DNA of 64,000 nt, taken from Anaerococcus marasmi. Lineage in GTDB: Bacteria > Bacillota > Clostridia > Tissierellales > Peptoniphilaceae. Of the stretch, positions 1 through 64,000 are shown one piece after another (position 1 is the first letter of the stretch; each line of letters begins with the position of its first letter). Under the pieces are notes generated by a model. It ran no database searches. It saw only the letters and a program-made list of their open reading frames with translations, and had not been told where the DNA came from. Made by a program: the position numbers and the translations under genes. The stretch spans positions 1,105,501 to 1,169,500 of the forward strand of contig NZ_OLMF01000004.1 of the NCBI RefSeq assembly GCF_900290195.1. The letters run 5' to 3'.

Positions 1-2
1 AT

Positions 3-578
3 ATTTTAAATAATGATGAATGGATAAAGAAATACGATTTTTATAAAGGTTTTATGGAATCGATTTATTATGACAAGCTAGTAGAAGCCTACGAGAAATT
101 AAATTACGATATACTTTTTGTATCGAATATTCACGGCAAAAATCACATAGAAAGGGTAATCTTTTACTCTGTCCTCCTAGCCTATGCCTACAAGCTAGAT
201 GATGACGATACTTATATATTAATCAACGCTGCAAGCTTACACGATACCCAAAGGCAAAACGACGGATGGGACACAGAGCATGGACAAAGGGCTGCCGAGA
301 AGTCTACCCCTTACGCTCACGACCTTAAGGAAAGTGACCTAGATATTCTAAGGGCAGTAATCGCTGCCCACTCCAGGGAAGATGAGATAATGGATGAGAC
401 TATAAGAGAATTTGTGAAAGAAAGTGACTTCGATAGGGCAAAAGTCCTTTCCAAATACTTCAAGGATGCCGACGGTCTAGATAGAGTTAGGATCAATCAC
501 CTAGACCCAGCCTATCTAAGAAATGATTTTTCGAAAGGGCTTGTCGACTTTGCCTATGAGTTTTATGAGAACTTCTAA
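3..578 (+). CDS. HD-domain phosphohydrolase, 5' end cut by the window
   Basis: The product looks like a small HD-superfamily metal-dependent phosphohydrolase. Visible motifs are an N-terminal H-x-x-H style segment (HGKNHIERV), the metal-binding HD pair in SLHDTQR, a following AAHS histidine and a late DADGLDR aspartate, in the usual HD order. An ATG exists at 54, but the frame is open back to base 3 with no stop (it reads ILNNDEWIKKYDFYKGF before that Met) and no clear ribosome site precedes 54, so the real start probably lies outside the window. The substrate is unknown. It is followed after about 70 bp by a separately promoted peptidase gene. Confidence 0.75.
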   Translation: MLNNDEWIKKYDFYKGFMESIYYDKLVEAYEKLNYDILFVSNIHGKNHIERVIFYSVLLAYAYKLDDDDTYILINAASLHDTQRQNDGWDTEHGQRAAEKSTPYAHDLKESDLDILRAVIAAHSREDEIMDETIREFVKESDFDRAKVLSKYFKDADGLDRVRINHLDPAYLRNDFSKGLVDFAYEFYENF

Positions 579-645
579 ATTTCTCCTTAATTAATTAGCA
601 ATCTATGCTATAATAGATATAGAGATTATTGCAAGGAGAATACTA

Positions 646-1722
646 GTGAATTTTAAGAAGAGATTATTAACAAAAAGTCTTATCCTAGCTGGCCTTATCT
701 TAGCCTATCCAAAAACAACCCAAGCTGATAGCATAATGTTAGATAGGGAAAAGACTGAAGGAGTGAATGTAAGAAGTGAAAAGTCAAACTATGCTGAAAT
801 ATTAGGAGGCATAGAAGACTTTACGAGATATGAAATAAAGGCAGAAGATGAGTTCTGGTATACTATAGACTTTGAAGGAGAAAAGTCCTACGTGGGAAAG
901 GACTGGTTTTATAGATTAAAGGATGTCAAAGTCTTAAAGACTTGCGATCTAAAGACCGCTCCAGACAAAAACGCCAAAAACAAGAATCCCTATAGCTTAT
1001 TTAGCCCAACTAAGCTTACTATCCTAGACTTTGTGGAAGGCACAGACTATGTAAAGGTCGCCTACAATCCAAAAGATGCTAAGAATAAAAAGATTAATAT
1101 TGATGAAAATGATAAGCTAAAAGACAAAGACGTAGATATGGACGAGCAAGTAGGTTTCGTTAAGATTTCAAGTCTCGACTTATCCAAAAGAGATAAGAAA
1201 TATATAGAAAAGCTTAAGGAAAACTACAAAAAGCTCAACGAAACTAAGGAAAAATATGAAAGGCTAGAGGAAGAAGAAAACCAGGAAGAAGAAGTAGTCT
1301 ATGAAGTTATCTATGTGACCTACTTTACCGACGATGACGGTGAGGTCATAGAAAGTGACGATTCTCAAATCGGTAAGAGTATCTACAACTACGCCCTAGA
1401 CTACGTAGGAAGCCCATATGTCTTTGGAGGAGTCTCCAAAGAAAACGGAATAGATTGCTCTGGTCTAGTCCTAAGAGCCTACGAAAACTATGGATTTGCC
1501 CTCCCTCACCTTGCCAAAAGCCAGGCAGAATATGGAGAAACTATTGCCTTTGGAGAAGAAAAGGCAGGAGACTTGGTATTTTTCGGATCAAGCTATTACG
1601 ATATCTACCATGTAGGAATAGCAGATGGTATGGGCAACATGGTCCACGCAGCAAGCCCAGGCCAGGGAGTAATAGTAAGCCCAATCAACGATCCATTTGT
1701 AATCAAGAGAATTTTTGAATAA
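646..1722 (+). CDS. Secreted SH3 / NlpC-P60 peptidoglycan hydrolase
   Basis: A secreted cell-wall endopeptidase of 358 residues. It starts at a GTG supported by an AAGGAG site seven bases upstream. Residues 1-28 form a signal peptide ending in TQADS. A bacterial SH3-like segment (about 33-95) and a second SH3-like stretch (about 96-180) are followed by a charged coiled linker (about 185-220). The C-terminal NlpC/P60 domain (about 243-358) has catalytic Cys271 in DCSGLV and His322 in YHVGIA, with His334 likely the third residue. NlpC/P60 enzymes usually cut gamma-D-Glu to diamino-acid bonds in stem peptides. A TATAAT at 609-614 is a plausible -10, and a strong terminator follows, so the gene is probably monocistronic. 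Confidence 0.9.
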   Translation: MNFKKRLLTKSLILAGLILAYPKTTQADSIMLDREKTEGVNVRSEKSNYAEILGGIEDFTRYEIKAEDEFWYTIDFEGEKSYVGKDWFYRLKDVKVLKTCDLKTAPDKNAKNKNPYSLFSPTKLTILDFVEGTDYVKVAYNPKDAKNKKINIDENDKLKDKDVDMDEQVGFVKISSLDLSKRDKKYIEKLKENYKKLNETKEKYERLEEEENQEEEVVYEVIYVTYFTDDDGEVIESDDSQIGKSIYNYALDYVGSPYVFGGVSKENGIDCSGLVLRAYENYGFALPHLAKSQAEYGETIAFGEEKAGDLVFFGSSYYDIYHVGIADGMGNMVHAASPGQGVIVSPINDPFVIKRIFE

Positions 1723-1761
1723 TTAAAGTATAATAAAGACGTGTGATAAGTATTTTTATCC

Positions 1762-1790
1762 AGAGCCCTCCTAGAAGAGGGCTTTTGCTT
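1762..1790 (+). terminator. Intrinsic terminator of the NlpC/P60 gene
   Basis: A perfect 7-bp stem (AGCCCTC 1764-1770 with GAGGGCT 1777-1783) with a six-base loop is followed by a T-rich tail. Confidence 0.85.
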
Positions 1791-1807
1791 TGTTAATTTT
1801 CACAAAA

Positions 1808-1861
1808 TAAAAGCAAATCCAATTAAAGGCTAAAAAGTCTTTTGCTAAAGGATTTGCTTTT
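1808..1861 (-). terminator. Hairpin terminator of the acyltransferase operon
   Basis: A 12-bp perfect inverted repeat (AAAAGCAAATCC 1809-1820 with its complement 1850-1861) lies just past the stop of the leftward gene. T-rich sequence follows on the minus strand. Confidence 0.75.
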
Positions 1862-1884
1862 CTATTAATTCATTCTAAGGTAAC

Positions 1885-3663
1885 CTACTTTCCTTCCTTT
1901 TTGCTCGATTCAAGTATGGCCTTTTGAAGTAACTTGTTGTAGGCATCGTAGGCATCCTTTATTCCGTAGAAGTGGACTCCGTCCGTTCCTTCGTAGTACT
2001 CAGGATGGTCCATGGCTTCTTCTTCCCAAGGCATGTATGTTATAAATTTATATTTATCAGCGATTTTTTTCATAGCTAGACTTACCCTATGAGGATGATT
2101 GTATCTATCGTCGAAGCAGGAGACAAGAACTAGCTTAGTCTTTTCAGGAAGGATCTTGACTAATCTTTCAAGAGATCCTTCCGGATCTTCTACAGCGTTG
2201 GTCCCAAGAGATAAGACCACTATTTCTCCAAGTCTTCCTTCCTTCTTGTATTCTTCAATAATATCAGGAGCTGTCTCTAGGAGCCTATATCCTTCGGCAT
2301 CTACAGAAGTCCCCGGAATTTTCTCTTCTATATACTCCCTATTTCCCAAAAGCACAGAATCTCCAATTATTGTCGTAGTCACTTCTTTATCTTTTAGGAT
2401 TTCGTCGGGGTTTTCGTCCTCGTAGATTTGTTTGTCGATTTCCTCTTTGTTCTTATCTATTTGTCCCAGGTCTTGTTTAAGTGATGAAATCCAAATTTGT
2501 TTTTCAAGACTTACCATATCATCTGACGCGTAGGATAGGCCTATGGCACTTACGAAAGAAATTACCATGACACTTACGAGTGTGATTATCCTCGCCCTCG
2601 TGCTTGGATCTATCTTAAATATCCTAAGGTCAATCTCCTCTCCCTTAAAGATTGGCTCGAAGATATGATAGTTTATCATAACAAGAATTCCTGTTACTAT
2701 GATTGTCATAAGGAGGGCTGTCGGTTTGTCAAAGGCACTTTCCATTATAACAAAAACTGGCCAGTGGAGGAGGTAAATCGAGTAGGTGTATGGGGCTATT
2801 TTCTTAACTGGCCTTACTTCTTCTATCTCTTCATTCGATACAGCTGCAAGGATTGCAATAATTGTAAGAAGGTCTGTTAGGAAAAATCCTAATATATAGG
2901 TGATCTTCATATCGTATGATAGGCTAAAGGACATAAGTAAAATTATAAGTCCTGCCCCAAGGCTTGCTTCTTTGTAAGGGATTTTCCTATAGCCAAATCT
3001 TTTGACAAAACATGCTACAAAGGCTCCCATAAAGAAGGAAGATAGCCTTGTAAAATCAGAAAAGTAAACAAAGGACCTATTTTTATCAAGCACGGTCATC
3101 CCTATGGTAAGGCCTAGACTTAGGATATAGAGGATTAGGCTTGTTAGGAAAAACCTATTGGAGAAGGTCTTTTTTACATTTTTACTCCCCTTGCTAGTCT
3201 TATATATGAAGTTGGTAAGTATGGGCCAAAGCAGATAGAAGTGGACTTCTATAGCGAGAAACCAAGTGTGAAGAAAGAGGTGTTTGACAAATTGTGACTC
3301 GTAGCTTCCTCCAGAAAGTATCTCGTAATAATTACTAGTAAAGGAAAGACTTGCTATAAACTGGTCAAAATAAGAGACTGTGAAGTCCTTATTTATAGCA
3401 AAGGCCATAAGGCTTACTACAAAGATCATGAATAGGACTCCAGGAAAGATCCTTATAAATCTCTTCTTGTAATAGGATACAAGATCGATTTTCTCATCCT
3501 TATAGACTTCATCCAAAAGATGAAAGCTTACCAGAAAGCCCGAGAGGACAAACATTATATTTACTCCCAAAAATCCTGCTGGAAGGATTTCCTTGAAGAT
3601 ATGATAAATTAAAATTATAGATATTCCATAGACACGGAGATAATCTAGACCCTTAATTCTCAT
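1885..3663 (-). CDS. OatA-like membrane acyltransferase with SGNH domain
   Basis: A 592-residue, two-domain O-acyltransferase. Residues 1 to about 345 form an acyltransferase-3 membrane domain with about ten helices, a conserved His at 21 near the N terminus, and an HTWFLAIE segment at 132-139. A further helix (about 359-377) leads to a charged extracytoplasmic linker. The C-terminal SGNH-hydrolase domain has GDS at 434-436, a LGTNA block near 486 and the catalytic DGVH at 561-564. This arrangement matches OatA enzymes that acetylate muramic acid and confer lysozyme resistance, though other surface glycans are possible acceptors. Its start overlaps the end of the MORN gene by 11 bp, so the two are translationally linked. 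Confidence 0.85.
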   Translation of the reverse strand: MRIKGLDYLRVYGISIILIYHIFKEILPAGFLGVNIMFVLSGFLVSFHLLDEVYKDEKIDLVSYYKKRFIRIFPGVLFMIFVVSLMAFAINKDFTVSYFDQFIASLSFTSNYYEILSGGSYESQFVKHLFLHTWFLAIEVHFYLLWPILTNFIYKTSKGSKNVKKTFSNRFFLTSLILYILSLGLTIGMTVLDKNRSFVYFSDFTRLSSFFMGAFVACFVKRFGYRKIPYKEASLGAGLIILLMSFSLSYDMKITYILGFFLTDLLTIIAILAAVSNEEIEEVRPVKKIAPYTYSIYLLHWPVFVIMESAFDKPTALLMTIIVTGILVMINYHIFEPIFKGEEIDLRIFKIDPSTRARIITLVSVMVISFVSAIGLSYASDDMVSLEKQIWISSLKQDLGQIDKNKEEIDKQIYEDENPDEILKDKEVTTTIIGDSVLLGNREYIEEKIPGTSVDAEGYRLLETAPDIIEEYKKEGRLGEIVVLSLGTNAVEDPEGSLERLVKILPEKTKLVLVSCFDDRYNHPHRVSLAMKKIADKYKFITYMPWEEEAMDHPEYYEGTDGVHFYGIKDAYDAYNKLLQKAILESSKKEGK

Positions 3664-4015
3664 CTTCTACTTCCTCCCATTTCCCATTTGTCTTCTTGTA
3701 AATTCTTCCATCATTAAACTTAATCTTAACCTGGCCCTTTTCCTTTATATAATAAAAGCTATCGCCTATAAAGACTCCATCTTTTCCGATTCTGCCCTTA
3801 TCGAAGTCTCCCTTATAGATACCTTCTTTAGTCTTTAGGACTCCCTTTCCTTGAAACTTCCCTTGGTAGAGATCTCCTGTATAGGTTAAATCATCGGTCA
3901 GCCTATAATCTGTGACAGCTTTTGTCTTTGGCCTTCCTATTGTATAGATTCCTCCGAGGATAAAAACTCCTAGAGAGAATTTAGCAAAATATTCTAAAAA
4001 CTTCTTATATTCCAT
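3653..4015 (-). CDS. Membrane-anchored MORN-repeat protein
   Basis: A small protein of about 120 residues with an N-terminal membrane segment (FSLGVFILGGIYTIG) followed by MORN-like beta-hairpin repeats: YTGDLYQGKFQGKGVLK, then IYKGDFDKGRIGKDGVF, then a degenerate third. A longer reading from 4054 exists, but the ATG at 4015 is preferred because it falls one base after the aldolase stop and has a GGAAG-type ribosome site at proper distance. MORN repeats often act as scaffolds at membranes. The position between threonine aldolase and the OatA-like enzyme suggests an envelope role, but no specific function can be assigned. Confidence 0.7.
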   Translation of the reverse strand: MEYKKFLEYFAKFSLGVFILGGIYTIGRPKTKAVTDYRLTDDLTYTGDLYQGKFQGKGVLKTKEGIYKGDFDKGRIGKDGVFIGDSFYYIKEKGQVKIKFNDGRIYKKTNGKWEEVEDEN

Positions 4016-4016
4016 A

Positions 4017-5030
4017 TTAAATCTCTTCCAAAAATCCCCTAACGTCCTTCTCACTTGTTCTAAATGTTGTTACAAGTCTTACGATATTGCTATCTTCTTG
4101 CTTATCCATCACTTCAAATTGGGCAAGCTTTTGCCATCTTTCTAGATCCTCATCACTTAAGTTTACAAATATCTGATTGGACTCGAAGGGATAAGTAAGC
4201 TTATAACCCTTTGCTTCAATTCCCGAAGAGAGCTTTTTGGCCATAGCGAATGCCTTCCTGCTTCCTCTTAAGTAAAAGTCTTCTTCTTCAAAGACTCTCT
4301 CCCACATGATTCCAGATATGAAGCCCTTGGCAAACATGGCTCCCTTTTGTTTGATTAGCTTTAGGCTATCTTTTTTGAGCTTATCATTTACTATGACTAG
4401 GGCTTCTCCAAAAGGAAATCCTGCCTTGGTTCCTCCAAGATAGAATATATCGCACATAGTAGTCAAATCTTTCAAAGTATAATCGCACTTTTCACTGACG
4501 AGGGCTGCCGCAAGCCTTGCCCCGTCTATGAAAAGATACATATCGTGGGCCTTACAGAAATCATATAAATCCATAATTTCAGCCTTGGTGTAGACTTCTC
4601 CAAGCTCTGTGGTATTGGATATATATACCTTTCTAGGTCTTGTACTAAATTCAGTATCAAACTTTTCAAGCTCTTTTTCTAGGATATGGCGATTTAATTT
4701 TCCTGAATCTGAATGACAAAGCTCGACCTTAAGGCCTGTCGCCTCAATTGATCCTGCCTCATGGCCCTTGATATGGCCGGTTTCTAGGGCAAAGATTGAG
4801 TCTTGTTGGCGCATATCAAGACTTAAGCCTACGATATTGGCAGAAGTTCCTCCTGGGATAAAGTGAATATCTACACTAGAGTCCCCCAGAGCTTTTCTAA
4901 TTAGGTCTCTGGCCTTTTCACAGTGATCGTCGAATCCGTAGCCTATATTTGCTTCATCTATTTTTTCTTTTAAAGCATCCAGGATTTCTGGATAGCATAT
5001 CGAATTATAATCATTAACAAAAAAATACAT
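4017..5030 (-). CDS. ltaE: Low-specificity L-threonine aldolase
   Basis: A PLP-dependent fold-type I enzyme of 337 residues that cleaves L-threonine or L-allo-threonine to glycine and acetaldehyde. The N terminus (NDYNSICYPEILDAL), the FIPGGTSANIVGL segment, the ISNTTELGEVY block and LFIDGARLAAAL are typical of the family. The PLP-binding lysine lies in LGGTKAGFPFGEAL. Length is normal. An AGGAG site precedes the ATG, with a TATAAT-like element further upstream. It leads a three-gene leftward unit with the MORN protein and the acyltransferase. Beta-eliminating lyases are a related family, but the motifs favour aldolase. Confidence 0.88.
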   Translation of the reverse strand: MYFFVNDYNSICYPEILDALKEKIDEANIGYGFDDHCEKARDLIRKALGDSSVDIHFIPGGTSANIVGLSLDMRQQDSIFALETGHIKGHEAGSIEATGLKVELCHSDSGKLNRHILEKELEKFDTEFSTRPRKVYISNTTELGEVYTKAEIMDLYDFCKAHDMYLFIDGARLAAALVSEKCDYTLKDLTTMCDIFYLGGTKAGFPFGEALVIVNDKLKKDSLKLIKQKGAMFAKGFISGIMWERVFEEEDFYLRGSRKAFAMAKKLSSGIEAKGYKLTYPFESNQIFVNLSDEDLERWQKLAQFEVMDKQEDSNIVRLVTTFRTSEKDVRGFLEEI

Positions 5031-5084
5031 AAAAACTCCTTTCCTATATTATAACAAAGTAAGAAAGATTTTGGGAGTTTTTCT

Positions 5085-5115
5085 AAAATAAAAACAGACT
5101 CTTAATGAGCCTGTT
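5085..5115 (-). terminator. Terminator after the zinc-ribbon protein
   Basis: A 9-bp stem with one G-U pair (5093-5101 with 5107-5115) is followed on the minus strand by TTTTTATTTT. Confidence 0.85.
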
Positions 5116-5132
5116 CTTATCTAAATACATCC

Positions 5133-6572
5133 TTATCTAAATACATCTGCGTCAAATTCCAACTCCCCACCAACTATGTTGGCCTTGATAGGGTCCTTGC
5201 TGAAGGATTTGATATCTAAAGTTAGGGTGTTATTATCCTTGGACCACTTTCCTGTATAGACAGTAGAGCCAGTTTCTAGTTTTACATTTTTGTCATTATC
5301 TAAAAACAAGCTATAGCCTTCAAGGAAATAGTAGCCTGCAGGCTCTTCCTTGGCCTCGAAGTTGTCGTAGTAGGTTAAGCCGTCGACTTTGAGATTACCA
5401 TCATTTAAATAGCTTAAAAGATCATCTACTAGGGCAAAGCCCTCATAGGATATATCATAGTAGGTGTCTGTCTTATCATCTAGGCTTCTGTGAATAAGAC
5501 CATCTCTTACTAGTTCTATACCATTTTCCTTATCGATTAAGCCTATATAATAGTCAAAGGCCTTGGTCATATCTCCAATTTTTTCCTTGCTATTGATCTT
5601 ATAGACATAAATTTCATCATTACTTCTTTTGGCCTTGCCCATAAATTCATGGCTGGTAACTGAGGTTAGTTCACTTCCCCCAATATGATCTTTTATATAC
5701 TTGCTAAACTTATCCTTCTTATCATCAGATGCCTGATTATTTTCTTCCTTTTCTTCTTTATCGTCCTCTTCTTCCTTGTCCTCTTCCTTTTTATCTTCTT
5801 CTTTTTTCTGATTGTCTTTTTTATCTTCCTCGCTAGGAGTCTCATCTGGACTAGGCGACCCTTGTTTTTCTTTAAGGCCTTCTACTTGGTAGTCTCTAGC
5901 CTGGTTGGTAAATTCTATATTAAAGTCTTTAGCCTTGTCATAATTAATAGTTATTGTAATATTTACAAGATCTCCATTACTAAGACCATGCTCCTTACTT
6001 ACACCAAAGCTGGTGTTTTTTTCCAATTCATCTATCAATCTTGCTGTTGAGACCTGCTCCTTGCTTTTTCTATCATAGATTCTTCCCTCGTAGTCGTTTA
6101 TGAAGCTTTCCTTATCATATTTAATATCAAGGCCTCCATCTCCATTTTCTCCTACAGCACTGATGCTTAGATAGTAGTTTAGGTCAATATTTACTTCTTC
6201 TATTTGGGAATCCTTGTATTTTTTGAAGCCAAAAAAAGCCACGAGAGTCACAAGAATAGCTAGTAGGGCTGTAGCGATTAGCTTTTTAGTCTTATTCTCC
6301 TTGGGAGGACCTAGCTCTTCTAAAAGCTCGTTGATGTCTTTATAGATTTCTTCCTCATCTTCATCATAATAGTCATCATCGTCTATTAGGTCTTCTTCAG
6401 CCGATAAGTCGTCTTCTGATTCGTCTTCTATATTTTTATCTTCTAAAAGCTCGTCCTTACTTTCTTCTCGACTTTCTTCTAAATCTTCTTCTCTCAGGTT
6501 CGTTTCCTCGCCACAAAAAGGGCAGACCTTGGAGTTTTCTTCTATCTCTTTATTGCAATTTTTACATTTCAT
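5133..6572 (-). CDS. Zinc-ribbon, acidic-linker, single-pass membrane protein
   Basis: A 479-residue protein of unknown function. It opens with a zinc ribbon (C3, C6, C17, C20). A very acidic Glu/Asp/Ser-rich segment (about 27-86) follows, then one transmembrane helix (about 98-115). The rest is extracytoplasmic, with a second low-complexity charged stretch near 240-280 separating two globular parts. The C-terminal part ends in short beta-strands reminiscent of DUF4352/lipocalin-type surface domains, but I do not recognise it. The topology (zinc ribbon inside, folded domains outside) resembles zinc-ribbon membrane proteins common in Firmicutes envelopes. It is followed by its own terminator. 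Confidence 0.75.
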   Translation of the reverse strand: MKCKNCNKEIEENSKVCPFCGEETNLREEDLEESREESKDELLEDKNIEDESEDDLSAEEDLIDDDDYYDEDEEEIYKDINELLEELGPPKENKTKKLIATALLAILVTLVAFFGFKKYKDSQIEEVNIDLNYYLSISAVGENGDGGLDIKYDKESFINDYEGRIYDRKSKEQVSTARLIDELEKNTSFGVSKEHGLSNGDLVNITITINYDKAKDFNIEFTNQARDYQVEGLKEKQGSPSPDETPSEEDKKDNQKKEEDKKEEDKEEEDDKEEKEENNQASDDKKDKFSKYIKDHIGGSELTSVTSHEFMGKAKRSNDEIYVYKINSKEKIGDMTKAFDYYIGLIDKENGIELVRDGLIHRSLDDKTDTYYDISYEGFALVDDLLSYLNDGNLKVDGLTYYDNFEAKEEPAGYYFLEGYSLFLDNDKNVKLETGSTVYTGKWSKDNNTLTLDIKSFSKDPIKANIVGGELEFDADVFR

Positions 6573-6582
6573 ACTCTCTCCT

Positions 6583-6607
6583 AAAAATAGGCCCCCTTAT
6601 GGAGGCC
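6583..6607 (-). terminator. Terminator of the nucleoside transporter operon
   Basis: A 7-bp GC-rich stem (6590-6596 with 6601-6607) with a TTAT loop is followed on the minus strand by TATTTTTAG. It closes the importer operon directly in front of the next gene. Confidence 0.8.
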
Positions 6608-6624
6608 CAAAATTTTCTTATATT

Positions 6625-7563
6625 TTATATATCTTCTACTGTAAAGTAAGGCTTGCCGCTTGCCTTTGGCGCGTAGCTCTTTCCCTTAAATATTATAAGG
6701 ATAAGTAGGGTTGCGATGTATGGGATCATTGAAATAAATTCTATCGGTATGCCTATTGAGGTTGAACCTAGGTAGGTTGCAATAGCCTGGGCTAAGCCAA
6801 AGAATAAGGATCCTACAAGCACTCCCTGTGGCTTCCAGTTACCAAATATTACAGTAACAAGGGCGATGTAGCCTTGACCTGCGATTAGGGTTGGAGAGAA
6901 GGATGAAACTACTGCAAGAGACATGCTCGCTCCTCCAAGGCCAGCCATAAATCCAGAAAATATAACTGAAAGATATCTTACCTTTACAACATTGATATTT
7001 AAGCTCTCACTTGCCTTTGGATGCTCTCCAACTGATATTACCCTAAGGCCTATTTTAGTCTTATATAAAACCACATACAAAACTAGAACCATGATTAGTG
7101 ATAAATATACTGTCGCATATTGGCCAAATATATTGTCAAAGACTTGATTAGAAGAGATTCCCCTAAAAAGCCTTGGTATCTTGTTTTCTAGTGGGATTGA
7201 TGGAGTTTGGGTTGCTCCATTAAAGAACAATCTCGAAAGGAAAAGCGCAAGACCAGGTGCTAGGGTATTTATTGCAATACCCGATATAGTCTGATCTCCA
7301 GCAAGACTTACAGAGATAAAGGCATGGATTAAGCCAAAGAAAGCTCCAGCAAGCCCTCCTCCTAATAGAGCTAGCCAAGGATTACCTACATAGTAGCCTA
7401 GGACCGCACCAGTTAGGGCTCCTATAGTCATCATTCCCTCAAGACCGATATTTACAACACCGGATTTTTCACTCATCATTCCGCCAAGTCCAGTAAGTAG
7501 AACTGGGGCAGCATTTGAGAAGGTATTTCCTATGATTAGGGCTAGAATTGTAAAATTAATCAT
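6625..7563 (-). CDS. Nucleoside ABC transporter permease (NupQ-like)
   Basis: An integral membrane permease of 312 residues with about nine hydrophobic helices, of the branched-chain/ribose permease family. The opening (NTFSNAAPVLLTGLGGMMSEKSGVVNIGLEGMM) carries the hallmark SGVVNIGLEG. The family is also shown by the coupling-helix region around VGEHPKASESLNI. In Bacillus-type systems it pairs with a second, longer permease to import purine nucleosides. Its ATG overlaps the stop of the upstream permease by four bases. It is the last gene of the BmpA-ATPase-permease-permease operon. Confidence 0.88.
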   Translation of the reverse strand: MINFTILALIIGNTFSNAAPVLLTGLGGMMSEKSGVVNIGLEGMMTIGALTGAVLGYYVGNPWLALLGGGLAGAFFGLIHAFISVSLAGDQTISGIAINTLAPGLALFLSRLFFNGATQTPSIPLENKIPRLFRGISSNQVFDNIFGQYATVYLSLIMVLVLYVVLYKTKIGLRVISVGEHPKASESLNINVVKVRYLSVIFSGFMAGLGGASMSLAVVSSFSPTLIAGQGYIALVTVIFGNWKPQGVLVGSLFFGLAQAIATYLGSTSIGIPIEFISMIPYIATLLILIIFKGKSYAPKASGKPYFTVEDI

Positions 7564-8729
7564 AATTCCTCCTTCTTTTCTTCTTCTATCTCTTTGCCTA
7601 TATAAGACATGTCTACAGCAGTTTCTTCCTTTCTCTTTTTAGAATTTTTGTTTCTAATTTTAGCTTTAATGATTCTAAATACCAAAGGCACAGCTGTAAA
7701 GAGGATAATAGTTCCTATAATAATTGAGATTATCTCGCTTGGAACTCCCATAGTTCTTTGGAGATTGCCTCCTGCATATTTCAAAGATCCAAAGAAGAGT
7801 CCTGAAAATATTACTCCAATAGGATTATTGGACGCGAGAAGAGAAACCGCTAAGCCATCGAATCCAAAGTTTTGCATGGAAGATAGGATCGATAGGTTGT
7901 AAGTAAAGCCTAAAACTTGGGTCACACCTGCAAGTGAGCAGATTGCTCCAGAGATTGCCATAGATTGGATAATCTTATTTCCTGCGTTGATTCCTCCATA
8001 TTGGCTTGCTTCTTTGTTGAGGCCTACTGCCTTTAGCTCATAACCTAGGGTAGTTTTATTTAGAATATACCAAACAATAATCACAGCAACAATAGCTATA
8101 ATAGTTCCCCAGTGGATTGGAGCCCTAAAAAACTTAGAGAAAAATCCATCGAATCTCTTGGCAGCATCAGTAAATAGGGTAATCTTTGCCTTATCAGCCA
8201 CATTAAAGGAGCTCATAGAGTTCGGTTGCCTAAATCTATAAACTATAAAGTTTTGGAAGTAAAAAGCAATCCAGTTGAGCATGATGGTAGAAATTACCTC
8301 ATGTATTCCAAATTTCGCCTTGATAAAACCTGCTATAGCACCATAAATTGCCCCAATAACCATGGCAAGGACTATGGCTACTATAGGAAGTAGAACTGGA
8401 GGCAGATCTAAATTGTAACCTACAAGAAAGGCTACTATAGTTCCAATTATAAATTGGCCCTCTGCCCCCATATTGAAAAGTCCTGTCTTAAAAGCGAAGG
8501 CAACACCCAGACCTGTCAAGATAATTGGGGTCGATGTTACAATTGCCCATCCCATATTCCTCGGGCTCTTAAATATACCTAGAAATAAATTCCTAAAGCC
8601 CTCTATTGGATCAAATCCTGCTATTACAAGGACCAAGGCTCCTACCAAAAGTCCTAAAAGTATTGATATTATGGTAAAAAGTATCTTGGATGATCCTAAG
8701 CTTTTTTTCTTGTTTACTTTATTTGTCAT
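7560..8729 (-). CDS. Nucleoside ABC transporter permease (NupP-like)
   Basis: The larger permease (389 residues) of the same importer. A basic cytoplasmic N terminus precedes a first helix (about 15-40). The conserved GLGVAFAFKTGLFNMGAEGQF segment follows, then about eight more helices and a charged C-terminal tail (KKRKEET, KKEEL). The coupling loop GLNKEASQYGGIN is of the type that contacts the ATPase. It overlaps the ATPase gene upstream by 11 bp and the second permease downstream by 4 bp, which supports coupled translation and stoichiometric assembly. Confidence 0.88.
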   Translation of the reverse strand: MTNKVNKKKSLGSSKILFTIISILLGLLVGALVLVIAGFDPIEGFRNLFLGIFKSPRNMGWAIVTSTPIILTGLGVAFAFKTGLFNMGAEGQFIIGTIVAFLVGYNLDLPPVLLPIVAIVLAMVIGAIYGAIAGFIKAKFGIHEVISTIMLNWIAFYFQNFIVYRFRQPNSMSSFNVADKAKITLFTDAAKRFDGFFSKFFRAPIHWGTIIAIVAVIIVWYILNKTTLGYELKAVGLNKEASQYGGINAGNKIIQSMAISGAICSLAGVTQVLGFTYNLSILSSMQNFGFDGLAVSLLASNNPIGVIFSGLFFGSLKYAGGNLQRTMGVPSEIISIIIGTIILFTAVPLVFRIIKAKIRNKNSKKRKEETAVDMSYIGKEIEEEKKEEL

Positions 8730-10251
8730 CGATACCTCCTGCCATAAGCCTTCCTATTTCAAATTCGTCTGTCTCTTTTGGATCTTTTTCTCCTACGATT
8801 TTGCCATCGTAGATCACTAGAATCCTATCTGATAGGTCCATTATCTCGTCAAGCTCGAAGCTTATAAGAAGGACTGCCTTGTTTTGATTTCTAAGCTCCA
8901 CTAGATATTGGTGGATAAATTCTATAGCTCCTACATCAAGTCCCCTAGTAGGTTGAGCTGCTATTAGAACGTCAGGATTATTTGAGATTTCTCTTGCGAT
9001 TATTACCTTTTGTTGGTTACCACCTGAAAGACTTACAGCCTTTTCTTCTATATCATCTGGTCTAATATCAAATTTTCCTACCAAATCTTTGGCATTATCA
9101 TCTATATTTTTGAAGTTGAGCCTTCCCTTTGTAGAAAATGGCTCTTGTCCTACTCTTTCGAGTATTAGATTATCCTTTATCGGATATTCTAAGATTAGGC
9201 CTCGTTTTTGCCTATCTTCTGGAATAGAATTCATACCAGTATCGAGGATTTTCCTGGTAGAAGCGTTGGTAATATCTACTCCATTCAGGCTTACACTTCC
9301 CCTGTTTGTCTTAGTCATTCCAGTTATGGCATCGATTAATTCTGTCTGTCCATTGCCATCGACTCCAGCAATTCCTAAGATTTCTCCAGCGTGAAGCTTT
9401 AGGTCAAGGCCTTTTAGGGCATCAATCCCCCTCTTATCCTTAACCCATAGGTCCTCGATATTTAGGACAACTCCGCCCTTTTCGATCGCTTTCTTGTTGA
9501 CATTAAAGCTTACATCACGGCCTACCATTTTTTCAGCTAGGATGTTTTCGTCAACGCTTTCGACATCGACCTTGTCTATAAACTTACCTCTCCTAATTAT
9601 AGTACAAGTATCAGCCATAGCCTTAATTTCAGATAATTTGTGGGTTATAATTATGACTGACTTATCAAGCTCGGTAAGTCTTTTGACTATTTCTATAAAT
9701 TCCACAATCTCTTGTGGGGTAAGAACTGCCGTAGGCTCATCGAAGATTAGGATATCTGCCCCGTGATATAGGGCCTTTAGGATTTCGACCCTTTGTTGCA
9801 TACCTACTGATATATCTTCGACCTTGGCCTTAGGGTCGATTGTTAGGTTGTACTGTTTACTTATCTTTTCTACCTCAGAGTAAGCCTTTTTCCTATCGAG
9901 GAATAGACCCTTGGATTTCTCATAGCCAAGGATTATATTTTCTGTCACAGTCAAGGGCTCTATAAGCATAAAGTGCTGGTGCACCATACCTATTCCTGCT
10001 TCGATGGCCTTTTTAGGAGTCATTGAAGCAAAAGTCTTGCCATTAATTGTAATACTTCCCTCGTTTGGTGGAAACATGCCGTAGAGAATATTCATAAGCG
10101 TAGTCTTACCTGCACCATTTTCGCCAAGTAAGGCATGGACTTCGCATTTGTGAAGGTCAAAGTCTATATTTGTCAAGACTTCCTTAGAGCCAAAGCGCTT
10201 GGTGATATCTCTCATACTTACAACTGGGGCCTTATCAAAATATTTTTTCAT
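8719..10251 (-). CDS. Nucleoside ABC transporter ATPase, two fused domains
   Basis: A 510-residue cytoplasmic ATPase made of two tandem ABC modules, as in RbsA/NupO proteins. Module 1 has Walker A GENGAGKTT, a Q-loop in MVHQHFML, signature ISVGMQQRVEIL and Walker B ILIFDEPTAVLTP. Module 2 has a degenerate Walker A (GVDGNGQTEL), signature LSGGNQQKVIIAREI and a Walker B (NPDVLIAAQPTRGLD) in which the catalytic Glu is replaced by Gln, as is usual for this family. It powers uptake by the two downstream permeases. About 120 bp containing a terminator-like hairpin separates it from bmpA, so the binding protein may be made in excess. Confidence 0.9.
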   Translation of the reverse strand: MKKYFDKAPVVSMRDITKRFGSKEVLTNIDFDLHKCEVHALLGENGAGKTTLMNILYGMFPPNEGSITINGKTFASMTPKKAIEAGIGMVHQHFMLIEPLTVTENIILGYEKSKGLFLDRKKAYSEVEKISKQYNLTIDPKAKVEDISVGMQQRVEILKALYHGADILIFDEPTAVLTPQEIVEFIEIVKRLTELDKSVIIITHKLSEIKAMADTCTIIRRGKFIDKVDVESVDENILAEKMVGRDVSFNVNKKAIEKGGVVLNIEDLWVKDKRGIDALKGLDLKLHAGEILGIAGVDGNGQTELIDAITGMTKTNRGSVSLNGVDITNASTRKILDTGMNSIPEDRQKRGLILEYPIKDNLILERVGQEPFSTKGRLNFKNIDDNAKDLVGKFDIRPDDIEEKAVSLSGGNQQKVIIAREISNNPDVLIAAQPTRGLDVGAIEFIHQYLVELRNQNKAVLLISFELDEIMDLSDRILVIYDGKIVGEKDPKETDEFEIGRLMAGGIDDK

Positions 10252-10309
10252 AGGTTTCCCCCTTAATAACTTTCTACCTTTATAATATCATAAATTTAAA
10301 AAATATTAT

Positions 10310-10362
10310 AAAAAAAAAGCAGAAAACTTACTCCCAAATGCTCAGGAGCAAGTCTGCTAATT
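10310..10362 (-). terminator. Intergenic hairpin between bmpA and the ATPase
   Basis: An imperfect long stem (AGCAGA with TCTGCT outside, CTTGCTCC with GGGAGTAAG inside) is followed by eight Ts on the minus strand. Inside the operon it probably acts as a partial terminator, favouring the binding protein over the membrane components. Confidence 0.75.
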
Positions 10363-10369
10363 TTAAATT

Positions 10370-11503
10370 TTACTTATCATATCCCATAGAATTGAATTCT
10401 TCTTCGTTTTGTGGAACTTCAATTTTGCCATCAACGATTTCTTTTCTCAATTCTTCTACTTTGTCTTTGACCTCTTGGCTAACTAGGTCGTTTTTAGCGT
10501 AAGCAATATCAACTGCTTTTCCATCTGCAAGTGTGAATTCTTTTGTTGTACCACCTTCAAATTCACCCTTGTTAAGCCCATCGATTACAAGTTTAACTGC
10601 ATCGCCTACACCCTTGATTGTAGAAACTAGCATATGATCTGGTGCTTCTTCTGATTGGTCACGGTCAACTCCGATAACCCATTTGTCGTTTTCTTTAGCA
10701 GCTTCGATTACTCCGATACCAACTCCACCTGCAGCATGCATTACTACATCTGCTCCTTCTTGGTACATTTGGTTGGCAATGTTCTTGCCAGCAGCTTGGT
10801 CTGAGTAGCTGTTTGCGTATTGTACATCTACCTTGATGTCAGTACCTTTTTCTCTAGCAGCTTGTTTTACACCAGCCTTGAAACCATATTCAAATCTGTC
10901 AATTACGTCTGATACTTGTCCACCTACGAATCCTACGTGGTTAGATTCTGATTTCATTCCTGCAATATATCCTGCTAAGAATGAGTTTTGGTGGTCAGCA
11001 AAGGTAATACCCAATAGATTTTCTACCTTGTCAATATTTGCATTGTCGATTATAGCGTATTTTTGATCAGGATTTTGCTTTGCAGCAGTAACTGTATCGT
11101 TGTATAAAGCGTAACCTACAGTTAGGATTAGGTCTGATTCACTGTCTAGAGCAGATTCAAGGTTTGGTTGGTAATCTGCTGTTGAGTGTGATTCTATATA
11201 ATCGAAGTCAGATTTTCCCTCATCCTTGTAATCATTTAGTCCTTCAAAAGTTGATTGGTTAAAGCTCTTATCATTAACTCCACCCTCATCAGTTACCATA
11301 GTAACTTTTACTGTTTCACCAGTAGGAGTTTCAGCTTCGCCATCCTTATTTTCTTCTGCTTTGTTATCAGCACTCTCGCTTGTCTCAGCTGGAGCTTTTG
11401 CATTATCATCACTCTTATCATTTGCTGTATCTCCTCCACAAGAAGTTAGCGCAAGTGATAAAGTTAGTGCAGAAACAACAGACATAATTTTACTAATTTT
11501 CAT
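10370..11503 (-). CDS. bmpA: BmpA-family nucleoside-binding lipoprotein
   Basis: A 377-residue extracellular solute-binding lipoprotein. The signal peptide ends in the lipobox LTSCGG (Cys23), followed by a low-complexity charged tether (about 26-62). The BMP/PnrA domain shows VTMVTDEGGVNDKSFNQST at its start, AGYIAGMKSESNHVGFVGG in the middle, and VIGVDRDQSEEAPDHMLVST, which holds the purine-binding Asp. The family binds purine nucleosides. It heads the importer operon behind an AGGGAGGAA ribosome site. No purine riboswitch is visible in the 5' region. Confidence 0.9.
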   Translation of the reverse strand: MKISKIMSVVSALTLSLALTSCGGDTANDKSDDNAKAPAETSESADNKAEENKDGEAETPTGETVKVTMVTDEGGVNDKSFNQSTFEGLNDYKDEGKSDFDYIESHSTADYQPNLESALDSESDLILTVGYALYNDTVTAAKQNPDQKYAIIDNANIDKVENLLGITFADHQNSFLAGYIAGMKSESNHVGFVGGQVSDVIDRFEYGFKAGVKQAAREKGTDIKVDVQYANSYSDQAAGKNIANQMYQEGADVVMHAAGGVGIGVIEAAKENDKWVIGVDRDQSEEAPDHMLVSTIKGVGDAVKLVIDGLNKGEFEGGTTKEFTLADGKAVDIAYAKNDLVSQEVKDKVEELRKEIVDGKIEVPQNEEEFNSMGYDK

Positions 11504-11636
11504 ATATTCCTCCCTAATTATGCTTGTTTAGTTACATAATAATGATATAATATATCTCATATTTTGTCCATAGTTTGTATGTAAAGTTTTGTTTTTATCA
11601 AATTTCTATGTCCAATTTAAATTTTAAATAAAATAC

Positions 11637-11665
11637 TTGATATTTTTTAAGGTCCGTGCTATACT
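11637..11665 (+). promoter_or_regulatory. Sigma-A type promoter of glpF
   Basis: TTGATA (11637-11642), a 17-bp spacer and TATACT (11660-11665). Transcription should begin near 11672, giving a leader of about 100 nt. Confidence 0.8.
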
Positions 11666-11670
11666 ATAAG

Positions 11671-11684
11671 TGTAAATGTTTTCA
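11671..11684 (+). promoter_or_regulatory. Candidate cre (CcpA) operator over the glpF start site
   Basis: TGTAAATGTTTTCA matches the cre consensus TGWAANCGNTNWCA at 13 of 14 positions (C to T at position 7). It sits on the predicted transcription start, where CcpA binding would repress. Confidence 0.7.
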
Positions 11685-11707
11685 CAATTTAATATCCGAA
11701 GAGCCTG

Positions 11708-11740
11708 GCAACAATATATTTTACTTGTTGCTTTTTGTTT
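11708..11740 (+). terminator. Leader terminator (attenuator) in front of glpF
   Basis: A perfect 7-bp stem GCAACAA / TTGTTGC (11708-11714, 11725-11731) is followed by TTTTTGTTT. It lies between the promoter and the glpF ribosome site, so readthrough must be regulated or partial. Bacillus glp genes use the glycerol-3-phosphate antiterminator GlpP at such a place; whether this host has GlpP is not visible here. Confidence 0.75.
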
Positions 11741-11771
11741 ACTTATCAGATATCTATATTAGGAGGAAAAT

Positions 11772-12491
11772 ATGAGAGATATTATAATGGGTGAATTTTT
11801 CGGAACAATGATTCTTATACTACTCGGTGACGGCGTAGTAGCAAACGTTTTACTCAATAAGAGTGGACAAAAAGGTGGAGGCTCTGTCCAAATCACATTT
11901 GCATGGGGTCTTGCAGTACTAGTCCCTGCATTTATATTTGGAAAACTATCTGGCGCAAGCTTTAACCCAGCTTTATCAATCGCCTTAGCTTTTAAGGGAG
12001 ATGTCGCTTACTCTGACTTACCAGCTTATATCATAGCTCAATTGGCTGGTGCCTTCGTTGGTGCTGTTTTGGTATATATTCTCTTTAAAGACCACTACGA
12101 TGCAACTAGCGATAGACCACTTGATGTAAGAGGAACTTTCTGTACAGCTCCAACTATACCAAATACTTTTAGAAACCTACTTTCAGAAATAATCGGTACT
12201 TTCGTACTCGTATTAGCTATTCTAGGTCTTTCTCAAGTAGACGGAGCAGGAACTGTCGGAGTTGATAAGTTTTTAGTATTTGGAATAATCGTCTCTATCG
12301 GTATGTCTTTGGGTGGACTTACAGGTTATGCTATAAATCCTGCCAGAGACCTTGGACCAAGAATTGCCTATGCAGTACTTCCATTCAAAAACAAGGCAGA
12401 CCCTAACTGGGGATATTCTTGGATTCCAGTAGTAGGACCAATATTAGGTGGTCTACTAGCAGTAGTAATCTATAACTTTATCTTTATATAA
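11772..12491 (+). CDS. glpF: Glycerol facilitator / aquaglyceroporin
   Basis: A MIP-family channel of 239 residues with six helices and both half-helix motifs: NPA in SFNPALSIAL and NPA in AINPARDLGPR. The Asp after the second NPAR is the usual marker of glycerol-conducting members. An AGGAGG site lies directly upstream of the ATG. The next gene, 34 bp downstream, is an FAD-dependent glycerol-3-phosphate-type oxidoreductase, which supports a glycerol-uptake role. The 5' leader carries a cre-like box and an attenuator. Confidence 0.92.
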   Translation: MRDIIMGEFFGTMILILLGDGVVANVLLNKSGQKGGGSVQITFAWGLAVLVPAFIFGKLSGASFNPALSIALAFKGDVAYSDLPAYIIAQLAGAFVGAVLVYILFKDHYDATSDRPLDVRGTFCTAPTIPNTFRNLLSEIIGTFVLVLAILGLSQVDGAGTVGVDKFLVFGIIVSIGMSLGGLTGYAINPARDLGPRIAYAVLPFKNKADPNWGYSWIPVVGPILGGLLAVVIYNFIFI

Positions 12492-12525
12492 GATTTATAG
12501 AAATTAGAAAATAGGAAGTGAGTTT

Positions 12526-14001
12526 ATGTTTGATGTAATTATAATAGGAGCAGGCGTGTGCGGGGCCTCCATTGCCAGGAGGCTATCCCGTTACAAACTT
12601 GATATACTCCTTCTTGAGAAAGAAAACGACGTATCTATGGGCGCAAGCAAGGCCAACTCTGCCATAGTCCATGGAGGATATGCAGAAAGTGGCAAGGAGC
12701 TTAGGGGTAGGTTGTGCTATCCTGGAAGAGTTTCTTTCGAAAAACTCAACGAAGAGCTAAACTTTGGCTTTTTGGCCAATGGTTCTCTTGTTTTAGCCTT
12801 CGATGAGAACGATATGAAAATGCTCGAGGTTCTCTTACAAATGGGCAAGGAAAACGGCCTCGATGATATAGAAATCATAGGTCAAGAAAAACTTCGCGAG
12901 ATCGAAGAAAATGTATCTGATGATGCAATAGGTGCCTTATACTGTAAGGGTGCAGGAGTTTGCTCTCCTTATGAATATGTAATAGCCCTAGTAGAAAACG
13001 CCATGGATAATGGTGTCAAGCTAAAACTGGATAATGAAGTCGTAGAAATCGAAAAAGAAGAAGATGTATTTAAGGTTAAGACAGATAAGGGCGAATCTTT
13101 CGAAGGAAGATTTGTCATAAATGCGACTGGACTTAATGGTGCCAAGGTTTCTTCTATGATTACTCAAACTGATTTTGATATCCATCCAAGAAGTGGCGAA
13201 TATCTAATCATGCAAAAGGGAACTGGATCTCGCATTAAAAAGGTCCTCTTCCAAACACCTAGTCCTAAGTCTAAGGGAATTCTCGTAACTAGGACCTATC
13301 ATAACAATATCTTGATCGGCCCTGATGCAATAGATGAGGAAGAAATTGACCTAGGTACCCACACAGAAAGACTAGAAGAAATCTATAAGCTAGCACAAAA
13401 GTCTGTCAAAGAAGATGTCCTAAACTTAAGGGAATTTATAAGATCTTTCACAGGACTTAGACCAGCATCTTCAACTGGAGATTTCATAATCGAAAATACT
13501 GAGACTGATGGCTTTATAAATGTTGTCGGCATCCAATCACCTGGTGTTACTTCTTCTCCTGCAATAGCAGAGATGGTCGAAGATATACTAGTTGACATTG
13601 GGCTAGAATTAGATGAAGATCCATCTTACAATCCAAATAGAAAGCCAATAATCGAGTATAAGGACCTCGAAGACTTTAACAAAGTAAAAGATAAGGTCGA
13701 CCTCCCTCTGGGAGATCCAGAAAGACTTGTTTGTAGGTGCGAGCAAGTAAGCGAGAAAACTATTAGAGATGCGCTTAATAGAGGAATCGAGCTTACAAGT
13801 TTTGACGCAGTCAAGAGAAGAACCCGTGCGGGTATGGGCTTTTGCCAAGGTGCCTTCTGTAGAAATAGGGTCCTTGAAGTAATGGAAGACGAATATGGTC
13901 ATCCTATAGAAAACAAGAAGTTTGACAGCGAAAACTCAGGAATTTCTAGGATTAATAAGAAAGATATAAATGAATTAATAAAGGAAATCGAAAATAAATG
14001 A
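12526..14001 (+). CDS. FAD-dependent oxidoreductase with BFD iron-sulfur domain (GlpA/LhgO type)
   Basis: A 491-residue flavoprotein. Residues 1-30 hold the dinucleotide-binding GAGVCGASIARRL motif. The DAO fold continues with SKANSAIVHGGY and, near residue 325, the second FAD block (TGLRPASSTGDFIIE). The C-terminal BFD-like [2Fe-2S] domain has CRCEQVSEKTI, with the other cysteines in GFCQGAFC (C-x-C ... C-x4-C). This matches anaerobic glycerol-3-phosphate dehydrogenase GlpA-type proteins of Firmicutes; 2-hydroxyglutarate oxidase homologs look similar. Its usual neighbours, a small pyridine-nucleotide FAD reductase and a DUF1667 protein, are absent here. Confidence 0.85.
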   Translation: MFDVIIIGAGVCGASIARRLSRYKLDILLLEKENDVSMGASKANSAIVHGGYAESGKELRGRLCYPGRVSFEKLNEELNFGFLANGSLVLAFDENDMKMLEVLLQMGKENGLDDIEIIGQEKLREIEENVSDDAIGALYCKGAGVCSPYEYVIALVENAMDNGVKLKLDNEVVEIEKEEDVFKVKTDKGESFEGRFVINATGLNGAKVSSMITQTDFDIHPRSGEYLIMQKGTGSRIKKVLFQTPSPKSKGILVTRTYHNNILIGPDAIDEEEIDLGTHTERLEEIYKLAQKSVKEDVLNLREFIRSFTGLRPASSTGDFIIENTETDGFINVVGIQSPGVTSSPAIAEMVEDILVDIGLELDEDPSYNPNRKPIIEYKDLEDFNKVKDKVDLPLGDPERLVCRCEQVSEKTIRDALNRGIELTSFDAVKRRTRAGMGFCQGAFCRNRVLEVMEDEYGHPIENKKFDSENSGISRINKKDINELIKEIENK

Positions 14002-14046
14002 GGTTAAAATAAAGACTTTTGATTTTATCTTTAACTGGAATGATAA

Positions 14047-14076
14047 GGCGGGGAAATTTTTCCTCGTCCTTTTTCT
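14047..14076 (+). terminator. Terminator after the FAD oxidoreductase
   Basis: An imperfect stem GGCGGGGA / TCCTCGTCC with one bulge is followed by TTTTTC. Confidence 0.6.
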
Positions 14077-14282
14077 TAGCAAAAAATTTTGCAATTATAG
14101 CAAGATCCTTGAGATTTTTATCAATTAGATTTTCCTTAGAATTTTAAGAAGTTTAAATAGTAAGCATATTTCTATTTGAGAATAGGTCTAGGATAATAAG
14201 CCTTAGATATTTTTATAAAGCTAGTATTCTCATTATTAATTTTTCTTAGGATCTTTAGGATTTTCCACTTAAGACCAAAAGA

Positions 14283-14306
14283 AAATCGCCCCCTATAGGG
14301 CGATTT
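14283..14306 (-). terminator. Terminator after the DJ-1/PfpI gene
   Basis: A perfect 9-bp stem AAATCGCCC / GGGCGATTT with a six-base loop is followed on the minus strand by TCTTTTGG. It may work in both directions. Confidence 0.8.
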
Positions 14307-14324
14307 ATTTACTTCTAGATTATC

Positions 14325-14909
14325 TTAGTATTCAAAACCAAAATATTTCTCGACTGCCTCATGTTGGGTGCCGTGTTTAAGTTTGGCTACCGCCTCATCT
14401 CCTCCAATTATATGAGCAAGTCTTAGGGCTAGGTAATTGGTCACGGCAGCTCCCCTTCCTGTAGTGATATTGCCATCTGTCACTACAATCTCATTATCTA
14501 CATACTCCCCTGTCTGATCCATCTCATCTTTCATATCTGGGAAGGATGTGGCCTTTTTGTCAGATAAAATTCCTGCCTTATTGAGGACTACTGGTCCTGC
14601 ACAGATTGCTCCTATGATTTTGTCCTCATCGTTAAAGCTTCTTAGAAGGTCTAAGACTTTTTCATTATCCCTCATAGCATAGGCGCCCTTTGTGCCTCCT
14701 GGAATATAGACTCCCATATAGTCTTCTTCCTTGATATCAGAAAAGCTAATATCTGCCTTAAAGGAAACATCCTGACTTGTCTTAAGCTCTTTACTTTCCT
14801 CGACAGATGCGATGTCAAGCTCAACTCCAATTCTTCTAAGATAATCAACTACTGTAAATATCTCTATTGTCTCGTTGCCATTTGCCACTAAAACTAAAAA
14901 TTTATTCAT
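14325..14909 (-). CDS. DJ-1/PfpI family protein
   Basis: A 194-residue DJ-1/ThiJ-superfamily protein. The nucleophile elbow GAICAGP carries the reactive cysteine at about 103, the acidic residue that tunes it lies in NGNETIE near the N terminus, and GAYAMRDNEKVLDLL is typical of YajL/DJ-1 members. A TTG at 14912 extends the frame, but the ATG at 14909 is better placed relative to AGGAG. Family members act as protein-repair deglycases or oxidative-stress sensors. It is the last gene after rlmH, ten bases downstream of its stop. Confidence 0.85.
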   Translation of the reverse strand: MNKFLVLVANGNETIEIFTVVDYLRRIGVELDIASVEESKELKTSQDVSFKADISFSDIKEEDYMGVYIPGGTKGAYAMRDNEKVLDLLRSFNDEDKIIGAICAGPVVLNKAGILSDKKATSFPDMKDEMDQTGEYVDNEIVVTDGNITTGRGAAVTNYLALRLAHIIGGDEAVAKLKHGTQHEAVEKYFGFEY

Positions 14910-14921
14910 CAAAACTCCTTC

Positions 14922-15404
14922 TTATTTGTGATAAGGATGGTTATTTATTATCCTAAAGGCCCTATAGATTTGCTCTGAAAGGATGACTCTCATAAGCTGG
15001 TGGGGATAGGTAAACTTGCCAAAGGAAAGCTTCTTGTTAGCACGCCCCGTTACATTTTTGGAAAGACCATTGGATCCGCCTATTACAAAGACCAGGTCTC
15101 TCCCTCCTCCTATAAGCATTTCATCTTTGATAAAGTCTGCGAACTTCTCGCTAGTCATCTCTTTACCTAGGATTTCTAAAGTCACAAGGAAGGCTCCGTC
15201 CTTGATTTTGGCTAGGATCTTCTCCCCTTCCTTATCCTTTATCTCTTCAAGCTCCTTTTCAGAAAGGCCTTCGGGCGCCATAATATCTGCTACTTCTATA
15301 ATTTCAATATTGTTGTAGGCTCCCATCCTTTTGATATATTCGTCTATAGCATCCCTATAGAATTTCTCCTTAATCTTTCCTACTGCGACTATCTTTATGT
15401 TCAT
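14922..15404 (-). CDS. rlmH: 23S rRNA pseudouridine-1915 N3-methyltransferase
   Basis: A SPOUT-class methyltransferase of 160 residues, the normal RlmH length. The start MNIKIVAVGKIKEKFYRDAI, the SAM-binding knot segment VFVIGGSNGLSK, and the end EQIYRAFRIINNHPYHK are all near-invariant in the family. It methylates helix 69 of the large subunit in assembled 70S ribosomes. Its start codon overlaps the stop of the upstream ATP-cone gene by one base. Confidence 0.96.
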   Translation of the reverse strand: MNIKIVAVGKIKEKFYRDAIDEYIKRMGAYNNIEIIEVADIMAPEGLSEKELEEIKDKEGEKILAKIKDGAFLVTLEILGKEMTSEKFADFIKDEMLIGGGRDLVFVIGGSNGLSKNVTGRANKKLSFGKFTYPHQLMRVILSEQIYRAFRIINNHPYHK

Positions 15405-15802
15405 TAATCTTCCTTGATGTAAGAGATAAAGGAATCATATACTTTTGAGTAGCCTTCCTTAAGCAGGGAATCCTTGATATAGGATTTAATCTCACTAGTC
15501 TTATAGACTTTTCTAGGGTCTGAGTTTAAAATATCAAACACATCATCTACAATTATCGCAAGGTCAGATGTGTTCATAGCTGCCTTCTCATCTCCTGCAG
15601 CATTTTTGATAGATCTTTCAATCTTATCCTTAGAAAATCTCTCGACAGCTCCAGTCCTCTTGATTACATAGGTATTTTCCTTATCTTCCAGCATTTCACC
15701 CACAAGGTCTACGTCTAGGGTCTGTAGGTCACTTCTTATATCCTCCAGACTTAGTTTATTTTCATCTAGATATTTTTTGATTTCTCTACTTAATTTAGTC
15801 AT
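15404..15802 (-). CDS. ATP-cone domain protein
   Basis: A small cytoplasmic protein of about 132 residues. Its core (TYVIKRTGAVERFSKDKIER onward) is an ATP-cone, the nucleotide-sensing module normally found at the N terminus of ribonucleotide reductases and in NrdR. No zinc ribbon or catalytic domain is attached. The ATG at 15802 is chosen over an upstream in-frame start because GGAGG lies eight bases before it. A free-standing ATP-cone protein may sense adenine nucleotides for a partner. Co-transcription with rlmH gives no direct clue. Confidence 0.75.
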   Translation of the reverse strand: MTKLSREIKKYLDENKLSLEDIRSDLQTLDVDLVGEMLEDKENTYVIKRTGAVERFSKDKIERSIKNAAGDEKAAMNTSDLAIIVDDVFDILNSDPRKVYKTSEIKSYIKDSLLKEGYSKVYDSFISYIKED

Positions 15803-15852
15803 TACTTCCTCCTCGCTTTTTATATTTATACCCAATGATAATTTTTTGGTAT

Positions 15853-15874
15853 AAAAAAAGCAGATTTCTCTGCT
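15853..15874 (-). terminator. Terminator of the FemX/ABC operon, now beyond the element
   Basis: The AGCAGA-GAAA-TCTGCT stem is followed on the minus strand by TTTTTTTATACC. Only this copy of the 18-bp repeat keeps the T tract. Confidence 0.7.
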
Positions 15875-16054
15875 TAGACTGTAGACAAAATCGAAATTAC
15901 CCTTATTTCGACCGAACGGAGTGAGCGGAGAAATCTAATGAGATCTCTCCACGCGTTCGTTTCACTCACTTAGTCGAGATAAGGGTAACTTAACTATAAA
16001 ATAAATTTAAATTAAAGCTACTTTGTCTACTCTCTGAGCAGATTTCTCTGCTTA
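15859..16054. repeat. Palindromic MITE-like element flanked by 18-bp direct repeats
   Basis: Two identical 18-bp copies of AGCAGATTTCTCTGCTTA (15859-15876 and 16037-16054) flank about 160 bp. The interior has terminal inverted repeats GTAGACAAA / TTTGTCTAC (15881-15889, 16022-16030), inside which AATTACCCTTATTTCGACC and AGTCGAGATAAGGGTAA pair. The centre (GAACGGAGTGAGCGGAGA and CACGCGTTCGTTTCACTCAC) is more GC-rich than its surroundings. The right copy contains the stop codon of the leftward permease gene. The left copy is followed on the minus strand by seven Ts and forms a terminator. Confidence 0.75.
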
Positions 16055-17428
16055 ATTTGCTCTTAAAGCCTCTATGGCTGATAGTTTGGTTGCTCTTCTG
16101 GCTGGGATATAGCCTGCAAGGACTCCTACCATTGATGAAAAGCCAACTCCTACTAGGGCTAGCCATATTGGAATTAGGAGGATTTTAGCATCTTCTCCCC
16201 CTCCCATAAAGATCCCCGATCCTTGGGCGAATTTATTTATCAGGCTTCCTATAAGTAGGGAAATGATAAGTCCCACAATTCCTCCGAAGAATCCTATAAA
16301 GCCCGATTCTATAAGAAACATGGACCTTATATCGTTGATGGAAGCCCCTATTACCTTCATCACTCCGATTTCCTTTTGTCTTTCATAGATACTCATAAGC
16401 ATGGTGTTGATTATTCCTATAGCCGAAACTATGAAGGCAACGGAGCCGATTCCTCCAAGTATCAGTGTTACAATCATGCTAGTCTTTTTGATCTCTTCGG
16501 CAGATCCTGCAGATGATTGGGTCTGAAAACCCGCCTTTCTTATGGCTTTTTCGACTTCTTCTAGCTTTTCAACATCTTCTACTACAACACTTAAGTTATC
16601 GTATTTAATCTGACCGTCATCTTTGACCTCTATTGGTTTTCCATCAGGGCCAAAGTTTTGGTTAAGCTGTGGACTTTCTAGTTTCTTATCTTCCTTTTGA
16701 AGCTTCTTGTAGAGGCTTTCGTTAATCACTGATGACCAGCCCATTACAAAGGACTTGGAGTTTAGGGTACCAGAAATCTCCACAGGAATATCCGCATGGG
16801 TCGGCTTTTTCTCCTCACCATTTTCCTGATTTTCATCTCCAAAATTGACCCCGTCGTCATTTTCATCTTTCCATCCTAGCCTTATAAAATACTTATGGCC
16901 CCTGTAGTCGAAATCTTCGACGGGCTCTCCGGAGTAGCCTCCTCCTCCTTCACGAATCATCTTCATAGGCCTAACCTCAGATCCTAGGATAATCTTATTG
17001 TCATCAGTCCTATTCATCTTAGAACCTGAACTAAACATATCTCCTGTAAGCTTATCGATTACATCATCTGGCATTACTTGGATTTGACTATCTAGGCTGT
17101 AGTCATCTTCTCCTTCTATCTTGATTTCACTATAGAAGCTTTTGAATGGAACTACGACCTTGACCCCATCTATGCTTTGAAGTCTCGAGATACTTGCTTG
17201 GTCAACCTTAGTCGAACCCCCATTATTTTCTGTGAGGATAGTAATAGAAGTAAGACCTCCGAATGATTCTACCATATCCTTTTGTTGTTGGTTAATCCCC
17301 AAGGCGAAGGCAATCATTAGGATTATGGAGCTTGCTCCAATAACTACAGATAGGACTGTTAGGACTGTCCTTGACTTCCTTCTGACTAGGTTTCTTAGGG
17401 CCATCTGGAATCTGTCACTAATCTTCAT
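16052..17428 (-). CDS. MacB-type ABC transporter permease
   Basis: A 458-residue permease of the MacB/FtsX family. The first helix (about 20-42, preceded by ALRNLVRRKSRTVLTVLSVVIG) is followed by a large extracytoplasmic domain of about 260 residues with Gly/Asp-rich loops. Three C-terminal helices follow, with FtsX-type text (INTMLMSIYERQKEIGVMKVIGAS) and the end PARRATKLSAIEALRAN. MacB-like systems move substrates by mechanotransmission rather than by passing them through a channel. It overlaps the preceding gene by 11 bp and works with the ATPase at 18445. Its stop codon lies inside an 18-bp direct repeat. Confidence 0.87.
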   Translation of the reverse strand: MKISDRFQMALRNLVRRKSRTVLTVLSVVIGASSIILMIAFALGINQQQKDMVESFGGLTSITILTENNGGSTKVDQASISRLQSIDGVKVVVPFKSFYSEIKIEGEDDYSLDSQIQVMPDDVIDKLTGDMFSSGSKMNRTDDNKIILGSEVRPMKMIREGGGGYSGEPVEDFDYRGHKYFIRLGWKDENDDGVNFGDENQENGEEKKPTHADIPVEISGTLNSKSFVMGWSSVINESLYKKLQKEDKKLESPQLNQNFGPDGKPIEVKDDGQIKYDNLSVVVEDVEKLEEVEKAIRKAGFQTQSSAGSAEEIKKTSMIVTLILGGIGSVAFIVSAIGIINTMLMSIYERQKEIGVMKVIGASINDIRSMFLIESGFIGFFGGIVGLIISLLIGSLINKFAQGSGIFMGGGEDAKILLIPIWLALVGVGFSSMVGVLAGYIPARRATKLSAIEALRAN

Positions 17429-18455
17429 CGTCTATTATTAGCTCCTCGTTCTTTTTCCCCTTCCTTTTCTTTCTCAAAAGTAAGAGCAGAAGGGCTGCAA
17501 GGACTATAATTCCTATCCAGATAAAGGGAGATGAGAGCACTGATGAGTTTTCCTCCATAGGAGGAGCTTCTCCTATCATCTCTCCTGTTTCAGGATCGAT
17601 CATTCCGCCTTCTCCTTCAAAGCCTCCCATTACTTCAGTGCTAAAGTCCTTAGTCTTCTTGTAGGCCTTGCCCCTGGAGTCTTCGTAGATTATCTCTATA
17701 GTTCCAGATATCTTGCCCTCAGATTTGGGAGTTATGTTACAAGAGAAGGTCTCCGTGCTTCCAGCGTTGAAGTTTCCAATAAATCTCTCGTTTTCATCTA
17801 CGTCAAAGCCATCTCCCTTGACCCTTACCATTACCGTATCGAGATTATCCTTTCCTGTATTATAGATATTTACAGATAAAGATCCAGGAGTATTGGCATT
17901 TAGCTCTCCCAATTTGACCTTGCCGAAGTTTACTCCAGACCTTTGGGCTACAGGGATGCCAATGGTTTCTGTGCTCTTGTATTGGTTGCCCAAATAGTCC
18001 TCATATTCCATGGTAAGATTTACCACATAAGGACCTGGAGTTGCATTTGGTAGGACGCTCATTGTTATGTATTTACTAGTCCAATCCCAAGGGTAGAGGG
18101 CTGCTACATAGAAGGTATTTGACCTATCTACCGGTGTAAAGACAGATCCATCAGATACGAGGGTATTGTTGGCAGTGCTAGTATTTTGTGGAGCAGATGC
18201 CAGGGTTTGCTCTAGGGTAACCTTGAGATTGTAGATAGTGTTTTCATTATTAGTGTTATAGAGGGTAAAGGATAAGTCGAAGTTCTCCCCTGCCTCTGCT
18301 ATAGATGGGCTAAGCTCATAGTCTGAGATTATAAGCTTAGGTTGATTTTTGATAGGACCTTGGGAAGAGCCTGTATCATTTGCCCCTGGGATAGCTTCTC
18401 CAGAGGAAGTTTCAGCTGTATTTGTAGTTTCTGTTGTGTCAATATTAGCCATCAT
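17418..18455 (-). CDS. Tail-anchored CARDB/S-layer-like protein partner of the ABC system
   Basis: A 345-residue protein with beta-sandwich repeats of the CARDB/NEW3 kind (PKLIISDYELSPSIAEAGENFDLSFTLYNTN near 38; a second unit near 170-260). A C-terminal transmembrane helix (about 306-327) and a lysine-rich, acidic cytoplasmic tail follow. Such proteins commonly sit between MacB-like ATPases and permeases in Clostridia and may form the extracellular part of the pump. Oddly, the N terminus (Thr/Ser/Glu-rich) shows no signal peptide, and the start overlaps the ATPase gene by 11 bp. Confidence 0.7.
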   Translation of the reverse strand: MMANIDTTETTNTAETSSGEAIPGANDTGSSQGPIKNQPKLIISDYELSPSIAEAGENFDLSFTLYNTNNENTIYNLKVTLEQTLASAPQNTSTANNTLVSDGSVFTPVDRSNTFYVAALYPWDWTSKYITMSVLPNATPGPYVVNLTMEYEDYLGNQYKSTETIGIPVAQRSGVNFGKVKLGELNANTPGSLSVNIYNTGKDNLDTVMVRVKGDGFDVDENERFIGNFNAGSTETFSCNITPKSEGKISGTIEIIYEDSRGKAYKKTKDFSTEVMGGFEGEGGMIDPETGEMIGEAPPMEENSSVLSSPFIWIGIIVLAALLLLLLRKKRKGKKNEELIIDDED

Positions 18456-19161
18456 TTTCTAGTACCTCGTCAATTGTATATTTCTCGTGAATTTTCTCTA
18501 AACGTCCGTCTCTCATAAAAAGTACCTTGTCAGCAAACTCGGTCATCTCTTCATCGTGGGTTACCATAATAAAGGTCTGCTGGTTTTCTTTGGTAATCTT
18601 TTTGATAAGATTCATAATCTCAAAGCTCGTCTTGGTGTCGAGATTTCCTGTCGGTTCATCGGCAAAGATAATCTTTGGAAGGCCAACGAAAGCACGAGCT
18701 ATGGAGACTCTTTGTTGCTGACCACCGGAAAGCTCGTTTGGCTTGTTGTCCATCCTATCAGAAAGACCCACTTCCTTTAAGATCTTGTAGGCTTCCTTCT
18801 TTCTCTCCTCCCTACTAAGTCCCTTGAAGGTTAGGGGAAGGGAGACATTCTCCCAGGCTGATAGATAAGGAAGGAGGTTGTAGGATTGGAAGACAAAGCC
18901 TATATTTAGGTTTCTAAATTTAGTAATCTCTTCCTCATTAAGGTCGGTTAGGGAGATATTTCCGTATTTTATAGATCCCTTGGTCGGTCTTTCAAGACCT
19001 GCGAGCATATTAAGTAGGGTCGACTTACCCGAACCACTCGTTCCCAAAAGAGCCACAAACTCGCCCTTTTTAATATCTAGGTCTATCCCATCCAGGGCCT
19101 TTATGATATTACCACCTAGCTTGTAATATTTCTTAAGCCCTCTGACTTCTATTAAACTCAC
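18445..19161 (-). CDS. MacB/LolD-type ABC transporter ATPase
   Basis: A 238-residue single-module ATPase with Walker A GTSGSGKSTLL, Q-loop VFQSYNLLPYLSAWENV, signature LSGGQQQRVSIARA, Walker B IIFADEPTGNLD and switch His in MVTHDEEM. The LNDLNEEE-type region and DEPTGNLDTKTS are typical of the LolD/MacB/FtsE branch. Its start codon shares a base with the stop of the FemX-like gene upstream. It drives the permease at 16052. Confidence 0.92.
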   Translation of the reverse strand: MSLIEVRGLKKYYKLGGNIIKALDGIDLDIKKGEFVALLGTSGSGKSTLLNMLAGLERPTKGSIKYGNISLTDLNEEEITKFRNLNIGFVFQSYNLLPYLSAWENVSLPLTFKGLSREERKKEAYKILKEVGLSDRMDNKPNELSGGQQQRVSIARAFVGLPKIIFADEPTGNLDTKTSFEIMNLIKKITKENQQTFIMVTHDEEMTEFADKVLFMRDGRLEKIHEKYTIDEVLENDG

Positions 19162-20186
19162 TAGTCTTCCTTTTCTTCCTCTTTCTTGAAGTGAGGATTT
19201 TTCTCCTTGATATATTCGTCATAAAGCTTCTCATCTAGGACAATGTCGATTTCTCCTATGAGATTTTCTACATTTTCTTCTGTAAATTTCCTCTTAAATC
19301 TGTAGAGTCCGTCGGAATCGTCAGCCTCGAAAATTCCTCCCATATCATAATGGTCATAGCCTTTTTCTGCTGCATATTTTACTTCTTCGTAGTTTATCTG
19401 ATAGTTTTGACCCATGTCCTTATGCTCATCACTTGAACCACCATAAAGGGCAAGGGCCCTGTTTCCATAGCAGATTAACATAGATGAACAAAGTGGAGTC
19501 TCGTCTAGATAAGAAACTGAAAGCCTTATCTCGTCCTTGTAATTATCATAAAGAGCCTTGAAATACTCGTAAGGTCTGTGATTAATACCAGCTCTTTCGG
19601 CAGTATCTACTACTTGCTTGTAGAGGATATCCACTCCTTCTTCTCCGACTTCCCTTGTCTTGATTCCGTCCCTGTAGGATTTTCTGGTGTGTTTTCTAGT
19701 ATTTTTGGAGAAATTCTTGAAGATCTCTTCCCCATCTCTCCCGTCTATGTCTAGGACCATGTTAAGAAGGGGCTGAGATGAAGTAGTCTTGTCATGGCGG
19801 ATAGTAATTCCGTTTTCCGCATAGAGCTTAACTAAATCCTCATCCCTGCGAACTAATGGGTCTATACGAAGGAGGAAGCCGTAATTTTCCTTAGCAAATT
19901 CACTTGCTTCGTCAATTAATTCCTTCACCAATTCTATATCTCTTAGGTCACAGACAGGTCCTCTCGTAGCATAGAAGAAGTTCTTGCCGACCTTTCCATC
20001 TTTTATATATAAAACTGAAAGGGCTCCCTTGATTTCGCCATCTTCTTCGACATAGAAGTAGACGCTTTCCCAATTGGCCTTGATATTCGCCCAGCGCATA
20101 TCCTGCATGAAGTTGCCATATGGCGAATTCTTGATAAAATCATTGTATTTTTTAACTAAGTCCTTGTTGTTTTTATCTAAAATCAT
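19161..20186 (-). CDS. FemX/FemAB-type peptidyltransferase
   Basis: A 341-residue protein of the Fem family, built from two GNAT-like folds. The family builds interpeptide bridges of peptidoglycan using aminoacyl-tRNA. Family-like segments are SPYGNFMQDMRWANIK near the N terminus, FYATRGPVCD near 85, SKNTRKHTRKSYRDGI near 170, and the C-terminal MGGIFEADDSDGLYRFKRKF. The coiled-coil arm seen in FemA is not obvious. It is the first gene of a coupled four-gene unit with the MacB-type transporter, behind a clear promoter. Confidence 0.85.
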   Translation of the reverse strand: MILDKNNKDLVKKYNDFIKNSPYGNFMQDMRWANIKANWESVYFYVEEDGEIKGALSVLYIKDGKVGKNFFYATRGPVCDLRDIELVKELIDEASEFAKENYGFLLRIDPLVRRDEDLVKLYAENGITIRHDKTTSSQPLLNMVLDIDGRDGEEIFKNFSKNTRKHTRKSYRDGIKTREVGEEGVDILYKQVVDTAERAGINHRPYEYFKALYDNYKDEIRLSVSYLDETPLCSSMLICYGNRALALYGGSSDEHKDMGQNYQINYEEVKYAAEKGYDHYDMGGIFEADDSDGLYRFKRKFTEENVENLIGEIDIVLDEKLYDEYIKEKNPHFKKEEEKED

Positions 20187-20243
20187 ATTACTCTCTCTTT
20201 CACTTCAAATTAACTGTTATGCCCCTAGCCATACATTTACTTA

Positions 20244-20272
20244 ATTATAACAGGAGCTAGGGGTTTTTTCAA
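20244..20272 (-). promoter_or_regulatory. Promoter of the FemX-ABC operon
   Basis: On the minus strand TTGAAA (20267-20272), a 17-bp spacer and TATAAT (20244-20249). One arm of an 8-bp dyad, CCCCTAGC/GCTAGGGG (20222-20229 and 20256-20263), falls in the spacer and the other in the early transcribed region. Confidence 0.8.
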
Positions 20273-20278
20273 TATATT

Positions 20279-20722
20279 CTATTGATAGATTACCCTTCCC
20301 TCATCATAAAACCAGGTGATTTCTTGGAATTTCCCTTCATAAATATCAAAAATCCTATCCATTGACTCAGAAAGCCCGTCGCTTTTTTTCATATTATCAT
20401 AAGAATCCCAGAAGAGCCTACCTTCCCTATTATTTTCGATAAGCTCTCCCTTAAAGTCACTCGTCCTAAAGAGAAACCCAATATCTCGCCTTCCTTCGAC
20501 AATCCAAGTGATAAGACCAACAAGTTTAGGATTTTCGATATCGAGATTAGTCTCCTCCTTGGCCTCTCTAATGACAGAATCGGTAAGGCTCTCCCCTTCC
20601 TCGACCTTGCCTCCAGGAAAAGTAAGCCCCTCCCAGCCATATTTTTTGACCTTGTCAAGAACTAGAACCCTATCATTAACTTCATCACAAATCATAACCA
20701 TATTCATTAATCTAGTCTGCAT
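20279..20722 (-). CDS. MutT/Nudix hydrolase (8-oxo-dGTP type)
   Basis: A 147-residue Nudix enzyme. The box is complete: GGKVEEGESLTDSVIREAKEET gives the spaced G-x5-E-x7-R-E-x2-E-E ligand pattern. The N-terminal MVMICDEVNDRVLVLDKV and the WEGLTFPGGK entry resemble 8-oxo-dGTP diphosphatases of Firmicutes (MutT/YtkD-like). These remove oxidised nucleotides from the pool. The substrate assignment is by family resemblance only. It is followed by the promoter of the FemX operon. Confidence 0.85.
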   Translation of the reverse strand: MQTRLMNMVMICDEVNDRVLVLDKVKKYGWEGLTFPGGKVEEGESLTDSVIREAKEETNLDIENPKLVGLITWIVEGRRDIGFLFRTSDFKGELIENNREGRLFWDSYDNMKKSDGLSESMDRIFDIYEGKFQEITWFYDEGRVIYQ

Positions 20723-20860
20723 AAATCCTCACTAACTTTATCTTCTCTTATTATTATATGTTATTTATAATTAAGTAAAAGTTTGTACAAAAAATTGGAC
20801 CCTAAGGCCCATTGATTTAGGATTTTTGAAAATGATTTAGAAAGTCTTTAGGTGGTAAGG

Positions 20861-20890
20861 TAAAAGGCTATGAGTTTAATGCTCACAGCC
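20861..20890 (-). terminator. Terminator after the FtsX-type permease
   Basis: A 9-bp stem with one G-U pair (20866-20874 with 20882-20890) is followed by TTTTACC on the minus strand. Confidence 0.7.
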
Positions 20891-20896
20891 CTTTTC

Positions 20897-23401
20897 TTAT
20901 ATAGTCTTGAAAGTATTATCTGAGTTTTCGTTTATTGTTTTAAGACCACTATTTATTGCTACTAAAACTCCTGCCATCATAAATACAAATACTATTATTA
21001 GAGGGATATAATTCATATTTGTTATCAGGCCTTTTATTGCAAATCCTAATTCATAGTTACTCCTATAGGCTCTTAACACAATACCTATAGCGAACATAAA
21101 GATATAGGCTAAGAAAATATTTTTAAACAATATCTTCCCTTCTCCAAATACCATCTTTTCCATTTGTTTTTCTGTCATGCCTGCTGTTGATAGAAGTTTA
21201 AAATCATTGGCTCTCGCTCTAAGGTTGCCTTTAAAACTATTATAGGCATTGGAAAGAGCAATCGTTATAAGAATGATTTGGATAGCTAGATTTAGAAGTC
21301 TTTCATTCCTTATTACTTCTTTATCCATAGCTGCTTTTAGAATTTCTGTGGAAGTTCCATGGTCAGATTTTGCAACATAGGTCGAAATCACTTTTTCTGC
21401 ATCTTCAAATACTTTTTCTTTATTATTATCAGCTTTAATTTTTACAAAGTAATAATAAACTGGGTCGCCTTCATCTATTCCATATTCATCAATAAATTTT
21501 TTCATGGTACTTTCACTTGTAAAGATAGATATTTGATTGTCATTATAAGCTTCTAGATTATAAGGCATTTCATCGATACTTGAATCTATTTTTATAGGCA
21601 TGGACTTACCATCTGCATTATATTTTAAAGTTACTTTTCCAGTATTCTTATCAGAAATTTTTATATATTCATTAAAAGAATAAGGGCTTCTACTATCTTT
21701 TGGAATTTTATTTAGTAGTAAATACTTTGCATTCGAAATATTATTTTCTTTTAAAAGTTTTTCGAAATCCTCATCTGTTAAGGCATATATGTTGGAATGT
21801 AATTTATCTTCCAGTATTTTACCGCTATTTAAAGCTTCATTTAAATCCTTAGAAATAAAATCCTTATTATCACCAAGGTAAAATTTTGTATCAACTCTTT
21901 GGTATACATGCAATTGGTCTATGCCTTCAACTTCTTCTATATCATGAACAAAGTTTTTATCCAAAAAATCACCTATATAAATACTAGAGTCAAAATTGTA
22001 AGGACTTTGGTAGTTATTATATTTTTCCTCTAAACTTCCATATGCCCGACTTACTAAAACATTAGTCAGTACCAAGGCAGACAGAGCCATGGAAATTACA
22101 ATAATTCGATAGGTTGAACGATAAGACCTGTAATAATCTTTTGCTAAAGTCTTTTCTATTGGTCCATTTATTTTTGATTTTCCTAATTTAATATTTTTTT
22201 CTGTAATCCCATTTAAACCTTCGACAACATTTATCTTCGCACTTTTCTTGGCAGGGACCAATGCTGAAAAATACACCATTATCAAGGATAACAAAACAAT
22301 TATTAAAATAGATATAGGGCTTGGAAATATGAAATGGAAATCCATAGATTTTACACTTTGACCTAAAATATTTGATATGTTTTGATAAGATTTTGTATTA
22401 TTAAGCCACATCAAATATAAGAGCAGATTTGCAGAAGCCAAAGATAAGATTGTTCCCAAGGCTATTGGTAAGGTTGAAAGTTTAAATGCTTTCTTTCGAA
22501 TTAATTGCTTTACCTGCTTATCTGTCATCCCAGTGCTTTTTAATAGAGCAATTTCCTTTAAATCCCTATTATTCCATACATTAAAAGCCCCATAAATGAT
22601 AAATGCAAAAAGTAGGCAAAGAAAGAAGGCTGATCCATATTGTTCTAAAGCTGAGTTTACAACACTTTTTGGTGGAATGATTCCTTTTGGATAGACCATT
22701 TTATATTCTAAGATATCTTTATTATAAAATACTCTACCAATATCTAGGGCATGATTCTCATCAATATTCATTTCTGATAAAATTTCCCTAGTCTTTGTAT
22801 AAGTATCTCTTATATTTTTATACCAAATCTGGGCTTCTATTCCATCATTTTTTTCAAACAAGACTTTTTTATCATCACTTTCAGATAAACCTACAAACAT
22901 AGCCTCTTCAAATGAAGAGCTAAAATCATCATAAGTACCAACTATTTTATAAGTTTTATCACGAACATTTATTTCAGAACCCAAATCATATTCTTTATTT
23001 TTTATTAAAAATCTCTCTGGTACTAAAAGTTCATTTGCTTTTTCTGGCTTTTTTCCTTCCTTAATGTCATAGCCTAAAAGACTTACAGGATCTCCATTTT
23101 CATATATAACTGCATTTAAGTCTGTTTTTATTATTTTATTGAAAGAAACTTTTTCTATATCTTTATTGTTTTTTAATTTATCATAAAAACCTTCGTCAAT
23201 TCCAGTTATCTTCACATGATAATCTCCAAAAGTTTTCTTTACATACTCATACTTGTCAGTTTTTAACGAGTTGAGGATAAAAATTACAGTTCCTAATAAC
23301 ATTACTGCTAAAAGTATTGATATTTTAATAGAAAAACTGTCTTTCTTATTATTTTTTACAGCTCCATCAGCTAGGTCATTAATAATTTTCATAAGTTCCA
23401 T
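20897..23401 (-). CDS. Large FtsX-type ABC permease (two FtsX halves)
   Basis: An 834-residue permease. One N-terminal helix (about 26-46) is followed by an outer domain of about 200 residues. A three-helix FtsX block comes next, with ALLKSTGMTDKQVKQLI as its coupling motif. A fifth helix (IIVISMALSALVLTNVLV), a second outer domain of about 220 residues, and a final three-helix FtsX block with KLLSTAGMTEKQMEKMVFG complete it. This 8-helix duplicated layout differs from the 10-helix BceB permeases, although the gene sits beside a two-component system as Bce genes do. The start overlaps the ATPase gene by 23 bp. A role in antimicrobial-peptide response is an inference from context. Confidence 0.82.
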   Translation of the reverse strand: MELMKIINDLADGAVKNNKKDSFSIKISILLAVMLLGTVIFILNSLKTDKYEYVKKTFGDYHVKITGIDEGFYDKLKNNKDIEKVSFNKIIKTDLNAVIYENGDPVSLLGYDIKEGKKPEKANELLVPERFLIKNKEYDLGSEINVRDKTYKIVGTYDDFSSSFEEAMFVGLSESDDKKVLFEKNDGIEAQIWYKNIRDTYTKTREILSEMNIDENHALDIGRVFYNKDILEYKMVYPKGIIPPKSVVNSALEQYGSAFFLCLLFAFIIYGAFNVWNNRDLKEIALLKSTGMTDKQVKQLIRKKAFKLSTLPIALGTILSLASANLLLYLMWLNNTKSYQNISNILGQSVKSMDFHFIFPSPISILIIVLLSLIMVYFSALVPAKKSAKINVVEGLNGITEKNIKLGKSKINGPIEKTLAKDYYRSYRSTYRIIVISMALSALVLTNVLVSRAYGSLEEKYNNYQSPYNFDSSIYIGDFLDKNFVHDIEEVEGIDQLHVYQRVDTKFYLGDNKDFISKDLNEALNSGKILEDKLHSNIYALTDEDFEKLLKENNISNAKYLLLNKIPKDSRSPYSFNEYIKISDKNTGKVTLKYNADGKSMPIKIDSSIDEMPYNLEAYNDNQISIFTSESTMKKFIDEYGIDEGDPVYYYFVKIKADNNKEKVFEDAEKVISTYVAKSDHGTSTEILKAAMDKEVIRNERLLNLAIQIILITIALSNAYNSFKGNLRARANDFKLLSTAGMTEKQMEKMVFGEGKILFKNIFLAYIFMFAIGIVLRAYRSNYELGFAIKGLITNMNYIPLIIVFVFMMAGVLVAINSGLKTINENSDNTFKTI

Positions 23402-24068
23402 CTCCTAAGAAATTTAACCTACCGTCTACCATTCTATAGACCTTGTCACAAGAATTTGCTACTTTTTCATCATGAGTTATGATCATAATTGTAGAATTTA
23501 GTCTCTTATTTACAAGTCTGAAAAGTCCTATGATTTCTTCAGAATTTTTTCTATCAAGATTTCCTGTAGGTTCATCTGCTAGGATAATGGCAGGTCTTGT
23601 AATAAGGCTTCTAGCAATAGCCACCCTTTGTTGCTCACCACCTGATAATTGTTTTGGATACCTATCAAGCTTTCCTTCTATTCCTAGTATCGATAAAATT
23701 TCCTTTAAATATTCGTCATCTGCCTTTTTATTGTCTAACAAAAGAGGAAGTAAAATATTTTTTCGAACGTTGATGTTTGGAATCAAATTAAAAAATTGAT
23801 AGACAACGCCTATATTCCTTCTGCGAAATACTGTCATTTCATCTTTGTTAAACTTGGTAATATTTTTATCTTGAATAAATATATCACCACTTGTTGGTTT
23901 ATCAACTCCTGCAAGTAAATGAAGTAGTGTAGATTTACCAGATCCACTGTCTCCAATGATGGCAACTAGGTCTCCTTTTTCTAGTTCAAAGTTTACATTT
24001 GAAAGGGCATTTACTTCTACTCCGCCCTTATATGTTTTTGTTAAATCAACTGTTTTTACTATATTCAT
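23379..24068 (-). CDS. ABC transporter ATPase paired with the FtsX-type permease
   Basis: A 229-residue ATPase of the LolD/BceA branch with Walker A GDSGSGKSTLL, Q-loop VYQFFNLIPNINVRKNI, signature LSGGEQQRVAIARSL, Walker B IILADEPTGNLD and MIITHDEKVA. It is preceded by AGGAGG and by a promoter region containing two tandem 11-bp repeats. It energises the overlapping permease. Confidence 0.92.
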   Translation of the reverse strand: MNIVKTVDLTKTYKGGVEVNALSNVNFELEKGDLVAIIGDSGSGKSTLLHLLAGVDKPTSGDIFIQDKNITKFNKDEMTVFRRRNIGVVYQFFNLIPNINVRKNILLPLLLDNKKADDEYLKEILSILGIEGKLDRYPKQLSGGEQQRVAIARSLITRPAIILADEPTGNLDRKNSEEIIGLFRLVNKRLNSTIMIITHDEKVANSCDKVYRMVDGRLNFLGDGTYENY

Positions 24069-24109
24069 ATTGTATCCTCCTTAACTTGTCTATATAATAT
24101 TAGACTTAA

Positions 24110-24131
24110 GTGACTAGAAAGTGACTAGAAA
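24110..24131 (-). promoter_or_regulatory. Tandem 11-bp direct repeats upstream of the ABC pair
   Basis: Two perfect head-to-tail copies of TTTCTAGTCAC (minus strand) end just upstream of a TATTAT-type -10. Direct repeats with 11-bp period are the usual binding geometry of OmpR/PhoB-family response regulators, and such a regulator is encoded next door. Confidence 0.6.
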
Positions 24132-24163
24132 AAAACTGTGTCTTATTTTTAGACACAGTCTTA
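24128..24163 (-). terminator. Terminator between the histidine kinase and the ABC genes
   Basis: A perfect 8-bp stem ACTGTGTC / GACACAGT (24135-24142, 24152-24159) is followed by TTTTTTTC on the minus strand. It separates the regulator transcript from the transporter transcript. Confidence 0.85.
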
Positions 24164-24167
24164 AAAT

Positions 24168-25145
24168 TTAATTATAAAATCTCAGTTCAAAGGCATTTGA
24201 TTTCTTACCTTTATGATATAAAAGTTCTCCATTTTGTCTTTCCATAACAGATTTTGCCATAGGAAGTCCAATCCCATAACCTTTTGAATTTGGATCCAGC
24301 TTATAAAAACGTTTAAAAACTTTTTCTAACATTTTTCGATCTAAGCCATCTGAGAAATCTTCTATTAATATGCTCTTATATAAGTTCGTATCTTTTAGAT
24401 GAATTTCTATATGTCTATCTTCTGTTGCTTCTAGACCATTTTTCATCACATTAAATGCTGCTTCATAAGTCCATTTCTTATCGCATATAAGATAAAAGTC
24501 ATCTCCATAAAGTGGAATTTCAACATTATCATTGATAAAATAATCTTTTAGCTTTTGTATAATATCTTCAATTAATTCTCGAGCAGATATCCTGTCTTTT
24601 GTCATTTCTATTGTTCCAGAATCAAGGGCTGCAAGTTTTAATAAAATGTCAGATAAGTTGTGGAGTCTAAGTAAATTATCTCTAAGTCTTTCTATATATT
24701 CTTCGTAAAAGTTGTCATCTTCGTCTTCTAATAAGTCTAGCAATAATAGTGATCCAGTCAATGGAGTTTTTATTTGATGGGCAATGTCCTCTGTATATTC
24801 TCTTAATGTATCTTTGTTTTTCTCTGCATTTTCAGCTATTTTCTTGCTTTCTATAATAATTTTAATAATCTCATCTCTTAATTTTCCAAATTCATCGTCA
24901 ATAATTTCGTAATTATCAGAGTTTATATCAAGTGAATGGATAAGATTAAATATATTATTAATCTTATCTTCTAGCTCTATTTCTTTTTTCTTTTCAAATT
25001 TTCTAATAATTAGAAATAGAATTATATTTATTAGTAGAAAGCCGAAAAGTGTTAGAATATCAAATCTTGGGTTGATATAAACTACAAACAAAGACATTAT
25101 CAAATTTAAAATTAAGACAAGTAAAATATTTTTGTTTTTACTCAT
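24168..25145 (-). CDS. Sensor histidine kinase, short-loop (intramembrane-sensing) type
   Basis: A 325-residue kinase with two N-terminal helices (about 8-26 and 33-50) joined by only a few residues, so it lacks an extracellular sensor domain. The H-box is TEDIAHQIKTPLTG, the N-box AFNVMKNGLEAT, and the ATP-lid motifs are DFSDGLD and GYGIGLPMAKSVM. This is the BceS/VanS-like short type that usually takes its signal from a partner ABC transporter. It overlaps the response-regulator C terminus by eight bases. Since that regulator frame is broken, the pathway may be off or phase-variable. Confidence 0.88.
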   Translation of the reverse strand: MSKNKNILLVLILNLIMSLFVVYINPRFDILTLFGFLLINIILFLIIRKFEKKKEIELEDKINNIFNLIHSLDINSDNYEIIDDEFGKLRDEIIKIIIESKKIAENAEKNKDTLREYTEDIAHQIKTPLTGSLLLLDLLEDEDDNFYEEYIERLRDNLLRLHNLSDILLKLAALDSGTIEMTKDRISARELIEDIIQKLKDYFINDNVEIPLYGDDFYLICDKKWTYEAAFNVMKNGLEATEDRHIEIHLKDTNLYKSILIEDFSDGLDRKMLEKVFKRFYKLDPNSKGYGIGLPMAKSVMERQNGELLYHKGKKSNAFELRFYN

Positions 25146-25799
25146 TGTCCCACCTATATCCTATTCCTCTTATTGTTTTTATATGATTACCATAATCTCC
25201 AAGTTTAGATCTGAGTCTTTTTATGGTGACAGTTAGGGTATTGTCGTTTACTTCATAAAAATCATAACCCCATACATAATCTAAAATTCGCTCTCTTAGT
25301 AGATTTATATTTTGATTTTCTAAAAGCATTTCTAAAACAGCAAACTCTTTTAAGTTAAGATCTAAATCTTTTCCATCTATTGAAGCTTGTTTTGAAATGA
25401 GATCTAAATATAAATTTTCAAAAGTCAGTTCGTTAACCTTTTTTTATTTTTCTACTAAACACATTGTCTATCCTCGCCTTTAGGACAGGAAGAGAAAAAG
25501 GTTTTGTAATATAGTCATCTGCTCCTTGAGAAAGACCTTTGATAACATACTCGTCTTCGTCTTTTACAGTAAGCATTATTACAGGAAGGTCAGAAAATTC
25601 TCTCAGCCACTTTAAAAAATCAAATCCTGAGCCATCAGGGAGATTTACGTCGAGAAGAATTAAATCAAAGTTATTGAAATTTGTATTTTCAGTTTGAGAA
25701 ATACTCTTATAAATAACCGTCTCAATATTCTGTTTGTTTAAGTAAGTTTTAACAGCAAAGGCAATCGTGCTATCATCTTCGATCATTAGTATTTTCAAG
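25138..25799 (-). pseudogene. OmpR-family response regulator, frameshifted in an A7 tract
   Basis: The receiver half (phospho-acceptor in LILLDVNLPDGSGF, switch Lys in ADDYITKPFS) stops soon after SRKIKKG. The winged-helix half (LKEFAVLEMLLENQ ... IKTIRGIGYRWDN) continues in the next frame. The break lies at a run of seven Ts on the + strand (25439-25445). Removing one base joins both halves without other defects (SRKIKK-VNELTFENLYLDL). The likely start is TTG at 25799, seven bases after AGGAG, rather than the upstream ATG. It may be a true mutation, an on/off homopolymer switch, transcriptional slippage, or a sequencing error. Confidence 0.85.
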
Positions 25800-26154
25800 C
25801 TTGTACTCCTATATGTCAGATACATCAGATTTTAAAAATCAAAAGTCCACCTAACACCTTAGTGTTTAGATTCTCATATAGTCTTGTTTCTCCAATATAT
25901 GAGCTGCCCTTTCTATGGCTTTATAAATTTATCTATTAATTATTATTCATAATTTGTCATATAAAATTCTAGTATTGATTTTATCAGTTTATTTCACTTG
26001 ATACAATTTTTCTTCTATATTATATCACATTTAAAATCTATTCTTTGTAACTTCTATAAGAAGAATTATTCTTTGTAAGCTAGCTTATCTAACTAGAAAT
26101 TCATAAAATAAATAGAATTAAAATTATTGGATTTTTATGAGAAATTTAAATATA
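25800..26154. other. AT-rich intergenic region upstream of the regulator
   Basis: About 350 bp with no ORF. On the minus strand it should hold the regulator's promoter. A dyad (CTAAACACTAAGGTGTTAG, near 25853-25872) lies some 55 bp before the start and could be an operator. Nothing else is recognisable. Confidence 0.4.
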
Positions 26155-26190
26155 AAAATCGGCACAAAGTTTAATTTCTTCATGCCGACT
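26155..26190 (-). terminator. ileS terminator
   Basis: A TCGGCA / TGCCGA stem (26159-26164, 26183-26188) with an extended, partly paired loop is followed by TTTTTATA on the minus strand. Confidence 0.8.
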
Positions 26191-26245
26191 TAATTTCATT
26201 AGTTTTAAGGAATTTACTCCATATTATAAATGATAGATCCTAAGT

Positions 26246-29200
26246 TTATAATCTCTCAAGCTCTATTTTGACTGTCTTATCGTTTAGTTCGATTTCTTCG
26301 CTTGTGAGGTCTTTTCTTTCGAACTTATCTGCTAGGGTTTCTTTTGTGATTTCTTCTTTGAATTTCTCTAGAGATTTGTTTAGTTCGTCGGATGCTTCAT
26401 AGTAGATGTTGATTCTGTCTGTTACTTCAAATCCACTATCTTTTCTCATGTTTTGAACCTTGGAGGTGAATTCTCTCGCATATCCCTCATCACGGAGGTC
26501 TTCTGTGATTTCTGTATCGAGTATTACGAAGACATTGCCGTCCATTTCTACATCGAATCCTTCTTTGGCAGAGATTCTTATATCTAGATAGTCTTTTGTG
26601 ACTTGGTAGGTCTCATCTCCTAGGGTGATTTCTTGAGGATTTTCTTCAACAGCTTCTATGAATTTCTTGGCATCGGTGGATGCTAGGAATTTGGCGAAGT
26701 CGTTGACCTTGGATTGGAAGATTCTTCCTACTACTCTAAAGTCTGGTTTTAGGAAGTAGTCCATGAAGTCTGATAGGTCATCTTCGAAGTCGACATCCTT
26801 TATGTTTAGCTCTTCTTTGATTAAGCCTTTAAGGTCTGAAATTTTCTCCTTGTAGGCTCCGTCTACTATGATTTTCGCTAGGGGTTGGCGAACTTTGATT
26901 GATTCTTTCTCTCTTGAAGCCCTACCTAGATTTACTATCTTTCTTACAAGGTCCATGCTTTCTTCAAGGTCGGTGTCGATCATTTTCTCGTCTGCCTTAG
27001 GGAGGAGGCTTGTGTGAACAGTCTTTTCTCCTGTAAGAGATCTAAAGACTTCTTCAGCTATAAATGGTGTGATTGGAGCGATGAGCTTGGATATTGTAAG
27101 GATTGCATCAAATGTAGTCTTGTATACTGCTTTCTTATTATCTGTAAGCTCTGAGTTCCAGAATCTCTTTCTATTTCTTCTGATGTACCAGTTTGATAGA
27201 TCTTCTACTACGAAGTCTGAGATCATGTGAACTACCTTGTTGTAGTCAAAAGCATCCATTGCTTCTGTGTAGTTTTTGATTAGGGTATTTAGTTTGGAGT
27301 AGAGCCATTTATCTATTTTTTCAAGTTTTAGGTCGCTAAATCCTGCTATTTCTTCTGAACTTAATTTGTCTGTTTCTGCGTAGAGACCGAAGAAGTTGTA
27401 GACATTTTCGAATGTTCTAAAGAAGTTATTCTTAACTTCGATTAGGCCCTTTTCGTCAAACTTTGTTTGCATCCATGGTGGAGATACATAGAGAGAGTAG
27501 AATCTTACGGCATCTGCCCCGTATTTATCAAAGAGGGCAAATGGATCGAGGGTGTTTCCTTTGGATTTACTCATCTTTTGACCGTTCTTATCTACTACAA
27601 GGTCGTTTACTAGGACGTTTTTGTAAGGTGCCTTGCCTGTTGTGATGGTAGATATGGCCATTAGTGAGTAGAACCAACCTCTTGTTTGGTCGATTCCTTC
27701 TGAGATAAAGTCTGCTGGGAAGTATTCGTCAAAGTCTTCCTTGTGTTCGAATGGATAGTGAAGTTGGGCAAATGGCATTGCTCCTGAGTCAAACCAAACG
27801 TCGATTACATCAGGAACCCTATGCATGGTGCCCCCGCACTTATCACATTTGATAGATACATTGTCGACATATGGTCTGTGAAGTTCTATATCTTCTGATA
27901 TATCCTCTATTGCACGTTCTTTTAGCTCGGCTCTTGATCCAACTGTATCTGTGTGGCCACATTCGTCACATTTCCAGATATTTAGTGGAGTTCCCCAGTA
28001 TCTTGACCTAGATATAGCCCAGTCTTTTACATTTTCGATCCAATTTCCAAATCTCTTGTCCCCTATAGTTTGTGGGTACCAGTTTACGTTTTTGTTGTTT
28101 TCTACCATGGCATCTGAGAACTTGCTCATTTCTATATACCAGGATGGTTTTGCATAATATACTAGTGGTGTGTGGCATCTCCAGCAGTGTGGGTAGTTGT
28201 GCTCTATGGTTTGTTTGTTAAATACCTTGCCTTCTTCTTGGAGGTGTCTCCAGATTTTTTCGTTGGTATCGAAGATAAATTCGCCCTTCCAAGGAGTTTC
28301 TGTAAAGCAACCTTCAAGGTCAACTGGTTGGACAAAGGCAAGTCCGTATTTTCTTCCTATTTGGTAGTCGTCCTCACCAAAGGCTGGAGCGGAGTGAACT
28401 ATACCTGTACCATCTTCTGCAGAAACGTAGTCAGCAAGGGTTATGATAAAGGCCCTATCATCTCCTACATTTACATATGGCATAAGTTGTTCATATTCCC
28501 AATATTCCATATCCTTGCCTGGGAATTCTTCTACGACTTCGTATTCTCTTTCTCCCATAAGATTTTCAGCTAGGGATTTGGCACAATAATAGTAAGAATC
28601 TTCCTCTGCTACGTAAAGCTTAGCGTAGGTTAGCTCTGGGTGAACTGATAGGGCCACGTTTGATGGGAGGGTCCATGGGGTTGTGGTCCATGCTAGGAAG
28701 TACTCGTTATCAGTTCCCTTTTTCTTAAACTTAACTGTAAGGGTTATAGTTTTATCCATTTGGTAACCTTGGGCAACCTCGTGGCTTGCAAGACCTGTAC
28801 CACAACGTGGACAGTATGGCATAACCTTGGCTCCCTCGTAGATGTATCCGTTTTTGAAGGCCTTATCTAGGAGGTACCATTCAGTTTCTACATAGTCGTT
28901 ATCCATTGTGATATAAGGATCGTCCATGTTGTAGAGATAGGCCATCCTATCTGACATCTCTCTCCAAAGGTCTGAGTATTTCCAAACAGATTCCTTACAT
29001 AACTTGTTGAACTTTTCGATTCCGTATTCTTCTATATCATTTTTGTCATGAAAGCCTAGGCTCTTTTCTACTTCTATTTCTACAGGAAGACCGTGGGTAT
29101 CCCAGCCTGCCTTTTTTAGGACCTTAAAGCCTTGCATGTTTTTGTATCTGCTTGTCATATCCTTAAGGGTACGAGCGATAACGTGGTGGATTCCTGGTTT

Positions 29201-29359
29201 TCCGTTTGCTGTTGGAGGTCCGTCATAGATTATATATTCTTCTGCATCCTCACGGGTTTTGAAAGTCTCATCAAGTAGGTCTATTTCTTGCCAATACTTT
29301 TCGACTTCTTCCTCTCTTTTCCTAACATCTTTGCTGTCTAAAGGTTTAAATTCTGCCAT
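26246..29359 (-). CDS. ileS: Isoleucyl-tRNA synthetase, long IleRS2 type with swapped HIGH motif
   Basis: A class I synthetase of 1037 residues that charges tRNA-Ile. The length and C-terminal region match the eukaryote-like IleRS2 type rather than the roughly 920-residue IleRS1. The KMSKS loop is intact (QKMSKSKGNTLDPF, around 595), and CP1 editing-domain text such as TWTTTPWTLPSNVAL is present. The usual HxGH is replaced by GIHH at residues 56-59 (ANGKPGIHHVIAR), the first and third positions swapped. Published work on IleRS2 links this GxHH form to very high mupirocin resistance. It is preceded by a T-box leader with an AUC specifier. Confidence 0.96.
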   Translation of the reverse strand: MAEFKPLDSKDVRKREEEVEKYWQEIDLLDETFKTREDAEEYIIYDGPPTANGKPGIHHVIARTLKDMTSRYKNMQGFKVLKKAGWDTHGLPVEIEVEKSLGFHDKNDIEEYGIEKFNKLCKESVWKYSDLWREMSDRMAYLYNMDDPYITMDNDYVETEWYLLDKAFKNGYIYEGAKVMPYCPRCGTGLASHEVAQGYQMDKTITLTVKFKKKGTDNEYFLAWTTTPWTLPSNVALSVHPELTYAKLYVAEEDSYYYCAKSLAENLMGEREYEVVEEFPGKDMEYWEYEQLMPYVNVGDDRAFIITLADYVSAEDGTGIVHSAPAFGEDDYQIGRKYGLAFVQPVDLEGCFTETPWKGEFIFDTNEKIWRHLQEEGKVFNKQTIEHNYPHCWRCHTPLVYYAKPSWYIEMSKFSDAMVENNKNVNWYPQTIGDKRFGNWIENVKDWAISRSRYWGTPLNIWKCDECGHTDTVGSRAELKERAIEDISEDIELHRPYVDNVSIKCDKCGGTMHRVPDVIDVWFDSGAMPFAQLHYPFEHKEDFDEYFPADFISEGIDQTRGWFYSLMAISTITTGKAPYKNVLVNDLVVDKNGQKMSKSKGNTLDPFALFDKYGADAVRFYSLYVSPPWMQTKFDEKGLIEVKNNFFRTFENVYNFFGLYAETDKLSSEEIAGFSDLKLEKIDKWLYSKLNTLIKNYTEAMDAFDYNKVVHMISDFVVEDLSNWYIRRNRKRFWNSELTDNKKAVYKTTFDAILTISKLIAPITPFIAEEVFRSLTGEKTVHTSLLPKADEKMIDTDLEESMDLVRKIVNLGRASREKESIKVRQPLAKIIVDGAYKEKISDLKGLIKEELNIKDVDFEDDLSDFMDYFLKPDFRVVGRIFQSKVNDFAKFLASTDAKKFIEAVEENPQEITLGDETYQVTKDYLDIRISAKEGFDVEMDGNVFVILDTEITEDLRDEGYAREFTSKVQNMRKDSGFEVTDRINIYYEASDELNKSLEKFKEEITKETLADKFERKDLTSEEIELNDKTVKIELERL

Positions 29360-29390
29360 TAATAACTCCTTTAATTTCTAAAAAATAAAA

Positions 29391-29575
29391 CCGTCCTTAA
29401 AAAGGACGGTCCACCGTTTTAATAGACAATTTAACGCAATTGTAACGTAATAAACTACTAATTCATTTATTAGACTAGAAGATGATCTTCGCCCAATACT
29501 CCTCTAGCAGCTTTCACCTAACCTGCCTCTCTTTTAGATTAATAGAGGGTTACTCTTCTTCTTAACGTCATATTT
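29391..29575 (-). ncRNA. T-box leader of ileS (isoleucine specifier)
   Basis: The minus-strand leader has a stem I region, a GAAG-AUC specifier context with AUC at 29484-29486, an unusual antiterminator core GGTGGACCG (about 29407-29415) and an intrinsic terminator CCGTCCTT / AAGGACGG (29391-29409) followed by a T-rich run. The same GAAG-NNN context carries AUG in the two methionine T-boxes of this window, which supports the specifier call. Uncharged tRNA-Ile should favour readthrough into ileS. Confidence 0.85.
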
Positions 29576-29620
29576 ATATTATAATATAATACTAAGATTG
29601 TTTTTTGTCAAATATAATTC

Positions 29621-30106
29621 CTATATGTGTCTAACTATCTTAAACTTCTCTAGGTTGTAGACATCAAACTCGTCAATATTGGCCCTGTCCTTAGCATCCT
29701 CATACATCTGATAGTCACTTTCGTAGTCATTTCTGTATACTATGACAGGGTTGTTGTTGTAATTTAGTAAGAGACCGTGATAGACTCCGAAGTCTTCGAT
29801 TTTAGAAATAGGCTTTACCTTATTGATCTCAAGAACTTGAATATAAATATCATCTAGGTCATCTTTCTTGATAGCTAAGGCATTGTTGAAAATTCCGAGA
29901 TTAACTGTCTCGTTGATTATATCTAGGCCTATGTTTTTCCTGGTCGGATAAATTGAGCCTGCTCTTTCTCTCTTATCTCCCATTTTTATTTCTATAATTA
30001 CACCATTGTGGTTATCTTCGAATTCCTCATCGTACTTGTCAAGATATTTTCCTGTATCTAGATAATGCCTTAAGGAATCAAAAGCCAGTTTTACAAATTT
30101 GTCCAT
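29621..30106 (-). CDS. AMMECR1-like protein
   Basis: A 161-residue cytoplasmic protein. FDSLRHYLDTGKYL, a following GVIIEIKMGDKRERAGSIYPT, a helix (IINETVNLGIFNNAL) and a later YIQVLEI block follow the order seen in AMMECR1 domains (ARxxLxxYL, GxFVxLkxxgxLRGCIGt, then VsVL). The conserved LRGCIG is weakened to RERAGSI. AMMECR1 proteins are of uncertain biochemical role and often accompany Memo and radical-SAM genes, neither of which is here. It overlaps nothing and lies four bases after the glutathione peroxidase gene. Confidence 0.5.
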   Translation of the reverse strand: MDKFVKLAFDSLRHYLDTGKYLDKYDEEFEDNHNGVIIEIKMGDKRERAGSIYPTRKNIGLDIINETVNLGIFNNALAIKKDDLDDIYIQVLEINKVKPISKIEDFGVYHGLLLNYNNNPVIVYRNDYESDYQMYEDAKDRANIDEFDVYNLEKFKIVRHI

Positions 30107-30110
30107 TTTC

Positions 30111-30587
30111 CTATCCTAACAATTTCTCTATATCTTTTTCCATATTCTCTGGCTTCTTGTTTGATCCGAAGCGTGCTACTACATTTCCTTCTCTATCTAT
30201 CAAAAACTTAGTAAAGTTCCACTTGATGGCTTTTCCTAGCCCTGCCTTTTCTTCTTTAAGGAAGGTATAAAGTGGGTCTTCATTTTCGCCATTGACGTCA
30301 ATTTTTTTGAACCTGTCAAAGCTTGTCCCAAAGTTTAGGGCACAGAAGGAATCTATCTCCTCATCAGATTCTGGAGCTTGATTTGCGAATTGGTTGCAAG
30401 GAAAATCCAAAATCTCAAATCCTTGATCCTTATATTTCTTATATAAAGCCTCAAGAGCGTCGTATTGTTTGGTAAAGCCACAGTGGGTTGCTGTATTTAC
30501 TATAAGAAGGACCTTTCCTTCATATTTACTAAGGGATATTTCCTTATCATCTTTGTCTAAAACTGTAAAGTCATATACACTAGTCAT
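30111..30587 (-). CDS. Glutathione peroxidase family (thioredoxin-dependent) enzyme
   Basis: A 158-residue thiol peroxidase of the GPx fold. The peroxidatic cysteine is in NTATHCGFTKQY (in place of selenocysteine). The Gln lies in DFPCNQFANQAPES and the Trp/Asn in KWNFTKFLIDREG, completing the tetrad. The second block cysteine (FPCNQF) is conserved. Bacterial members reduce hydroperoxides with thioredoxin, useful for an anaerobe exposed to oxygen. AGGAGG precedes the ATG. Confidence 0.93.
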   Translation of the reverse strand: MTSVYDFTVLDKDDKEISLSKYEGKVLLIVNTATHCGFTKQYDALEALYKKYKDQGFEILDFPCNQFANQAPESDEEIDSFCALNFGTSFDRFKKIDVNGENEDPLYTFLKEEKAGLGKAIKWNFTKFLIDREGNVVARFGSNKKPENMEKDIEKLLG

Positions 30588-30694
30588 AAAACCTCCTTGA
30601 CTCTTCTAGTATATATTATACAGCTTGGGAGTATTTTTGCAGTTGACATTTTTAATAATTAGTTATATAATTGCATTATCATAAACTTTATATA

Positions 30695-30932
30695 AAGAAG
30701 AGTAGTACAAGGACTTGATTACAGAGAGCTTCGTTTTGGTGAAAGAAGTAGATGGAAATTGTATGAAGATGGTCTTTATCTAGGAGGCTTCGATATTAGA
30801 TGTCTACGTTAGCTTACGTTACAAAGCAAGGGTATGTTTGTACCTGATAAGTTTATATGTGTGAGCATATATTAAATTAAGGTGGTAACACGGATTTTCG
30901 TCCTTAGGTCTTTTGGCCTAGGGACTTTTTTT
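30695..30932 (+). ncRNA. T-box leader of metY-metA (methionine specifier)
   Basis: The leader contains an AGAGAGCTTC...GGTGAAAGAAG stem I start and a GAAG-AUG specifier context with AUG at 30769-30771. The canonical T-box AAGGTGGTAACACGG is near 30881-30896, and its UGGU can pair with tRNA ACCA. A terminator follows, GTCCTTAGGTC / GGCCTAGGGAC (30900-30925) plus seven Ts. Control by uncharged tRNA-Met fits the methionine-synthesis genes downstream. Confidence 0.95.
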
Positions 30933-30970
30933 ATATAAATTTTATGAAATTTATTTAAGGAGTTACTATT

Positions 30971-32251
30971 ATGAGTAAATACAAAAACATTGATACAGCT
31001 TGTGTTAGAGCAGGTTATGAAGCAAAAAACGGAGAAAGTAATCTTCCTCCAATAGTTCAGTCGACTACATTTTCTTACGAGAAGACAAGTGAGATTGCTG
31101 ACCTTTTCGACCTAAAGGAAAACGGATTTTTCTATACTAGGCTGGGAAATCCTACCATAGATGCCCTAGAGAAGAAGATAGCCGACCTTGACGGAGGAGT
31201 GTGCGCAGTAGCGACAGGATCTGGACAAGCAGCCAACCTCCTAGCTGTCTTAAATATAGCCAAGGCAGGCGATAATATAGTCGCTGTAAATAATATTTAT
31301 GGAGGAACTTACAATCTTCTCGCCAATACCCTAAGGGATTTAGGCATTGAAACAAAATTTGTAAATCACAACGACTTAGATGAGCTTAGGGCTGCAATTG
31401 ATGATAAGACAAAGCTAGTCTTTGGAGAAACTATATCAAATCCTAAGGCAAGTGTTCTAGATATCAAATCCTACGCAGATATTGCCCACGAGCATAATAT
31501 TCCATTGATATTAGATAATACCCTAGCAAGCCCTGCCCTAGTTAAGCCCATCGATTACGGTTGCGATATTGTAACTTACTCATCTTCTAAATATATAGAT
31601 GGTCACGCAGCAGCCCTTGGCGGCCTTATAGTAGATTCTGGAAACTTCGATTGGGCAAGTGGAGACTTCGATAGACTTACTAAGCCAGATGAGTCCTACC
31701 ACGGGCTTATCTTTACTGAACAATTTAAAAAAGCAGCCTACGGGGCAAGGCTTAGGACAGTTGGCCTAAGAGATTACGGAGCAGTTATCTCTCCACAAAA
31801 CGCCTTTTTAACAATTCTAGGTCTCGATACCCTAGCCTTGAGAATGAACAAGCATTCAGAAAATGCCCTAAGGGTCGCAGAATTTTTAGAAAATTCCGAC
31901 AAGGTAGAATCTGTTTCCTATTCTTTCCTAGAATCCTCCCCATCTTATCCTTATGCCAAGAAATATCTTAAGGGAGGCTCTGGAGTTGTGTCCTTTGAGA
32001 TAAAAGGAGGAAGAGATGAGGCGAGTCGTTTCATCGACTCCCTAGAATTAATCACACTCGCAGTCCACGTGGCAGATGCAAGAAGCCTCGCCCTTCACCC
32101 AGCTTCATCTACCCACAGACAACTATCTGATAAAGAACTCGAAAAGGTTGGAGTATCAAAGAGCCTAATCCGCCTTTCAATAGGAATAGAAGATGCAGAT
32201 GACCTTATCGAAGATATAAGCCAAGCCCTAGATAAGGCTGTAAGGAGATAA
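30971..32251 (+). CDS. metY: O-acetylhomoserine sulfhydrylase
   Basis: A 426-residue PLP enzyme of the Cys/Met metabolism family that makes homocysteine from O-acetylhomoserine and sulfide. Family hallmarks are YTRLGNPTIDALEKKIADLDGG, GETISNPKASVLDI, and the PLP lysine in TYSSSKYIDGHAAALGG. The length of about 425 is typical of MetY rather than the roughly 380 of cystathionine enzymes. It lies behind a methionine T-box and is immediately followed by metA, which supplies the substrate. Confidence 0.93.
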   Translation: MSKYKNIDTACVRAGYEAKNGESNLPPIVQSTTFSYEKTSEIADLFDLKENGFFYTRLGNPTIDALEKKIADLDGGVCAVATGSGQAANLLAVLNIAKAGDNIVAVNNIYGGTYNLLANTLRDLGIETKFVNHNDLDELRAAIDDKTKLVFGETISNPKASVLDIKSYADIAHEHNIPLILDNTLASPALVKPIDYGCDIVTYSSSKYIDGHAAALGGLIVDSGNFDWASGDFDRLTKPDESYHGLIFTEQFKKAAYGARLRTVGLRDYGAVISPQNAFLTILGLDTLALRMNKHSENALRVAEFLENSDKVESVSYSFLESSPSYPYAKKYLKGGSGVVSFEIKGGRDEASRFIDSLELITLAVHVADARSLALHPASSTHRQLSDKELEKVGVSKSLIRLSIGIEDADDLIEDISQALDKAVRR

Positions 32252-32252
32252 G

Positions 32253-33173
32253 ATGCCAGTAATAATACCAGAAGATTTAATATCCAAAGAAACCTTAGAC
32301 AAAGAAAATATATTCACCATGGTAGAAGAAAGGGCCAAGTCACAGGATATAAGGGCCCTTAAGATCGGCATAGTAAATCTCATGCCAACCAAAAAGGAAA
32401 CAGAGGTTCAGCTTCTAAGACTAATCTCAAACACTCCCCTCCAAATCGAAATAGATTTGATAGCGATGGCAAGCTACAAGTCTTCGAATTATCAAAAACA
32501 TCTGGAGAAATTTTATGTAAGCTATGAAGAAATAAAGGATAAAAAATACGACGGTCTGATCATAACCGGAGCTCCCCTAGAGCATAAGGCCTACGACGAT
32601 ATAATCTACTGGGAGGAACTCAAAAAGATATTTGAATTTGCAAAGAAAAATGTCTACTCGACCCTTTTCATCTGCTGGTCTGCCATAGCCGCACTTGATT
32701 ATTACTATGGAGTTAATATCGACTCATTGGATAAGAAAATATTTACAGTTAACAGGTACTATAAGGAAAGCTCCGATCCTCTCTTTCTGGGCTTTGACGA
32801 TAGCTTCTATATGCCAAACTCAAGATATAAGACAATCAGAAAAGAAGAAATCGAAAGGATTCCAAGACTTAAAGTCCTCCTTTCAGACGATAAGATGGGA
32901 GCTACTATTATTAAGAGTATCGACAACAGATTTGTCTTTAACCTAAATCATCTAGAATACGATACTAATACCCTAGATGATGAATATAGAAGAGATAAGA
33001 AAAATAGACTTGAGACCAAGCCTGCCGAAAACTATTATCTAGACGATGATCCAAATAAAAAAATTATCCAGAGATGGAGATCAACTGGATACATATTTTT
33101 TAACAACTGGATCAACCACTATGTCTACCAACACACCCCATACAAGATCTCCGATGTAGAGACGATTAAATAA
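32253..33173 (+). CDS. metA: Homoserine O-acetyltransferase
   Basis: A 306-residue MetA-family acyltransferase. The nucleophile Cys141 sits in FICWSAIAAL, where most homologs have CWGAQA. The TGAPLE block places Glu110 at the position that selects acetyl-CoA over succinyl-CoA, consistent with the partner MetY. The VNLMPTKKETE start and the C-terminal INHYVYQHTPY are family-typical. Its ATG starts two bases after the metY stop, so the two are coupled. Confidence 0.92.
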   Translation: MPVIIPEDLISKETLDKENIFTMVEERAKSQDIRALKIGIVNLMPTKKETEVQLLRLISNTPLQIEIDLIAMASYKSSNYQKHLEKFYVSYEEIKDKKYDGLIITGAPLEHKAYDDIIYWEELKKIFEFAKKNVYSTLFICWSAIAALDYYYGVNIDSLDKKIFTVNRYYKESSDPLFLGFDDSFYMPNSRYKTIRKEEIERIPRLKVLLSDDKMGATIIKSIDNRFVFNLNHLEYDTNTLDDEYRRDKKNRLETKPAENYYLDDDPNKKIIQRWRSTGYIFFNNWINHYVYQHTPYKISDVETIK

Positions 33174-33176
33174 AGA

Positions 33177-33250
33177 TTAAAAAAGCAGGATTTATAAGCT
33201 AACTTATTTCGTCAATTTTCGATTTGAGATAAGTTAGACCTCCTGCTTTT
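33177..33250 (+). terminator. Long hairpin terminator of metYA
   Basis: A 10-bp stem AAAAGCAGGA / TCCTGCTTTT (33181-33190, 33241-33250) encloses a second stem CTAACTTAT / ATAAGTTAG. Confidence 0.85.
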
Positions 33251-33298
33251 AATTTTAAGATATCCATAGCTTAGAATCATTTCTAAATTATGGATATT

Positions 33299-33583
33299 TC
33301 ACTTTATGAGTCCATTAAATATTGAAGAAGGTCCAGTTTTAGGCAACTGCCTTAGCAATTCCTTATATAATTTTAATAGCTTAGGACTTAGGCCTTCACC
33401 TATTCCTTTTTCTAGATTTAGAATTGATAAATCTTCTTTAAGATAATGGATCCTATTCATAAAGCTATTATTCTGATTTTTCTTGTATTTAAATAAGATT
33501 TTCTTCTCCTCTATAGATATTTCATCATCCTTAAGCAATTCATCAATAATCCTATCTAAATTTTCTTCATTTAATTTCTCCAT
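33299..33583 (-). CDS. Small helical protein, possibly bacteriocin-immunity-like
   Basis: A 94-residue, all-helical, charged protein with no signal peptide or membrane segment. The size, helix pattern and C-terminal ending (LYKELLRQLPKTGPSSIFNGLIK, which can be compared with the L..G...NGL ending of EntA-type immunity proteins) suggest that family, but the match is weak and no bacteriocin gene is adjacent. The ATG at 33583 follows an AT-rich region without a strong ribosome site. It may simply be a hypothetical protein. Confidence 0.45.
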   Translation of the reverse strand: MEKLNEENLDRIIDELLKDDEISIEEKKILFKYKKNQNNSFMNRIHYLKEDLSILNLEKGIGEGLSPKLLKLYKELLRQLPKTGPSSIFNGLIK

Positions 33584-33718
33584 AATTAATCTTCCCCTAT
33601 TATTTTAATTTAAGGCTTTAAGTTTTATTTCATAAAGCCCCCACCTTATTCACTTACCCTGTCCCTATGGCTATAAACACGATATTCGTACAGAAAATTA
33701 GAAAAAATTGTAGGTAAA

Positions 33719-33747
33719 AAGCAGGAGCCATTGAAGCATCCTGCTCT
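33719..33747 (-). terminator. Terminator of the DAACS symporter gene
   Basis: AGCAGGA / TCCTGCT with inner GC pairs is followed on the minus strand by TTTTTACC. Confidence 0.8.
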
Positions 33748-33750
33748 ACT

Positions 33751-34938
33751 TTATTTTACAAATCTTTCTACTATCATAGCTACCCCAAGGTCTGTACTTG
33801 TATTGATGGCTGTGGCTAGGGGATCTACTATGGTTGCTATTAGGACCATTATTGGAATTGAGCTTTGAGGGAAGGCAAAGGCTGATAGGAGGAAAATTTC
33901 TCCGGTGTAGCCTCCTCCTGGAACTGCCCCCATAACTGATGAGGCTATTACAGATACCGCTATAGCTGTCAAAAGATTATCTGGATCTAGCAAGTTTATT
34001 CCAAATATAGGGCACAAGAGGGCAATCTTTATAATCTGAATCAATACCGTCCCGTCCTTGTGGAGATTTGCTCCTATGGGAGGGACTATTGAATTCACAT
34101 CTTCTCTGATTCCAATTTTCTTTCCTGCCTCAAGATTGGAAGGAAGGGCGGCCGCAGAGGAACTTGTACCAAAGGCTGTAAGAACTGGCGGCCACATATA
34201 CTTAAATAGCTTTTTGCAAGAACTAAGACCACCTCCAATAAAGGCCATTATGAAATTTACAAAGAAGAAATATATGATTGAAGCAAGGGCAAATATCAGG
34301 ATTGTCCTTGATAGGGGGCCTACAATCTGTTTGCCATTTTCTCCTAAAAGAACTGCAAAATATGCACCCAAGCCTATTGGAGCAAGCTTCATTATATATG
34401 AAATAATCTTTGTAACGACCTTAGAGGATTGGTCTATAAAGTCCTTTACAAGCCTTGCCTCATCAGCAAGCTTAGATATAGCAAGTCCTACGAAGAAGGA
34501 AAAGACTATAAGGGCCATCAGATTTTCCCTAGATAGTAATTTATAAAAATCATCTACTGTAAGCATAGCGAGAAAGTCGATACTAGCGCTTTTTTCTATA
34601 GCGAAATCTTCGAAACTTAAGACAGCGTTCTTGCTAGGATCAAATATTTGAGTGAAAATTATCATATAAATTGCTGCAAATAGGCCTGTAATAATAAATA
34701 TAAGAAACATAAGTCCTAAAATCTTTCCGATAGTCTTGGTAGTCTTCATTCCTGTAATAGATGATACAATTGATGTAAAAATCATTGGAACTATTGATAC
34801 ATACAGGAGATTTAGGAAGATATTGGCTACTCCTTGAAGGCTCTTTGCAGATTCTCCTAAGATAAGTCCTAGAATAGCTCCAATAAACATCGACAGTAAT
34901 AATATTAGGGACGATTTATTTTCTTTTAAAATTTTCAT
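33751..34938 (-). CDS. Dicarboxylate/amino acid:cation symporter (DAACS family)
   Basis: A 395-residue transporter with eight helices and two re-entrant loops. The serine-rich hairpin AFGTSSSAAALPSNLE, the PIGANLHKDGTVL segment and AVPGGGYTGEIFLL are the diagnostic parts. It likely imports glutamate/aspartate, serine/threonine or dicarboxylates with Na+ or H+. The substrate cannot be told from sequence. An AGGAGG-like site precedes the start, and the decayed repeat tract lies upstream. Confidence 0.88.
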   Translation of the reverse strand: MKILKENKSSLILLLSMFIGAILGLILGESAKSLQGVANIFLNLLYVSIVPMIFTSIVSSITGMKTTKTIGKILGLMFLIFIITGLFAAIYMIIFTQIFDPSKNAVLSFEDFAIEKSASIDFLAMLTVDDFYKLLSRENLMALIVFSFFVGLAISKLADEARLVKDFIDQSSKVVTKIISYIMKLAPIGLGAYFAVLLGENGKQIVGPLSRTILIFALASIIYFFFVNFIMAFIGGGLSSCKKLFKYMWPPVLTAFGTSSSAAALPSNLEAGKKIGIREDVNSIVPPIGANLHKDGTVLIQIIKIALLCPIFGINLLDPDNLLTAIAVSVIASSVMGAVPGGGYTGEIFLLSAFAFPQSSIPIMVLIATIVDPLATAINTSTDLGVAMIVERFVK

Positions 34939-34959
34939 TTAGACCTCCTTTTGGGTAAA

Positions 34960-35567
34960 AAAATACCAGCCCATATTTTCCATAATAATTATTTCAAATC
35001 TTGGAGAGACAAATGCTTTTAGAAAATAATGAGCCAGCATTTTATGCTAATATTTCTTGTTTTGGAAGTGATAAATTTCACATGGATTTCATAGAGTCAA
35101 AGGCTCGATTAAAAATCTTTTCATCGTTTAGTTCTTATAAACAAGTGAGGATTTGAATCACAAACCGCTTCGCTACTTGGGTCAGAATAGTTTGCTCTGG
35201 GATAATCCTTTGTGGATTCGGGGCATGTTGGTTTTCAAACAAGTGAGATGACGCTATTTTCTTCTTACGAAAGCGTACTTTTCCTTTGGTTTTACTTCGC
35301 TAATAAATCTCCATTTAGGAGATTTATTGCTCCTATATATCTGCCTTGTTTTTTTCTAAACAAGAGAGACTTTGAATCGCAAAGCGCTTCGCTACTTCGG
35401 GTCAGATTGGTAATCTTAATACTTACTCCGCTACGAAATCTCCATTTAGGAGATTTATTGCTCTTATGTATCTGCCTTGTTTTCTCTAAACAAGGCAGAC
35501 AATAAATCGCAAAGCGCTTCGCTACTTTGCGACCCTACCAGGTCGGGTAGCGGCGCGTCAGCGGCGC
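34960..35567. repeat. Decayed tandem repeats between metQ and the symporter gene
   Basis: About 600 bp with no credible gene. Two units of about 131 bp (about 35295-35400 and 35426-35531) share AAATCTCCATTTAGGAGATT, TATCTGCCTTGTTTT, CTAAACAAG and AATCGCAAAGCGCTTCGCTA. Partial, more diverged copies appear at about 35140-35205 and 35232-35250. CTCC-ATTTAG-GAG forms a small hairpin in each. The last 45 bp before metQ (GGTCGGGTAGCGGCGCG...) are strikingly GC-rich. Origin unknown; it resembles remains of a repeated intergenic element. Confidence 0.6.
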
Positions 35568-36428
35568 TTACCAAGCAGGTAACCATGCTCCTTCTGTTAT
35601 TTCTTCCATGTCTTTTTTGGTTTCTTCTGTTTGGTAGTATTTTACGAATTCTTTGTAGTCTTCGTTGTTTTCGTCTTCTTTTCTTGCTGCTATTACATTG
35701 ATGTATTGTTTTACTGATTCTGTTTTTGGGTCTTCTTTGTATATTGCCGTTTCTTTATCTAGTCCTGCGTCTAGGGCGAAGGTGTCGTTTACTGCTGCTA
35801 GGTCGCAGTCGTCTAGGCTTCTTGTTGTTTGGGATGCGTCCATTTCTATTAGTTCTAGGTTTTTAGGGTTGTCTGTTACTTTGTCAAGTCCTATTAGGTC
35901 ACCTGCTTCACCTTCAACTTTGATTAGGCCTGCTTCTTGAAGTAGGAAGAGGGCTCTTGCTCCGTTTGTTGGGTCGTTTGGTATGGCGATTTTAGCTCCA
36001 TCTTCTAGCTCGTCAATTGATTTGAGCTTGTTTGAGTATAGGGCCATTGGGGCAAGCATTGTATCTCCGATTGATACTAAATCTGAACCTTTTGATTCAT
36101 TAAATTCGTTTAGGAATTTGTGGTGTTGGTAGGCGTTTAGGTCGATATCTCCTGCTAGAAGAGCTTCGTTTGGTTGGCTGTAGTCTGAGAATACTACAAG
36201 CTCTGCCTTCTTGCCTGTTCCTTCTTCGTATCTTTTGATCACTTCATTTAGGACGTCGTTGTATTCACCAACAACACCAATTTTAATTGTGCCGTCTTCT
36301 TTTTTTGAAGTCTCTTCTGTTTTTACTTCTTCTTTGCTGTCCGCTGGCTTTTCTTCATTGTTTGCTCCACATGCGCTAAATCCTAGGACTAGAGCAAGTG
36401 CTAGGGCGATTTTTGTAAATTTTTTCAT
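35568..36428 (-). CDS. metQ: Methionine-binding lipoprotein, second copy
   Basis: A 286-residue NLPA-family substrate-binding lipoprotein. The signal peptide ends in the lipobox GFSACG (Cys20), followed by a charged tether. Binding-domain landmarks are KAELVVFSDYSQPNEALLAGDIDLNAYQHHKFL, IAIPNDPTNGARALFLLQEAGLIK and AVNDTFALDAGL. The DLNAYQH and NDPTN segments are those that contact methionine in MetQ. It is the last gene of the metNIQQ unit with its own AGGAGG, 53 bp after the first metQ. Confidence 0.9.
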   Translation of the reverse strand: MKKFTKIALALALVLGFSACGANNEEKPADSKEEVKTEETSKKEDGTIKIGVVGEYNDVLNEVIKRYEEGTGKKAELVVFSDYSQPNEALLAGDIDLNAYQHHKFLNEFNESKGSDLVSIGDTMLAPMALYSNKLKSIDELEDGAKIAIPNDPTNGARALFLLQEAGLIKVEGEAGDLIGLDKVTDNPKNLELIEMDASQTTRSLDDCDLAAVNDTFALDAGLDKETAIYKEDPKTESVKQYINVIAARKEDENNEDYKEFVKYYQTEETKKDMEEITEGAWLPAW

Positions 36429-36481
36429 TATTTCCTCCTATAATTTACATTTATATTATTAAAGATATTAATCTTAATAAC

Positions 36482-37309
36482 CTATCTTAGTTTAAATATT
36501 GGGATTACTGCTCCCTTGTATTCGTCTTCTATGACCTTTTTTGTTTCATCTGTTAGATAATAGTTTTCTATGAAGTTTTTGATATCTTCATTGTCCTTAT
36601 TACTTTCTTTTACTGCTATTACATTTATAAAGTTCTTAGCTCTTTCATTTTCTGGATCTTCAAGAAAGATTGAATCTTCTGTTGGGGAAAGTCCCGCTTC
36701 CATTGCCATATCAGAGTTGATAAGGGCTGCATCCACATCCTCTAGGGCTCTTGAAACTTGGTCTGCTGGAAGCTCTACAAATTCGATATTTTTAGGGTTT
36801 TCTGCTATGTCATCCAGGGTTATAAAGTCTCCGCTTCCTTCCTTAATCTTAATCACTCCTGCAGATTCTAAGATGTATAGGGCTCTGGAGTTGTTTGATA
36901 CTTCAACAGGTATTGCAATCTTTCCTCCTTCAGGAATTTCTCCTATATCTTTAATTTTTTGTGAGTAAACTCCCATTGGCGATATTATTGTATCTGCAAG
37001 ATAAGTGAAGTCTGCATTTTGATTTTTGTTATAGTCTTCTATAAATATATAGGTCGCAAAGGATGATAGGTCAATATCACCGTCTTTTAGGGCATCGTTT
37101 GGTTGGTTGTAGTCGTTAAATCTTACAAGCTCAATCTTTTTGCCAGTATCTTCCTCATATCTTTTGATGGCTTCTTCGTATTCGACATTTCTCTCGCCTA
37201 CTACTCCAAGCTTAAGCACTTCTTCGCTTTCGTTTTTCTCAGCACCGCCACAGCTTGTTATTAAAACTGCGAGGGTCAGGGCCGATAGAATTCCAAATAT
37301 TTTTTTCAT
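36482..37309 (-). CDS. metQ: Methionine-binding lipoprotein, first copy
   Basis: A 275-residue paralog of the next gene, lipobox ITSCGG (Cys20). It keeps the scaffold (IELVRFNDYNQPNDALKDGDIDLSSFATYIFI, IAIPVEVSNNSRALYILESAGVIK, LINSDMAMEAGL). Residues that bind the ligand differ from the second copy: DLSSFAT replaces DLNAYQH and VEVSNNSR replaces NDPTNGAR. This suggests a different specificity, for example D-methionine, methionine sulfoxide or a peptide. It lies eight bases after metI. Confidence 0.87.
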   Translation of the reverse strand: MKKIFGILSALTLAVLITSCGGAEKNESEEVLKLGVVGERNVEYEEAIKRYEEDTGKKIELVRFNDYNQPNDALKDGDIDLSSFATYIFIEDYNKNQNADFTYLADTIISPMGVYSQKIKDIGEIPEGGKIAIPVEVSNNSRALYILESAGVIKIKEGSGDFITLDDIAENPKNIEFVELPADQVSRALEDVDAALINSDMAMEAGLSPTEDSIFLEDPENERAKNFINVIAVKESNKDNEDIKNFIENYYLTDETKKVIEDEYKGAVIPIFKLR

Positions 37310-37317
37310 ATTTTCTC

Positions 37318-37983
37318 CTAGTGGCTAGTCTTTCTAATGAGTATGTTTGATACTCCTTGGATTATAAATACTATGATTAAGATTATTACTACAGATACTA
37401 GGACCACGTCGTCCTTGTACCTTTGATAGCCTACCGCTATGGCAAGATCTCCGATTCCTCCTCCTCCGATTAGGCCAGCCATTGCTGTAAGACCTAAAAG
37501 GGAGATTAGGGTGATTGATGAGGCTCTGATTATGGAAGGAAGTCCTTCTCTAAGATAAACTGACCAGATTATCTCAACCGGTCCCTTACCCATCGCTTCT
37601 GCTGCTTCTATTACTCCAGGATCTACTTCTGCTAGGGCCTGTTCGACTTGTTTTGCGAAAAATGGCACTGTTGAAAATATTAATGGAACAATAGCTGCAG
37701 TTGGACCTATCCTGGTGTTAACTATAAGCTTGGTTATTGGTGCAATTAGGGCAAGAAGGATTACAAATGGAATTGCCCTAAAGGTGTTAGTTATCTTATC
37801 GAGTACTGAGTAAAGTTTTCTGTTTTCTAATATTCTTCCCCTGTCTGTCACAACGAGGATTACTCCAAGTATGAGGCCAAAGATTCCTGCAAATATTGCA
37901 GAAACGACAAGCATGTGAAGGGTCGCCCAAGTTTCTTTTACAATCCTATCTGATATGGATAAGGCATAATCAAAGTATCCCAT
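37318..37983 (-). CDS. metI: Methionine ABC transporter permease
   Basis: A 221-residue permease with five helices. LHMLVVSAIFAGIFGLILG at the start, TNTFRAIPFVILLALIAPIT and the EAAEAMGKGPVEIIWSVYLREGLPSII coupling region (EAA motif) are typical of MetI. The end, AIAVGYQRYKDDVVLVSV, is family-typical. It overlaps the metN stop by 14 bp, so translation is coupled. Confidence 0.94.
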   Translation of the reverse strand: MGYFDYALSISDRIVKETWATLHMLVVSAIFAGIFGLILGVILVVTDRGRILENRKLYSVLDKITNTFRAIPFVILLALIAPITKLIVNTRIGPTAAIVPLIFSTVPFFAKQVEQALAEVDPGVIEAAEAMGKGPVEIIWSVYLREGLPSIIRASSITLISLLGLTAMAGLIGGGGIGDLAIAVGYQRYKDDVVLVSVVIILIIVFIIQGVSNILIRKTSH

Positions 37984-38998
37984 CTCTACCTCCTAAAATT
38001 CTAACTCTTACATCTCTTTCTTCTAAAAAACTTAGCACTTCGTCAAGACTTCCATTTGATCCCTTAAACGTTACTATGAGATTGCCAACTGGCGTTTGAC
38101 TAATAAATTCTATATTTGCTGCAAGGATATTGGTCTTTATTCCAAACTTATCATAGATTTCATTGATGAGTGGCTCTGTTGTGCTTGCTCCCTTGTAGTT
38201 AAGTTGGACTAGGATTTCGTCTTCTTTTAATATTCCTATATTTTCCTTAACTTCTTCGATTGTAGCTTCGACATTGGTTGAAGTTTCTACAAATTCTCTG
38301 GTAAGTTCTTCTTTTGGGTCTGAGAAAATGTTCAAGGTATTTCCTTCTTCGATAACCCTTCCGCCTTGCATCACGGCACATTTGTTGCAAAGATCTTTTA
38401 CAACTTCCATCTGGTGGGTGATGATTACAATAGTAAGCTTAAGCTTCTCATTGAGCTCCTTAAGGAGGGCTAGGATTTGCTTGGTAGTCTTTGGATCTAG
38501 GGCACTTGTCGCCTCATCGCAAAGAAGGATCTCAGGGTCTGAGGCAAGGGCACGGGCTATGGCGCATCTTTGCTTCTGCCCTCCGGAAAGCTCTCTAGGG
38601 TAGGAGTCAGCCTTATCACCAATTCCCACAAGCTCTAAAAGTTCCTTGGCCTTTTTGATCTTTTCTTCTTTAGGAATCTTATCTCTCTTGATTGGAAAGA
38701 TTACATTATCCAAAACTGTAATATTATTCAAAAGATTGAAGTGTTGGAAGATCATCCCGATCTTCTTTCTCCTATTTCTCAATTCCTTATTGGATAAGTC
38801 TAGGAGCCTTTCCCCCTTAACTATGACCTCTCCTTCAGTTGGTCTTTGGAGGAGGTTGATAGTCCTTACAAGAGTTGACTTACCAGCCCCAGAAAAGCCC
38901 ACAATCCCGTAAGCATCTTGTTTTTCGATTTTGATACTTACATCATCGACTGCCTTAAAGCCATCAAAGTCGACTGTAATATTCTTTAGCTCAATCAT
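37970..38998 (-). CDS. metN: Methionine ABC transporter ATPase
   Basis: About 342 residues. The ATPase has Walker A GFSGAGKSTLVR, signature LSGGQKQRCAIARAL, Walker B ILLCDEATSALD and ITHQMEVV. The C-terminal ACT-like regulatory domain (about 260-342; LVQLNYKGASTTEPLINEIY) binds methionine and inhibits transport in MetN. The frame is open upstream to 39076, but that region is the T-box terminator; the ATG at 38998 with AGGAAGG five bases before it is the proper start. First gene of metN-metI-metQ-metQ. Confidence 0.95.
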   Translation of the reverse strand: MIELKNITVDFDGFKAVDDVSIKIEKQDAYGIVGFSGAGKSTLVRTINLLQRPTEGEVIVKGERLLDLSNKELRNRRKKIGMIFQHFNLLNNITVLDNVIFPIKRDKIPKEEKIKKAKELLELVGIGDKADSYPRELSGGQKQRCAIARALASDPEILLCDEATSALDPKTTKQILALLKELNEKLKLTIVIITHQMEVVKDLCNKCAVMQGGRVIEEGNTLNIFSDPKEELTREFVETSTNVEATIEEVKENIGILKEDEILVQLNYKGASTTEPLINEIYDKFGIKTNILAANIEFISQTPVGNLIVTFKGSNGSLDEVLSFLEERDVRVRILGGRDGIL

Positions 38999-39021
38999 AT
39001 TTACCTTCCTAATATTGTAAT

Positions 39022-39270
39022 AAAAAAAGTCCCCAGCTTCCCGAAGGAAACTAAGGACGAAAATTCGCGTTACCACCTTAATTCATATACGTTCACACGC
39101 ATAGGCACTCATCAAGTACAGACATACTCTACTTCTGTAACGGGAAGACCCGTATAGCTCTAATATCGAACTATCCCATCAAAGGCCATCTTCATCTAAA
39201 TCAACATCCACCCCTTTCACCAAACGGGGCTCTCTGTAGAATATCTTTCTAGACTACTCTTCTTTTCAAA
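39022..39270 (-). ncRNA. T-box leader of the metNIQQ operon (methionine specifier)
   Basis: On the minus strand it has a stem I region (ACAGAGAGCC...GGTGAAAGGGG), the GAAG-AUG specifier context (AUG at 39187-39189), the T-box AAGGTGGTAACGCGA (about 39065-39079) with UGGU for tRNA-Met ACCA pairing, and a terminator of two GTCC/GGAC-type arms (about 39029-39058) followed by seven Ts. Its sequence is closely similar to the metY leader, suggesting duplication. Confidence 0.95.
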
Positions 39271-39403
39271 TGGTGTCAAAACTTTATTTATTTGATAATC
39301 CTATAATACCATGGTATTTTTCCCTTGTCAAATAATTTAAAATAATTTGTATAAGTATAAATATTATTTCCTAAGTTTAGCCTTAAAGCGTCAAATAGGC
39401 CTA

Positions 39404-39431
39404 TTGAAATAATGATAAATCCTTGTATAAT
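39404..39431 (+). promoter_or_regulatory. Promoter of the antisense antitoxin RNA
   Basis: TTGAAA (39404-39409), a 16-bp spacer and TATAAT (39426-39431). Predicted start about 39438. No downstream rightward ORF uses it; the transcript would run into the hairpin at 39472-39502. Confidence 0.75.
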
Positions 39432-39437
39432 AAAAGT

Positions 39438-39505
39438 GAACAAGGGAATATAAGTTCAACTTAAACACAAAAAAGCAGGAGTGGTAGCTCCTGCTTTTTA
39501 TTTTG
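39438..39505 (+). ncRNA. Candidate RNA II-type antitoxin RNA of an Fst/par-like locus
   Basis: A predicted transcript of about 65-70 nt from the promoter at 39404 to the shared terminator. Its 5' part (39442-39469) repeats two blocks found over the toxin start region: AAGGGAATA (9 nt) and CAACTTAAACAC (12 nt). Because the toxin is read from the other strand, these blocks are complementary to the toxin mRNA around its ribosome site and start codon. Convergent genes, direct repeats and one bidirectional terminator is the arrangement of pAD1 RNA I/RNA II. Confidence 0.65.
39472..39505. terminator. Bidirectional terminator shared by toxin and antitoxin RNAs
   Basis: A perfect inverted repeat AAAAGCAGGAG / CTCCTGCTTTT with a six-base loop has T runs on both strands. 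Confidence 0.85.
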
Positions 39506-39507
39506 GG

Positions 39508-39603
39508 CTAATTATCATCTCTTCTACTATCTAGCCACTTGCAAATATAGTAGCTTACTATATCTGCCGTAATAGTTAAGATAAGGGAATACAACTTTTC
39601 CAA
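39508..39603 (-). CDS. Fst-like type I toxin peptide (31 residues)
   Basis: A 31-codon ORF starting with TTG, preceded by a near-perfect AGGAGGTG (39610-39617) at six bases. The peptide is one hydrophobic helix (LYSLILTITADIVSYYIC) with a charged C terminus (KWLDSRRDDN). This is the Fst/Ldr-type layout, including the WLD-plus-charges ending. Its mRNA would begin near 39644 (TATAAT at 39651-39656 on the minus strand) with a 7-bp hairpin (TGTTACC/GATAACA) in the 5' UTR. Fst-like peptides damage the membrane when overproduced. Not detected by length-based gene finding. Confidence 0.7.
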   Translation of the reverse strand: MEKLYSLILTITADIVSYYICKWLDSRRDDN

Positions 39604-39763
39604 CTTAAACACCTCCTAACTGTTACCAGTATAGGGATGATAACAATTTAATTATAGCAGATTTTTATAATTTTTAGGGAAAATTTACCCTTAAAAGATA
39701 GATAAATTTTCATTTTAGGCCGATAAGTATTATAATATAAATGAATTTATAAAGGGAGGTAAT

Positions 39764-41182
39764 ATGGTAGTATATAATCCAAAATCTAGCAAGGCTAGTG
39801 AATTTATTAACCATGAAGAAATTTTAGAGACTCTTGATTATGGTAGAGAAAACGCCCATAATAGAGAGCTTATCATAGATATTTTAAATAAGGCAAAAAA
39901 GGCTAAGGGCCTAAGCCACAGGGAAGCCTTTGTGCTTTTATCTTGTAAGGAAGAAGACCTAAACGAAGAGATCTTTAACCTTGCCAAAGAGCTTAAACAC
40001 AAGTTTTACGCAAATAGAATAGTGCTTTTTGCTCCTTTGTATTTGTCTAACTATTGTGTGAATGGTTGCTCTTATTGTCCTTACCACGGCCAAAACAGAA
40101 CTATTCCAAGAAGAAAGCTCACTCAAGAAGAAATTCGTGAGCAAGTTATAGCCCTACAAGACTTAGGACACAAGAGACTTGCCCTAGAAGCTGGAGAAGA
40201 TCCAGTAAATAACCCTCTAGAATACATACTAGAGTCAATCGATACAATCTATAATATCAAACACAAAAACGGAGCTATAAGAAGGGTAAATGTAAATATC
40301 GCAGCTACTACTGTTGAAAATTACAGGAAGCTTCACGAGGCAGAAATCGGAACTTACATCCTCTTCCAAGAAACTTACAACAAGGAAAATTACGAATCCC
40401 TCCACAAGTTCGGTCCAAAATCTAACTACGAATACCACACTGAAGCTATGGATAGGGCCTTCGAGGGAGGAATCGACGATTTAGGACTTGGAGTTTTGTA
40501 TGGACTTGATTCTTATGAATATGAATTCGTTGGCCAATTGATGCACGCAGAACACCTTGAGGCGAGATTTAATGTCGGCCCTCATACAATCTCTGTTCCT
40601 AGAATCCAACCTGCTGACGATATTGATCCAAACGACTTCGACAATTCCCTATCTGATGAAATGTTTGAGAAAATCGTAGCCTGCATACGAGTTTCCGCAC
40701 CATATACTGGTATGATCGTATCAACTAGGGAAAGCGAGAAGGTCCGTGCTAAGCTCTTAGATCTAGGTATTTCCCAAATCTCTGGAGGTTCCAAGACTTC
40801 TGTAGGAGGATATACAGAAAATGAAACCAAGGGTAGTGATCAATTCGAACTATCAGATAACAGAACTCTAGATGAAGTAATCGACTGGCTAATATCAAAA
40901 GACCACGTACCTAGCTTCTGTACAGCTTGCTACAGGATGGGCAGAACTGGCGAGACCTTTATGGGCATGGTCAAAAAACACGGAATCGGCAATATTTGCC
41001 ATCCAAACGCCCTCACAACTCTCGAAGAATATGTAATAGATTACGCAAGTGATAAGACAGCAAGGGATGCCGAAGCCCTTATCCAAAGAGAGCTTAATAA
41101 TATTCCAAACCCAGAAGTCCGTGAATCAACTAGAGAAAATCTAGAAAAAATCAAACAAGGACAAAGAGACCTTTATATCTAA
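39764..41182 (+). CDS. hydG: [FeFe]-hydrogenase maturase HydG (tyrosine lyase)
   Basis: A radical-SAM enzyme of 472 residues that splits tyrosine to p-cresol, CO and cyanide for the H-cluster. The SAM cluster motif is C-x3-C-x2-C in YCVNGCSYCPYHG. The second cluster motif is near the C terminus: CTACYRMGRTGETF with a further Cys in GNICHPNA (C-x2-C-x22-C pattern). LEAGEDPVNNPLEYI is also typical. Length is normal. A GGGAGG site precedes the ATG. It sits one base upstream of hydF. Confidence 0.96.
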   Translation: MVVYNPKSSKASEFINHEEILETLDYGRENAHNRELIIDILNKAKKAKGLSHREAFVLLSCKEEDLNEEIFNLAKELKHKFYANRIVLFAPLYLSNYCVNGCSYCPYHGQNRTIPRRKLTQEEIREQVIALQDLGHKRLALEAGEDPVNNPLEYILESIDTIYNIKHKNGAIRRVNVNIAATTVENYRKLHEAEIGTYILFQETYNKENYESLHKFGPKSNYEYHTEAMDRAFEGGIDDLGLGVLYGLDSYEYEFVGQLMHAEHLEARFNVGPHTISVPRIQPADDIDPNDFDNSLSDEMFEKIVACIRVSAPYTGMIVSTRESEKVRAKLLDLGISQISGGSKTSVGGYTENETKGSDQFELSDNRTLDEVIDWLISKDHVPSFCTACYRMGRTGETFMGMVKKHGIGNICHPNALTTLEEYVIDYASDKTARDAEALIQRELNNIPNPEVRESTRENLEKIKQGQRDLYI

Positions 41183-41183
41183 T

Positions 41184-42332
41184 ATGAAAACGCAAAATAG
41201 TGAGAGAGTTCACATTGGAATATTCGGTAAGACCAATGCCGGAAAGTCTACCCTCTTAAATTATATGACAGGGACTGAGACTGCAATCGTATCAGAAGTT
41301 GCTGGAACTACGACAGATCCTGTAAGAAAGGCCATAGAGATAACGGACTTTGGCCCAGTCCTTTTCATAGATACGGCTGGAGTGTTTGATAAAAGTGTTC
41401 TCGGCAGTAAGAGAATTGCCAAAAGTCTAGCTATAATAGATAAGTGTGATATCTTTATCTACTGCCTAAGCCTAGATGAAGATTTTGAAATCTTAAATGA
41501 AATAAAAAAGAAAAATAAGCCAATAATCTATGTAGCAGGCAAGCAAGATATGGCCGAAGGGGCTAAGATTTACGAAAAATACCAGGCCCTTTCCCCTATC
41601 CCAATCGATGTGAGAAATAAGGACGACAGGCTAAAGATCTTCGCTAAGATAAAAAATCTTTACAAAAAAGAAGACCTAACTATCACCAGAAATCTTGTAA
41701 AAAGCGGTGATATAGTCCTTCTCGTAATCCCACAGGATAAGGCAGCTCCAAAGGGTAGGCTTATTAAGCCTCAAGTTATGACTATAAGAGAGCTTATAGA
41801 TAAGAAGGCTACAGCCATATCTTGCGACCTCGATAGCCTAGAAAACACCCTAAAGGCCTTAAAGGATAAGCCAGACCTTGTAATTTGCGACTCACAAGTC
41901 TTTAAGGAAACAAAAGATCTACTAGAAAAAGGAACAAGACTTACTAGCTTTTCCGTTCTATTTTCTGCCTTTAAGGGAGACTTAGCCTATTTTATAGATT
42001 CTGTAAAAAGGCTTGATAAGCCTTTAGAAAGAATCCTAATATCAGAAGCCTGTAGCCATCCTCCAATCGATGAGGATATAGGAACAGTCAAGATTCCAAA
42101 GATGTTAAAGAAAAAATATCCAGAGCTTAAAATAGAATTTAACAGAGGCGATGATCCTATCGACTATGATAGATACGACTTAATCATATCTTGTGGTGCT
42201 TGTATGTTCAATAGAACTACTATGCTAAGCAGGGTAGATGAGGCAAAGAATAGAAATATCCCTATGACCAACTACGGCATAACTATAGCCTATCTTAAGG
42301 GAATCCTCGAAGACGTATCTTTGCCAGAATAA
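41184..42332 (+). CDS. hydF: [FeFe]-hydrogenase maturation GTPase HydF
   Basis: A 382-residue scaffold protein that assembles the diiron subcluster and hands it to hydrogenase. The GTPase domain has P-loop GKTNAGKSTL, GTTTDPV and FIDTAGV. The C-terminal cluster domain has CSHPPIDEDIG followed by CGACMFNRTTM (C-x-H ... C-x2-C). Co-transcribed with hydG. The original terminator downstream has been split by an insertion sequence. Confidence 0.96.
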   Translation: MKTQNSERVHIGIFGKTNAGKSTLLNYMTGTETAIVSEVAGTTTDPVRKAIEITDFGPVLFIDTAGVFDKSVLGSKRIAKSLAIIDKCDIFIYCLSLDEDFEILNEIKKKNKPIIYVAGKQDMAEGAKIYEKYQALSPIPIDVRNKDDRLKIFAKIKNLYKKEDLTITRNLVKSGDIVLLVIPQDKAAPKGRLIKPQVMTIRELIDKKATAISCDLDSLENTLKALKDKPDLVICDSQVFKETKDLLEKGTRLTSFSVLFSAFKGDLAYFIDSVKRLDKPLERILISEACSHPPIDEDIGTVKIPKMLKKKYPELKIEFNRGDDPIDYDRYDLIISCGACMFNRTTMLSRVDEAKNRNIPMTNYGITIAYLKGILEDVSLPE

Positions 42333-42373
42333 AATAGACCTAAAAGCTTTTACTTGTACTTAAGGCTTTTAAG

Positions 42374-43853
42374 GGCTCTTTGTCAAATCGTGTTGGTAAA
42401 TAATAATCAACCAAATTCTTAATCAGGGATAGAAATTTCTATCCCTGAATTTTTAACTAGCTAATAAATTTCTTGTGATAAATATTCTTGTTCTAAAATT
42501 AGCAAAATTCCTGTATCCAAAAGCTATCCTCTTTAAAACCTTAATAAAATTATTAACCCCTTCAATTGGTCCATTAGAATAATCATAAATAAATGAGTTC
42601 TTGATGAAATCTAGGTAATAATAACAAGTATCTATTGATGTTCTCATCCTATCACTAACTTTATCCTTGAAGTGATTTAAATGAAATTTAAACAATTCAA
42701 AATCCTTTTTCTCAATATCCTCTCTTAAGCATTGGTAACAGTCATAAGTATTCTTTAAAGTCTTATCAACATCAAGACTGATATCGACAATATCTTCATC
42801 AGAAACAAATTTACTAGGGAAGTGAACACGTTTAAAAAAATGAATAGGATCAAGGAGTTTGTATGGCTTTAAAAAATGTTTCCAATATTTCTTAAGTCTT
42901 TTGTATTTAATATTGCTTGTAGAATACTCCTTCATCGTGTCAATCCTAGTATGGTTAAAAGAATTTGTAAATAGTTTTACGATATGGAACCTATCAATAA
43001 TGATTTCTGCATTAACAAACAGTTCTTTAATGAGTGATATATAGGGACTATACATATCAATACATACAGTCTTAACCTTATCTCTAACATACCTAGGGTA
43101 GCATAAGAAATATTTCTTTAGGGAATATAGCTGTCTATTCTCTACAATATCAATTACCTTGTGATTATCTGAATTTAGATATATGAAGCTCATAGCTCCT
43201 TTAGCATCTTTGGTTGATTTGAACTCATCAAATGATAGGTGTTTTGGTAGATAAGAAAAGTCTACATTGAATTCATTATCATACTTAGCCATAAATCTAG
43301 CAACTGTAGTTGTAGATATGTAATTATCAGCAGATATATCTTTCATAGATAGCTTTTTTGTTAAACTTGAAAGAACATGTCTTTTAACCTGATTAGAAAT
43401 ATTACAATACTTATCGACTATATTAGATTCAAGTAAGAAATATTTATTGCACGATTTACAGAACATCTTCTGCTTCTTCAAGTCAATTAAAACAGGATGA
43501 TCACCTGCTCTGGAACATCTTACAGTAGATGATTTAAAGCCGTATTTAATTAAGTTATGGTTAGAGCCACAATGAAGGCAAACTTGATCAGAATATTCTA
43601 ATTTAGCTTTTAGAATTGTATATGTTACACCTTTAATGACTTTGTGGTGTATTCCATCAGAAAAATTAAGATTTTCATCTTTGATATTTAGTAAATTTGT
43701 AATAAAATAATTGTTAGACATATTTAATCTCCTTTTAAGTTGTGGTTAATTTAATTATAGGGTAAATGATTAAATATGTCTTCTTTTTTTTACAAAAAAA
43801 TCGTACTGACAGAAGTACCATTTACTTCTACCAACACGATTTATTATAGACCC
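42374..43853 (-). mobile_element. ISL3-family insertion sequence, complete
   Basis: About 1480 bp with one transposase gene and imperfect terminal inverted repeats of about 25 bp. The left end reads GGCTCTTTGTCAAATCG onward, the right end (reverse complement) GGGTCTATAATAAATCG onward, and both continue GTGTTGGTA. Near-identical 8-bp flanks CTTTTAAG (42366-42373) and CTTTTAGG (43854-43861) look like a target duplication with one change. Removing the element rebuilds a perfect CCTAAAAGC / GCTTTTAGG terminator stem between hydF and hydE. Confidence 0.85.
42453..43721 (-). CDS. ISL3-family transposase
   Basis: A 422-residue DDE transposase, full length. An N-terminal zinc-finger region (CLHCGS ... 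CSRAGDHPVLIDLKKQKMFCKSC) precedes a helix-turn-helix segment. The catalytic core has LSFDEFKSTKDAKGAMSFIYLN (first Asp) and VKTVCIDMYSPYISLIKELF (second Asp), followed by IIDRFHIVKLF. The C-terminal SNGPIEGVNNFIKVLKRIAFGYRNFANFRTRI holds the catalytic Glu. All key parts are present, so the element may be active. Codon use is more AT-rich than in the neighbours. Confidence 0.93.
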   Translation of the reverse strand: MSNNYFITNLLNIKDENLNFSDGIHHKVIKGVTYTILKAKLEYSDQVCLHCGSNHNLIKYGFKSSTVRCSRAGDHPVLIDLKKQKMFCKSCNKYFLLESNIVDKYCNISNQVKRHVLSSLTKKLSMKDISADNYISTTTVARFMAKYDNEFNVDFSYLPKHLSFDEFKSTKDAKGAMSFIYLNSDNHKVIDIVENRQLYSLKKYFLCYPRYVRDKVKTVCIDMYSPYISLIKELFVNAEIIIDRFHIVKLFTNSFNHTRIDTMKEYSTSNIKYKRLKKYWKHFLKPYKLLDPIHFFKRVHFPSKFVSDEDIVDISLDVDKTLKNTYDCYQCLREDIEKKDFELFKFHLNHFKDKVSDRMRTSIDTCYYYLDFIKNSFIYDYSNGPIEGVNNFIKVLKRIAFGYRNFANFRTRIFITRNLLAS

Positions 43854-43868
43854 CTTTTAGGTCTTTTC

Positions 43869-44912
43869 TTATGAGTATTTTCTTGTTTTCTTATCGTAGG
43901 TTATTACATCTCCCCTGTCGGTTACGATTTCGTATCCTGCATTTTTTATTCTAAGTTCAAGGCAAGCCCTACATTCTGCCGCCTCATCTCCTGTACAGAT
44001 TTTATTATCATAGAGTGAGTATTTCTCCCTCACCATGGTTGGCGAAAGATTAGGCATGAGGACATTGGCTCCTGCTTGAAGGCCCCTTTCTCTACCCAAG
44101 GGATTGATTGTTCCTAGGGCGGTTGTAGCTGGTATTAGGGCATAAGGGAAAAGAATCCTAAGTATTGAGACAAGTCTTAGGGTCATTTCAAACGATCCAT
44201 TAGGAAAGTCCTTGAAAGGAGTATCATGCTGGGTCATGTAAGGGCCTATTCCAATCATAGCAGGCTCTAGCTCTTCTAGGAATCGCAAGTCCTTTATGAT
44301 ATCTTCTGTCCTTTGGTAGGGAGATCCTACCATAAAGCCTCCCCCAACTTGAAAGCCGATTTCTTTTAAGTCTCTTAGGGCCTGTCTCCTACTTTCAAAG
44401 CTCATAGTTTCTGGGTGAAGCTTTGAGTAATGGTCCTTGTCTGAAGTCTCCTGCCTTAGAAGATATCTATCAGCACCCGCTTCAAACAATTTCTTATAAG
44501 ATTCGTAAGATCTTTCTCCCAAAGATAGGGTGATGGCCACATCATCGTGGAGATTTTTGATTTTTTTGACTATATCTATGAACATATCATCTGTGAAATG
44601 TCCATCCTCTCCTCCTTGAAGGACAAAAGTCCTATATCCAAGCTTATATCCAAGGTCTGCACAAGCGAGAATCTCCTCCTCGCTAAGCCTGTATCTTTCG
44701 ACCTTGTCGTTGGACTTTCTTATCCCACAATAGTAACAATCGTTCTTGCATATATTTGAAAACTCTATTAGACCCCTGACAAAGACCTTATCCCCATAGA
44801 TTTCTTTTCTAATAGCATCAGCCTTCTTGTTAAGCTCATCTGTTAGGCTTTCGTCTTCTATCCATTTTTTTAGAGTTTCATCATCGTAATGTTTAGTATT
44901 TTTAAGTTCCAT
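43869..44912 (-). CDS. hydE: [FeFe]-hydrogenase maturase HydE
   Basis: A radical-SAM protein of 347 residues that acts with HydG and HydF in H-cluster assembly. The SAM motif is FSNICKNDCYYCGIRK (C-x3-C-x2-C). LQGGEDGHFTDDMF and the GIGPYMTQHDTPFKD segment are typical. The additional C-terminal cysteines (CTGDEAAECRACLEL) are present as in many HydE. It is transcribed towards hydGF, separated from it by the IS. The hydrogenase gene itself is not in the window. Confidence 0.95.
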   Translation of the reverse strand: MELKNTKHYDDETLKKWIEDESLTDELNKKADAIRKEIYGDKVFVRGLIEFSNICKNDCYYCGIRKSNDKVERYRLSEEEILACADLGYKLGYRTFVLQGGEDGHFTDDMFIDIVKKIKNLHDDVAITLSLGERSYESYKKLFEAGADRYLLRQETSDKDHYSKLHPETMSFESRRQALRDLKEIGFQVGGGFMVGSPYQRTEDIIKDLRFLEELEPAMIGIGPYMTQHDTPFKDFPNGSFEMTLRLVSILRILFPYALIPATTALGTINPLGRERGLQAGANVLMPNLSPTMVREKYSLYDNKICTGDEAAECRACLELRIKNAGYEIVTDRGDVITYDKKTRKYS

Positions 44913-44918
44913 ATATAT

Positions 44919-45185
44919 CTACTTACTCTTCTTTTTCTTTTTATCTTTTTTATTTTTCTTGGATTTATTTGCCTTGATAGCCTTTTTTTCGACCTTTTTC
45001 ATAAATTCATCAGAGTCTTTTACCTTGACAAATTTTGACTTAATCTCTCCAAAGGATTGATCTTTCTGTCCCTTTTTGCAATGACCTATACAGCCTGTCT
45101 TTAGTTTAAATCCATATTCGTCACTAAGTTTTTCTAGCTTATCTATATCAACGTTTGAGCAATTTTTGCACACTTTTACTTTCAT
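44919..45185 (-). CDS. Small four-cysteine protein with lysine-rich tail
   Basis: About 88 residues. Four cysteines in C-x2-C near the N terminus (VKVCKNCSNVD) and C-x3-C (GCIGHCKKG) resemble DUF1450/YuzB or thioredoxin-like [2Fe-2S] proteins. The last 20 residues are almost all Lys, Asn and Ser. The ATG at 45185 is preferred over a GTG that would abut the AGGAG site. It lies seven bases before hydE, so a link to hydrogenase assembly or electron transfer is possible but unproven. Confidence 0.6.
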   Translation of the reverse strand: MKVKVCKNCSNVDIDKLEKLSDEYGFKLKTGCIGHCKKGQKDQSFGEIKSKFVKVKDSDEFMKKVEKKAIKANKSKKNKKDKKKKKSK

Positions 45186-45197
45186 AAACACTCCTAT

Positions 45198-45240
45198 AAA
45201 AAAATCAGGAGACTCTTGCGAGATTGCAACAGCCTCCTTG
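45198..45240 (-). terminator. Terminator of the S41-MgtE-thioesterase-HD operon
   Basis: An 8-bp stem (45207-45214 with 45231-45238, one G-U) with inner TTGC/GCAA pairs is followed by seven Ts on the minus strand. Confidence 0.8.
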
Positions 45241-45332
45241 GGTTTGGTAAAATAAATTCACTAATAATATACTGCTGTTACTCATATTTGCAAACAAGAT
45301 CTAGCTTGTATATTCTTTAAATTTTAATAATC

Positions 45333-45947
45333 CTAGTCCCTAAAAAGCTTGTAGGGAAACTTGGATTTTTTGGCTCTAATGAGATAGTCTTCTAATTCTT
45401 TTTTGAGTTTAGGTAGGAAATATTCTTCTAATTCATAAAATCTTTCCCTAAAGTAAGCTGGATAGGATTCATCTAAGAAAAGTTCCATCCCTTTCTCAAG
45501 TCCTACAAAGTTTTCATCAAATATCACATAAAGATACTGGACTAGGTAGTCATAGTCTGTGTAATCATAAATATATAAGAAATTTCTTATAAATTCTTCC
45601 TCCTTGGGATCTAGGTCGTAAATATCCTTGTAAAGCTCTAAGTCCTTTAGGGGAAAGCTCTGGCTTATGGCAACCTTCGCTGGGAAAAAATAAGAATCTG
45701 CCCTAAGAATCTTAAAGCCTTCTAGAAAATTATTATCACTAGTAGAGGACTTACCGATCTGGGCAAGGGAGGCAGAAGCCAGAGCTATATCTGGGTCAAG
45801 TCCCAAGTCTTCAGCCATTTTCTCTGCAGTTTTCCCGCAAAGCCAGGATTTTATAATCCACCTATCAGACTTATCCTTAAAGCCTTTTTCTAAATAATCT
45901 ATTATCTTATCCTTGTTGGGAATATTCCCAAATCCTTCTTTATACAT
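45333..45947 (-). CDS. HD-domain-like protein lacking the HD ligands
   Basis: A 204-residue cytoplasmic protein. The segment SDRWIIKSWLCGKTAEKMAEDLGLDPDIALASASLAQIGKS follows the helix pattern of HD phosphohydrolases (H-S ... A-x-x-LHDIGK), but the first His and the HD pair are replaced (KS, AQ). So metal binding is not expected there. The remainder is helical and rich in Tyr, Phe and acidic residues. It overlaps the thioesterase gene by eight bases. Function unknown; a regulatory or binding role is an inference. Confidence 0.6.
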   Translation of the reverse strand: MYKEGFGNIPNKDKIIDYLEKGFKDKSDRWIIKSWLCGKTAEKMAEDLGLDPDIALASASLAQIGKSSTSDNNFLEGFKILRADSYFFPAKVAISQSFPLKDLELYKDIYDLDPKEEEFIRNFLYIYDYTDYDYLVQYLYVIFDENFVGLEKGMELFLDESYPAYFRERFYELEEYFLPKLKKELEDYLIRAKKSKFPYKLFRD

Positions 45948-46635
45948 CTAATCTTATCTTTCCATAAGCGTAGGTCTTAGAAGACCCATCTTCTAGGGCA
46001 AAGGAGAATTCATCTCCGCTCTTTTTCCCTAAGGCCCTTACGCTTTTCTTATCTCTAATTTCATTTCTATAAACTAATTTGATATATCCTATATCTTTGG
46101 CGAAAATATCCGAAAGTTCCTCGATATAATCGAAGTAAACTGCATTGTTTACATGGAAATTTGTATCTATATCTGCCTTCCTAATATAAATATCCTTGAT
46201 GAATTCAAGGTCTTTTTCTAGTTTCACATCCCTAGCAGTAAATACTTCCTCTTCTCTGCCGTAGGCCTTTACTAAATCATCAAGGATTTTCACTGGACGA
46301 AGTCTTTCTATATCCATCAATAAAAACACTGCCTTAGCCTTAACAAGGATTTCCCCATTCTTTTCTACTATAAAATCCCTATAGGCATAAAACCTATTCA
46401 TATGGGTAGGTATGGTTGTGATTTCTATCTCATCATCAAGCCTTACACATTCTTTGATATCTATCTCCCATGAATAAGCAATCCATCTGAAGTTTTCCAT
46501 GTCGATATCCTTTTCGAGGGAACTTGCTTGATCGAAACTAACATCAAACATTAGACTTGCCAAATTTCTCATGGTCAAATACCCATAGCGGTCACAAAAC
46601 ATATGTCCTATAGTATATTTTTTCTTATATTTCAT
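45940..46635 (-). CDS. Acyl-ACP thioesterase (Fat family)
   Basis: A 231-residue protein with two hotdog folds. The opening YTIGHMFCDRYGYLTMRNLASLMFDVSFDQA and the WIAYSWEIDIKECVRLDDEI segment match bacterial acyl-ACP thioesterases. The second half holds the catalytic Asn/His region DTNFHVNNAVYFDYIEEL. The enzyme releases fatty acids from acyl-ACP, setting chain length. It is 8 bases downstream of mgtE within one unit. Confidence 0.85.
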   Translation of the reverse strand: MKYKKKYTIGHMFCDRYGYLTMRNLASLMFDVSFDQASSLEKDIDMENFRWIAYSWEIDIKECVRLDDEIEITTIPTHMNRFYAYRDFIVEKNGEILVKAKAVFLLMDIERLRPVKILDDLVKAYGREEEVFTARDVKLEKDLEFIKDIYIRKADIDTNFHVNNAVYFDYIEELSDIFAKDIGYIKLVYRNEIRDKKSVRALGKKSGDEFSFALEDGSSKTYAYGKIRLDV

Positions 46636-46643
46636 AATTCTCC

Positions 46644-48014
46644 CTATATTGGTGCAACATCCATAAACATTTGAGCTATGTTAAAGTAAACTATTAGGCC
46701 CAGGGAATCTACTATGGTTGTGATAAGGGGACTTGCCATTATAGCAGGGTCTGCCCCGAGTCTCTTAGCAATTATTGGAAGAAGAGAGCCTACCACCTTG
46801 GCACTAACAACTATAAAGAAAAGTGTAACAGAAACCATAAGGGCAATCTCAACTCCTACCTTATCAAAAAGATAGCATTTGAAAAATCCTACTACGGATA
46901 AAAATAGACCGCATACCATTCCAATCCTACATTCCTTCCAAACTACCTTGGCCCAATCGGATAGTTCTATGTCCTTTGTAGCCATGGCACGGATTACAAG
47001 GGTTGAGGTCTGGCTTCCTGCATTTCCTCCAGAGTCAGTTAACATCGGTATAAACATATTAAGGGCAATTATCGACTGGATAACTGCCTCGTAGCTTTTA
47101 AGTATAGTTGAGGTAAAAGCAGATGAGATCATAAGAAACATCAACCAGGGAATCCTGTTTTTGGCAAGGTCCCAAACGCTCATCTTGCTGTATTCTTCCT
47201 CTTCTGGTGTGGTAGCAGCCATGATTTGGAAGTCTTCTGTAGCTTCTTTTTCGATTATCCACATGATATCATCTACCGTGATAATTCCTACGAGCCTATC
47301 TTCCTTATCTACTACTGGTAGGACAGTGAAGCCGTATTTTTGAAAGGTCCTTGCTACGTCTTCTTGGTCATCGTCTGTTCTAACTGTGATCACATCTTCA
47401 TAGAGAAGAGTTGATATCGAAGTATCCCCATCACTTGTAACGAGATTTCTCAAAGATACATAGCCTAAAAGCTTTTTGGTAGAATCTGTAACATAACATG
47501 TATAGACAGTGACCTTGTTATTGCCAATCCTTTTTATTGTCCTTAAGGCTTCACTTACAGACATTGTTATCTTAAGCTCCACAAATTCTGGAGTCATCAG
47601 ACTTGCTGCAGAATCTTCCGGAAACTTAAGATATTGGTTTACTTTCTTTCTCTTTTCTGTATCAGTATTTCTTAGAATCTTTTGAACAACAGAAGCTGGC
47701 ATCTCCTCTAGGGTGTCTATCATATCGTCAAAGTCTAGTTGGTCTAAAAGCGAATGAAATTCTGTATCATTTAGTCCCTTTTTTATCTTATCCTTATCAT
47801 CTGGACCAAGCTCTGCAAAAACTTCTATCGCATCTTCCTTTTTGAGGAGCCTAAAGACGATTAGGGCATCTTCTGCGCTTAGGGTCGATATGAATTCTTC
47901 TATATCGACGGGATTAGTCCTTCTTAAAAGTTTGGAAAGATTGGTCCCGTCGCGCTTTTCTAGAAGTGAGTTTAACTCTTCTACTCTTTTTGAATAATCA
48001 TCATAGTTTTGCAT
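46644..48014 (-). CDS. mgtE: Magnesium transporter MgtE
   Basis: A 456-residue channel. The N domain is a helical superhelix (about 1-130), two CBS repeats follow (about 130-255, VYTCYVTDSTKKLLGYVSL and FTVLPVVDKEDRLVGIITVDDIM), then a plug helix and five membrane helices. The pore segment is PMLTDSGGNAGSQTSTLVIRAMA, and the late DPAIMASPLITTIVDSLGLI includes the selectivity Asp region. The cytoplasmic domains close the channel at high Mg2+. It is joined end to end with the S41 protease gene. Confidence 0.95.
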   Translation of the reverse strand: MQNYDDYSKRVEELNSLLEKRDGTNLSKLLRRTNPVDIEEFISTLSAEDALIVFRLLKKEDAIEVFAELGPDDKDKIKKGLNDTEFHSLLDQLDFDDMIDTLEEMPASVVQKILRNTDTEKRKKVNQYLKFPEDSAASLMTPEFVELKITMSVSEALRTIKRIGNNKVTVYTCYVTDSTKKLLGYVSLRNLVTSDGDTSISTLLYEDVITVRTDDDQEDVARTFQKYGFTVLPVVDKEDRLVGIITVDDIMWIIEKEATEDFQIMAATTPEEEEYSKMSVWDLAKNRIPWLMFLMISSAFTSTILKSYEAVIQSIIALNMFIPMLTDSGGNAGSQTSTLVIRAMATKDIELSDWAKVVWKECRIGMVCGLFLSVVGFFKCYLFDKVGVEIALMVSVTLFFIVVSAKVVGSLLPIIAKRLGADPAIMASPLITTIVDSLGLIVYFNIAQMFMDVAPI

Positions 48015-49220
48015 CTATTCACCCATTTGGTCTAAGAGGACTTGGAGGGCCTTTTTGAATTGATCATCCTTTGAGAGGTTATCCTTTGAGATTTCAAGAG
48101 TTTCTTCACTATTTTCTACTTCTATATCAGGCTCTACTCCGACCTTATTAATTTTTGCACCTGATGGTGTGTGGTATTCGCTTATTGTAATCTTAGCCCC
48201 TGATCCATCGTCTAGTGGGAAAAGTTTTTGTACAATTCCTTTACCGAAAGTCTTCTTACCTATAATCTTTGCCCTATCTCTGTCTTTAAGCGCTCCAGAT
48301 AAAATCTCGCTTGCAGATGCAGAGTTTTCATTTACTAGAACTGTCATTGGGATATCGTCTTTACCTTCATCACTTTCTTCTGTGATTACTTCTCCGTTTT
48401 TATCTTCTGTAGTAACTATGACTCCCTTATCTAAGAACTTATCTGCTATATCAAGACATACATCCAAAGATCCGCCAGGGTTATTTCTAAGATCTAGAAC
48501 AAGCCCTTCCATTCCAGCATCCTTTAGCTTTTTGTAGGAATCCTCGAAGTCTTCTCCTGTTACATCATCAAAGGATTTGATGTGAATGTAGCCGATTTTC
48601 TTATCTCTTGCTTCCATAAGACTTTCATCAATAGTATCGACTTTGACATCGCGTCTTGCGACTTCCATATCTATATCTTTGAAGTTCTTACCGTCTTCTT
48701 CCACTCTTCTTACAGTGATTTTGACACTAGTATCTTCCTCACCCTTCATAATAGCGACAGCTTCTTCCATTTGATCTGCGGAATATTCCTTACCTTCGAC
48801 CTTGATTATATAATCGCCTTCCTTAAGGCCAGCCTCAGCAGCAGGAGATCCGTCAAAGACTTGAACGACCTTGATAAAGCCTTCCTTGCTCGCTTGAACC
48901 AAAACTCCAATTCCCTTATATCTACCGTCGAGAGTCTCCATTAGCTTGGAAAACTCATCCTTGCTATAATATTGGGTGTAAGGATCGCCTAGATTAGCAA
49001 ACATTCCCTTAAGAGATCCTTCATAGAGATCTTCTTTTTCATAATCAAAGAGGAAGTTCTTATCAAGTAAGCTCTCTAGCATATGCATATCTTCGATATG
49101 TGCTTGGTCTTCACTCTTATTTGTAGCATTTAAATCACGATTTAGGCCAACAACATAGCCTGTAAAACCAACTCCTGCCGTTAGGACAAGAGCCAATATA
49201 ACTTTTCCAAATTTTTTCAT
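48015..49220 (-). CDS. S41-family C-terminal processing protease
   Basis: A 401-residue secreted or membrane-attached protease of CtpA/Prc type. A signal-anchor is at 7-26. The N-terminal helical part leads to a PDZ domain (about 92-180; GIGVLVQASKEGFIKVVQVFDGSPAAEAGLKEGDYI). The peptidase core has the nucleophile in VNENSASASEILSGALKD and the Lys about 25 residues later in KTFGKGIVQ. Substrates are usually envelope proteins. First gene of a unit with mgtE. Confidence 0.92.
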   Translation of the reverse strand: MKKFGKVILALVLTAGVGFTGYVVGLNRDLNATNKSEDQAHIEDMHMLESLLDKNFLFDYEKEDLYEGSLKGMFANLGDPYTQYYSKDEFSKLMETLDGRYKGIGVLVQASKEGFIKVVQVFDGSPAAEAGLKEGDYIIKVEGKEYSADQMEEAVAIMKGEEDTSVKITVRRVEEDGKNFKDIDMEVARRDVKVDTIDESLMEARDKKIGYIHIKSFDDVTGEDFEDSYKKLKDAGMEGLVLDLRNNPGGSLDVCLDIADKFLDKGVIVTTEDKNGEVITEESDEGKDDIPMTVLVNENSASASEILSGALKDRDRAKIIGKKTFGKGIVQKLFPLDDGSGAKITISEYHTPSGAKINKVGVEPDIEVENSEETLEISKDNLSKDDQFKKALQVLLDQMGE

Positions 49221-49319
49221 ATAGCCTCCATTAATATATAATATACTATATCACAAAAGGGGTAAGAATACACACAAGAAGAAAAATAAATTAAATTGTC
49301 AGCAAAGATAGGACAAATA

Positions 49320-49348
49320 CTGAAAGCTTAAGGGTTCTATGGTATAAT
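49320..49348 (+). promoter_or_regulatory. Promoter of the secreted helical proteins
   Basis: CTGAAA (49320-49325), a 17-bp spacer and TATAAT (49343-49348), 32 bp before the ATG with AGGAG in between. Confidence 0.6.
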
Positions 49349-49380
49349 AAAGGAAAGTAAAACTAGAAAAAGGAGTTTTT

Positions 49381-50412
49381 ATGAAAAAGAATAATCTTAA
49401 AAAGGGAATACTAGCAGTAGCACTAGCTACAAGTTTCGTCCTAGGAAACGGACAAAGCTTAACAAATGTACAAGCAGCCTCAGAAATTAACCAAGAAAGA
49501 AGCGTACAAGAAATATACGAAGATGCTTTTAAAGAATTAAAAGATAGTTACAATTCTTACCTTAACTTATATGATGACTATACTTATATAAACTCAACAT
49601 CTTATCCAAAGGCATCTTTTGATGGAATAATGGAAAAGACTAAAGCTTTCCTAGAAGAAGAAAAGGATTTAACCAGTGATGAAGCTTACAAGATAGAAGC
49701 AGAAAAAGCAAAATCTCAATTAGCCTTGCTAAATGAAGCAAAAGATAAGCTAAACGGAGAAAGTGTAGATACAGAAACCCTAGCCAAATTATTAATGGAA
49801 TCCCAAGGTTTCGTAAGAAATGATTCCAATTATAAAAATGCTCCAAAAGATAAAAAAGACCTTTATGATCTTGCGATTACAAATGGATACTTAGTTTTCA
49901 ACAAAGGATCTAATAAATTATCTGAAGGTGAATACGAAAAAGCAGTCTCAGATATAAGAGAAGCAAGAGAAGCTATAATCAGAGCTGTTAAGGAAAATAG
50001 AACAAAAGAAAACCTAGCTAAAGAAATTAAAGAATCAGAAGAAATTGTTAAAGAAAAGGACAAATACACCGAAAATACCTACAAAATGTTTGAACTTGCT
50101 CTAACAAGTGCAAAATCAATAGAAAACAATCCTAATTCAAAGCTTGAAGAATATGAAGAAAGCATAAATAATTTAAAGGAAGCAAAAGAAGGTCTAAAAC
50201 TTAAAGAAGATGCAGAAAAAATAAAAAAGGCTCTAGAAGAGTTAAAAGCAGCTAAAAAAGAGCACCAAATAACAGTTAAGGCTTGCAAAATGCTCTTAGA
50301 CTACCCATCTATTGCCAAAAATAACGGCGATAGAATCAGAGCTTACCTCGAAAAATCTGCTAAGGTGATCGAAAAAGCTAACAAAATCTTAGAACAATAT
50401 GGAATGAATTAA
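49381..50412 (+). CDS. Secreted helical FIVAR-like protein
   Basis: A 343-residue exported protein. The signal peptide (1-33) ends in VQAAS. The rest is almost all charged helix with FIVAR-like spacing: an Ala/Glu/Lys-rich unit ending in YEKAVSDIREAREAI, another ending in YEESINNLKEAKEGL. The last 55 residues (LKAAKKEHQITVKACKMLL ... GDRIRAYLEKSAKVIEKANKIL) recur in the next gene. No LPXTG or membrane anchor is visible, so it is likely released or wall-associated. FIVAR modules occur in adhesins and sugar-binding proteins. Function unknown. Confidence 0.75.
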   Translation: MKKNNLKKGILAVALATSFVLGNGQSLTNVQAASEINQERSVQEIYEDAFKELKDSYNSYLNLYDDYTYINSTSYPKASFDGIMEKTKAFLEEEKDLTSDEAYKIEAEKAKSQLALLNEAKDKLNGESVDTETLAKLLMESQGFVRNDSNYKNAPKDKKDLYDLAITNGYLVFNKGSNKLSEGEYEKAVSDIREAREAIIRAVKENRTKENLAKEIKESEEIVKEKDKYTENTYKMFELALTSAKSIENNPNSKLEEYEESINNLKEAKEGLKLKEDAEKIKKALEELKAAKKEHQITVKACKMLLDYPSIAKNNGDRIRAYLEKSAKVIEKANKILEQYGMN

Positions 50413-50430
50413 TAAAGAAAAGGAGTAAGA

Positions 50431-50964
50431 ATGCTTAAGAAAAAACTACTAGCCCTAATATTTACTATAAACTTTGCTTTTCTAGCAACAGTACCAGGTT
50501 TTCAAACCATATCTCCGGTAAGCATAAGCTATGCAGCTGAAAACGAAATAGCAACTCAAAGAGAACAATTGCAAAAAGGAGTTAATGATAGCGAAAATAT
50601 TTTCGCATCTAAAGCATACGGACTAATAAATAAAGAAAGCCTTAAGGCAGAATATAATGGGGCCCTAGAGTATGCTAAGTCAGTCCTAAATAATGAAAAT
50701 GCAAGCTATGAAGAGCTTAGAAATGCGACAATAGGACTTAACGATGCCAAGAATAATCTAAAAGAATATGGCAAGAAAATACTAGCAGTTCAAGAATTAA
50801 AAGCTACTATTGACGATCATAAAATTACTATAAAATCAATTAATTATATAATGAGTGAATATCCTGCCTTAGCTCGCTCAATGGGTGATAGAGCAAACGA
50901 CATTATAAGAAGAAGTAACGAAATTATTGCAAAAGCAGAAAGTATAATAAGTCAATTTGAATAA
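50431..50964 (+). CDS. Secreted helical protein, shorter paralog
   Basis: A 177-residue exported protein. The signal peptide (1-35) ends near SYAAE. A single FIVAR-like unit (LKAEYNGALEYAKSVLNN ... ATIGLNDAKNNLKEYG) is followed by the same C-terminal motif as its neighbour (LKATIDDHKITIKSINYIM ... YPALARSMGDRANDIIRRS). It lies 18 bases downstream of the first protein with its own AGGAG. The pair looks like a tandem duplication with loss of repeats. No known function. Confidence 0.75.
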   Translation: MLKKKLLALIFTINFAFLATVPGFQTISPVSISYAAENEIATQREQLQKGVNDSENIFASKAYGLINKESLKAEYNGALEYAKSVLNNENASYEELRNATIGLNDAKNNLKEYGKKILAVQELKATIDDHKITIKSINYIMSEYPALARSMGDRANDIIRRSNEIIAKAESIISQFE

Positions 50965-50978
50965 ATGAGTAGAGTAAG

Positions 50979-51004
50979 ATCGGCCACGCTGGCCGATTTT
51001 TCTT
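50979..51004 (+). terminator. Terminator of the helical-protein pair
   Basis: A perfect 8-bp stem ATCGGCCA / TGGCCGAT with a CGC loop is followed by TTTTCTTT. Confidence 0.9.
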
Positions 51005-51075
51005 TATACTTGCATTAAGTTAGCTTTCTGGTTAAATATATAAGCGATTTACTTAAGGAAGATAAAGGGGGATTT

Positions 51076-51633
51076 TTGGATACAGCATCATTATTAATAT
51101 TGTCAGTTGGCCTTGCCATGGATGCTTTTGCCGCAAGTATCTGCAAGGGCTTATCTGAGAAGACACATTCTATAAAAAACAGTTTGTCGGTTGGTTTTTG
51201 TTTTGGATTTTTCCAAGCCTTTATGCCAGTTATTGGATTCTTGTTAGGAAGAAGATTTGCGGAAGCTATAAGGGCTATTGATCATTGGATAGCATTTTTC
51301 TTGCTTCTAATCTTAGGCCTTGAGATGATTAAAGCATCAAGAAATGCCTATTGTGAAGTTAATCACGGCTTTGACTTCTTATCCTTATCAAAAATGGGAG
51401 TTGCTACCTCTATCGATGCTCTAGCTGTAGGAGTAGGGCTTGCCTTTTTAAATATAGATATAGTAAAGTCTGCATCTACAATAGGGATCGTAACTGCCCT
51501 TCTTTCAGTAATAGGCTTTAAGATTGGCTCAAAACTTGGCATGAAGAGTAAGCAGATAGCAGAGCTTGCAGGAGGAATAATCCTCATAGGCCTTGGAGCG
51601 AAAATTTTAATCGAACACTTATTTTTACAATAA
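51076..51633 (+). CDS. mntP: Manganese efflux pump MntP
   Basis: A 185-residue membrane protein with six helices. Conserved features are VGLAMDAFAASICKGL at the start and VATSIDALAVGVGLAFL in the second half, each carrying the helix Asp needed for Mn2+. The start codon is TTG, seven bases or less after AAAGGGGG. No yybP-ykoY manganese riboswitch fits in the roughly 70 bp between the preceding terminator and the gene. Confidence 0.93.
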   Translation: MDTASLLILSVGLAMDAFAASICKGLSEKTHSIKNSLSVGFCFGFFQAFMPVIGFLLGRRFAEAIRAIDHWIAFFLLLILGLEMIKASRNAYCEVNHGFDFLSLSKMGVATSIDALAVGVGLAFLNIDIVKSASTIGIVTALLSVIGFKIGSKLGMKSKQIAELAGGIILIGLGAKILIEHLFLQ

Positions 51634-51642
51634 TATCAACTG

Positions 51643-51675
51643 AAAAACTCCCCTTAACGGGGAGCTTTATTTTTA
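51643..51675. terminator. Bidirectional terminator between mntP and the uracil permease
   Basis: CTCCCC / GGGGAG (51648-51653, 51659-51664) is flanked by an A run on the left and a T run on the right. Confidence 0.85.
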
Positions 51676-52938
51676 CTGATTAATTAGATTTAATTTTCTA
51701 AGAAGGGTCATAAGGGCAGAAAGTACAACCGCTACAACTGAAGCTAGGACCATTCCCTGTAGCTCTATTGCTCCAAACTTTAAAGAAAGCCCTGAAAGAC
51801 CTGCTATAAATATTACTGATGTCAAAACTAAGTTATAAGATTTAGAATAATCTACCTTCTGATCTACCAATAGTCTTATACCGCTTGTACCTATCATTCC
51901 ATAAAGTAAGAAGGTAACTCCTCCAATTACATTTCCTGGAATAGTTTGAATAATTGCAGCCAAGGGTCCGAAGAAGGCCATAATTATCGAAATAACTGCA
52001 GCTCCCCCAATAACTTGGACTGAGTAGACTCCTGTAATAGCCATAACTCCGATATTTTCTCCGTAAGTTGTAGTAGGAACACCGCCTACAAGTCCTGATA
52101 GGGCTGATGAGAAGTTATCGGCAAAGATTGATCTGTGTAGACCTGGTTCTTTTAAAAGATCTCTTCCTATGATATTGCTTGTTACTACTTGGTGAGAAAT
52201 ATGCTCGCTCGTGATTACTAGGATTACTGGAAGCATAGCAAGGATTGCACTAGCTGAAAACCTAGGTGCCCTGAAGTTTGGTAGGGTAAATAGGCTTGCT
52301 TCTCTTACGGGAGTAAAGTCTACCATACCGAAAAATACCGCAGCAATATAGCCTACTACAATTGAGATTAAGATTGGAATTGTTGAGAAGAATCCCTTAA
52401 AGGCAACTGAACCGATGATTGCTGTAAATAGTGTTATAAAAAAGACCAAAAAGTCCTTAGAACTTGCTGTATCTGTCATAAGATTGGCCCCAATTGTTCC
52501 TCCTGTTACAGTATTTCCAGCAAGCTCAAAACCTATAAGGGCAACAACTGCTCCCATAGCTGCAGGTGGAAGAAGGACATCTATCCAACCTGTACCAAAC
52601 TTATATATTATATAAGCTAAGATACAGCCGACAATTCCGACCACAATAAAAGCACCCTGAGCATATTGGAAACCTTCGCTTGCGATAATAGCTGTACCTG
52701 GAGCTAAAAATGCGAATGAAGAACCCAAATAAGCAGGTGCTTTTTGTTTAGTAATTAATATAAATAATAAAGTTCCGATACCGTTCATCAATAATACGAT
52801 ACCTGGATTAATGCCAAATAAAATAGGAACTAGGACACTAGCGCCAAACATTGCAAAAGTATGTTGGATCGACAAGGGTAACAATAATTTTAATGGAACT
52901 TTTTCTTCTACTTTGTAAATTTTCTTAGAATTTTTCAT
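51673..52938 (-). CDS. uraA: Uracil/xanthine permease (NCS2 family)
   Basis: A 421-residue transporter with 14 expected helices. The family signatures are SIQHTFAMFGASVLVPILFG at the start, AYLGSSFAFLAP and PTTTYGENIGVMAITGVYS (the UraA-type signature). The glutamate in TYGEN and the one in ITSEHISHQ are the uracil-coordinating residues in UraA. The short leader (about 20 nt) leaves no room for a PyrR attenuator. Confidence 0.92.
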   Translation of the reverse strand: MKNSKKIYKVEEKVPLKLLLPLSIQHTFAMFGASVLVPILFGINPGIVLLMNGIGTLLFILITKQKAPAYLGSSFAFLAPGTAIIASEGFQYAQGAFIVVGIVGCILAYIIYKFGTGWIDVLLPPAAMGAVVALIGFELAGNTVTGGTIGANLMTDTASSKDFLVFFITLFTAIIGSVAFKGFFSTIPILISIVVGYIAAVFFGMVDFTPVREASLFTLPNFRAPRFSASAILAMLPVILVITSEHISHQVVTSNIIGRDLLKEPGLHRSIFADNFSSALSGLVGGVPTTTYGENIGVMAITGVYSVQVIGGAAVISIIMAFFGPLAAIIQTIPGNVIGGVTFLLYGMIGTSGIRLLVDQKVDYSKSYNLVLTSVIFIAGLSGLSLKFGAIELQGMVLASVVAVVLSALMTLLRKLNLINQ

Positions 52939-52964
52939 AATACCTCCCTAAATTTCCACATGAT

Positions 52965-52993
52965 ATTGTAGCAAAATAGAGAGGACTTGTCAA
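52965..52993 (-). promoter_or_regulatory. Consensus promoter of the uracil permease gene
   Basis: Perfect TTGACA (52988-52993 on the minus strand), 17-bp spacer, TACAAT (52965-52970). Confidence 0.88.
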
Positions 52994-53035
52994 ACTATAT
53001 CATTAAAATAAATTTCTATCTAAATATCTTTTTAT

Positions 53036-53545
53036 TTATTTTTCACAAACTAATTCGACAATATTATCCTCTATCCCAATAACTTTAAAACCTAGGTCTA
53101 TATGGATTTTATAAGCATATGTTCGTGTTTTCTCAAAATTATTATGAAGATATTCTATATTTTCAAAGGAAAAAGCCTTATCGATTAAAAGTTTTAGACC
53201 AGCCTTACCGTAACCCTGTCCCCTATACTCATTTTTAATTACAATACCTATGTCCCTGGTGCGAAATCCTAAGCTTGAAGGGTGAAAATTTACATCACCT
53301 ACAAATTTTTTTAATTCTTCATCATAGATATAGGCGTAAAAATAATCACCTGGATTAAAAAAATAAATATCATACCGTCTTTCCCGATAGCTTCTATCGG
53401 GAATTATGCAGCCTGTAGTCTTATCATAGCCAGCAAATTGCAGATCATATCCTTTGTTGTAAGCCATAGTAAGAGGATCATTTAATAGAATTTTGGCAAA
53501 ATCTAATTCATTTTCTTTTGGTATATATAATTTTATATTATTCAT
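53036..53545 (-). CDS. GNAT-family N-acetyltransferase
   Basis: A 169-residue acetyltransferase. The acetyl-CoA site lies in GIVIKNEYRGQGYGKAGLKLLID (R-G-x-G-x-G). A short C-terminal strand (GFKVIGIEDNIVEL) completes the RimJ/RimL-like fold. The substrate is unknown. The start overlaps the methyltransferase gene by four bases. Confidence 0.85.
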   Translation of the reverse strand: MNNIKLYIPKENELDFAKILLNDPLTMAYNKGYDLQFAGYDKTTGCIIPDRSYRERRYDIYFFNPGDYFYAYIYDEELKKFVGDVNFHPSSLGFRTRDIGIVIKNEYRGQGYGKAGLKLLIDKAFSFENIEYLHNNFEKTRTYAYKIHIDLGFKVIGIEDNIVELVCEK

Positions 53546-54345
53546 TTTTTATTCTCACACACAAAAAGCAAGTGGTTACTAGCTCCTAGTGTTTCTGGAT
53601 TTTTGCAATTATTAAGGTGGAAGGCTAGATAATTATTAAATGATTCTTCCGCCATTTCTTCCAATTTTTGGCTTAAAATCTCAGCAAAGCCATCGCTTGC
53701 AACTATTTCTTTTATAGTTAAACCTGCTTTTTCAATCATTTCTTTCGCTTCATTTAATTTGAAAAATACAAAAGGTCTATCTATTAATCTCTGCTTTTCG
53801 CTAATATAAGAATCACTAGAAAAAATATTTGTGTTATAATTAATAGTTTCACTTATTAGGACAGTGTCGTGATTTATAAAAGATATTAATATATAACCAT
53901 CATCTTTGCACACTCTTTTTGCCTGTCTAAACACATCTCTTCTGTCTTCTTCCTTGGATAGATGATACATTGGACCAAACAAAAGCACTATATCAAAATA
54001 ATTTGATTCTAGATCTTTTAGGTCATAAGAGGACTTATTATAGGCTTTTATCTTGGCAAAGGCTTTTGACCTAGATTTTAAAAGTTTAAAATTTGAAGAT
54101 GATGGCTCAAAGGCTACTATCTCACAAGCTTTTTGACCTAGTGGAAGGGTATAGGCTCCTGTTCCAGCACCAACATCAAGGATTTTTGAGTCTGAACTAA
54201 TTAGTTTTTCTATTTCTTTTAGAGTAGTTATTTTTTCTACAAGACCAGTTCTTGATTTAAGGCGTTTATCTTCATCAAATACCTTATATAATTCTTCGTT
54301 CCTATCTAAGTCGTTATCAATTTTTAAAATCTCGCTCATATCCAT
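53542..54345 (-). CDS. Class I SAM-dependent methyltransferase
   Basis: A 267-residue methyltransferase. Motif I is KILDVGAGTGAYTLPLG, followed by the acidic strand end IVAFEPSS and motif IV FDIVLLFGPMYHLSKEED. A helical cap sits in the second half. The acceptor is not predictable, though HLxxEEDR enzymes of this kind often act on small molecules. Coupled with the GNAT gene. Confidence 0.85.
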   Translation of the reverse strand: MDMSEILKIDNDLDRNEELYKVFDEDKRLKSRTGLVEKITTLKEIEKLISSDSKILDVGAGTGAYTLPLGQKACEIVAFEPSSSNFKLLKSRSKAFAKIKAYNKSSYDLKDLESNYFDIVLLFGPMYHLSKEEDRRDVFRQAKRVCKDDGYILISFINHDTVLISETINYNTNIFSSDSYISEKQRLIDRPFVFFKLNEAKEMIEKAGLTIKEIVASDGFAEILSQKLEEMAEESFNNYLAFHLNNCKNPETLGASNHLLFVCENKK

Positions 54346-54485
54346 ATCATAACTCCTTTAAAATTAATGTACCTTGTTAAAATATTTATTCTATATTATA
54401 TGTAAATATCCTTAATCAAAAACTGTAAAACTTTCTTCATAGGTAAATTAAGAGTTGGAAACTATTTTCTAACGAACTTAAATAT

Positions 54486-54513
54486 TTGAAAATTAAAGGA
54501 TAAAATATATAAT
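54486..54513 (+). promoter_or_regulatory. Promoter of the candidate small RNA
   Basis: TTGAAA (54486-54491), 16-bp spacer, TATAAT (54508-54513). Confidence 0.7.
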
Positions 54514-54520
54514 ATCATTA

Positions 54521-54642
54521 GGAGAAGCAAGCTTTTCAATCTCCAAAAAAGCCCTTGATTAAACTTCAAGGAAATGTAGAGTATGAATCTTCATGAGATT
54601 CAAGACAAGGCAGTAGGTGCGAACTACTGCCTTGTCTTTTAC
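54521..54642 (+). ncRNA. Candidate structured small RNA, about 120 nt
   Basis: It follows a strong promoter and contains no clear gene. It can form four successive hairpins: GGAG...CTCC with inner GAAG/CTTTTC (54521-54544), CCTTGA/TCAAGG (54553-54571), TGAATCT/AGATTCA (54584-54602), and a perfect 15-bp terminator stem (54602-54616 with 54624-54638) followed by TTACTTGTTTTT. The next gene is on the other strand, so it is not a leader. It matches no RNA family I know. An ATG at 54583 opens a frame through the terminator but has no good ribosome site. Confidence 0.55.
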
Positions 54643-54748
54643 TTGTTTTTGCTTTTTTATCTATATATCTAATGATATATTTCCTAAATAAAAATCGACA
54701 AATCCTAACTTAGTGGACTTGCCGATCTCAAAAGCTTTATGGTTTATT

Positions 54749-54943
54749 TTACAAAAGGTCTTCGCCTTTTACTGCATCTATTATTTCGTCTTTTATATCA
54801 TCTACCTTATCTTTAACTTCGTCCATCTTATTATTGTTTTTGAGGTATAGATAAGCTCCTACTGCTGTTGCAGCAGCTGTAAATAGTACTTTTCCTACTG
54901 TATTTTCTTCTTTTCTTCCTCTATTGTTTCTATAATCAAACAT
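54749..54943 (-). CDS. Small YtxH-like membrane protein
   Basis: A 64-residue protein. A basic N terminus (DYRNNRGRKEEN) is followed by one transmembrane helix (VGKVLFTAAATAVGAYLYL) and an amphipathic charged helix (KMDEVKDKVDDIKDEIIDAVKG). This is the YtxH/general-stress protein pattern. Such proteins are often stress-induced, but the role is unknown. Confidence 0.65.
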   Translation of the reverse strand: MFDYRNNRGRKEENTVGKVLFTAAATAVGAYLYLKNNNKMDEVKDKVDDIKDEIIDAVKGEDLL

Positions 54944-55085
54944 TTCTGCCTCTTTCTTTAATTTTCAAAAGAGTAGATCTTCTACCCTAGTTGGCCTTTC
55001 TTTCTATATCTTGATTATACTTTCCATATTATTGATTTTCAAATTAGTTTATATTAATTTATATGTTTTTGTTTTTAACTTATCT

Positions 55086-56291
55086 TTAATCTTCTCTTAC
55101 AAGTGGCATAGACATACATCTTGGTCCTCCCCTACCTACAGTTAGGGTTGATGAGTCAAGCTTTATTACTTCTATGCCGTTTAGCTCGAGCATTTGGTTG
55201 GTCACGGTATTTCTCTTATAGACTATTACCTTGCCTGGAGCGATAGCTAGGGTGTTTGATCCATCTGTCCATTGTTCTCTAAGGGCTGCTATTGGATCTC
55301 CGCCGCCACATGGAAGCAGTTTTATTTCATCTAGCTTTAGGGCATCTTTTAAAAGGTCGTCTAGAGATTTTTCTATAATCTCTTCCATAATCCTATCATC
55401 TTTTTTGCTAAATTTAATAGCATGGAAAGTAGAAATTATTCCAGGATGGTAGGTGAAGGTGTCATAATCGATTTGAGTAAAGACAGTATCTAGGTGCATG
55501 TAGGCTCTTTCATTGGGGATGTTTATTGCAATAATTTCTTTAATCTTGGACTCCTCATCAAATAAGATATTGTGAGCAAGGTCCTTGATTGCCGCTAGTT
55601 GAGTTCTTTGACTTATGCCAATCATCAAGAGATTTTCATTTATATTTAATATATCTCCACCTTCTATATGGTATCTATTTCCCCTACCATAATAATTCTT
55701 AGTCCCCTTGTAATCCTTGTGGTAGTTAAATATATAGTCAGCATATATTGTCTCTCTTGATCTTGTAACTGAATACATGGTGTTGATGGATACTCCCTTT
55801 CCTATTGTGGAGAAAGGATCTCTGGTAAAGTAAAGATTTGGCATAGGATTTATGGCGGTGTATTTATAGTCAAATAGGACGTGGTCATTTTTGATTCCTA
55901 GCTCATTTAGGGTAAGGCCTGCCATAGTCTTTAGGACGAATTCTTTATCATCTTTTATAGATTCTAATAACTTTTTCGCCTCACTAAGGACTATTTCATC
56001 TTCTATATCTGCCTCTTTAAGGTATTGGTCAAGAAATTTTTCTTTAAGCTCCTTACTATCTTTTAAAGTCTCTGCCATCAAGTCTTCTAGATAAACTACC
56101 TCTACTCCCTCATTTCTAAAAATCTTAGCAAATTCGTCGTGCTCTTCCTTGGCCTTGTCTAGGTCAGGTATGTCGTCAAAGAGTAACTCGTCCAAGGCAT
56201 TTGGTGTAAGATTTAGTAGCTCATCGCCTGGCCTATGTACGAGGACCTTCTTGAGTTTGTTGATTTCGTTATTTACGTTGATATTATTCAT
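55086..56291 (-). CDS. arcA: Arginine deiminase
   Basis: A 401-residue hydrolase converting arginine to citrulline and ammonia, the first step of ATP-yielding arginine fermentation and of acid tolerance. Motifs are LKKVLVHRPGDELLNLTP near the start, MPNLYFTRDPFSTIG, RYHIEGGDIL, and HLDTVFTQID with the active His. The nucleophile Cys is in RGGPRCMSMPLVRED at the C terminus. arcB and arcC are not adjacent. The transcript begins with a leader terminator. Confidence 0.96.
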   Translation of the reverse strand: MNNINVNNEINKLKKVLVHRPGDELLNLTPNALDELLFDDIPDLDKAKEEHDEFAKIFRNEGVEVVYLEDLMAETLKDSKELKEKFLDQYLKEADIEDEIVLSEAKKLLESIKDDKEFVLKTMAGLTLNELGIKNDHVLFDYKYTAINPMPNLYFTRDPFSTIGKGVSINTMYSVTRSRETIYADYIFNYHKDYKGTKNYYGRGNRYHIEGGDILNINENLLMIGISQRTQLAAIKDLAHNILFDEESKIKEIIAINIPNERAYMHLDTVFTQIDYDTFTYHPGIISTFHAIKFSKKDDRIMEEIIEKSLDDLLKDALKLDEIKLLPCGGGDPIAALREQWTDGSNTLAIAPGKVIVYKRNTVTNQMLELNGIEVIKLDSSTLTVGRGGPRCMSMPLVRED

Positions 56292-56312
56292 ATTTTCTCC
56301 TTAAATATCCTT

Positions 56313-56394
56313 AAAAAAAGGCAGTTTCTTTCTCAAAAAACTACCTATAATCAATTAGCCCAGCCAACATCTTTAATTTTATATCTTAATTATA
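56313..56394 (-). promoter_or_regulatory. arcA leader with promoter -10 and intrinsic terminator
   Basis: On the minus strand a TATAAT (56389-56394) leads into a leader of about 90 nt. Within it AGGTAGTTT / AAACTGCCT (56338-56346, 56319-56327; one G-U) is followed by a run of seven Ts, 20 bp before the AGGAG of arcA. No other leftward gene lies upstream, so the hairpin is an attenuator of arcA itself. Confidence 0.7.
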
Positions 56395-56499
56395 CCCAAA
56401 ATTCTGACAAAAGAAAAGCTTACCATCGTCTAAACTTGCAAACTTACTTAATTCAAATATAATGTGAATTAGATATATCTTATACTAGGAGGGAAACTA

Positions 56500-57630
56500 A
56501 TGAAAAAATTTAATATAGCATCTCTTATGCTTGCGACAGCTTTAGTCCTAAGCGCATGTGGAAACACAGCTGACAAAGAAGTTGACAAGAAAGAAGATAC
56601 TAAGGTAGAAGAATCTGCCGAAAACAAAGACGATAAGGCTACTGATAACAAAGATGAAGCCGACAAGGAAGAGGAAAAGGTCGAAGAAGTTAAGCCAGAA
56701 AATGCTGAACAAGCTGAAGGCAATGTAATTCTTCACAGGGGCTATCCAAAAAGCGAAGGAGCCAGATCTTTCCCTCGTATAGTTGTTGCAACAAGTGGAG
56801 ATAAGATTGTTGGAGTATCAATCGACGAATACCAATACGCTGGAGACGATAAGGGCTATCAAGCTACACCAAATTCTGATAAGGGATTTGGAGAAGGAAC
56901 AGCTGAAGGAAAAATACTTATCTCAAAGATGGATAACGAAGAGCAATATTCATCAGAAATGAAGGAAGCAGGATCTCCTACAAGTCTTAAGGAAACTTAC
57001 GAAGGAATATCTCAGTTCGTAAAGGGTAAAACAATCGAAGAAGTTGAAACCTTCCTAAAAGACAATAGTGAAGACGAAATAATCGAAGCTGTAACAGGAG
57101 CAACATTCAAGTCAACTCCTGCCCTACTAAACCACGTAGTAACAGTTGCAAGAGATGACCAATTCCTATCTGTAGGACATGCAGAAAATCCAGAAGATAT
57201 TACATTTAAGGCTGTTACAGGTGCTCCTCACGGAGACAAATCATTTGCTGATTGCGTTCTAGCTATGGAAGGCGATAAGATCATCGCAGCAAGCTTCGAC
57301 GAATTCCAATACATGGAAGATTCTGAAGGAATCACAAATGCAGAAGATGACTTTACTCAAGGCTATGCTGATAGCAACAAGGCCCTAGTTTCTAAGCTAG
57401 AAAATAACGATAAATATTCGTCTCTAATGACAGAAAAAGCTCAATCAACAGTTTCAATCAAAGACAACTTTGAAGCAATCGAAAAATTCGTTGCTGGAAA
57501 GACTGCAGCAGAAATTGAAGAAGCTATAGCAGCTAAAAACGAAGACGGAACAATTGATTCTGTAACAGGAGCAACCCTAAAAGATACAGCAAATTACCTA
57601 CAACTTATAGTAGATGCTGCAAACAAATAA
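56500..57630 (+). CDS. Lipoprotein with two FMN-binding-like repeats
   Basis: A 376-residue lipoprotein. The lipobox is LSACGN (Cys21), and a charged tether runs to about 75. Two repeats of about 140 residues each follow. Each has FxRIVVATSGDKI- or ADCVLAMEGDKI-type strands, IDEYQY or FDEFQY, a KxxYSSxM helix, and a closing EAVTGATFKST or DSVTGATLKDT. The closing motif resembles the SGATxT flavinylation motif of FMN-bind domains, but lysine occupies the expected acceptor position in both copies. It may bind a cofactor or ligand outside the cell without covalent FMN. Highly expressed-looking, with AGGAGGG before the ATG. Confidence 0.7.
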   Translation: MKKFNIASLMLATALVLSACGNTADKEVDKKEDTKVEESAENKDDKATDNKDEADKEEEKVEEVKPENAEQAEGNVILHRGYPKSEGARSFPRIVVATSGDKIVGVSIDEYQYAGDDKGYQATPNSDKGFGEGTAEGKILISKMDNEEQYSSEMKEAGSPTSLKETYEGISQFVKGKTIEEVETFLKDNSEDEIIEAVTGATFKSTPALLNHVVTVARDDQFLSVGHAENPEDITFKAVTGAPHGDKSFADCVLAMEGDKIIAASFDEFQYMEDSEGITNAEDDFTQGYADSNKALVSKLENNDKYSSLMTEKAQSTVSIKDNFEAIEKFVAGKTAAEIEEAIAAKNEDGTIDSVTGATLKDTANYLQLIVDAANK

Positions 57631-57642
57631 GTCTATTAAGTC

Positions 57643-57668
57643 AAGGGCACATATGCCTTTGGCTTTTT
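57643..57668 (+). terminator. Terminator after the repeat lipoprotein
   Basis: AAGGGCA / TGCCTTT (one G-U) is followed by GGCTTTTTGC. Confidence 0.6.
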
Positions 57669-57823
57669 GCTTGCGAATTTTTCGATTTATAAAATTTTGC
57701 GTTAATCTTCATTTCCCCTATTTGGGAATTCAAAAAAGGAAAGCGAGATTTCCTATATATTATCGCTTTGTCTTGGTGATTAAATATCATACAATTATGA
57801 TATAATGTATATAGGAGGCTCTT

Positions 57824-58078
57824 ATGAAATTTTCTGATGAAAATCTATATACTATGTCCGAAGCTAATTCTAATTTTTCGAAAATAACGAGGGCGGCTGA
57901 TCGAAATGGTTATGCTGCAATTATCAAAAATAGCAAGATATCTTATGTCCTACTACCCTATGATATGGTAAAGACAGAAGAAATTCTTATGGGCGAGGAT
58001 ATGGAAGAAGTTGCGAGAAGACTTATTGAAAAGATAAAAGACGAATATAATATCCAGCTCAAGCTAGATATTGAGTAA
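57824..58078 (+). CDS. Phd/YefM-like antitoxin, apparently orphan
   Basis: An 84-residue protein with the Phd/YefM N-terminal fold: SEANSNFSKITRAADRNGYAAIIKNSKISYVLLPYDMV corresponds to the DNA-binding beta-alpha domain. The C-terminal helix (EEVARRLIEKIKDEYNIQL) would wrap the toxin. No RelE/Doc-type toxin ORF follows; the next gene is on the other strand 47 bases away. It may be a lone regulator or a relic. AGGAGG precedes the ATG, with TATAAT just upstream. Confidence 0.75.
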   Translation: MKFSDENLYTMSEANSNFSKITRAADRNGYAAIIKNSKISYVLLPYDMVKTEEILMGEDMEEVARRLIEKIKDEYNIQLKLDIE

Positions 58079-58079
58079 A

Positions 58080-58115
58080 GAAAAACAGGCAAGATTATTA
58101 TTTCTCGCCTGTTTC
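58080..58115. terminator. Terminator shared by the antitoxin and Ugp operons
   Basis: AACAGGC / GCCTGTT (58084-58090, 58107-58113) has T-rich tails on both strands. Confidence 0.75.
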
Positions 58116-58124
58116 TCTTTAACT

Positions 58125-59444
58125 TTATTGAGCTTCAAAGTCTGCTTTAAATTGTGGTGCGAATGCTTCAAGCTCTGCCTTAACGTCTGCATTTGGATTT
58201 GAAAGGATGCTTTCAAGTAAGCTTGCTACGTCGTTGTAGGCTTGTTGGCTTCCTGGAACAAGTGGTCTAGAGAATAACTTCTCACTTGCATCATCTAGGA
58301 TTGGAGCAATCTTAGAGTCAGATGATTTGTACTTGTCATCTGTTACAGCAGATTTCCTAGCTGGCATGTAGCCTGTTGCTAGAGCAAAGTCGATTTGGCC
58401 ATCCTTGCTAGATAGGTATTTGATATAATCAAAAGCTGCTTTCTTTTCTTCATCACTAGCTTTGTCAAACATATAGATATTTGTACCTTGTTGGAAGGCT
58501 TTTTCTGCTGGATAAGGAGCTGCTTCGTATTCGAACTTGCCGTCTACCCCTTCTTTAATATATACTTCACCAGCGTTTGAACCGATGTAGGCGCCTGCTT
58601 GCTCATTAGCAAATGGGCCTGACATATATTGGTCAGTTCCCGCGATTCTAAAGTAACCTTCTTTGATTCCTTCTAGATAATATTCAACTGCTTCTACTGA
58701 TTCAGGACCTGCTACATCTAGATCCTTATCAAAATCTATGCCCTTGTTTTTAAGGTAAGTGATGTAGAAGTTTGATAGAGAGTCGAAACCAACTCCTGGT
58801 ATTCCCTTTTCTTCGTAAATTTTCTTTGATACTTCCTTAAGCTCTTCGTAGTTTGTTGGAACCTTAAGTCCTAGTTCATCGAAGAGGTCTTTGTTGTACC
58901 AAAATACTTCTGTTGACTTGTTAAATGGAAGTCCTTCGATCTTGCCATCATGTTCGATTTCATCCCTTATACCTGGGAAGATATCATCGTAATCATCAAT
59001 ACCATCTTTTACATAGTCTGTAAGATCTGCTATCATATTAGCATCTTTGAATTGAAGCATCCAGTCAGGATAAGCTTGAGTTATTGTTGGAAGTTCCTTT
59101 GGTGATTGCATAGATGCAACGAGGATTTGGTTTAAGTCTCCGTAATTTCCTTGACCTTGAAGGGTAACCTTGATATTTGGGTTTTCTTCTTCAAATTTCT
59201 TAGTCACATCTTCAAGAGCTTCGCCTTGGCCTCCACCCATAGCGTGCCAGAATACTATTTCTGTTTCACCTTCCGCCTTGTCTTCTTCTTTTTCTTCTTC
59301 CTTCTTGTCATCTTTAGCTTGATCAGCACTTTCTTCTACCTTGCTGTCAGCCTTTTCTTCACTTGCGTCTTCATTAGATCCGCATGCTGTGAATACTCCA
59401 AGTGACAAAACTAGAGCCATTAACAACGATAATTTCTTTTTCAT
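58125..59444 (-). CDS. UgpB-like extracellular solute-binding lipoprotein
   Basis: About 439 residues from the ATG at 59444, chosen because it begins a clean signal peptide (MKKKLSLLMALVLSLGVFTACG, lipobox Cys); the frame stays open further upstream without a proper start. An acidic tether follows. The family-1 solute-binding domain shows EIVFWHAMGGGQGEALEDV, YPDWMLQFKDANMIADL, FNKSTEVFWYNKDLFDELGL and KAAFDYIKYLSSKDGQ. The HAMGG opening is typical of glycerol-3-phosphate/glycerophosphodiester binders (UgpB). Last gene of the five-gene importer operon. Confidence 0.88.
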   Translation of the reverse strand: MKKKLSLLMALVLSLGVFTACGSNEDASEEKADSKVEESADQAKDDKKEEEKEEDKAEGETEIVFWHAMGGGQGEALEDVTKKFEEENPNIKVTLQGQGNYGDLNQILVASMQSPKELPTITQAYPDWMLQFKDANMIADLTDYVKDGIDDYDDIFPGIRDEIEHDGKIEGLPFNKSTEVFWYNKDLFDELGLKVPTNYEELKEVSKKIYEEKGIPGVGFDSLSNFYITYLKNKGIDFDKDLDVAGPESVEAVEYYLEGIKEGYFRIAGTDQYMSGPFANEQAGAYIGSNAGEVYIKEGVDGKFEYEAAPYPAEKAFQQGTNIYMFDKASDEEKKAAFDYIKYLSSKDGQIDFALATGYMPARKSAVTDDKYKSSDSKIAPILDDASEKLFSRPLVPGSQQAYNDVASLLESILSNPNADVKAELEAFAPQFKADFEAQ

Positions 59445-59493
59445 AAAATCTCCTTTGTTATATTTTCCTTCATTAATATTATATACCATTTTT

Positions 59494-60312
59494 CTATCTT
59501 TTGATACCCCCATAGGAAACTCCACTTAGGATTTGTTTCCTAAAGAGGAAATATAATATTAAAATTGGCATTATAGTGATAGTACTTGCTGCCATTTGAA
59601 GGTGAATTAATTGGCCTGCTTCACTAGCAAAGGCTGACAGACCGTTTGATATAAGTCGCATCTCAGTGGTGTTTGTAACAAGGATTGGCCACAAGAAAGA
59701 GTTCCATCCTGTAATAAAGTTTAAAAGTCCTATGGTAAATAGATTTGACTTGCTCATAGGAATCATTACTTTTCTAATAAATTCGAAATCACTTGCCCCA
59801 TCTACCTTGGCTGCCTTGTAGAAATCCATCGGTATGGATTTGAGAAATTCCTTTAGGTAAAAGATATAAAATACTGATGCCAAAAAAGGAATAATAAGGG
59901 CAGTATAAGTATCAATAAGACCAAGTCTTGCAATTGTTGAAAAGTTAGTAAAGATTATTATCTCAAAGGGAATCATTAGAAGCGATAGCATGAAGGCTTC
60001 TAGGAGCTTTTTGTATTTGAAATTACAAAAGTTTAGGGCAAAGGCCGCAAGGGTTGTAGTTATCAAGGTAACTATGGTATTGGTCAAAGATACAAAAACT
60101 GTATTTAGGAAATACCTTCCGAAAGGAGCAACCTTCATAGCCTCGATATAGTTTGAAAATATTGGCTTTTCTGGAAGAAGCTTAGGAGGAATACTCGTTA
60201 CTTCTTGAAAGCTCATTAGCGATGATGAAATCATATAAAGGAAAGGAAATACTGTAATAATCGCCATGATTACAACAAAGATATATCCAATCACTCTTAA
60301 AACTTTTTGCAT
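59494..60312 (-). CDS. UgpE-like ABC permease
   Basis: A 272-residue permease with six helices. The EAA coupling motif is YKAAKVDGASDFEFIRKVMIPMSK. The early MSSFQEVTSIPPKLLPEKPIFSNY and the end, FRKQILSGVSYGGIKR, fit the MalG/UgpE family. It is one base from the UgpA-like gene and about 50 bp before the binding protein. Confidence 0.9.
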   Translation of the reverse strand: MQKVLRVIGYIFVVIMAIITVFPFLYMISSSLMSFQEVTSIPPKLLPEKPIFSNYIEAMKVAPFGRYFLNTVFVSLTNTIVTLITTTLAAFALNFCNFKYKKLLEAFMLSLLMIPFEIIIFTNFSTIARLGLIDTYTALIIPFLASVFYIFYLKEFLKSIPMDFYKAAKVDGASDFEFIRKVMIPMSKSNLFTIGLLNFITGWNSFLWPILVTNTTEMRLISNGLSAFASEAGQLIHLQMAASTITIMPILILYFLFRKQILSGVSYGGIKR

Positions 60313-61193
60313 TATTTTGCCAACCTTTCTATTGCCTTCTTTTGTAAGAAAGTAAGTACTAAGAGGAATAAGAATAAAATCACTCCAGCAGCCATAGCCT
60401 GGCCATATCTGTATTCTACATAGAACTTGTTGTAGATATAAAAGACTGCAGTTACAAGTCTATTGCCGACTCCTGCCCTGCCGTTAAAGAGGGCGAAGAT
60501 TGAATTGTAGACCTTAAAGGCTGTGATAAAGCTTGTAAGAAACAAGAAAGTAATGATTGACTTAAGCTGTGGGAGGGTTATCTTTCTAAATTGCTCCCAG
60601 CTGCTTGCACCAAACATCTCAGCCACCTTGTAATAATTTTTATCAATTGACCTTAGACCTGCGAGTATTACTATAATGTTAAAGGCCAAGGCATTCCATA
60701 CACCAAATATTATAAGGGCTGTCATATTATAATCAGGATTATTTAGAAAATCTATGGGTCCAAGACCTACAAAACCTAGAAGGTAGTTGATGAAACCGTA
60801 TTGGCCATGGAATAGATATCTAAACACAATACCTATAGCTATAACACTAGTTAGGTAAGGAATAAAGAATAGAGTCTCGAAGAACTTCCCGCCCTTGATA
60901 TTGGTATTAAGGACTAGGGCTATAAGCATGGCGATAATTATTGATAAAGGAACAACTGTTACCGCATAGATTAAGGTATTTATCATAGCCCTCTTAAAGA
61001 GAGGATCCTTCAAAACAATCGGAAAGTTTGAAAATCCAACAAAGCTAGGTGCGAGTATGTTATTATTTTGCATACTCATAACAAAGGTCCTAATCAAAGG
61101 ATAGACAGAAAAAACAAGGATAGATATAAGGGCTGGGGCTAGATATAGCCAAGCCTTGTTGTTTTTTTCCGCAGAATACTTAAGCTTTTTCAT
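60312..61193 (-). CDS. UgpA-like ABC permease
   Basis: A 293-residue permease with six helices of the MalF/UgpA family. The N-terminal WLYLAPALISILVFSVYPLIRT and the EAA motif YYKVAEMFGASSWEQFRKITLPQL are diagnostic. It forms the channel with the UgpE-like protein. Stop and start codons of adjacent genes overlap on both sides. Confidence 0.9.
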   Translation of the reverse strand: MKKLKYSAEKNNKAWLYLAPALISILVFSVYPLIRTFVMSMQNNNILAPSFVGFSNFPIVLKDPLFKRAMINTLIYAVTVVPLSIIIAMLIALVLNTNIKGGKFFETLFFIPYLTSVIAIGIVFRYLFHGQYGFINYLLGFVGLGPIDFLNNPDYNMTALIIFGVWNALAFNIIVILAGLRSIDKNYYKVAEMFGASSWEQFRKITLPQLKSIITFLFLTSFITAFKVYNSIFALFNGRAGVGNRLVTAVFYIYNKFYVEYRYGQAMAAGVILFLFLLVLTFLQKKAIERLAK

Positions 61194-62263
61194 TAGTAAA
61201 CCCTACTTCCGTCTTCTTCAAAAATATAAATTGATGGATAGTCTATAGATATTCCTATCTCATCTCCTGCTTTAATCTCAAGCTTGCTATCTACTATCAT
61301 TTTGGAAGCTACATCATCTAAGTCAAAGTGAAGGATCATATATCTTCCTATCATTTCTATAGAATCAACTCTTACCCTGATATCACTCTCATCATAAAGG
61401 ATAAAGTGCTCTGGTCTAATACCTACTAGGTAATCTCCATCCTTTAACTCTTTTCTAAATCTTTCTTTCTTAAAATCATCTAGCTTAAGGTCTAGATCAG
61501 AAGAAATTAGCTTGTCATCCTTCTTTTCAAATTCAAAAATATTAATAATTGGATTTCCAATAAATTTCGCAACGAATAGATTTGCTGGATTTAGGTAGAG
61601 ATTTTGTGGCTTATCATATTGTTGGATAACTCCCTTATCCATCAAGGCTATATAATCAGATATAGAAAGAGCCTCTTCCTGGTCGTGAGTTACAAAAATC
61701 GTAGTTACTCCAACTTCCTTTACTATATTTCTAATCTCTTCTCTAATAGAAAGCCTAAGTCTTGCGTCTAGGTTACTTAAAGGCTCATCTAGGAGAAGAG
61801 TCTTTGGATTTTGGATAAGGGCACGAGCTATGGCCACCCTTTGTTGTTGACCACCTGAGATTTGACTCGGCTTTTTATCCTTTATCTCTCCGATATAGGC
61901 GAGATCCATGTATTTTTGGGCAATCTTGATTGCTTCTTGCTTTTTTACTTTCTTATCCCCAACCGTAAGCGGAAAGATAATATTTTCTAGAACTGTCATG
62001 TGGGGATATAGGGCGTAGTTTTGGAAAACCATGCCTATATCACGGTCTTTGGGGTGTTTATTTATTACACTTTCCCCATCGAACTTGATATCTCCCTTAG
62101 TTGGGTCAAGGATTCCTGCTATTATGTTTAGTATAGTAGACTTACCGCAGCCAGAAGGCCCTAGAAGAGTAACCAAGGCTCCATCTTCTATATCTAAGTT
62201 GATAGACTTTAAGGCCTCATAACCATTTTCATAAACTTTGTTCAGATTTTCAATATTAATCAT
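61193..62263 (-). CDS. UgpC/MsmK-like ABC transporter ATPase
   Basis: A 356-residue ATPase with Walker A GPSGCGKSTIL, signature ISGGQQQRVAIARAL, Walker B LLLDEPLSNLDARLR and switch VTHDQEEALSISD. The C-terminal OB/TOBE regulatory region (about 235-356, with GIRPEHFIL) is typical of sugar and glycerol-phosphate importers. Substrate class is set by the binding protein, here UgpB-like. Confidence 0.93.
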   Translation of the reverse strand: MINIENLNKVYENGYEALKSINLDIEDGALVTLLGPSGCGKSTILNIIAGILDPTKGDIKFDGESVINKHPKDRDIGMVFQNYALYPHMTVLENIIFPLTVGDKKVKKQEAIKIAQKYMDLAYIGEIKDKKPSQISGGQQQRVAIARALIQNPKTLLLDEPLSNLDARLRLSIREEIRNIVKEVGVTTIFVTHDQEEALSISDYIALMDKGVIQQYDKPQNLYLNPANLFVAKFIGNPIINIFEFEKKDDKLISSDLDLKLDDFKKERFRKELKDGDYLVGIRPEHFILYDESDIRVRVDSIEMIGRYMILHFDLDDVASKMIVDSKLEIKAGDEIGISIDYPSIYIFEEDGSRVY

Positions 62264-62279
62264 AATACCTCTTTAATAA

Positions 62280-62603
62280 TTATTCTAAGGGAAAGGTCAA
62301 CAAGATTACTAGCATAGCAAGCATTAGGCCTATTCCTATTAGAGTGAACCGGTCTTCTTGTTTCTTTAGGGCCAGAATTACCAAGGCTATTGATAAGAAA
62401 AATAGGAATAGATAAATCTGTATAAAAATCCCCTCATCAAATTTTTTGTAAACTAACATCATTATTACTACAGCCGCAAGCAAAAGTATTACCGAAATAA
62501 TGATTTTGCTCTTCTTATTTTCCATAATCGAATTAAGAAAACTTATAGCAGCAACTACCATAAGCAAGGGCCATAATAAATAATCGAAAAATAAATTTAT
62601 CAT
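62280..62603 (-). CDS. Small three- to four-helix membrane protein
   Basis: A 107-residue integral membrane protein (helices at about 5-23, 33-50, 56-77 and 84-104) with few charged residues outside the loops KKSK and KKQEDR. Not recognised. It lies 16 bases ahead of the ATPase gene and is probably the first gene of the Ugp operon. It could be an accessory protein. Confidence 0.55.
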   Translation of the reverse strand: MINLFFDYLLWPLLMVVAAISFLNSIMENKKSKIIISVILLLAAVVIMMLVYKKFDEGIFIQIYLFLFFLSIALVILALKKQEDRFTLIGIGLMLAMLVILLTFPLE

Positions 62604-62687
62604 AATACCTCTGTATATAATTATATCATATCTGAATTTATATTTAATAGTATTTACCCTAATTAAACTTGATAATTTGAAATTTTA

Positions 62688-62728
62688 CAAAAAAATACCA
62701 AGAATAAGGCTTAGCCCATGCTTGGTAT
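62688..62728 (-). terminator. Terminator of the SH3 lipoprotein operon
   Basis: ATACCAAG / CTTGGTAT (62695-62702, 62721-62728) is followed by seven or more Ts on the minus strand. Confidence 0.85.
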
Positions 62729-62736
62729 TATGATTA

Positions 62737-63159
62737 TTATTCTACTGGCTTTAACAAGTCAGACTTGATGTAGCCTGCTTGGCCATTTACTGATACTCTT
62801 GACCAGCCGTCTTTTTCTAATAGTACTAGGATCTCATCTCCTGGGTGAGCTTCCCCTACTATCTCAGAATCTGTCGTTGGATCAAGTCTTATATTTACAA
62901 TATCTTCTACTTTGTAATCTACTCCAGCCATCACATCAGAACCTTCATTTTCTGTTTCTTCTTCTGGAGTCTCAACCATTTCATTTTCTTCAGTATTTTC
63001 TTCTTCAATATTTTCTTCTTTGTTTGTATCTTCAGCCTTTTCTGTAACTTGGCTTTCTTCACTTGCCTCTGGATGACGCTTAGATTCGTAAGTGTCATTA
63101 GCACAAGAAGCCAAACCAAGGCTTAGGGCTAATATCATCAATACTTTAATCTTTTTCAT
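62737..63159 (-). CDS. SH3-domain lipoprotein
   Basis: A 140-residue lipoprotein. The signal peptide ends in LASCAN (Cys19). A Glu/Asn/Thr-rich tether (about 25-75) is followed by one bacterial SH3 domain (about 78-138; VNIRLDPTTDSEIVGEAHPGDEI ... WSRVSVNGQAGYIKSDLL). SH3b domains bind peptidoglycan or peptides. Its start shares a base with the stop of the CpsD-like gene upstream. Confidence 0.82.
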   Translation of the reverse strand: MKKIKVLMILALSLGLASCANDTYESKRHPEASEESQVTEKAEDTNKEENIEEENTEENEMVETPEEETENEGSDVMAGVDYKVEDIVNIRLDPTTDSEIVGEAHPGDEILVLLEKDGWSRVSVNGQAGYIKSDLLKPVE

Positions 63160-63818
63160 TAATCTTCTCCAAACATTTCTCTAACTTCAGTTTCGCTGTA
63201 GATGTAGTTGGTTAGAACTATACCTAGGATTTCTGCATTTACATTTTCAAGTTGTTTTATAGATTCCTTGTATAGGTCATTGTCCTTGTTGGCAAAAGTC
63301 GTAAATACCAAAACCTTATCGCATAGGGCTAGAAACATATTAGCTTCTGGTATATCCTTGTTTGCGGTTGTATTTACAAAGATATAATCGAAAGAATCTC
63401 TAAGGCTTTCTATGAAGTTTTTGATATCCGTTGGTTCTAGGAACTCATCAGCATAATCAGAGACCTTTCCTGAATACATTAGGTAGATATTGTCGAACTT
63501 TTCATCGAATTTGATAAGGTCGTCTTTTGAATAATCTCCAAGGACTCCATCTATAAAGCCCCTTTCCTCAAACTTATCAGTCAAATCTTCAAGGGCAGGC
63601 TCTCTTAGGTTGGCATCTATTATTAGGATTCTATCTCCTTCTTCAGCTAGATGCTTGGCCATAATATAAACATTCAATACCTGATCAGTATGATTTGTTG
63701 TAGATGTAAATCCTATAAGCTTATCGCTAGATCCCAGCGTTTTTACTAGCTTATCTTCAAGGTCATAAAAGGCTTGAAGAGCTATTTCCTTTTTCTCTTC
63801 GTCTTTTTTCCTAAACAT
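63159..63818 (-). CDS. CpsD/CapB-like tyrosine-kinase fold protein without a P-loop
   Basis: A 219-residue protein of the bacterial tyrosine-kinase/MinD fold. The region around RILIIDANLREPAL is the Walker A'-type segment, and DYIFVNTTANKDIPEANMFLALCDKVLVF follows family text. The Walker A, however, is replaced by STTNHTDQVLN in place of the GxGKST type, and no Tyr cluster ends the protein. It is therefore probably not an active kinase. Position beside a partial gene ending in the style of a Wzz/CapA chain-length protein suggests an exopolysaccharide context. Confidence 0.7.
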   Translation of the reverse strand: MFRKKDEEKKEIALQAFYDLEDKLVKTLGSSDKLIGFTSTTNHTDQVLNVYIMAKHLAEEGDRILIIDANLREPALEDLTDKFEERGFIDGVLGDYSKDDLIKFDEKFDNIYLMYSGKVSDYADEFLEPTDIKNFIESLRDSFDYIFVNTTANKDIPEANMFLALCDKVLVFTTFANKDNDLYKESIKQLENVNAEILGIVLTNYIYSETEVREMFGED

Positions 63819-64000
63819 CTAATTCTCCTTTGCTGTATGGGGCAAGCTTACCAATTATTGGATAGTCCTTCTTTGTAGTATCTTTATTGGATCTGTTTTG
63901 TCTATTGATTCCGTAAAGGATCTCATCTTGGTCTATTATTGTAGTCTCGCCGAAGTCTTCTTCTTCAAAGTCTACTGGATCAATTTTTTGTGTACCTGTA
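63811..64000 (-). CDS. 3' end of a gene upstream of the CpsD-like protein
   Basis: An open frame from the right edge to a TAG at 63811-63813, giving 62 C-terminal residues (…EDFGETTIIDQDEILYG … KKDYPIIGKLAPYSKGELDV). It is acidic and polar, with no membrane segment in this piece. The ending and context fit the cytoplasmic tail of a Wzz/YveK-type chain-length protein, but the fragment is too short to prove it. It overlaps the start of the CpsD-like gene. Confidence 0.5.
   Translation of the reverse strand, partial: TGTQKIDPVDFEEEDFGETTIIDQDEILYGINRQNRSNKDTTKKDYPIIGKLAPYSKGELDV

Follow-up and report, generated by a model that had tools for sequence, protein, structure and literature searches.

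The short interval upstream of hydG on the chromosome of Anaerococcus marasmi raises the question of whether a hydrophobic reading frame of 31 residues and the promoter that faces it constitute a toxin-antitoxin pair. The window analyzed here is a stretch of 64,000 nucleotides from contig C2 of a 2.13-Mb genome, and the locus lies in it between a methionine ABC transporter gene with a T-box leader and hydG, gene names that we take from the translations. The best explanation, to which a probability of about 0.88 is assigned with the mechanism included, is a type I toxin-antitoxin locus on the chromosome that belongs to the Fst/Ldr superfamily, is built like par(pAD1) and comes from a branch common in anaerobic Firmicutes. 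A first-pass annotation had read the locus as Fst/par-like, and this interpretation is supported by the comparisons below and appears largely right. The following features were placed in the window:

39404 to 39431, plus strand: antisense RNA promoter, TTGAAA-16-TATAAT, 11 of 12 consensus bases
39438 to 39505, plus strand: predicted antisense RNA (RNA II, antitoxin), about 68 nt, from promoter and terminator; folded
39442 to 39468, plus strand: antisense pairing arm with repeat blocks 39442-39450 and 39457-39468; cognate duplex -32.0 kcal/mol
39470 to 39499, both strands: intrinsic terminator with a 12-bp stem, common to both RNAs, from sequence
39470 to 39644, minus strand: predicted toxin mRNA (RNA I), 175 nt, from promoter and terminator; folded
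39508 to 39603, minus strand: toxin ORF, 31 aa, TTG start, stop included; homologues, pooled pN/pS 0.47
39583 to 39612, minus strand: target of the antisense arm (Shine-Dalgarno end, start codon, to codon 7), by duplex computation
39610 to 39617, minus strand: Shine-Dalgarno AGGAGGTG, 6 nt 5' of the start codon, from sequence
39616 to 39634, minus strand: leader hairpin (5'-SL candidate) with a GUAA loop, overlapping the first Shine-Dalgarno bases, by folding
39651 to 39659, minus strand: toxin promoter, extended -10 TGC-TATAAT with a weak -35, from sequence

Each element of the RNA I/RNA II layout of pAD1 par that the first-pass annotation had proposed was located: the TTG-started frame, whose relatives are conserved, its near-perfect ribosome site, the hairpin in the 5' untranslated region, the strong promoter on the opposite strand, and an antisense RNA of about 65-70 nt. 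The bidirectional terminator, which it had drawn at 39472-39505, is present, but the hairpin itself falls slightly differently; both repeat blocks complementary to the toxin start are likewise present (AAGGGAATA at 39442-39450 and 39583-39591; CAACTTAAACAC at 39457-39468 and 39601-39612), but together they give a single, almost unbroken duplex of 26 pairs over the start. The toxin promoter had gone unnamed and complements the antisense promoter; its -35 has four mismatches, that of the antisense promoter being better, and the toxin transcript is predicted to begin at 39644, 7 nt past the -10. Promoter-like sites numbered 11 in the surrounding 2 kb, against 5.2 ± 2.2 in shuffled sequences. The T-box leader (RF00230, 115 bits; 39050-39278, minus strand) stands just beyond the antisense promoter, before the methionine ABC transporter genes. 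A 422-aa ORF adjoining hydF (42453-43721, minus strand) resembles what is presumably an ISL3-type transposase, and a tRNA/tmRNA scan gave no match.

A family of related loci was assembled from 94 tblastn rows, of which eight weak ones (E of 0.38 or more) were omitted and 11 of the other 86 were dropped by hand, leaving 75 loci in 24 genomes; terminators were available for 70 of these, 65 entered the duplex test, 57 the helix test and 55 the mRNA alignment A4. A Shine-Dalgarno score of at least 5 was observed in 72 of the 75, and a script search placed a terminator-like hairpin 3' of the stop in 70 of 75. The toxin -10 is an exact TATAAT in 59 of 70 loci and is preceded by TGN in 39 of 70, while the best antisense -10 falls 35-45 nt beyond the terminator in 60 of 70 and is exact in 56 of 70.

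The peptide encoded by the window, MEKLYSLILTITADIVSYYICKWLDSRRDDN (31 aa), has a mean hydropathy of 1.53 over residues 4-21 and a tryptophan at position 23; tryptophan is shared by at least 90% of 61 family members. Its TTG start is supported by an ATG or GTG at the corresponding position in three relatives from the hydG site. The tblastn search and the codon-position check that the first-pass annotation had proposed both bore it out. Relatives were found in the genome itself and, at E<=1, in 39 of 101 genomes with this one included, and differences between members fell on codon positions 1, 2 and 3 in the numbers 258, 133 and 318, the pooled pN/pS being 0.47 across 52 length-matched pairs with 75-98.5% identity, which are not independent of one another. 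At E<=10 tblastn gave seven matches in the own genome, one of which (C2:1336598) was dropped as unrelated; by profile search the genome holds eight places of the family. Family profile A1, which comprises 61 of 71 distinct peptides and was itself built from the tblastn hits, was positive at E<=0.001 in 27 of 130 family-level genomes. Twenty-two of these are among the 31 of the genus and five lie outside it, where two copies have internal stops (G149 and G157) and one sits in a long frame (G165). Tandem arrays of two to three family matches spaced about 300-750 bp apart were seen in several genomes (G000:C2 at 1783555, 1784301 and 1785036; also L022, L023, L025, L043 and L061).

Beyond these genomes, 397 plasmid records matched at E<=10, many of them weakly, and peptides of the YICKWLD type or a close variant are carried on plasmids of Streptococcus, Aerococcus, Enterococcus faecium, Mogibacterium, Mediterraneibacter and Ligilactobacillus. 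Among the matches listed (20 and 40), no annotated feature underlies the relatives, the gene table being incomplete. A motif scan of viral contigs returned seven relatives among 58 stretches. These are L226-L232, seven viral contigs, and a further relative lies near the integrase of the satellite phage Javan542 of Streptococcus (L093). A YICKWLD scan of genome contigs gave at least 591 stretches, at least 469 of which were confirmed by tblastn at E<=1e-3 relative to the candidates, and the matches listed include Lachnospiraceae, Ruminococcaceae, Oscillospiraceae, Veillonella, Selenomonas, an Erysipelotrichaceae MAG and Anaerococcus. The best 80 of these relatives, of which there are at least 469, formed a wider locus set; of its 77 scorable members 75 have a Shine-Dalgarno and 62 a terminator. 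The first-pass annotation had placed the locus in an anaerobe outside the usual hosts; the host is indeed an Anaerococcus chromosome, but it is less unusual than supposed because the branch is widespread in Clostridia. According to a review (PMC6563280), one large search found known type I toxin homologues to be lacking in most clostridial species, C. bolteae and C. asparagiforme being the sole carriers of Fst-like sequences, with which the relatives recovered here from one motif scan contrast. The CKWLD motif was absent from the biological literature searched, and no paper there joined Fst, type I toxin and Lachnospiraceae, both weak evidence, with most subscription papers lying outside that search; a single paper mentions type I toxin together with Anaerococcus, each term one time.

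The relationship of this family to Fst was assessed by comparing profiles with ten Fst references, of which two are published sequences and eight come from records that carry the annotation Fst family toxin. HHalign of A1 against these gave a probability of 95.5 (E 1.4e-8), A1 against ten relatives from plasmid and phage records gave 99.5 (E 2.9e-23), and the plasmid and phage relatives against the Fst references gave 94.7; alignment A3 excludes the plasmid peptide of L092. The signature of the Fst/Ldr superfamily is a tryptophan between the hydrophobic stretch and the charged tail (PMC7472228, in part), and W23 of the window peptide stands there. A P/D/S/TxxxG(C) membrane motif is not strictly defining because it is present only in the majority of Fst/Ldr toxins, as described in the accessible parts of the same source. 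The window peptide does not carry it and has TxxxD at the aligned place. Among 69 distinct family peptides the strict motif occurs in 21, always as SxxxG, and in a tryptophan-anchored alignment the PxxxG of Fst falls on this SxxxG, on AxxxN (10) or on SxxxN (7).

Curated models do not recover the family. Scanned against Pfam and NCBIfam, the window peptide matched neither Fst nor any other toxin family, and Fst_toxin (PF13955) was not among the 19 Pfam families listed for the 61 members; at its cut-off it was found in 0 of 31 genus genomes but also in 0 of 14 control genomes, and the comparison is thus without a positive control. NF033608 matched four of the 61 members weakly (best E 0.0023, below the cut-off) and left the window peptide unmatched, and weak matches were also obtained with NF047374, the model of Clostridioides difficile type I toxins (eight of 61, best 0.011), and with Ldr_toxin (two of 61, best 0.037). 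Membership in PF13955 or NF033608 was consequently rejected, the scores falling short of the curated cut-offs. Judged by its profiles, the window peptide family is a separate branch of Fst, undetected at cut-off by the Fst models of Pfam and NCBIfam. A link to solved structures was also rejected, a search of A1 against PDB sequences finding no Fst structure (best E 2.1, glycophorin), as was a link to the C. difficile toxins, for which there were weak model scores and no C. difficile phage among the phage matches, and which is left as a lead. The relative on a Ligilactobacillus plasmid, L098, scores 2.4e-5 with NF047374 over residues 5-22, under the cut-off, a possible link between the two clostridial toxin groups.

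The antisense arm of the window would pair with the start region of its own mRNA at -32.0 kcal/mol. Across 65 loci the computed duplexes averaged -31.0 ± 5.6 kcal/mol for cognate arms, -14.0 ± 4.7 for non-cognate arms and -12.8 for shuffled versions of the own arm, and the cognate arm was the best of the 65 in 50. Within single genomes it was the best for 59 of 61 mRNAs (18 genomes), and in the wider set (77 usable of 80) cognate duplexes averaged -37.1 against -20.2, with the cognate arm best in 54. By these computed energies, the antisense RNAs are specific for their own mRNA.

The mRNA is predicted to be closed by a helix between its 5' end and its last codons, with two further helices inside the reading frame:

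39636 to 39644, minus strand: closing helix (upstream helix), 5' strand GTTATCATC, by pairing and covariation
39511 to 39519, minus strand: closing helix, 3' strand GATGATAAT, the last three toxin codons (DDN), by pairing and covariation
39573 to 39578, minus strand: coding-region helix 2, 5' strand, by folding, covariation and a recoding test
39524 to 39529, minus strand: coding-region helix 2, 3' strand, by the same evidence
39561 to 39567, minus strand: coding-region helix 3, 5' strand, by the same evidence
39541 to 39547, minus strand: coding-region helix 3, 3' strand, by the same evidence

The closing helix has nine of nine standard pairs in the window. In 57 loci the first nine mRNA bases form a mean of 7.21 of nine Watson-Crick pairs with the last nine before the stop, against 5.97 ± 0.12 with shuffled partners (maximum 6.39 of 2000), and for the 34 distinct combinations the values are 6.41 and 5.22 (0 of 5000 shuffles). 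Matched changes are seen in the strand pairs GTTATCATC/GATGATAAC, GTTACTATC/GATAGTAAC, GTTATCGCA/TGCGATAAC and GTTATCACG/CGTGATAAC. In the 55 mRNAs of A4 the helix reaches 97.5% pairing, and 43 cells are double-changed against 11.7 ± 3.9 in shuffles (0 of 500), while its pair types did not exceed shuffles (201 of 500). The closing helix and the two coding-region helices together are 93.6% paired against 78.9 in shuffles, which leave sequence relatedness in place (0 of 500), and versions slid along the alignment reached 56.4% at most. Under 300 synonymous resamplings, in a test of helices that had first been predicted on the same alignment, helices 2 and 3 are 91.2% paired against 66.9 ± 1.4% (maximum 71.2) and the closing helix 97.5 against 91.3 ± 1.0. 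Fold stability of ORF plus leader exceeded that of synonymous versions in 62 of 68 Anaerococcus-family loci, 72 of 77 wider loci and 7 of 10 reference loci (mean z -1.32, -1.65 and -0.89, respectively), and in several loci with a moved stop the RNA element is kept, across or after the stop, though the surrounding reading frame differs. On this comparative evidence, structure inside the toxin ORF is maintained by codon choice beyond what the protein explains.

Energy folding gave the closing helix of the window a mean probability of 0.28 in the full-length mRNA and 0.91 without the terminator; over the 55 mRNAs the means are 0.70 and 0.75, with values above 0.5 in 42 and 44, and near zero in a few, for example G004. 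Most of ten reference par-type loci have a matching helix at or just past the stop, where the mRNA start pairs, as with GGCAACTTGC/GCAAGTTGTC in L105 and L106; among the helices listed for L103 and L109 no such 5'-end helix was present. A helix of at least 6 bp was found in 44 of 66 wider loci, against 19% of non-cognate pairs, its 3' strand lying within the ORF in 23, across the stop in 10 and after it in 11. The closing helix would accordingly correspond to the par "upstream helix" (5'-UH), as described in the accessible parts of PMC7472228, moved into the gene. Two further features of par were also considered. Sequestration of the Shine-Dalgarno is unsupported as a conserved property, the site being not clearly less accessible than in shuffles (unpaired 0.26 against 0.30), even though the leader hairpin is present by folding. 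A U-turn (YUNR), absent from the window's sense terminator loop, is found in 15 of 70 such loops and is thus mostly absent as a family feature; in the accessible parts of PMC7472228 it is described as not universal in toxin RNAs.

At the hydG site itself, 8 of 26 genus genomes carry a member of the peptide family in the 700 bp upstream of hydG, each time divergent from that gene; one copy (G016) is split, and one of the 26 genomes (G026) is cut at a contig end and has no upstream sequence. The arrangement of methionine ABC transporter gene, locus and hydG is shared by four species. This shared arrangement would fit the strongest competing account, that the peptide is not a poison but a small membrane protein acting in stress, transport or membrane tuning, its dose set by the antisense RNA. 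Some purifying selection on the peptide, as given by pN/pS, and the description of chromosomal Fst homologue function as obscure in the accessible parts of PMC7472228 would also fit such a role, but its patchy presence at the site, its absence from G005 and G010 between recognizable flanks (those of G010 more diverged), and the multi-copy, plasmid and viral-contig occurrence fit selfish or addiction biology better, so a physiological role is judged unlikely.

Less probable still is a decaying remnant of a former addiction module that is no longer under constraint. Altered copies do occur in relatives, among them toxin genes with an inserted repeat and the split copy at hydG in G016, but in the window all parts are present and matched, from promoters, Shine-Dalgarno, ORF and terminator to the duplex and the complete closing helix, and the RNA helices are kept by codon choice family-wide. 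That the locus is a leader or regulator of hydG and not a stand-alone pair is highly improbable: 160 bp separate the starts of the toxin ORF and hydG, and family members recur there, yet the locus is transcribed away from hydG with its own terminator, most family members are elsewhere, and genomes without the locus at this site still have hydG. A chance ORF with chance repeats, to which the lack of a toxin family in the single-peptide Pfam and NCBIfam scans might point, is already refuted by conservation, with antisense specificity and covariation also against it, and has a negligible probability.

Returning to the toxin-antitoxin pair, close relatives at this site indicate how its specificity varies. 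HydG is 98.3-98.9% identical to that of the window in G004 and G006 and 94.5% in G021. Compared with G004, the window is identical at 271 of 271 positions of the T-box region (39020-39290), at 46 of 46 of the toxin promoter and at 9 of 9 of the 5' strand of the closing helix; the leader hairpin with the Shine-Dalgarno matches at 30 of 32 and the terminator at 36 of 38. The ORF (39 of 63 plus 27 of 39), the antisense arm (17 of 32) and the antisense promoter (14 of 37) have diverged, and the stretch beyond that promoter (39291-39400) matches at 84 of 110. Promoter, leader and terminator are therefore kept while the two segments that set specificity differ together. Duplex computation sorts the site into three classes, the window, G004/G006 and G021, which bind their own targets at -32.0, -23.9/-24.0 and -32.6 kcal/mol and those of the other classes at -9.2 to -17.5. 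The divergence may stem from gene conversion from paralogues or from fast substitution.

For the mechanism, the following sequence is proposed, with the block of initiation, the protected and longer-lived mRNA, toxin production on antisense shortfall and action at the membrane taken by analogy from par as described in the accessible parts of PMC7472228. A weak extended -10 promoter would yield the 175-nt mRNA for a single-pass membrane peptide, and the convergent promoter, with its better -35, the antisense RNA of about 68 nt ending at the same terminator. The antisense RNA would pair with two parts of the mRNA, the terminator and the segment made up of the Shine-Dalgarno end, start codon and codons 2-7, so that ribosomes could not start. 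The 5'-3' helix and the two helices internal to the ORF would close the mRNA and, as in par, may protect its 5' end and slow translation. When the antisense supply falls, the longer-lived mRNA would be translated and the peptide would disturb membrane and growth.

More tentatively, and at less than even odds, the toxin gene may serve a dual purpose, in which its codons build the closed three-helix mRNA and thereby fix part of the peptide (the D-N tail and an A..C pair), while both segments of antisense specificity, the ORF start and the antisense arm, turn over together at a fixed site as promoter, leader and terminator stay. If so, these loci would form a rapidly evolving repertoire of mutually orthogonal pairs, shaped by rivalry among the copies or with plasmids and phages that enter the cell, and each cell would keep pairs that others cannot neutralize. 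The toxin family itself is known; what appears to be new is the covarying closing helix in the ORF, the two ORF helices and the specific pairs that differ at the hydG site. The aligned family supplies covariation evidence for a par-type upstream helix and hydG an orthologous site at which antitoxin specificity differs between close relatives, and the role and multiplication of chromosomal Fst loci become testable by cross-neutralization.

Compared with par of Enterococcus faecalis pAD1 (PMC7472228, in part), the locus has the same convergent promoters and shared bidirectional terminator, as seen in sequence, the direct repeats over the toxin start (DRa/DRb), the leader hairpin, the membrane peptide of about 30 residues with a charged tail, and a helix holding the extreme 5' end of the mRNA, for which energy support in the window alone is mixed. 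It differs in that the 3' strand of this helix lies in the last toxin codons and not at or after the stop, in having TxxxD in place of PxxxG and no U-turn, and in being chromosomal and present at eight places in one genome. Fst-Sm/srSm of Streptococcus mutans is alike by description, being chromosomal and convergent with an antisense RNA of about 70 nt and direct repeats over the start codon (PMC3543317, in part). The YICKWLD-type loci of plasmids and Clostridia share peptide branch and anatomy, but their closing-helix 3' strand is variably placed about the stop. A long-distance 5'-3' interaction in the toxin mRNA is also described for aapA/IsoA of Helicobacter and for hok/sok, and structure embedded in the ORF for aapA3, but that interaction directly occludes the Shine-Dalgarno and is released by 3' trimming (PMC6733600, in part). 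The C. difficile type I toxins are likewise small hydrophobic clostridial toxins with a convergent antisense RNA, but those first described have 50-53 residues (PMC6563280, in part) and their model scores weakly with the window family.

A repeat was also encountered in some toxin genes of the family. A looser form of its pattern recurs at 24 sites across 13 of 31 genomes; the repeat family is therefore general, and these variants elsewhere rule it out as toxin-specific. The 30-base pattern has five places in the 31 genomes, three in family toxin genes, one in the split hydG copy of G016 and one, at G006:C2:1564842, beside a weak family match. In L057, L074, L082 and L210, which represent four species, the repeat, about 60 bases long, occupies the same position in the ORF, just past the codons of the WLD region. 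The terminator persists downstream, and at least three of the four have an element resembling the closing helix before it.
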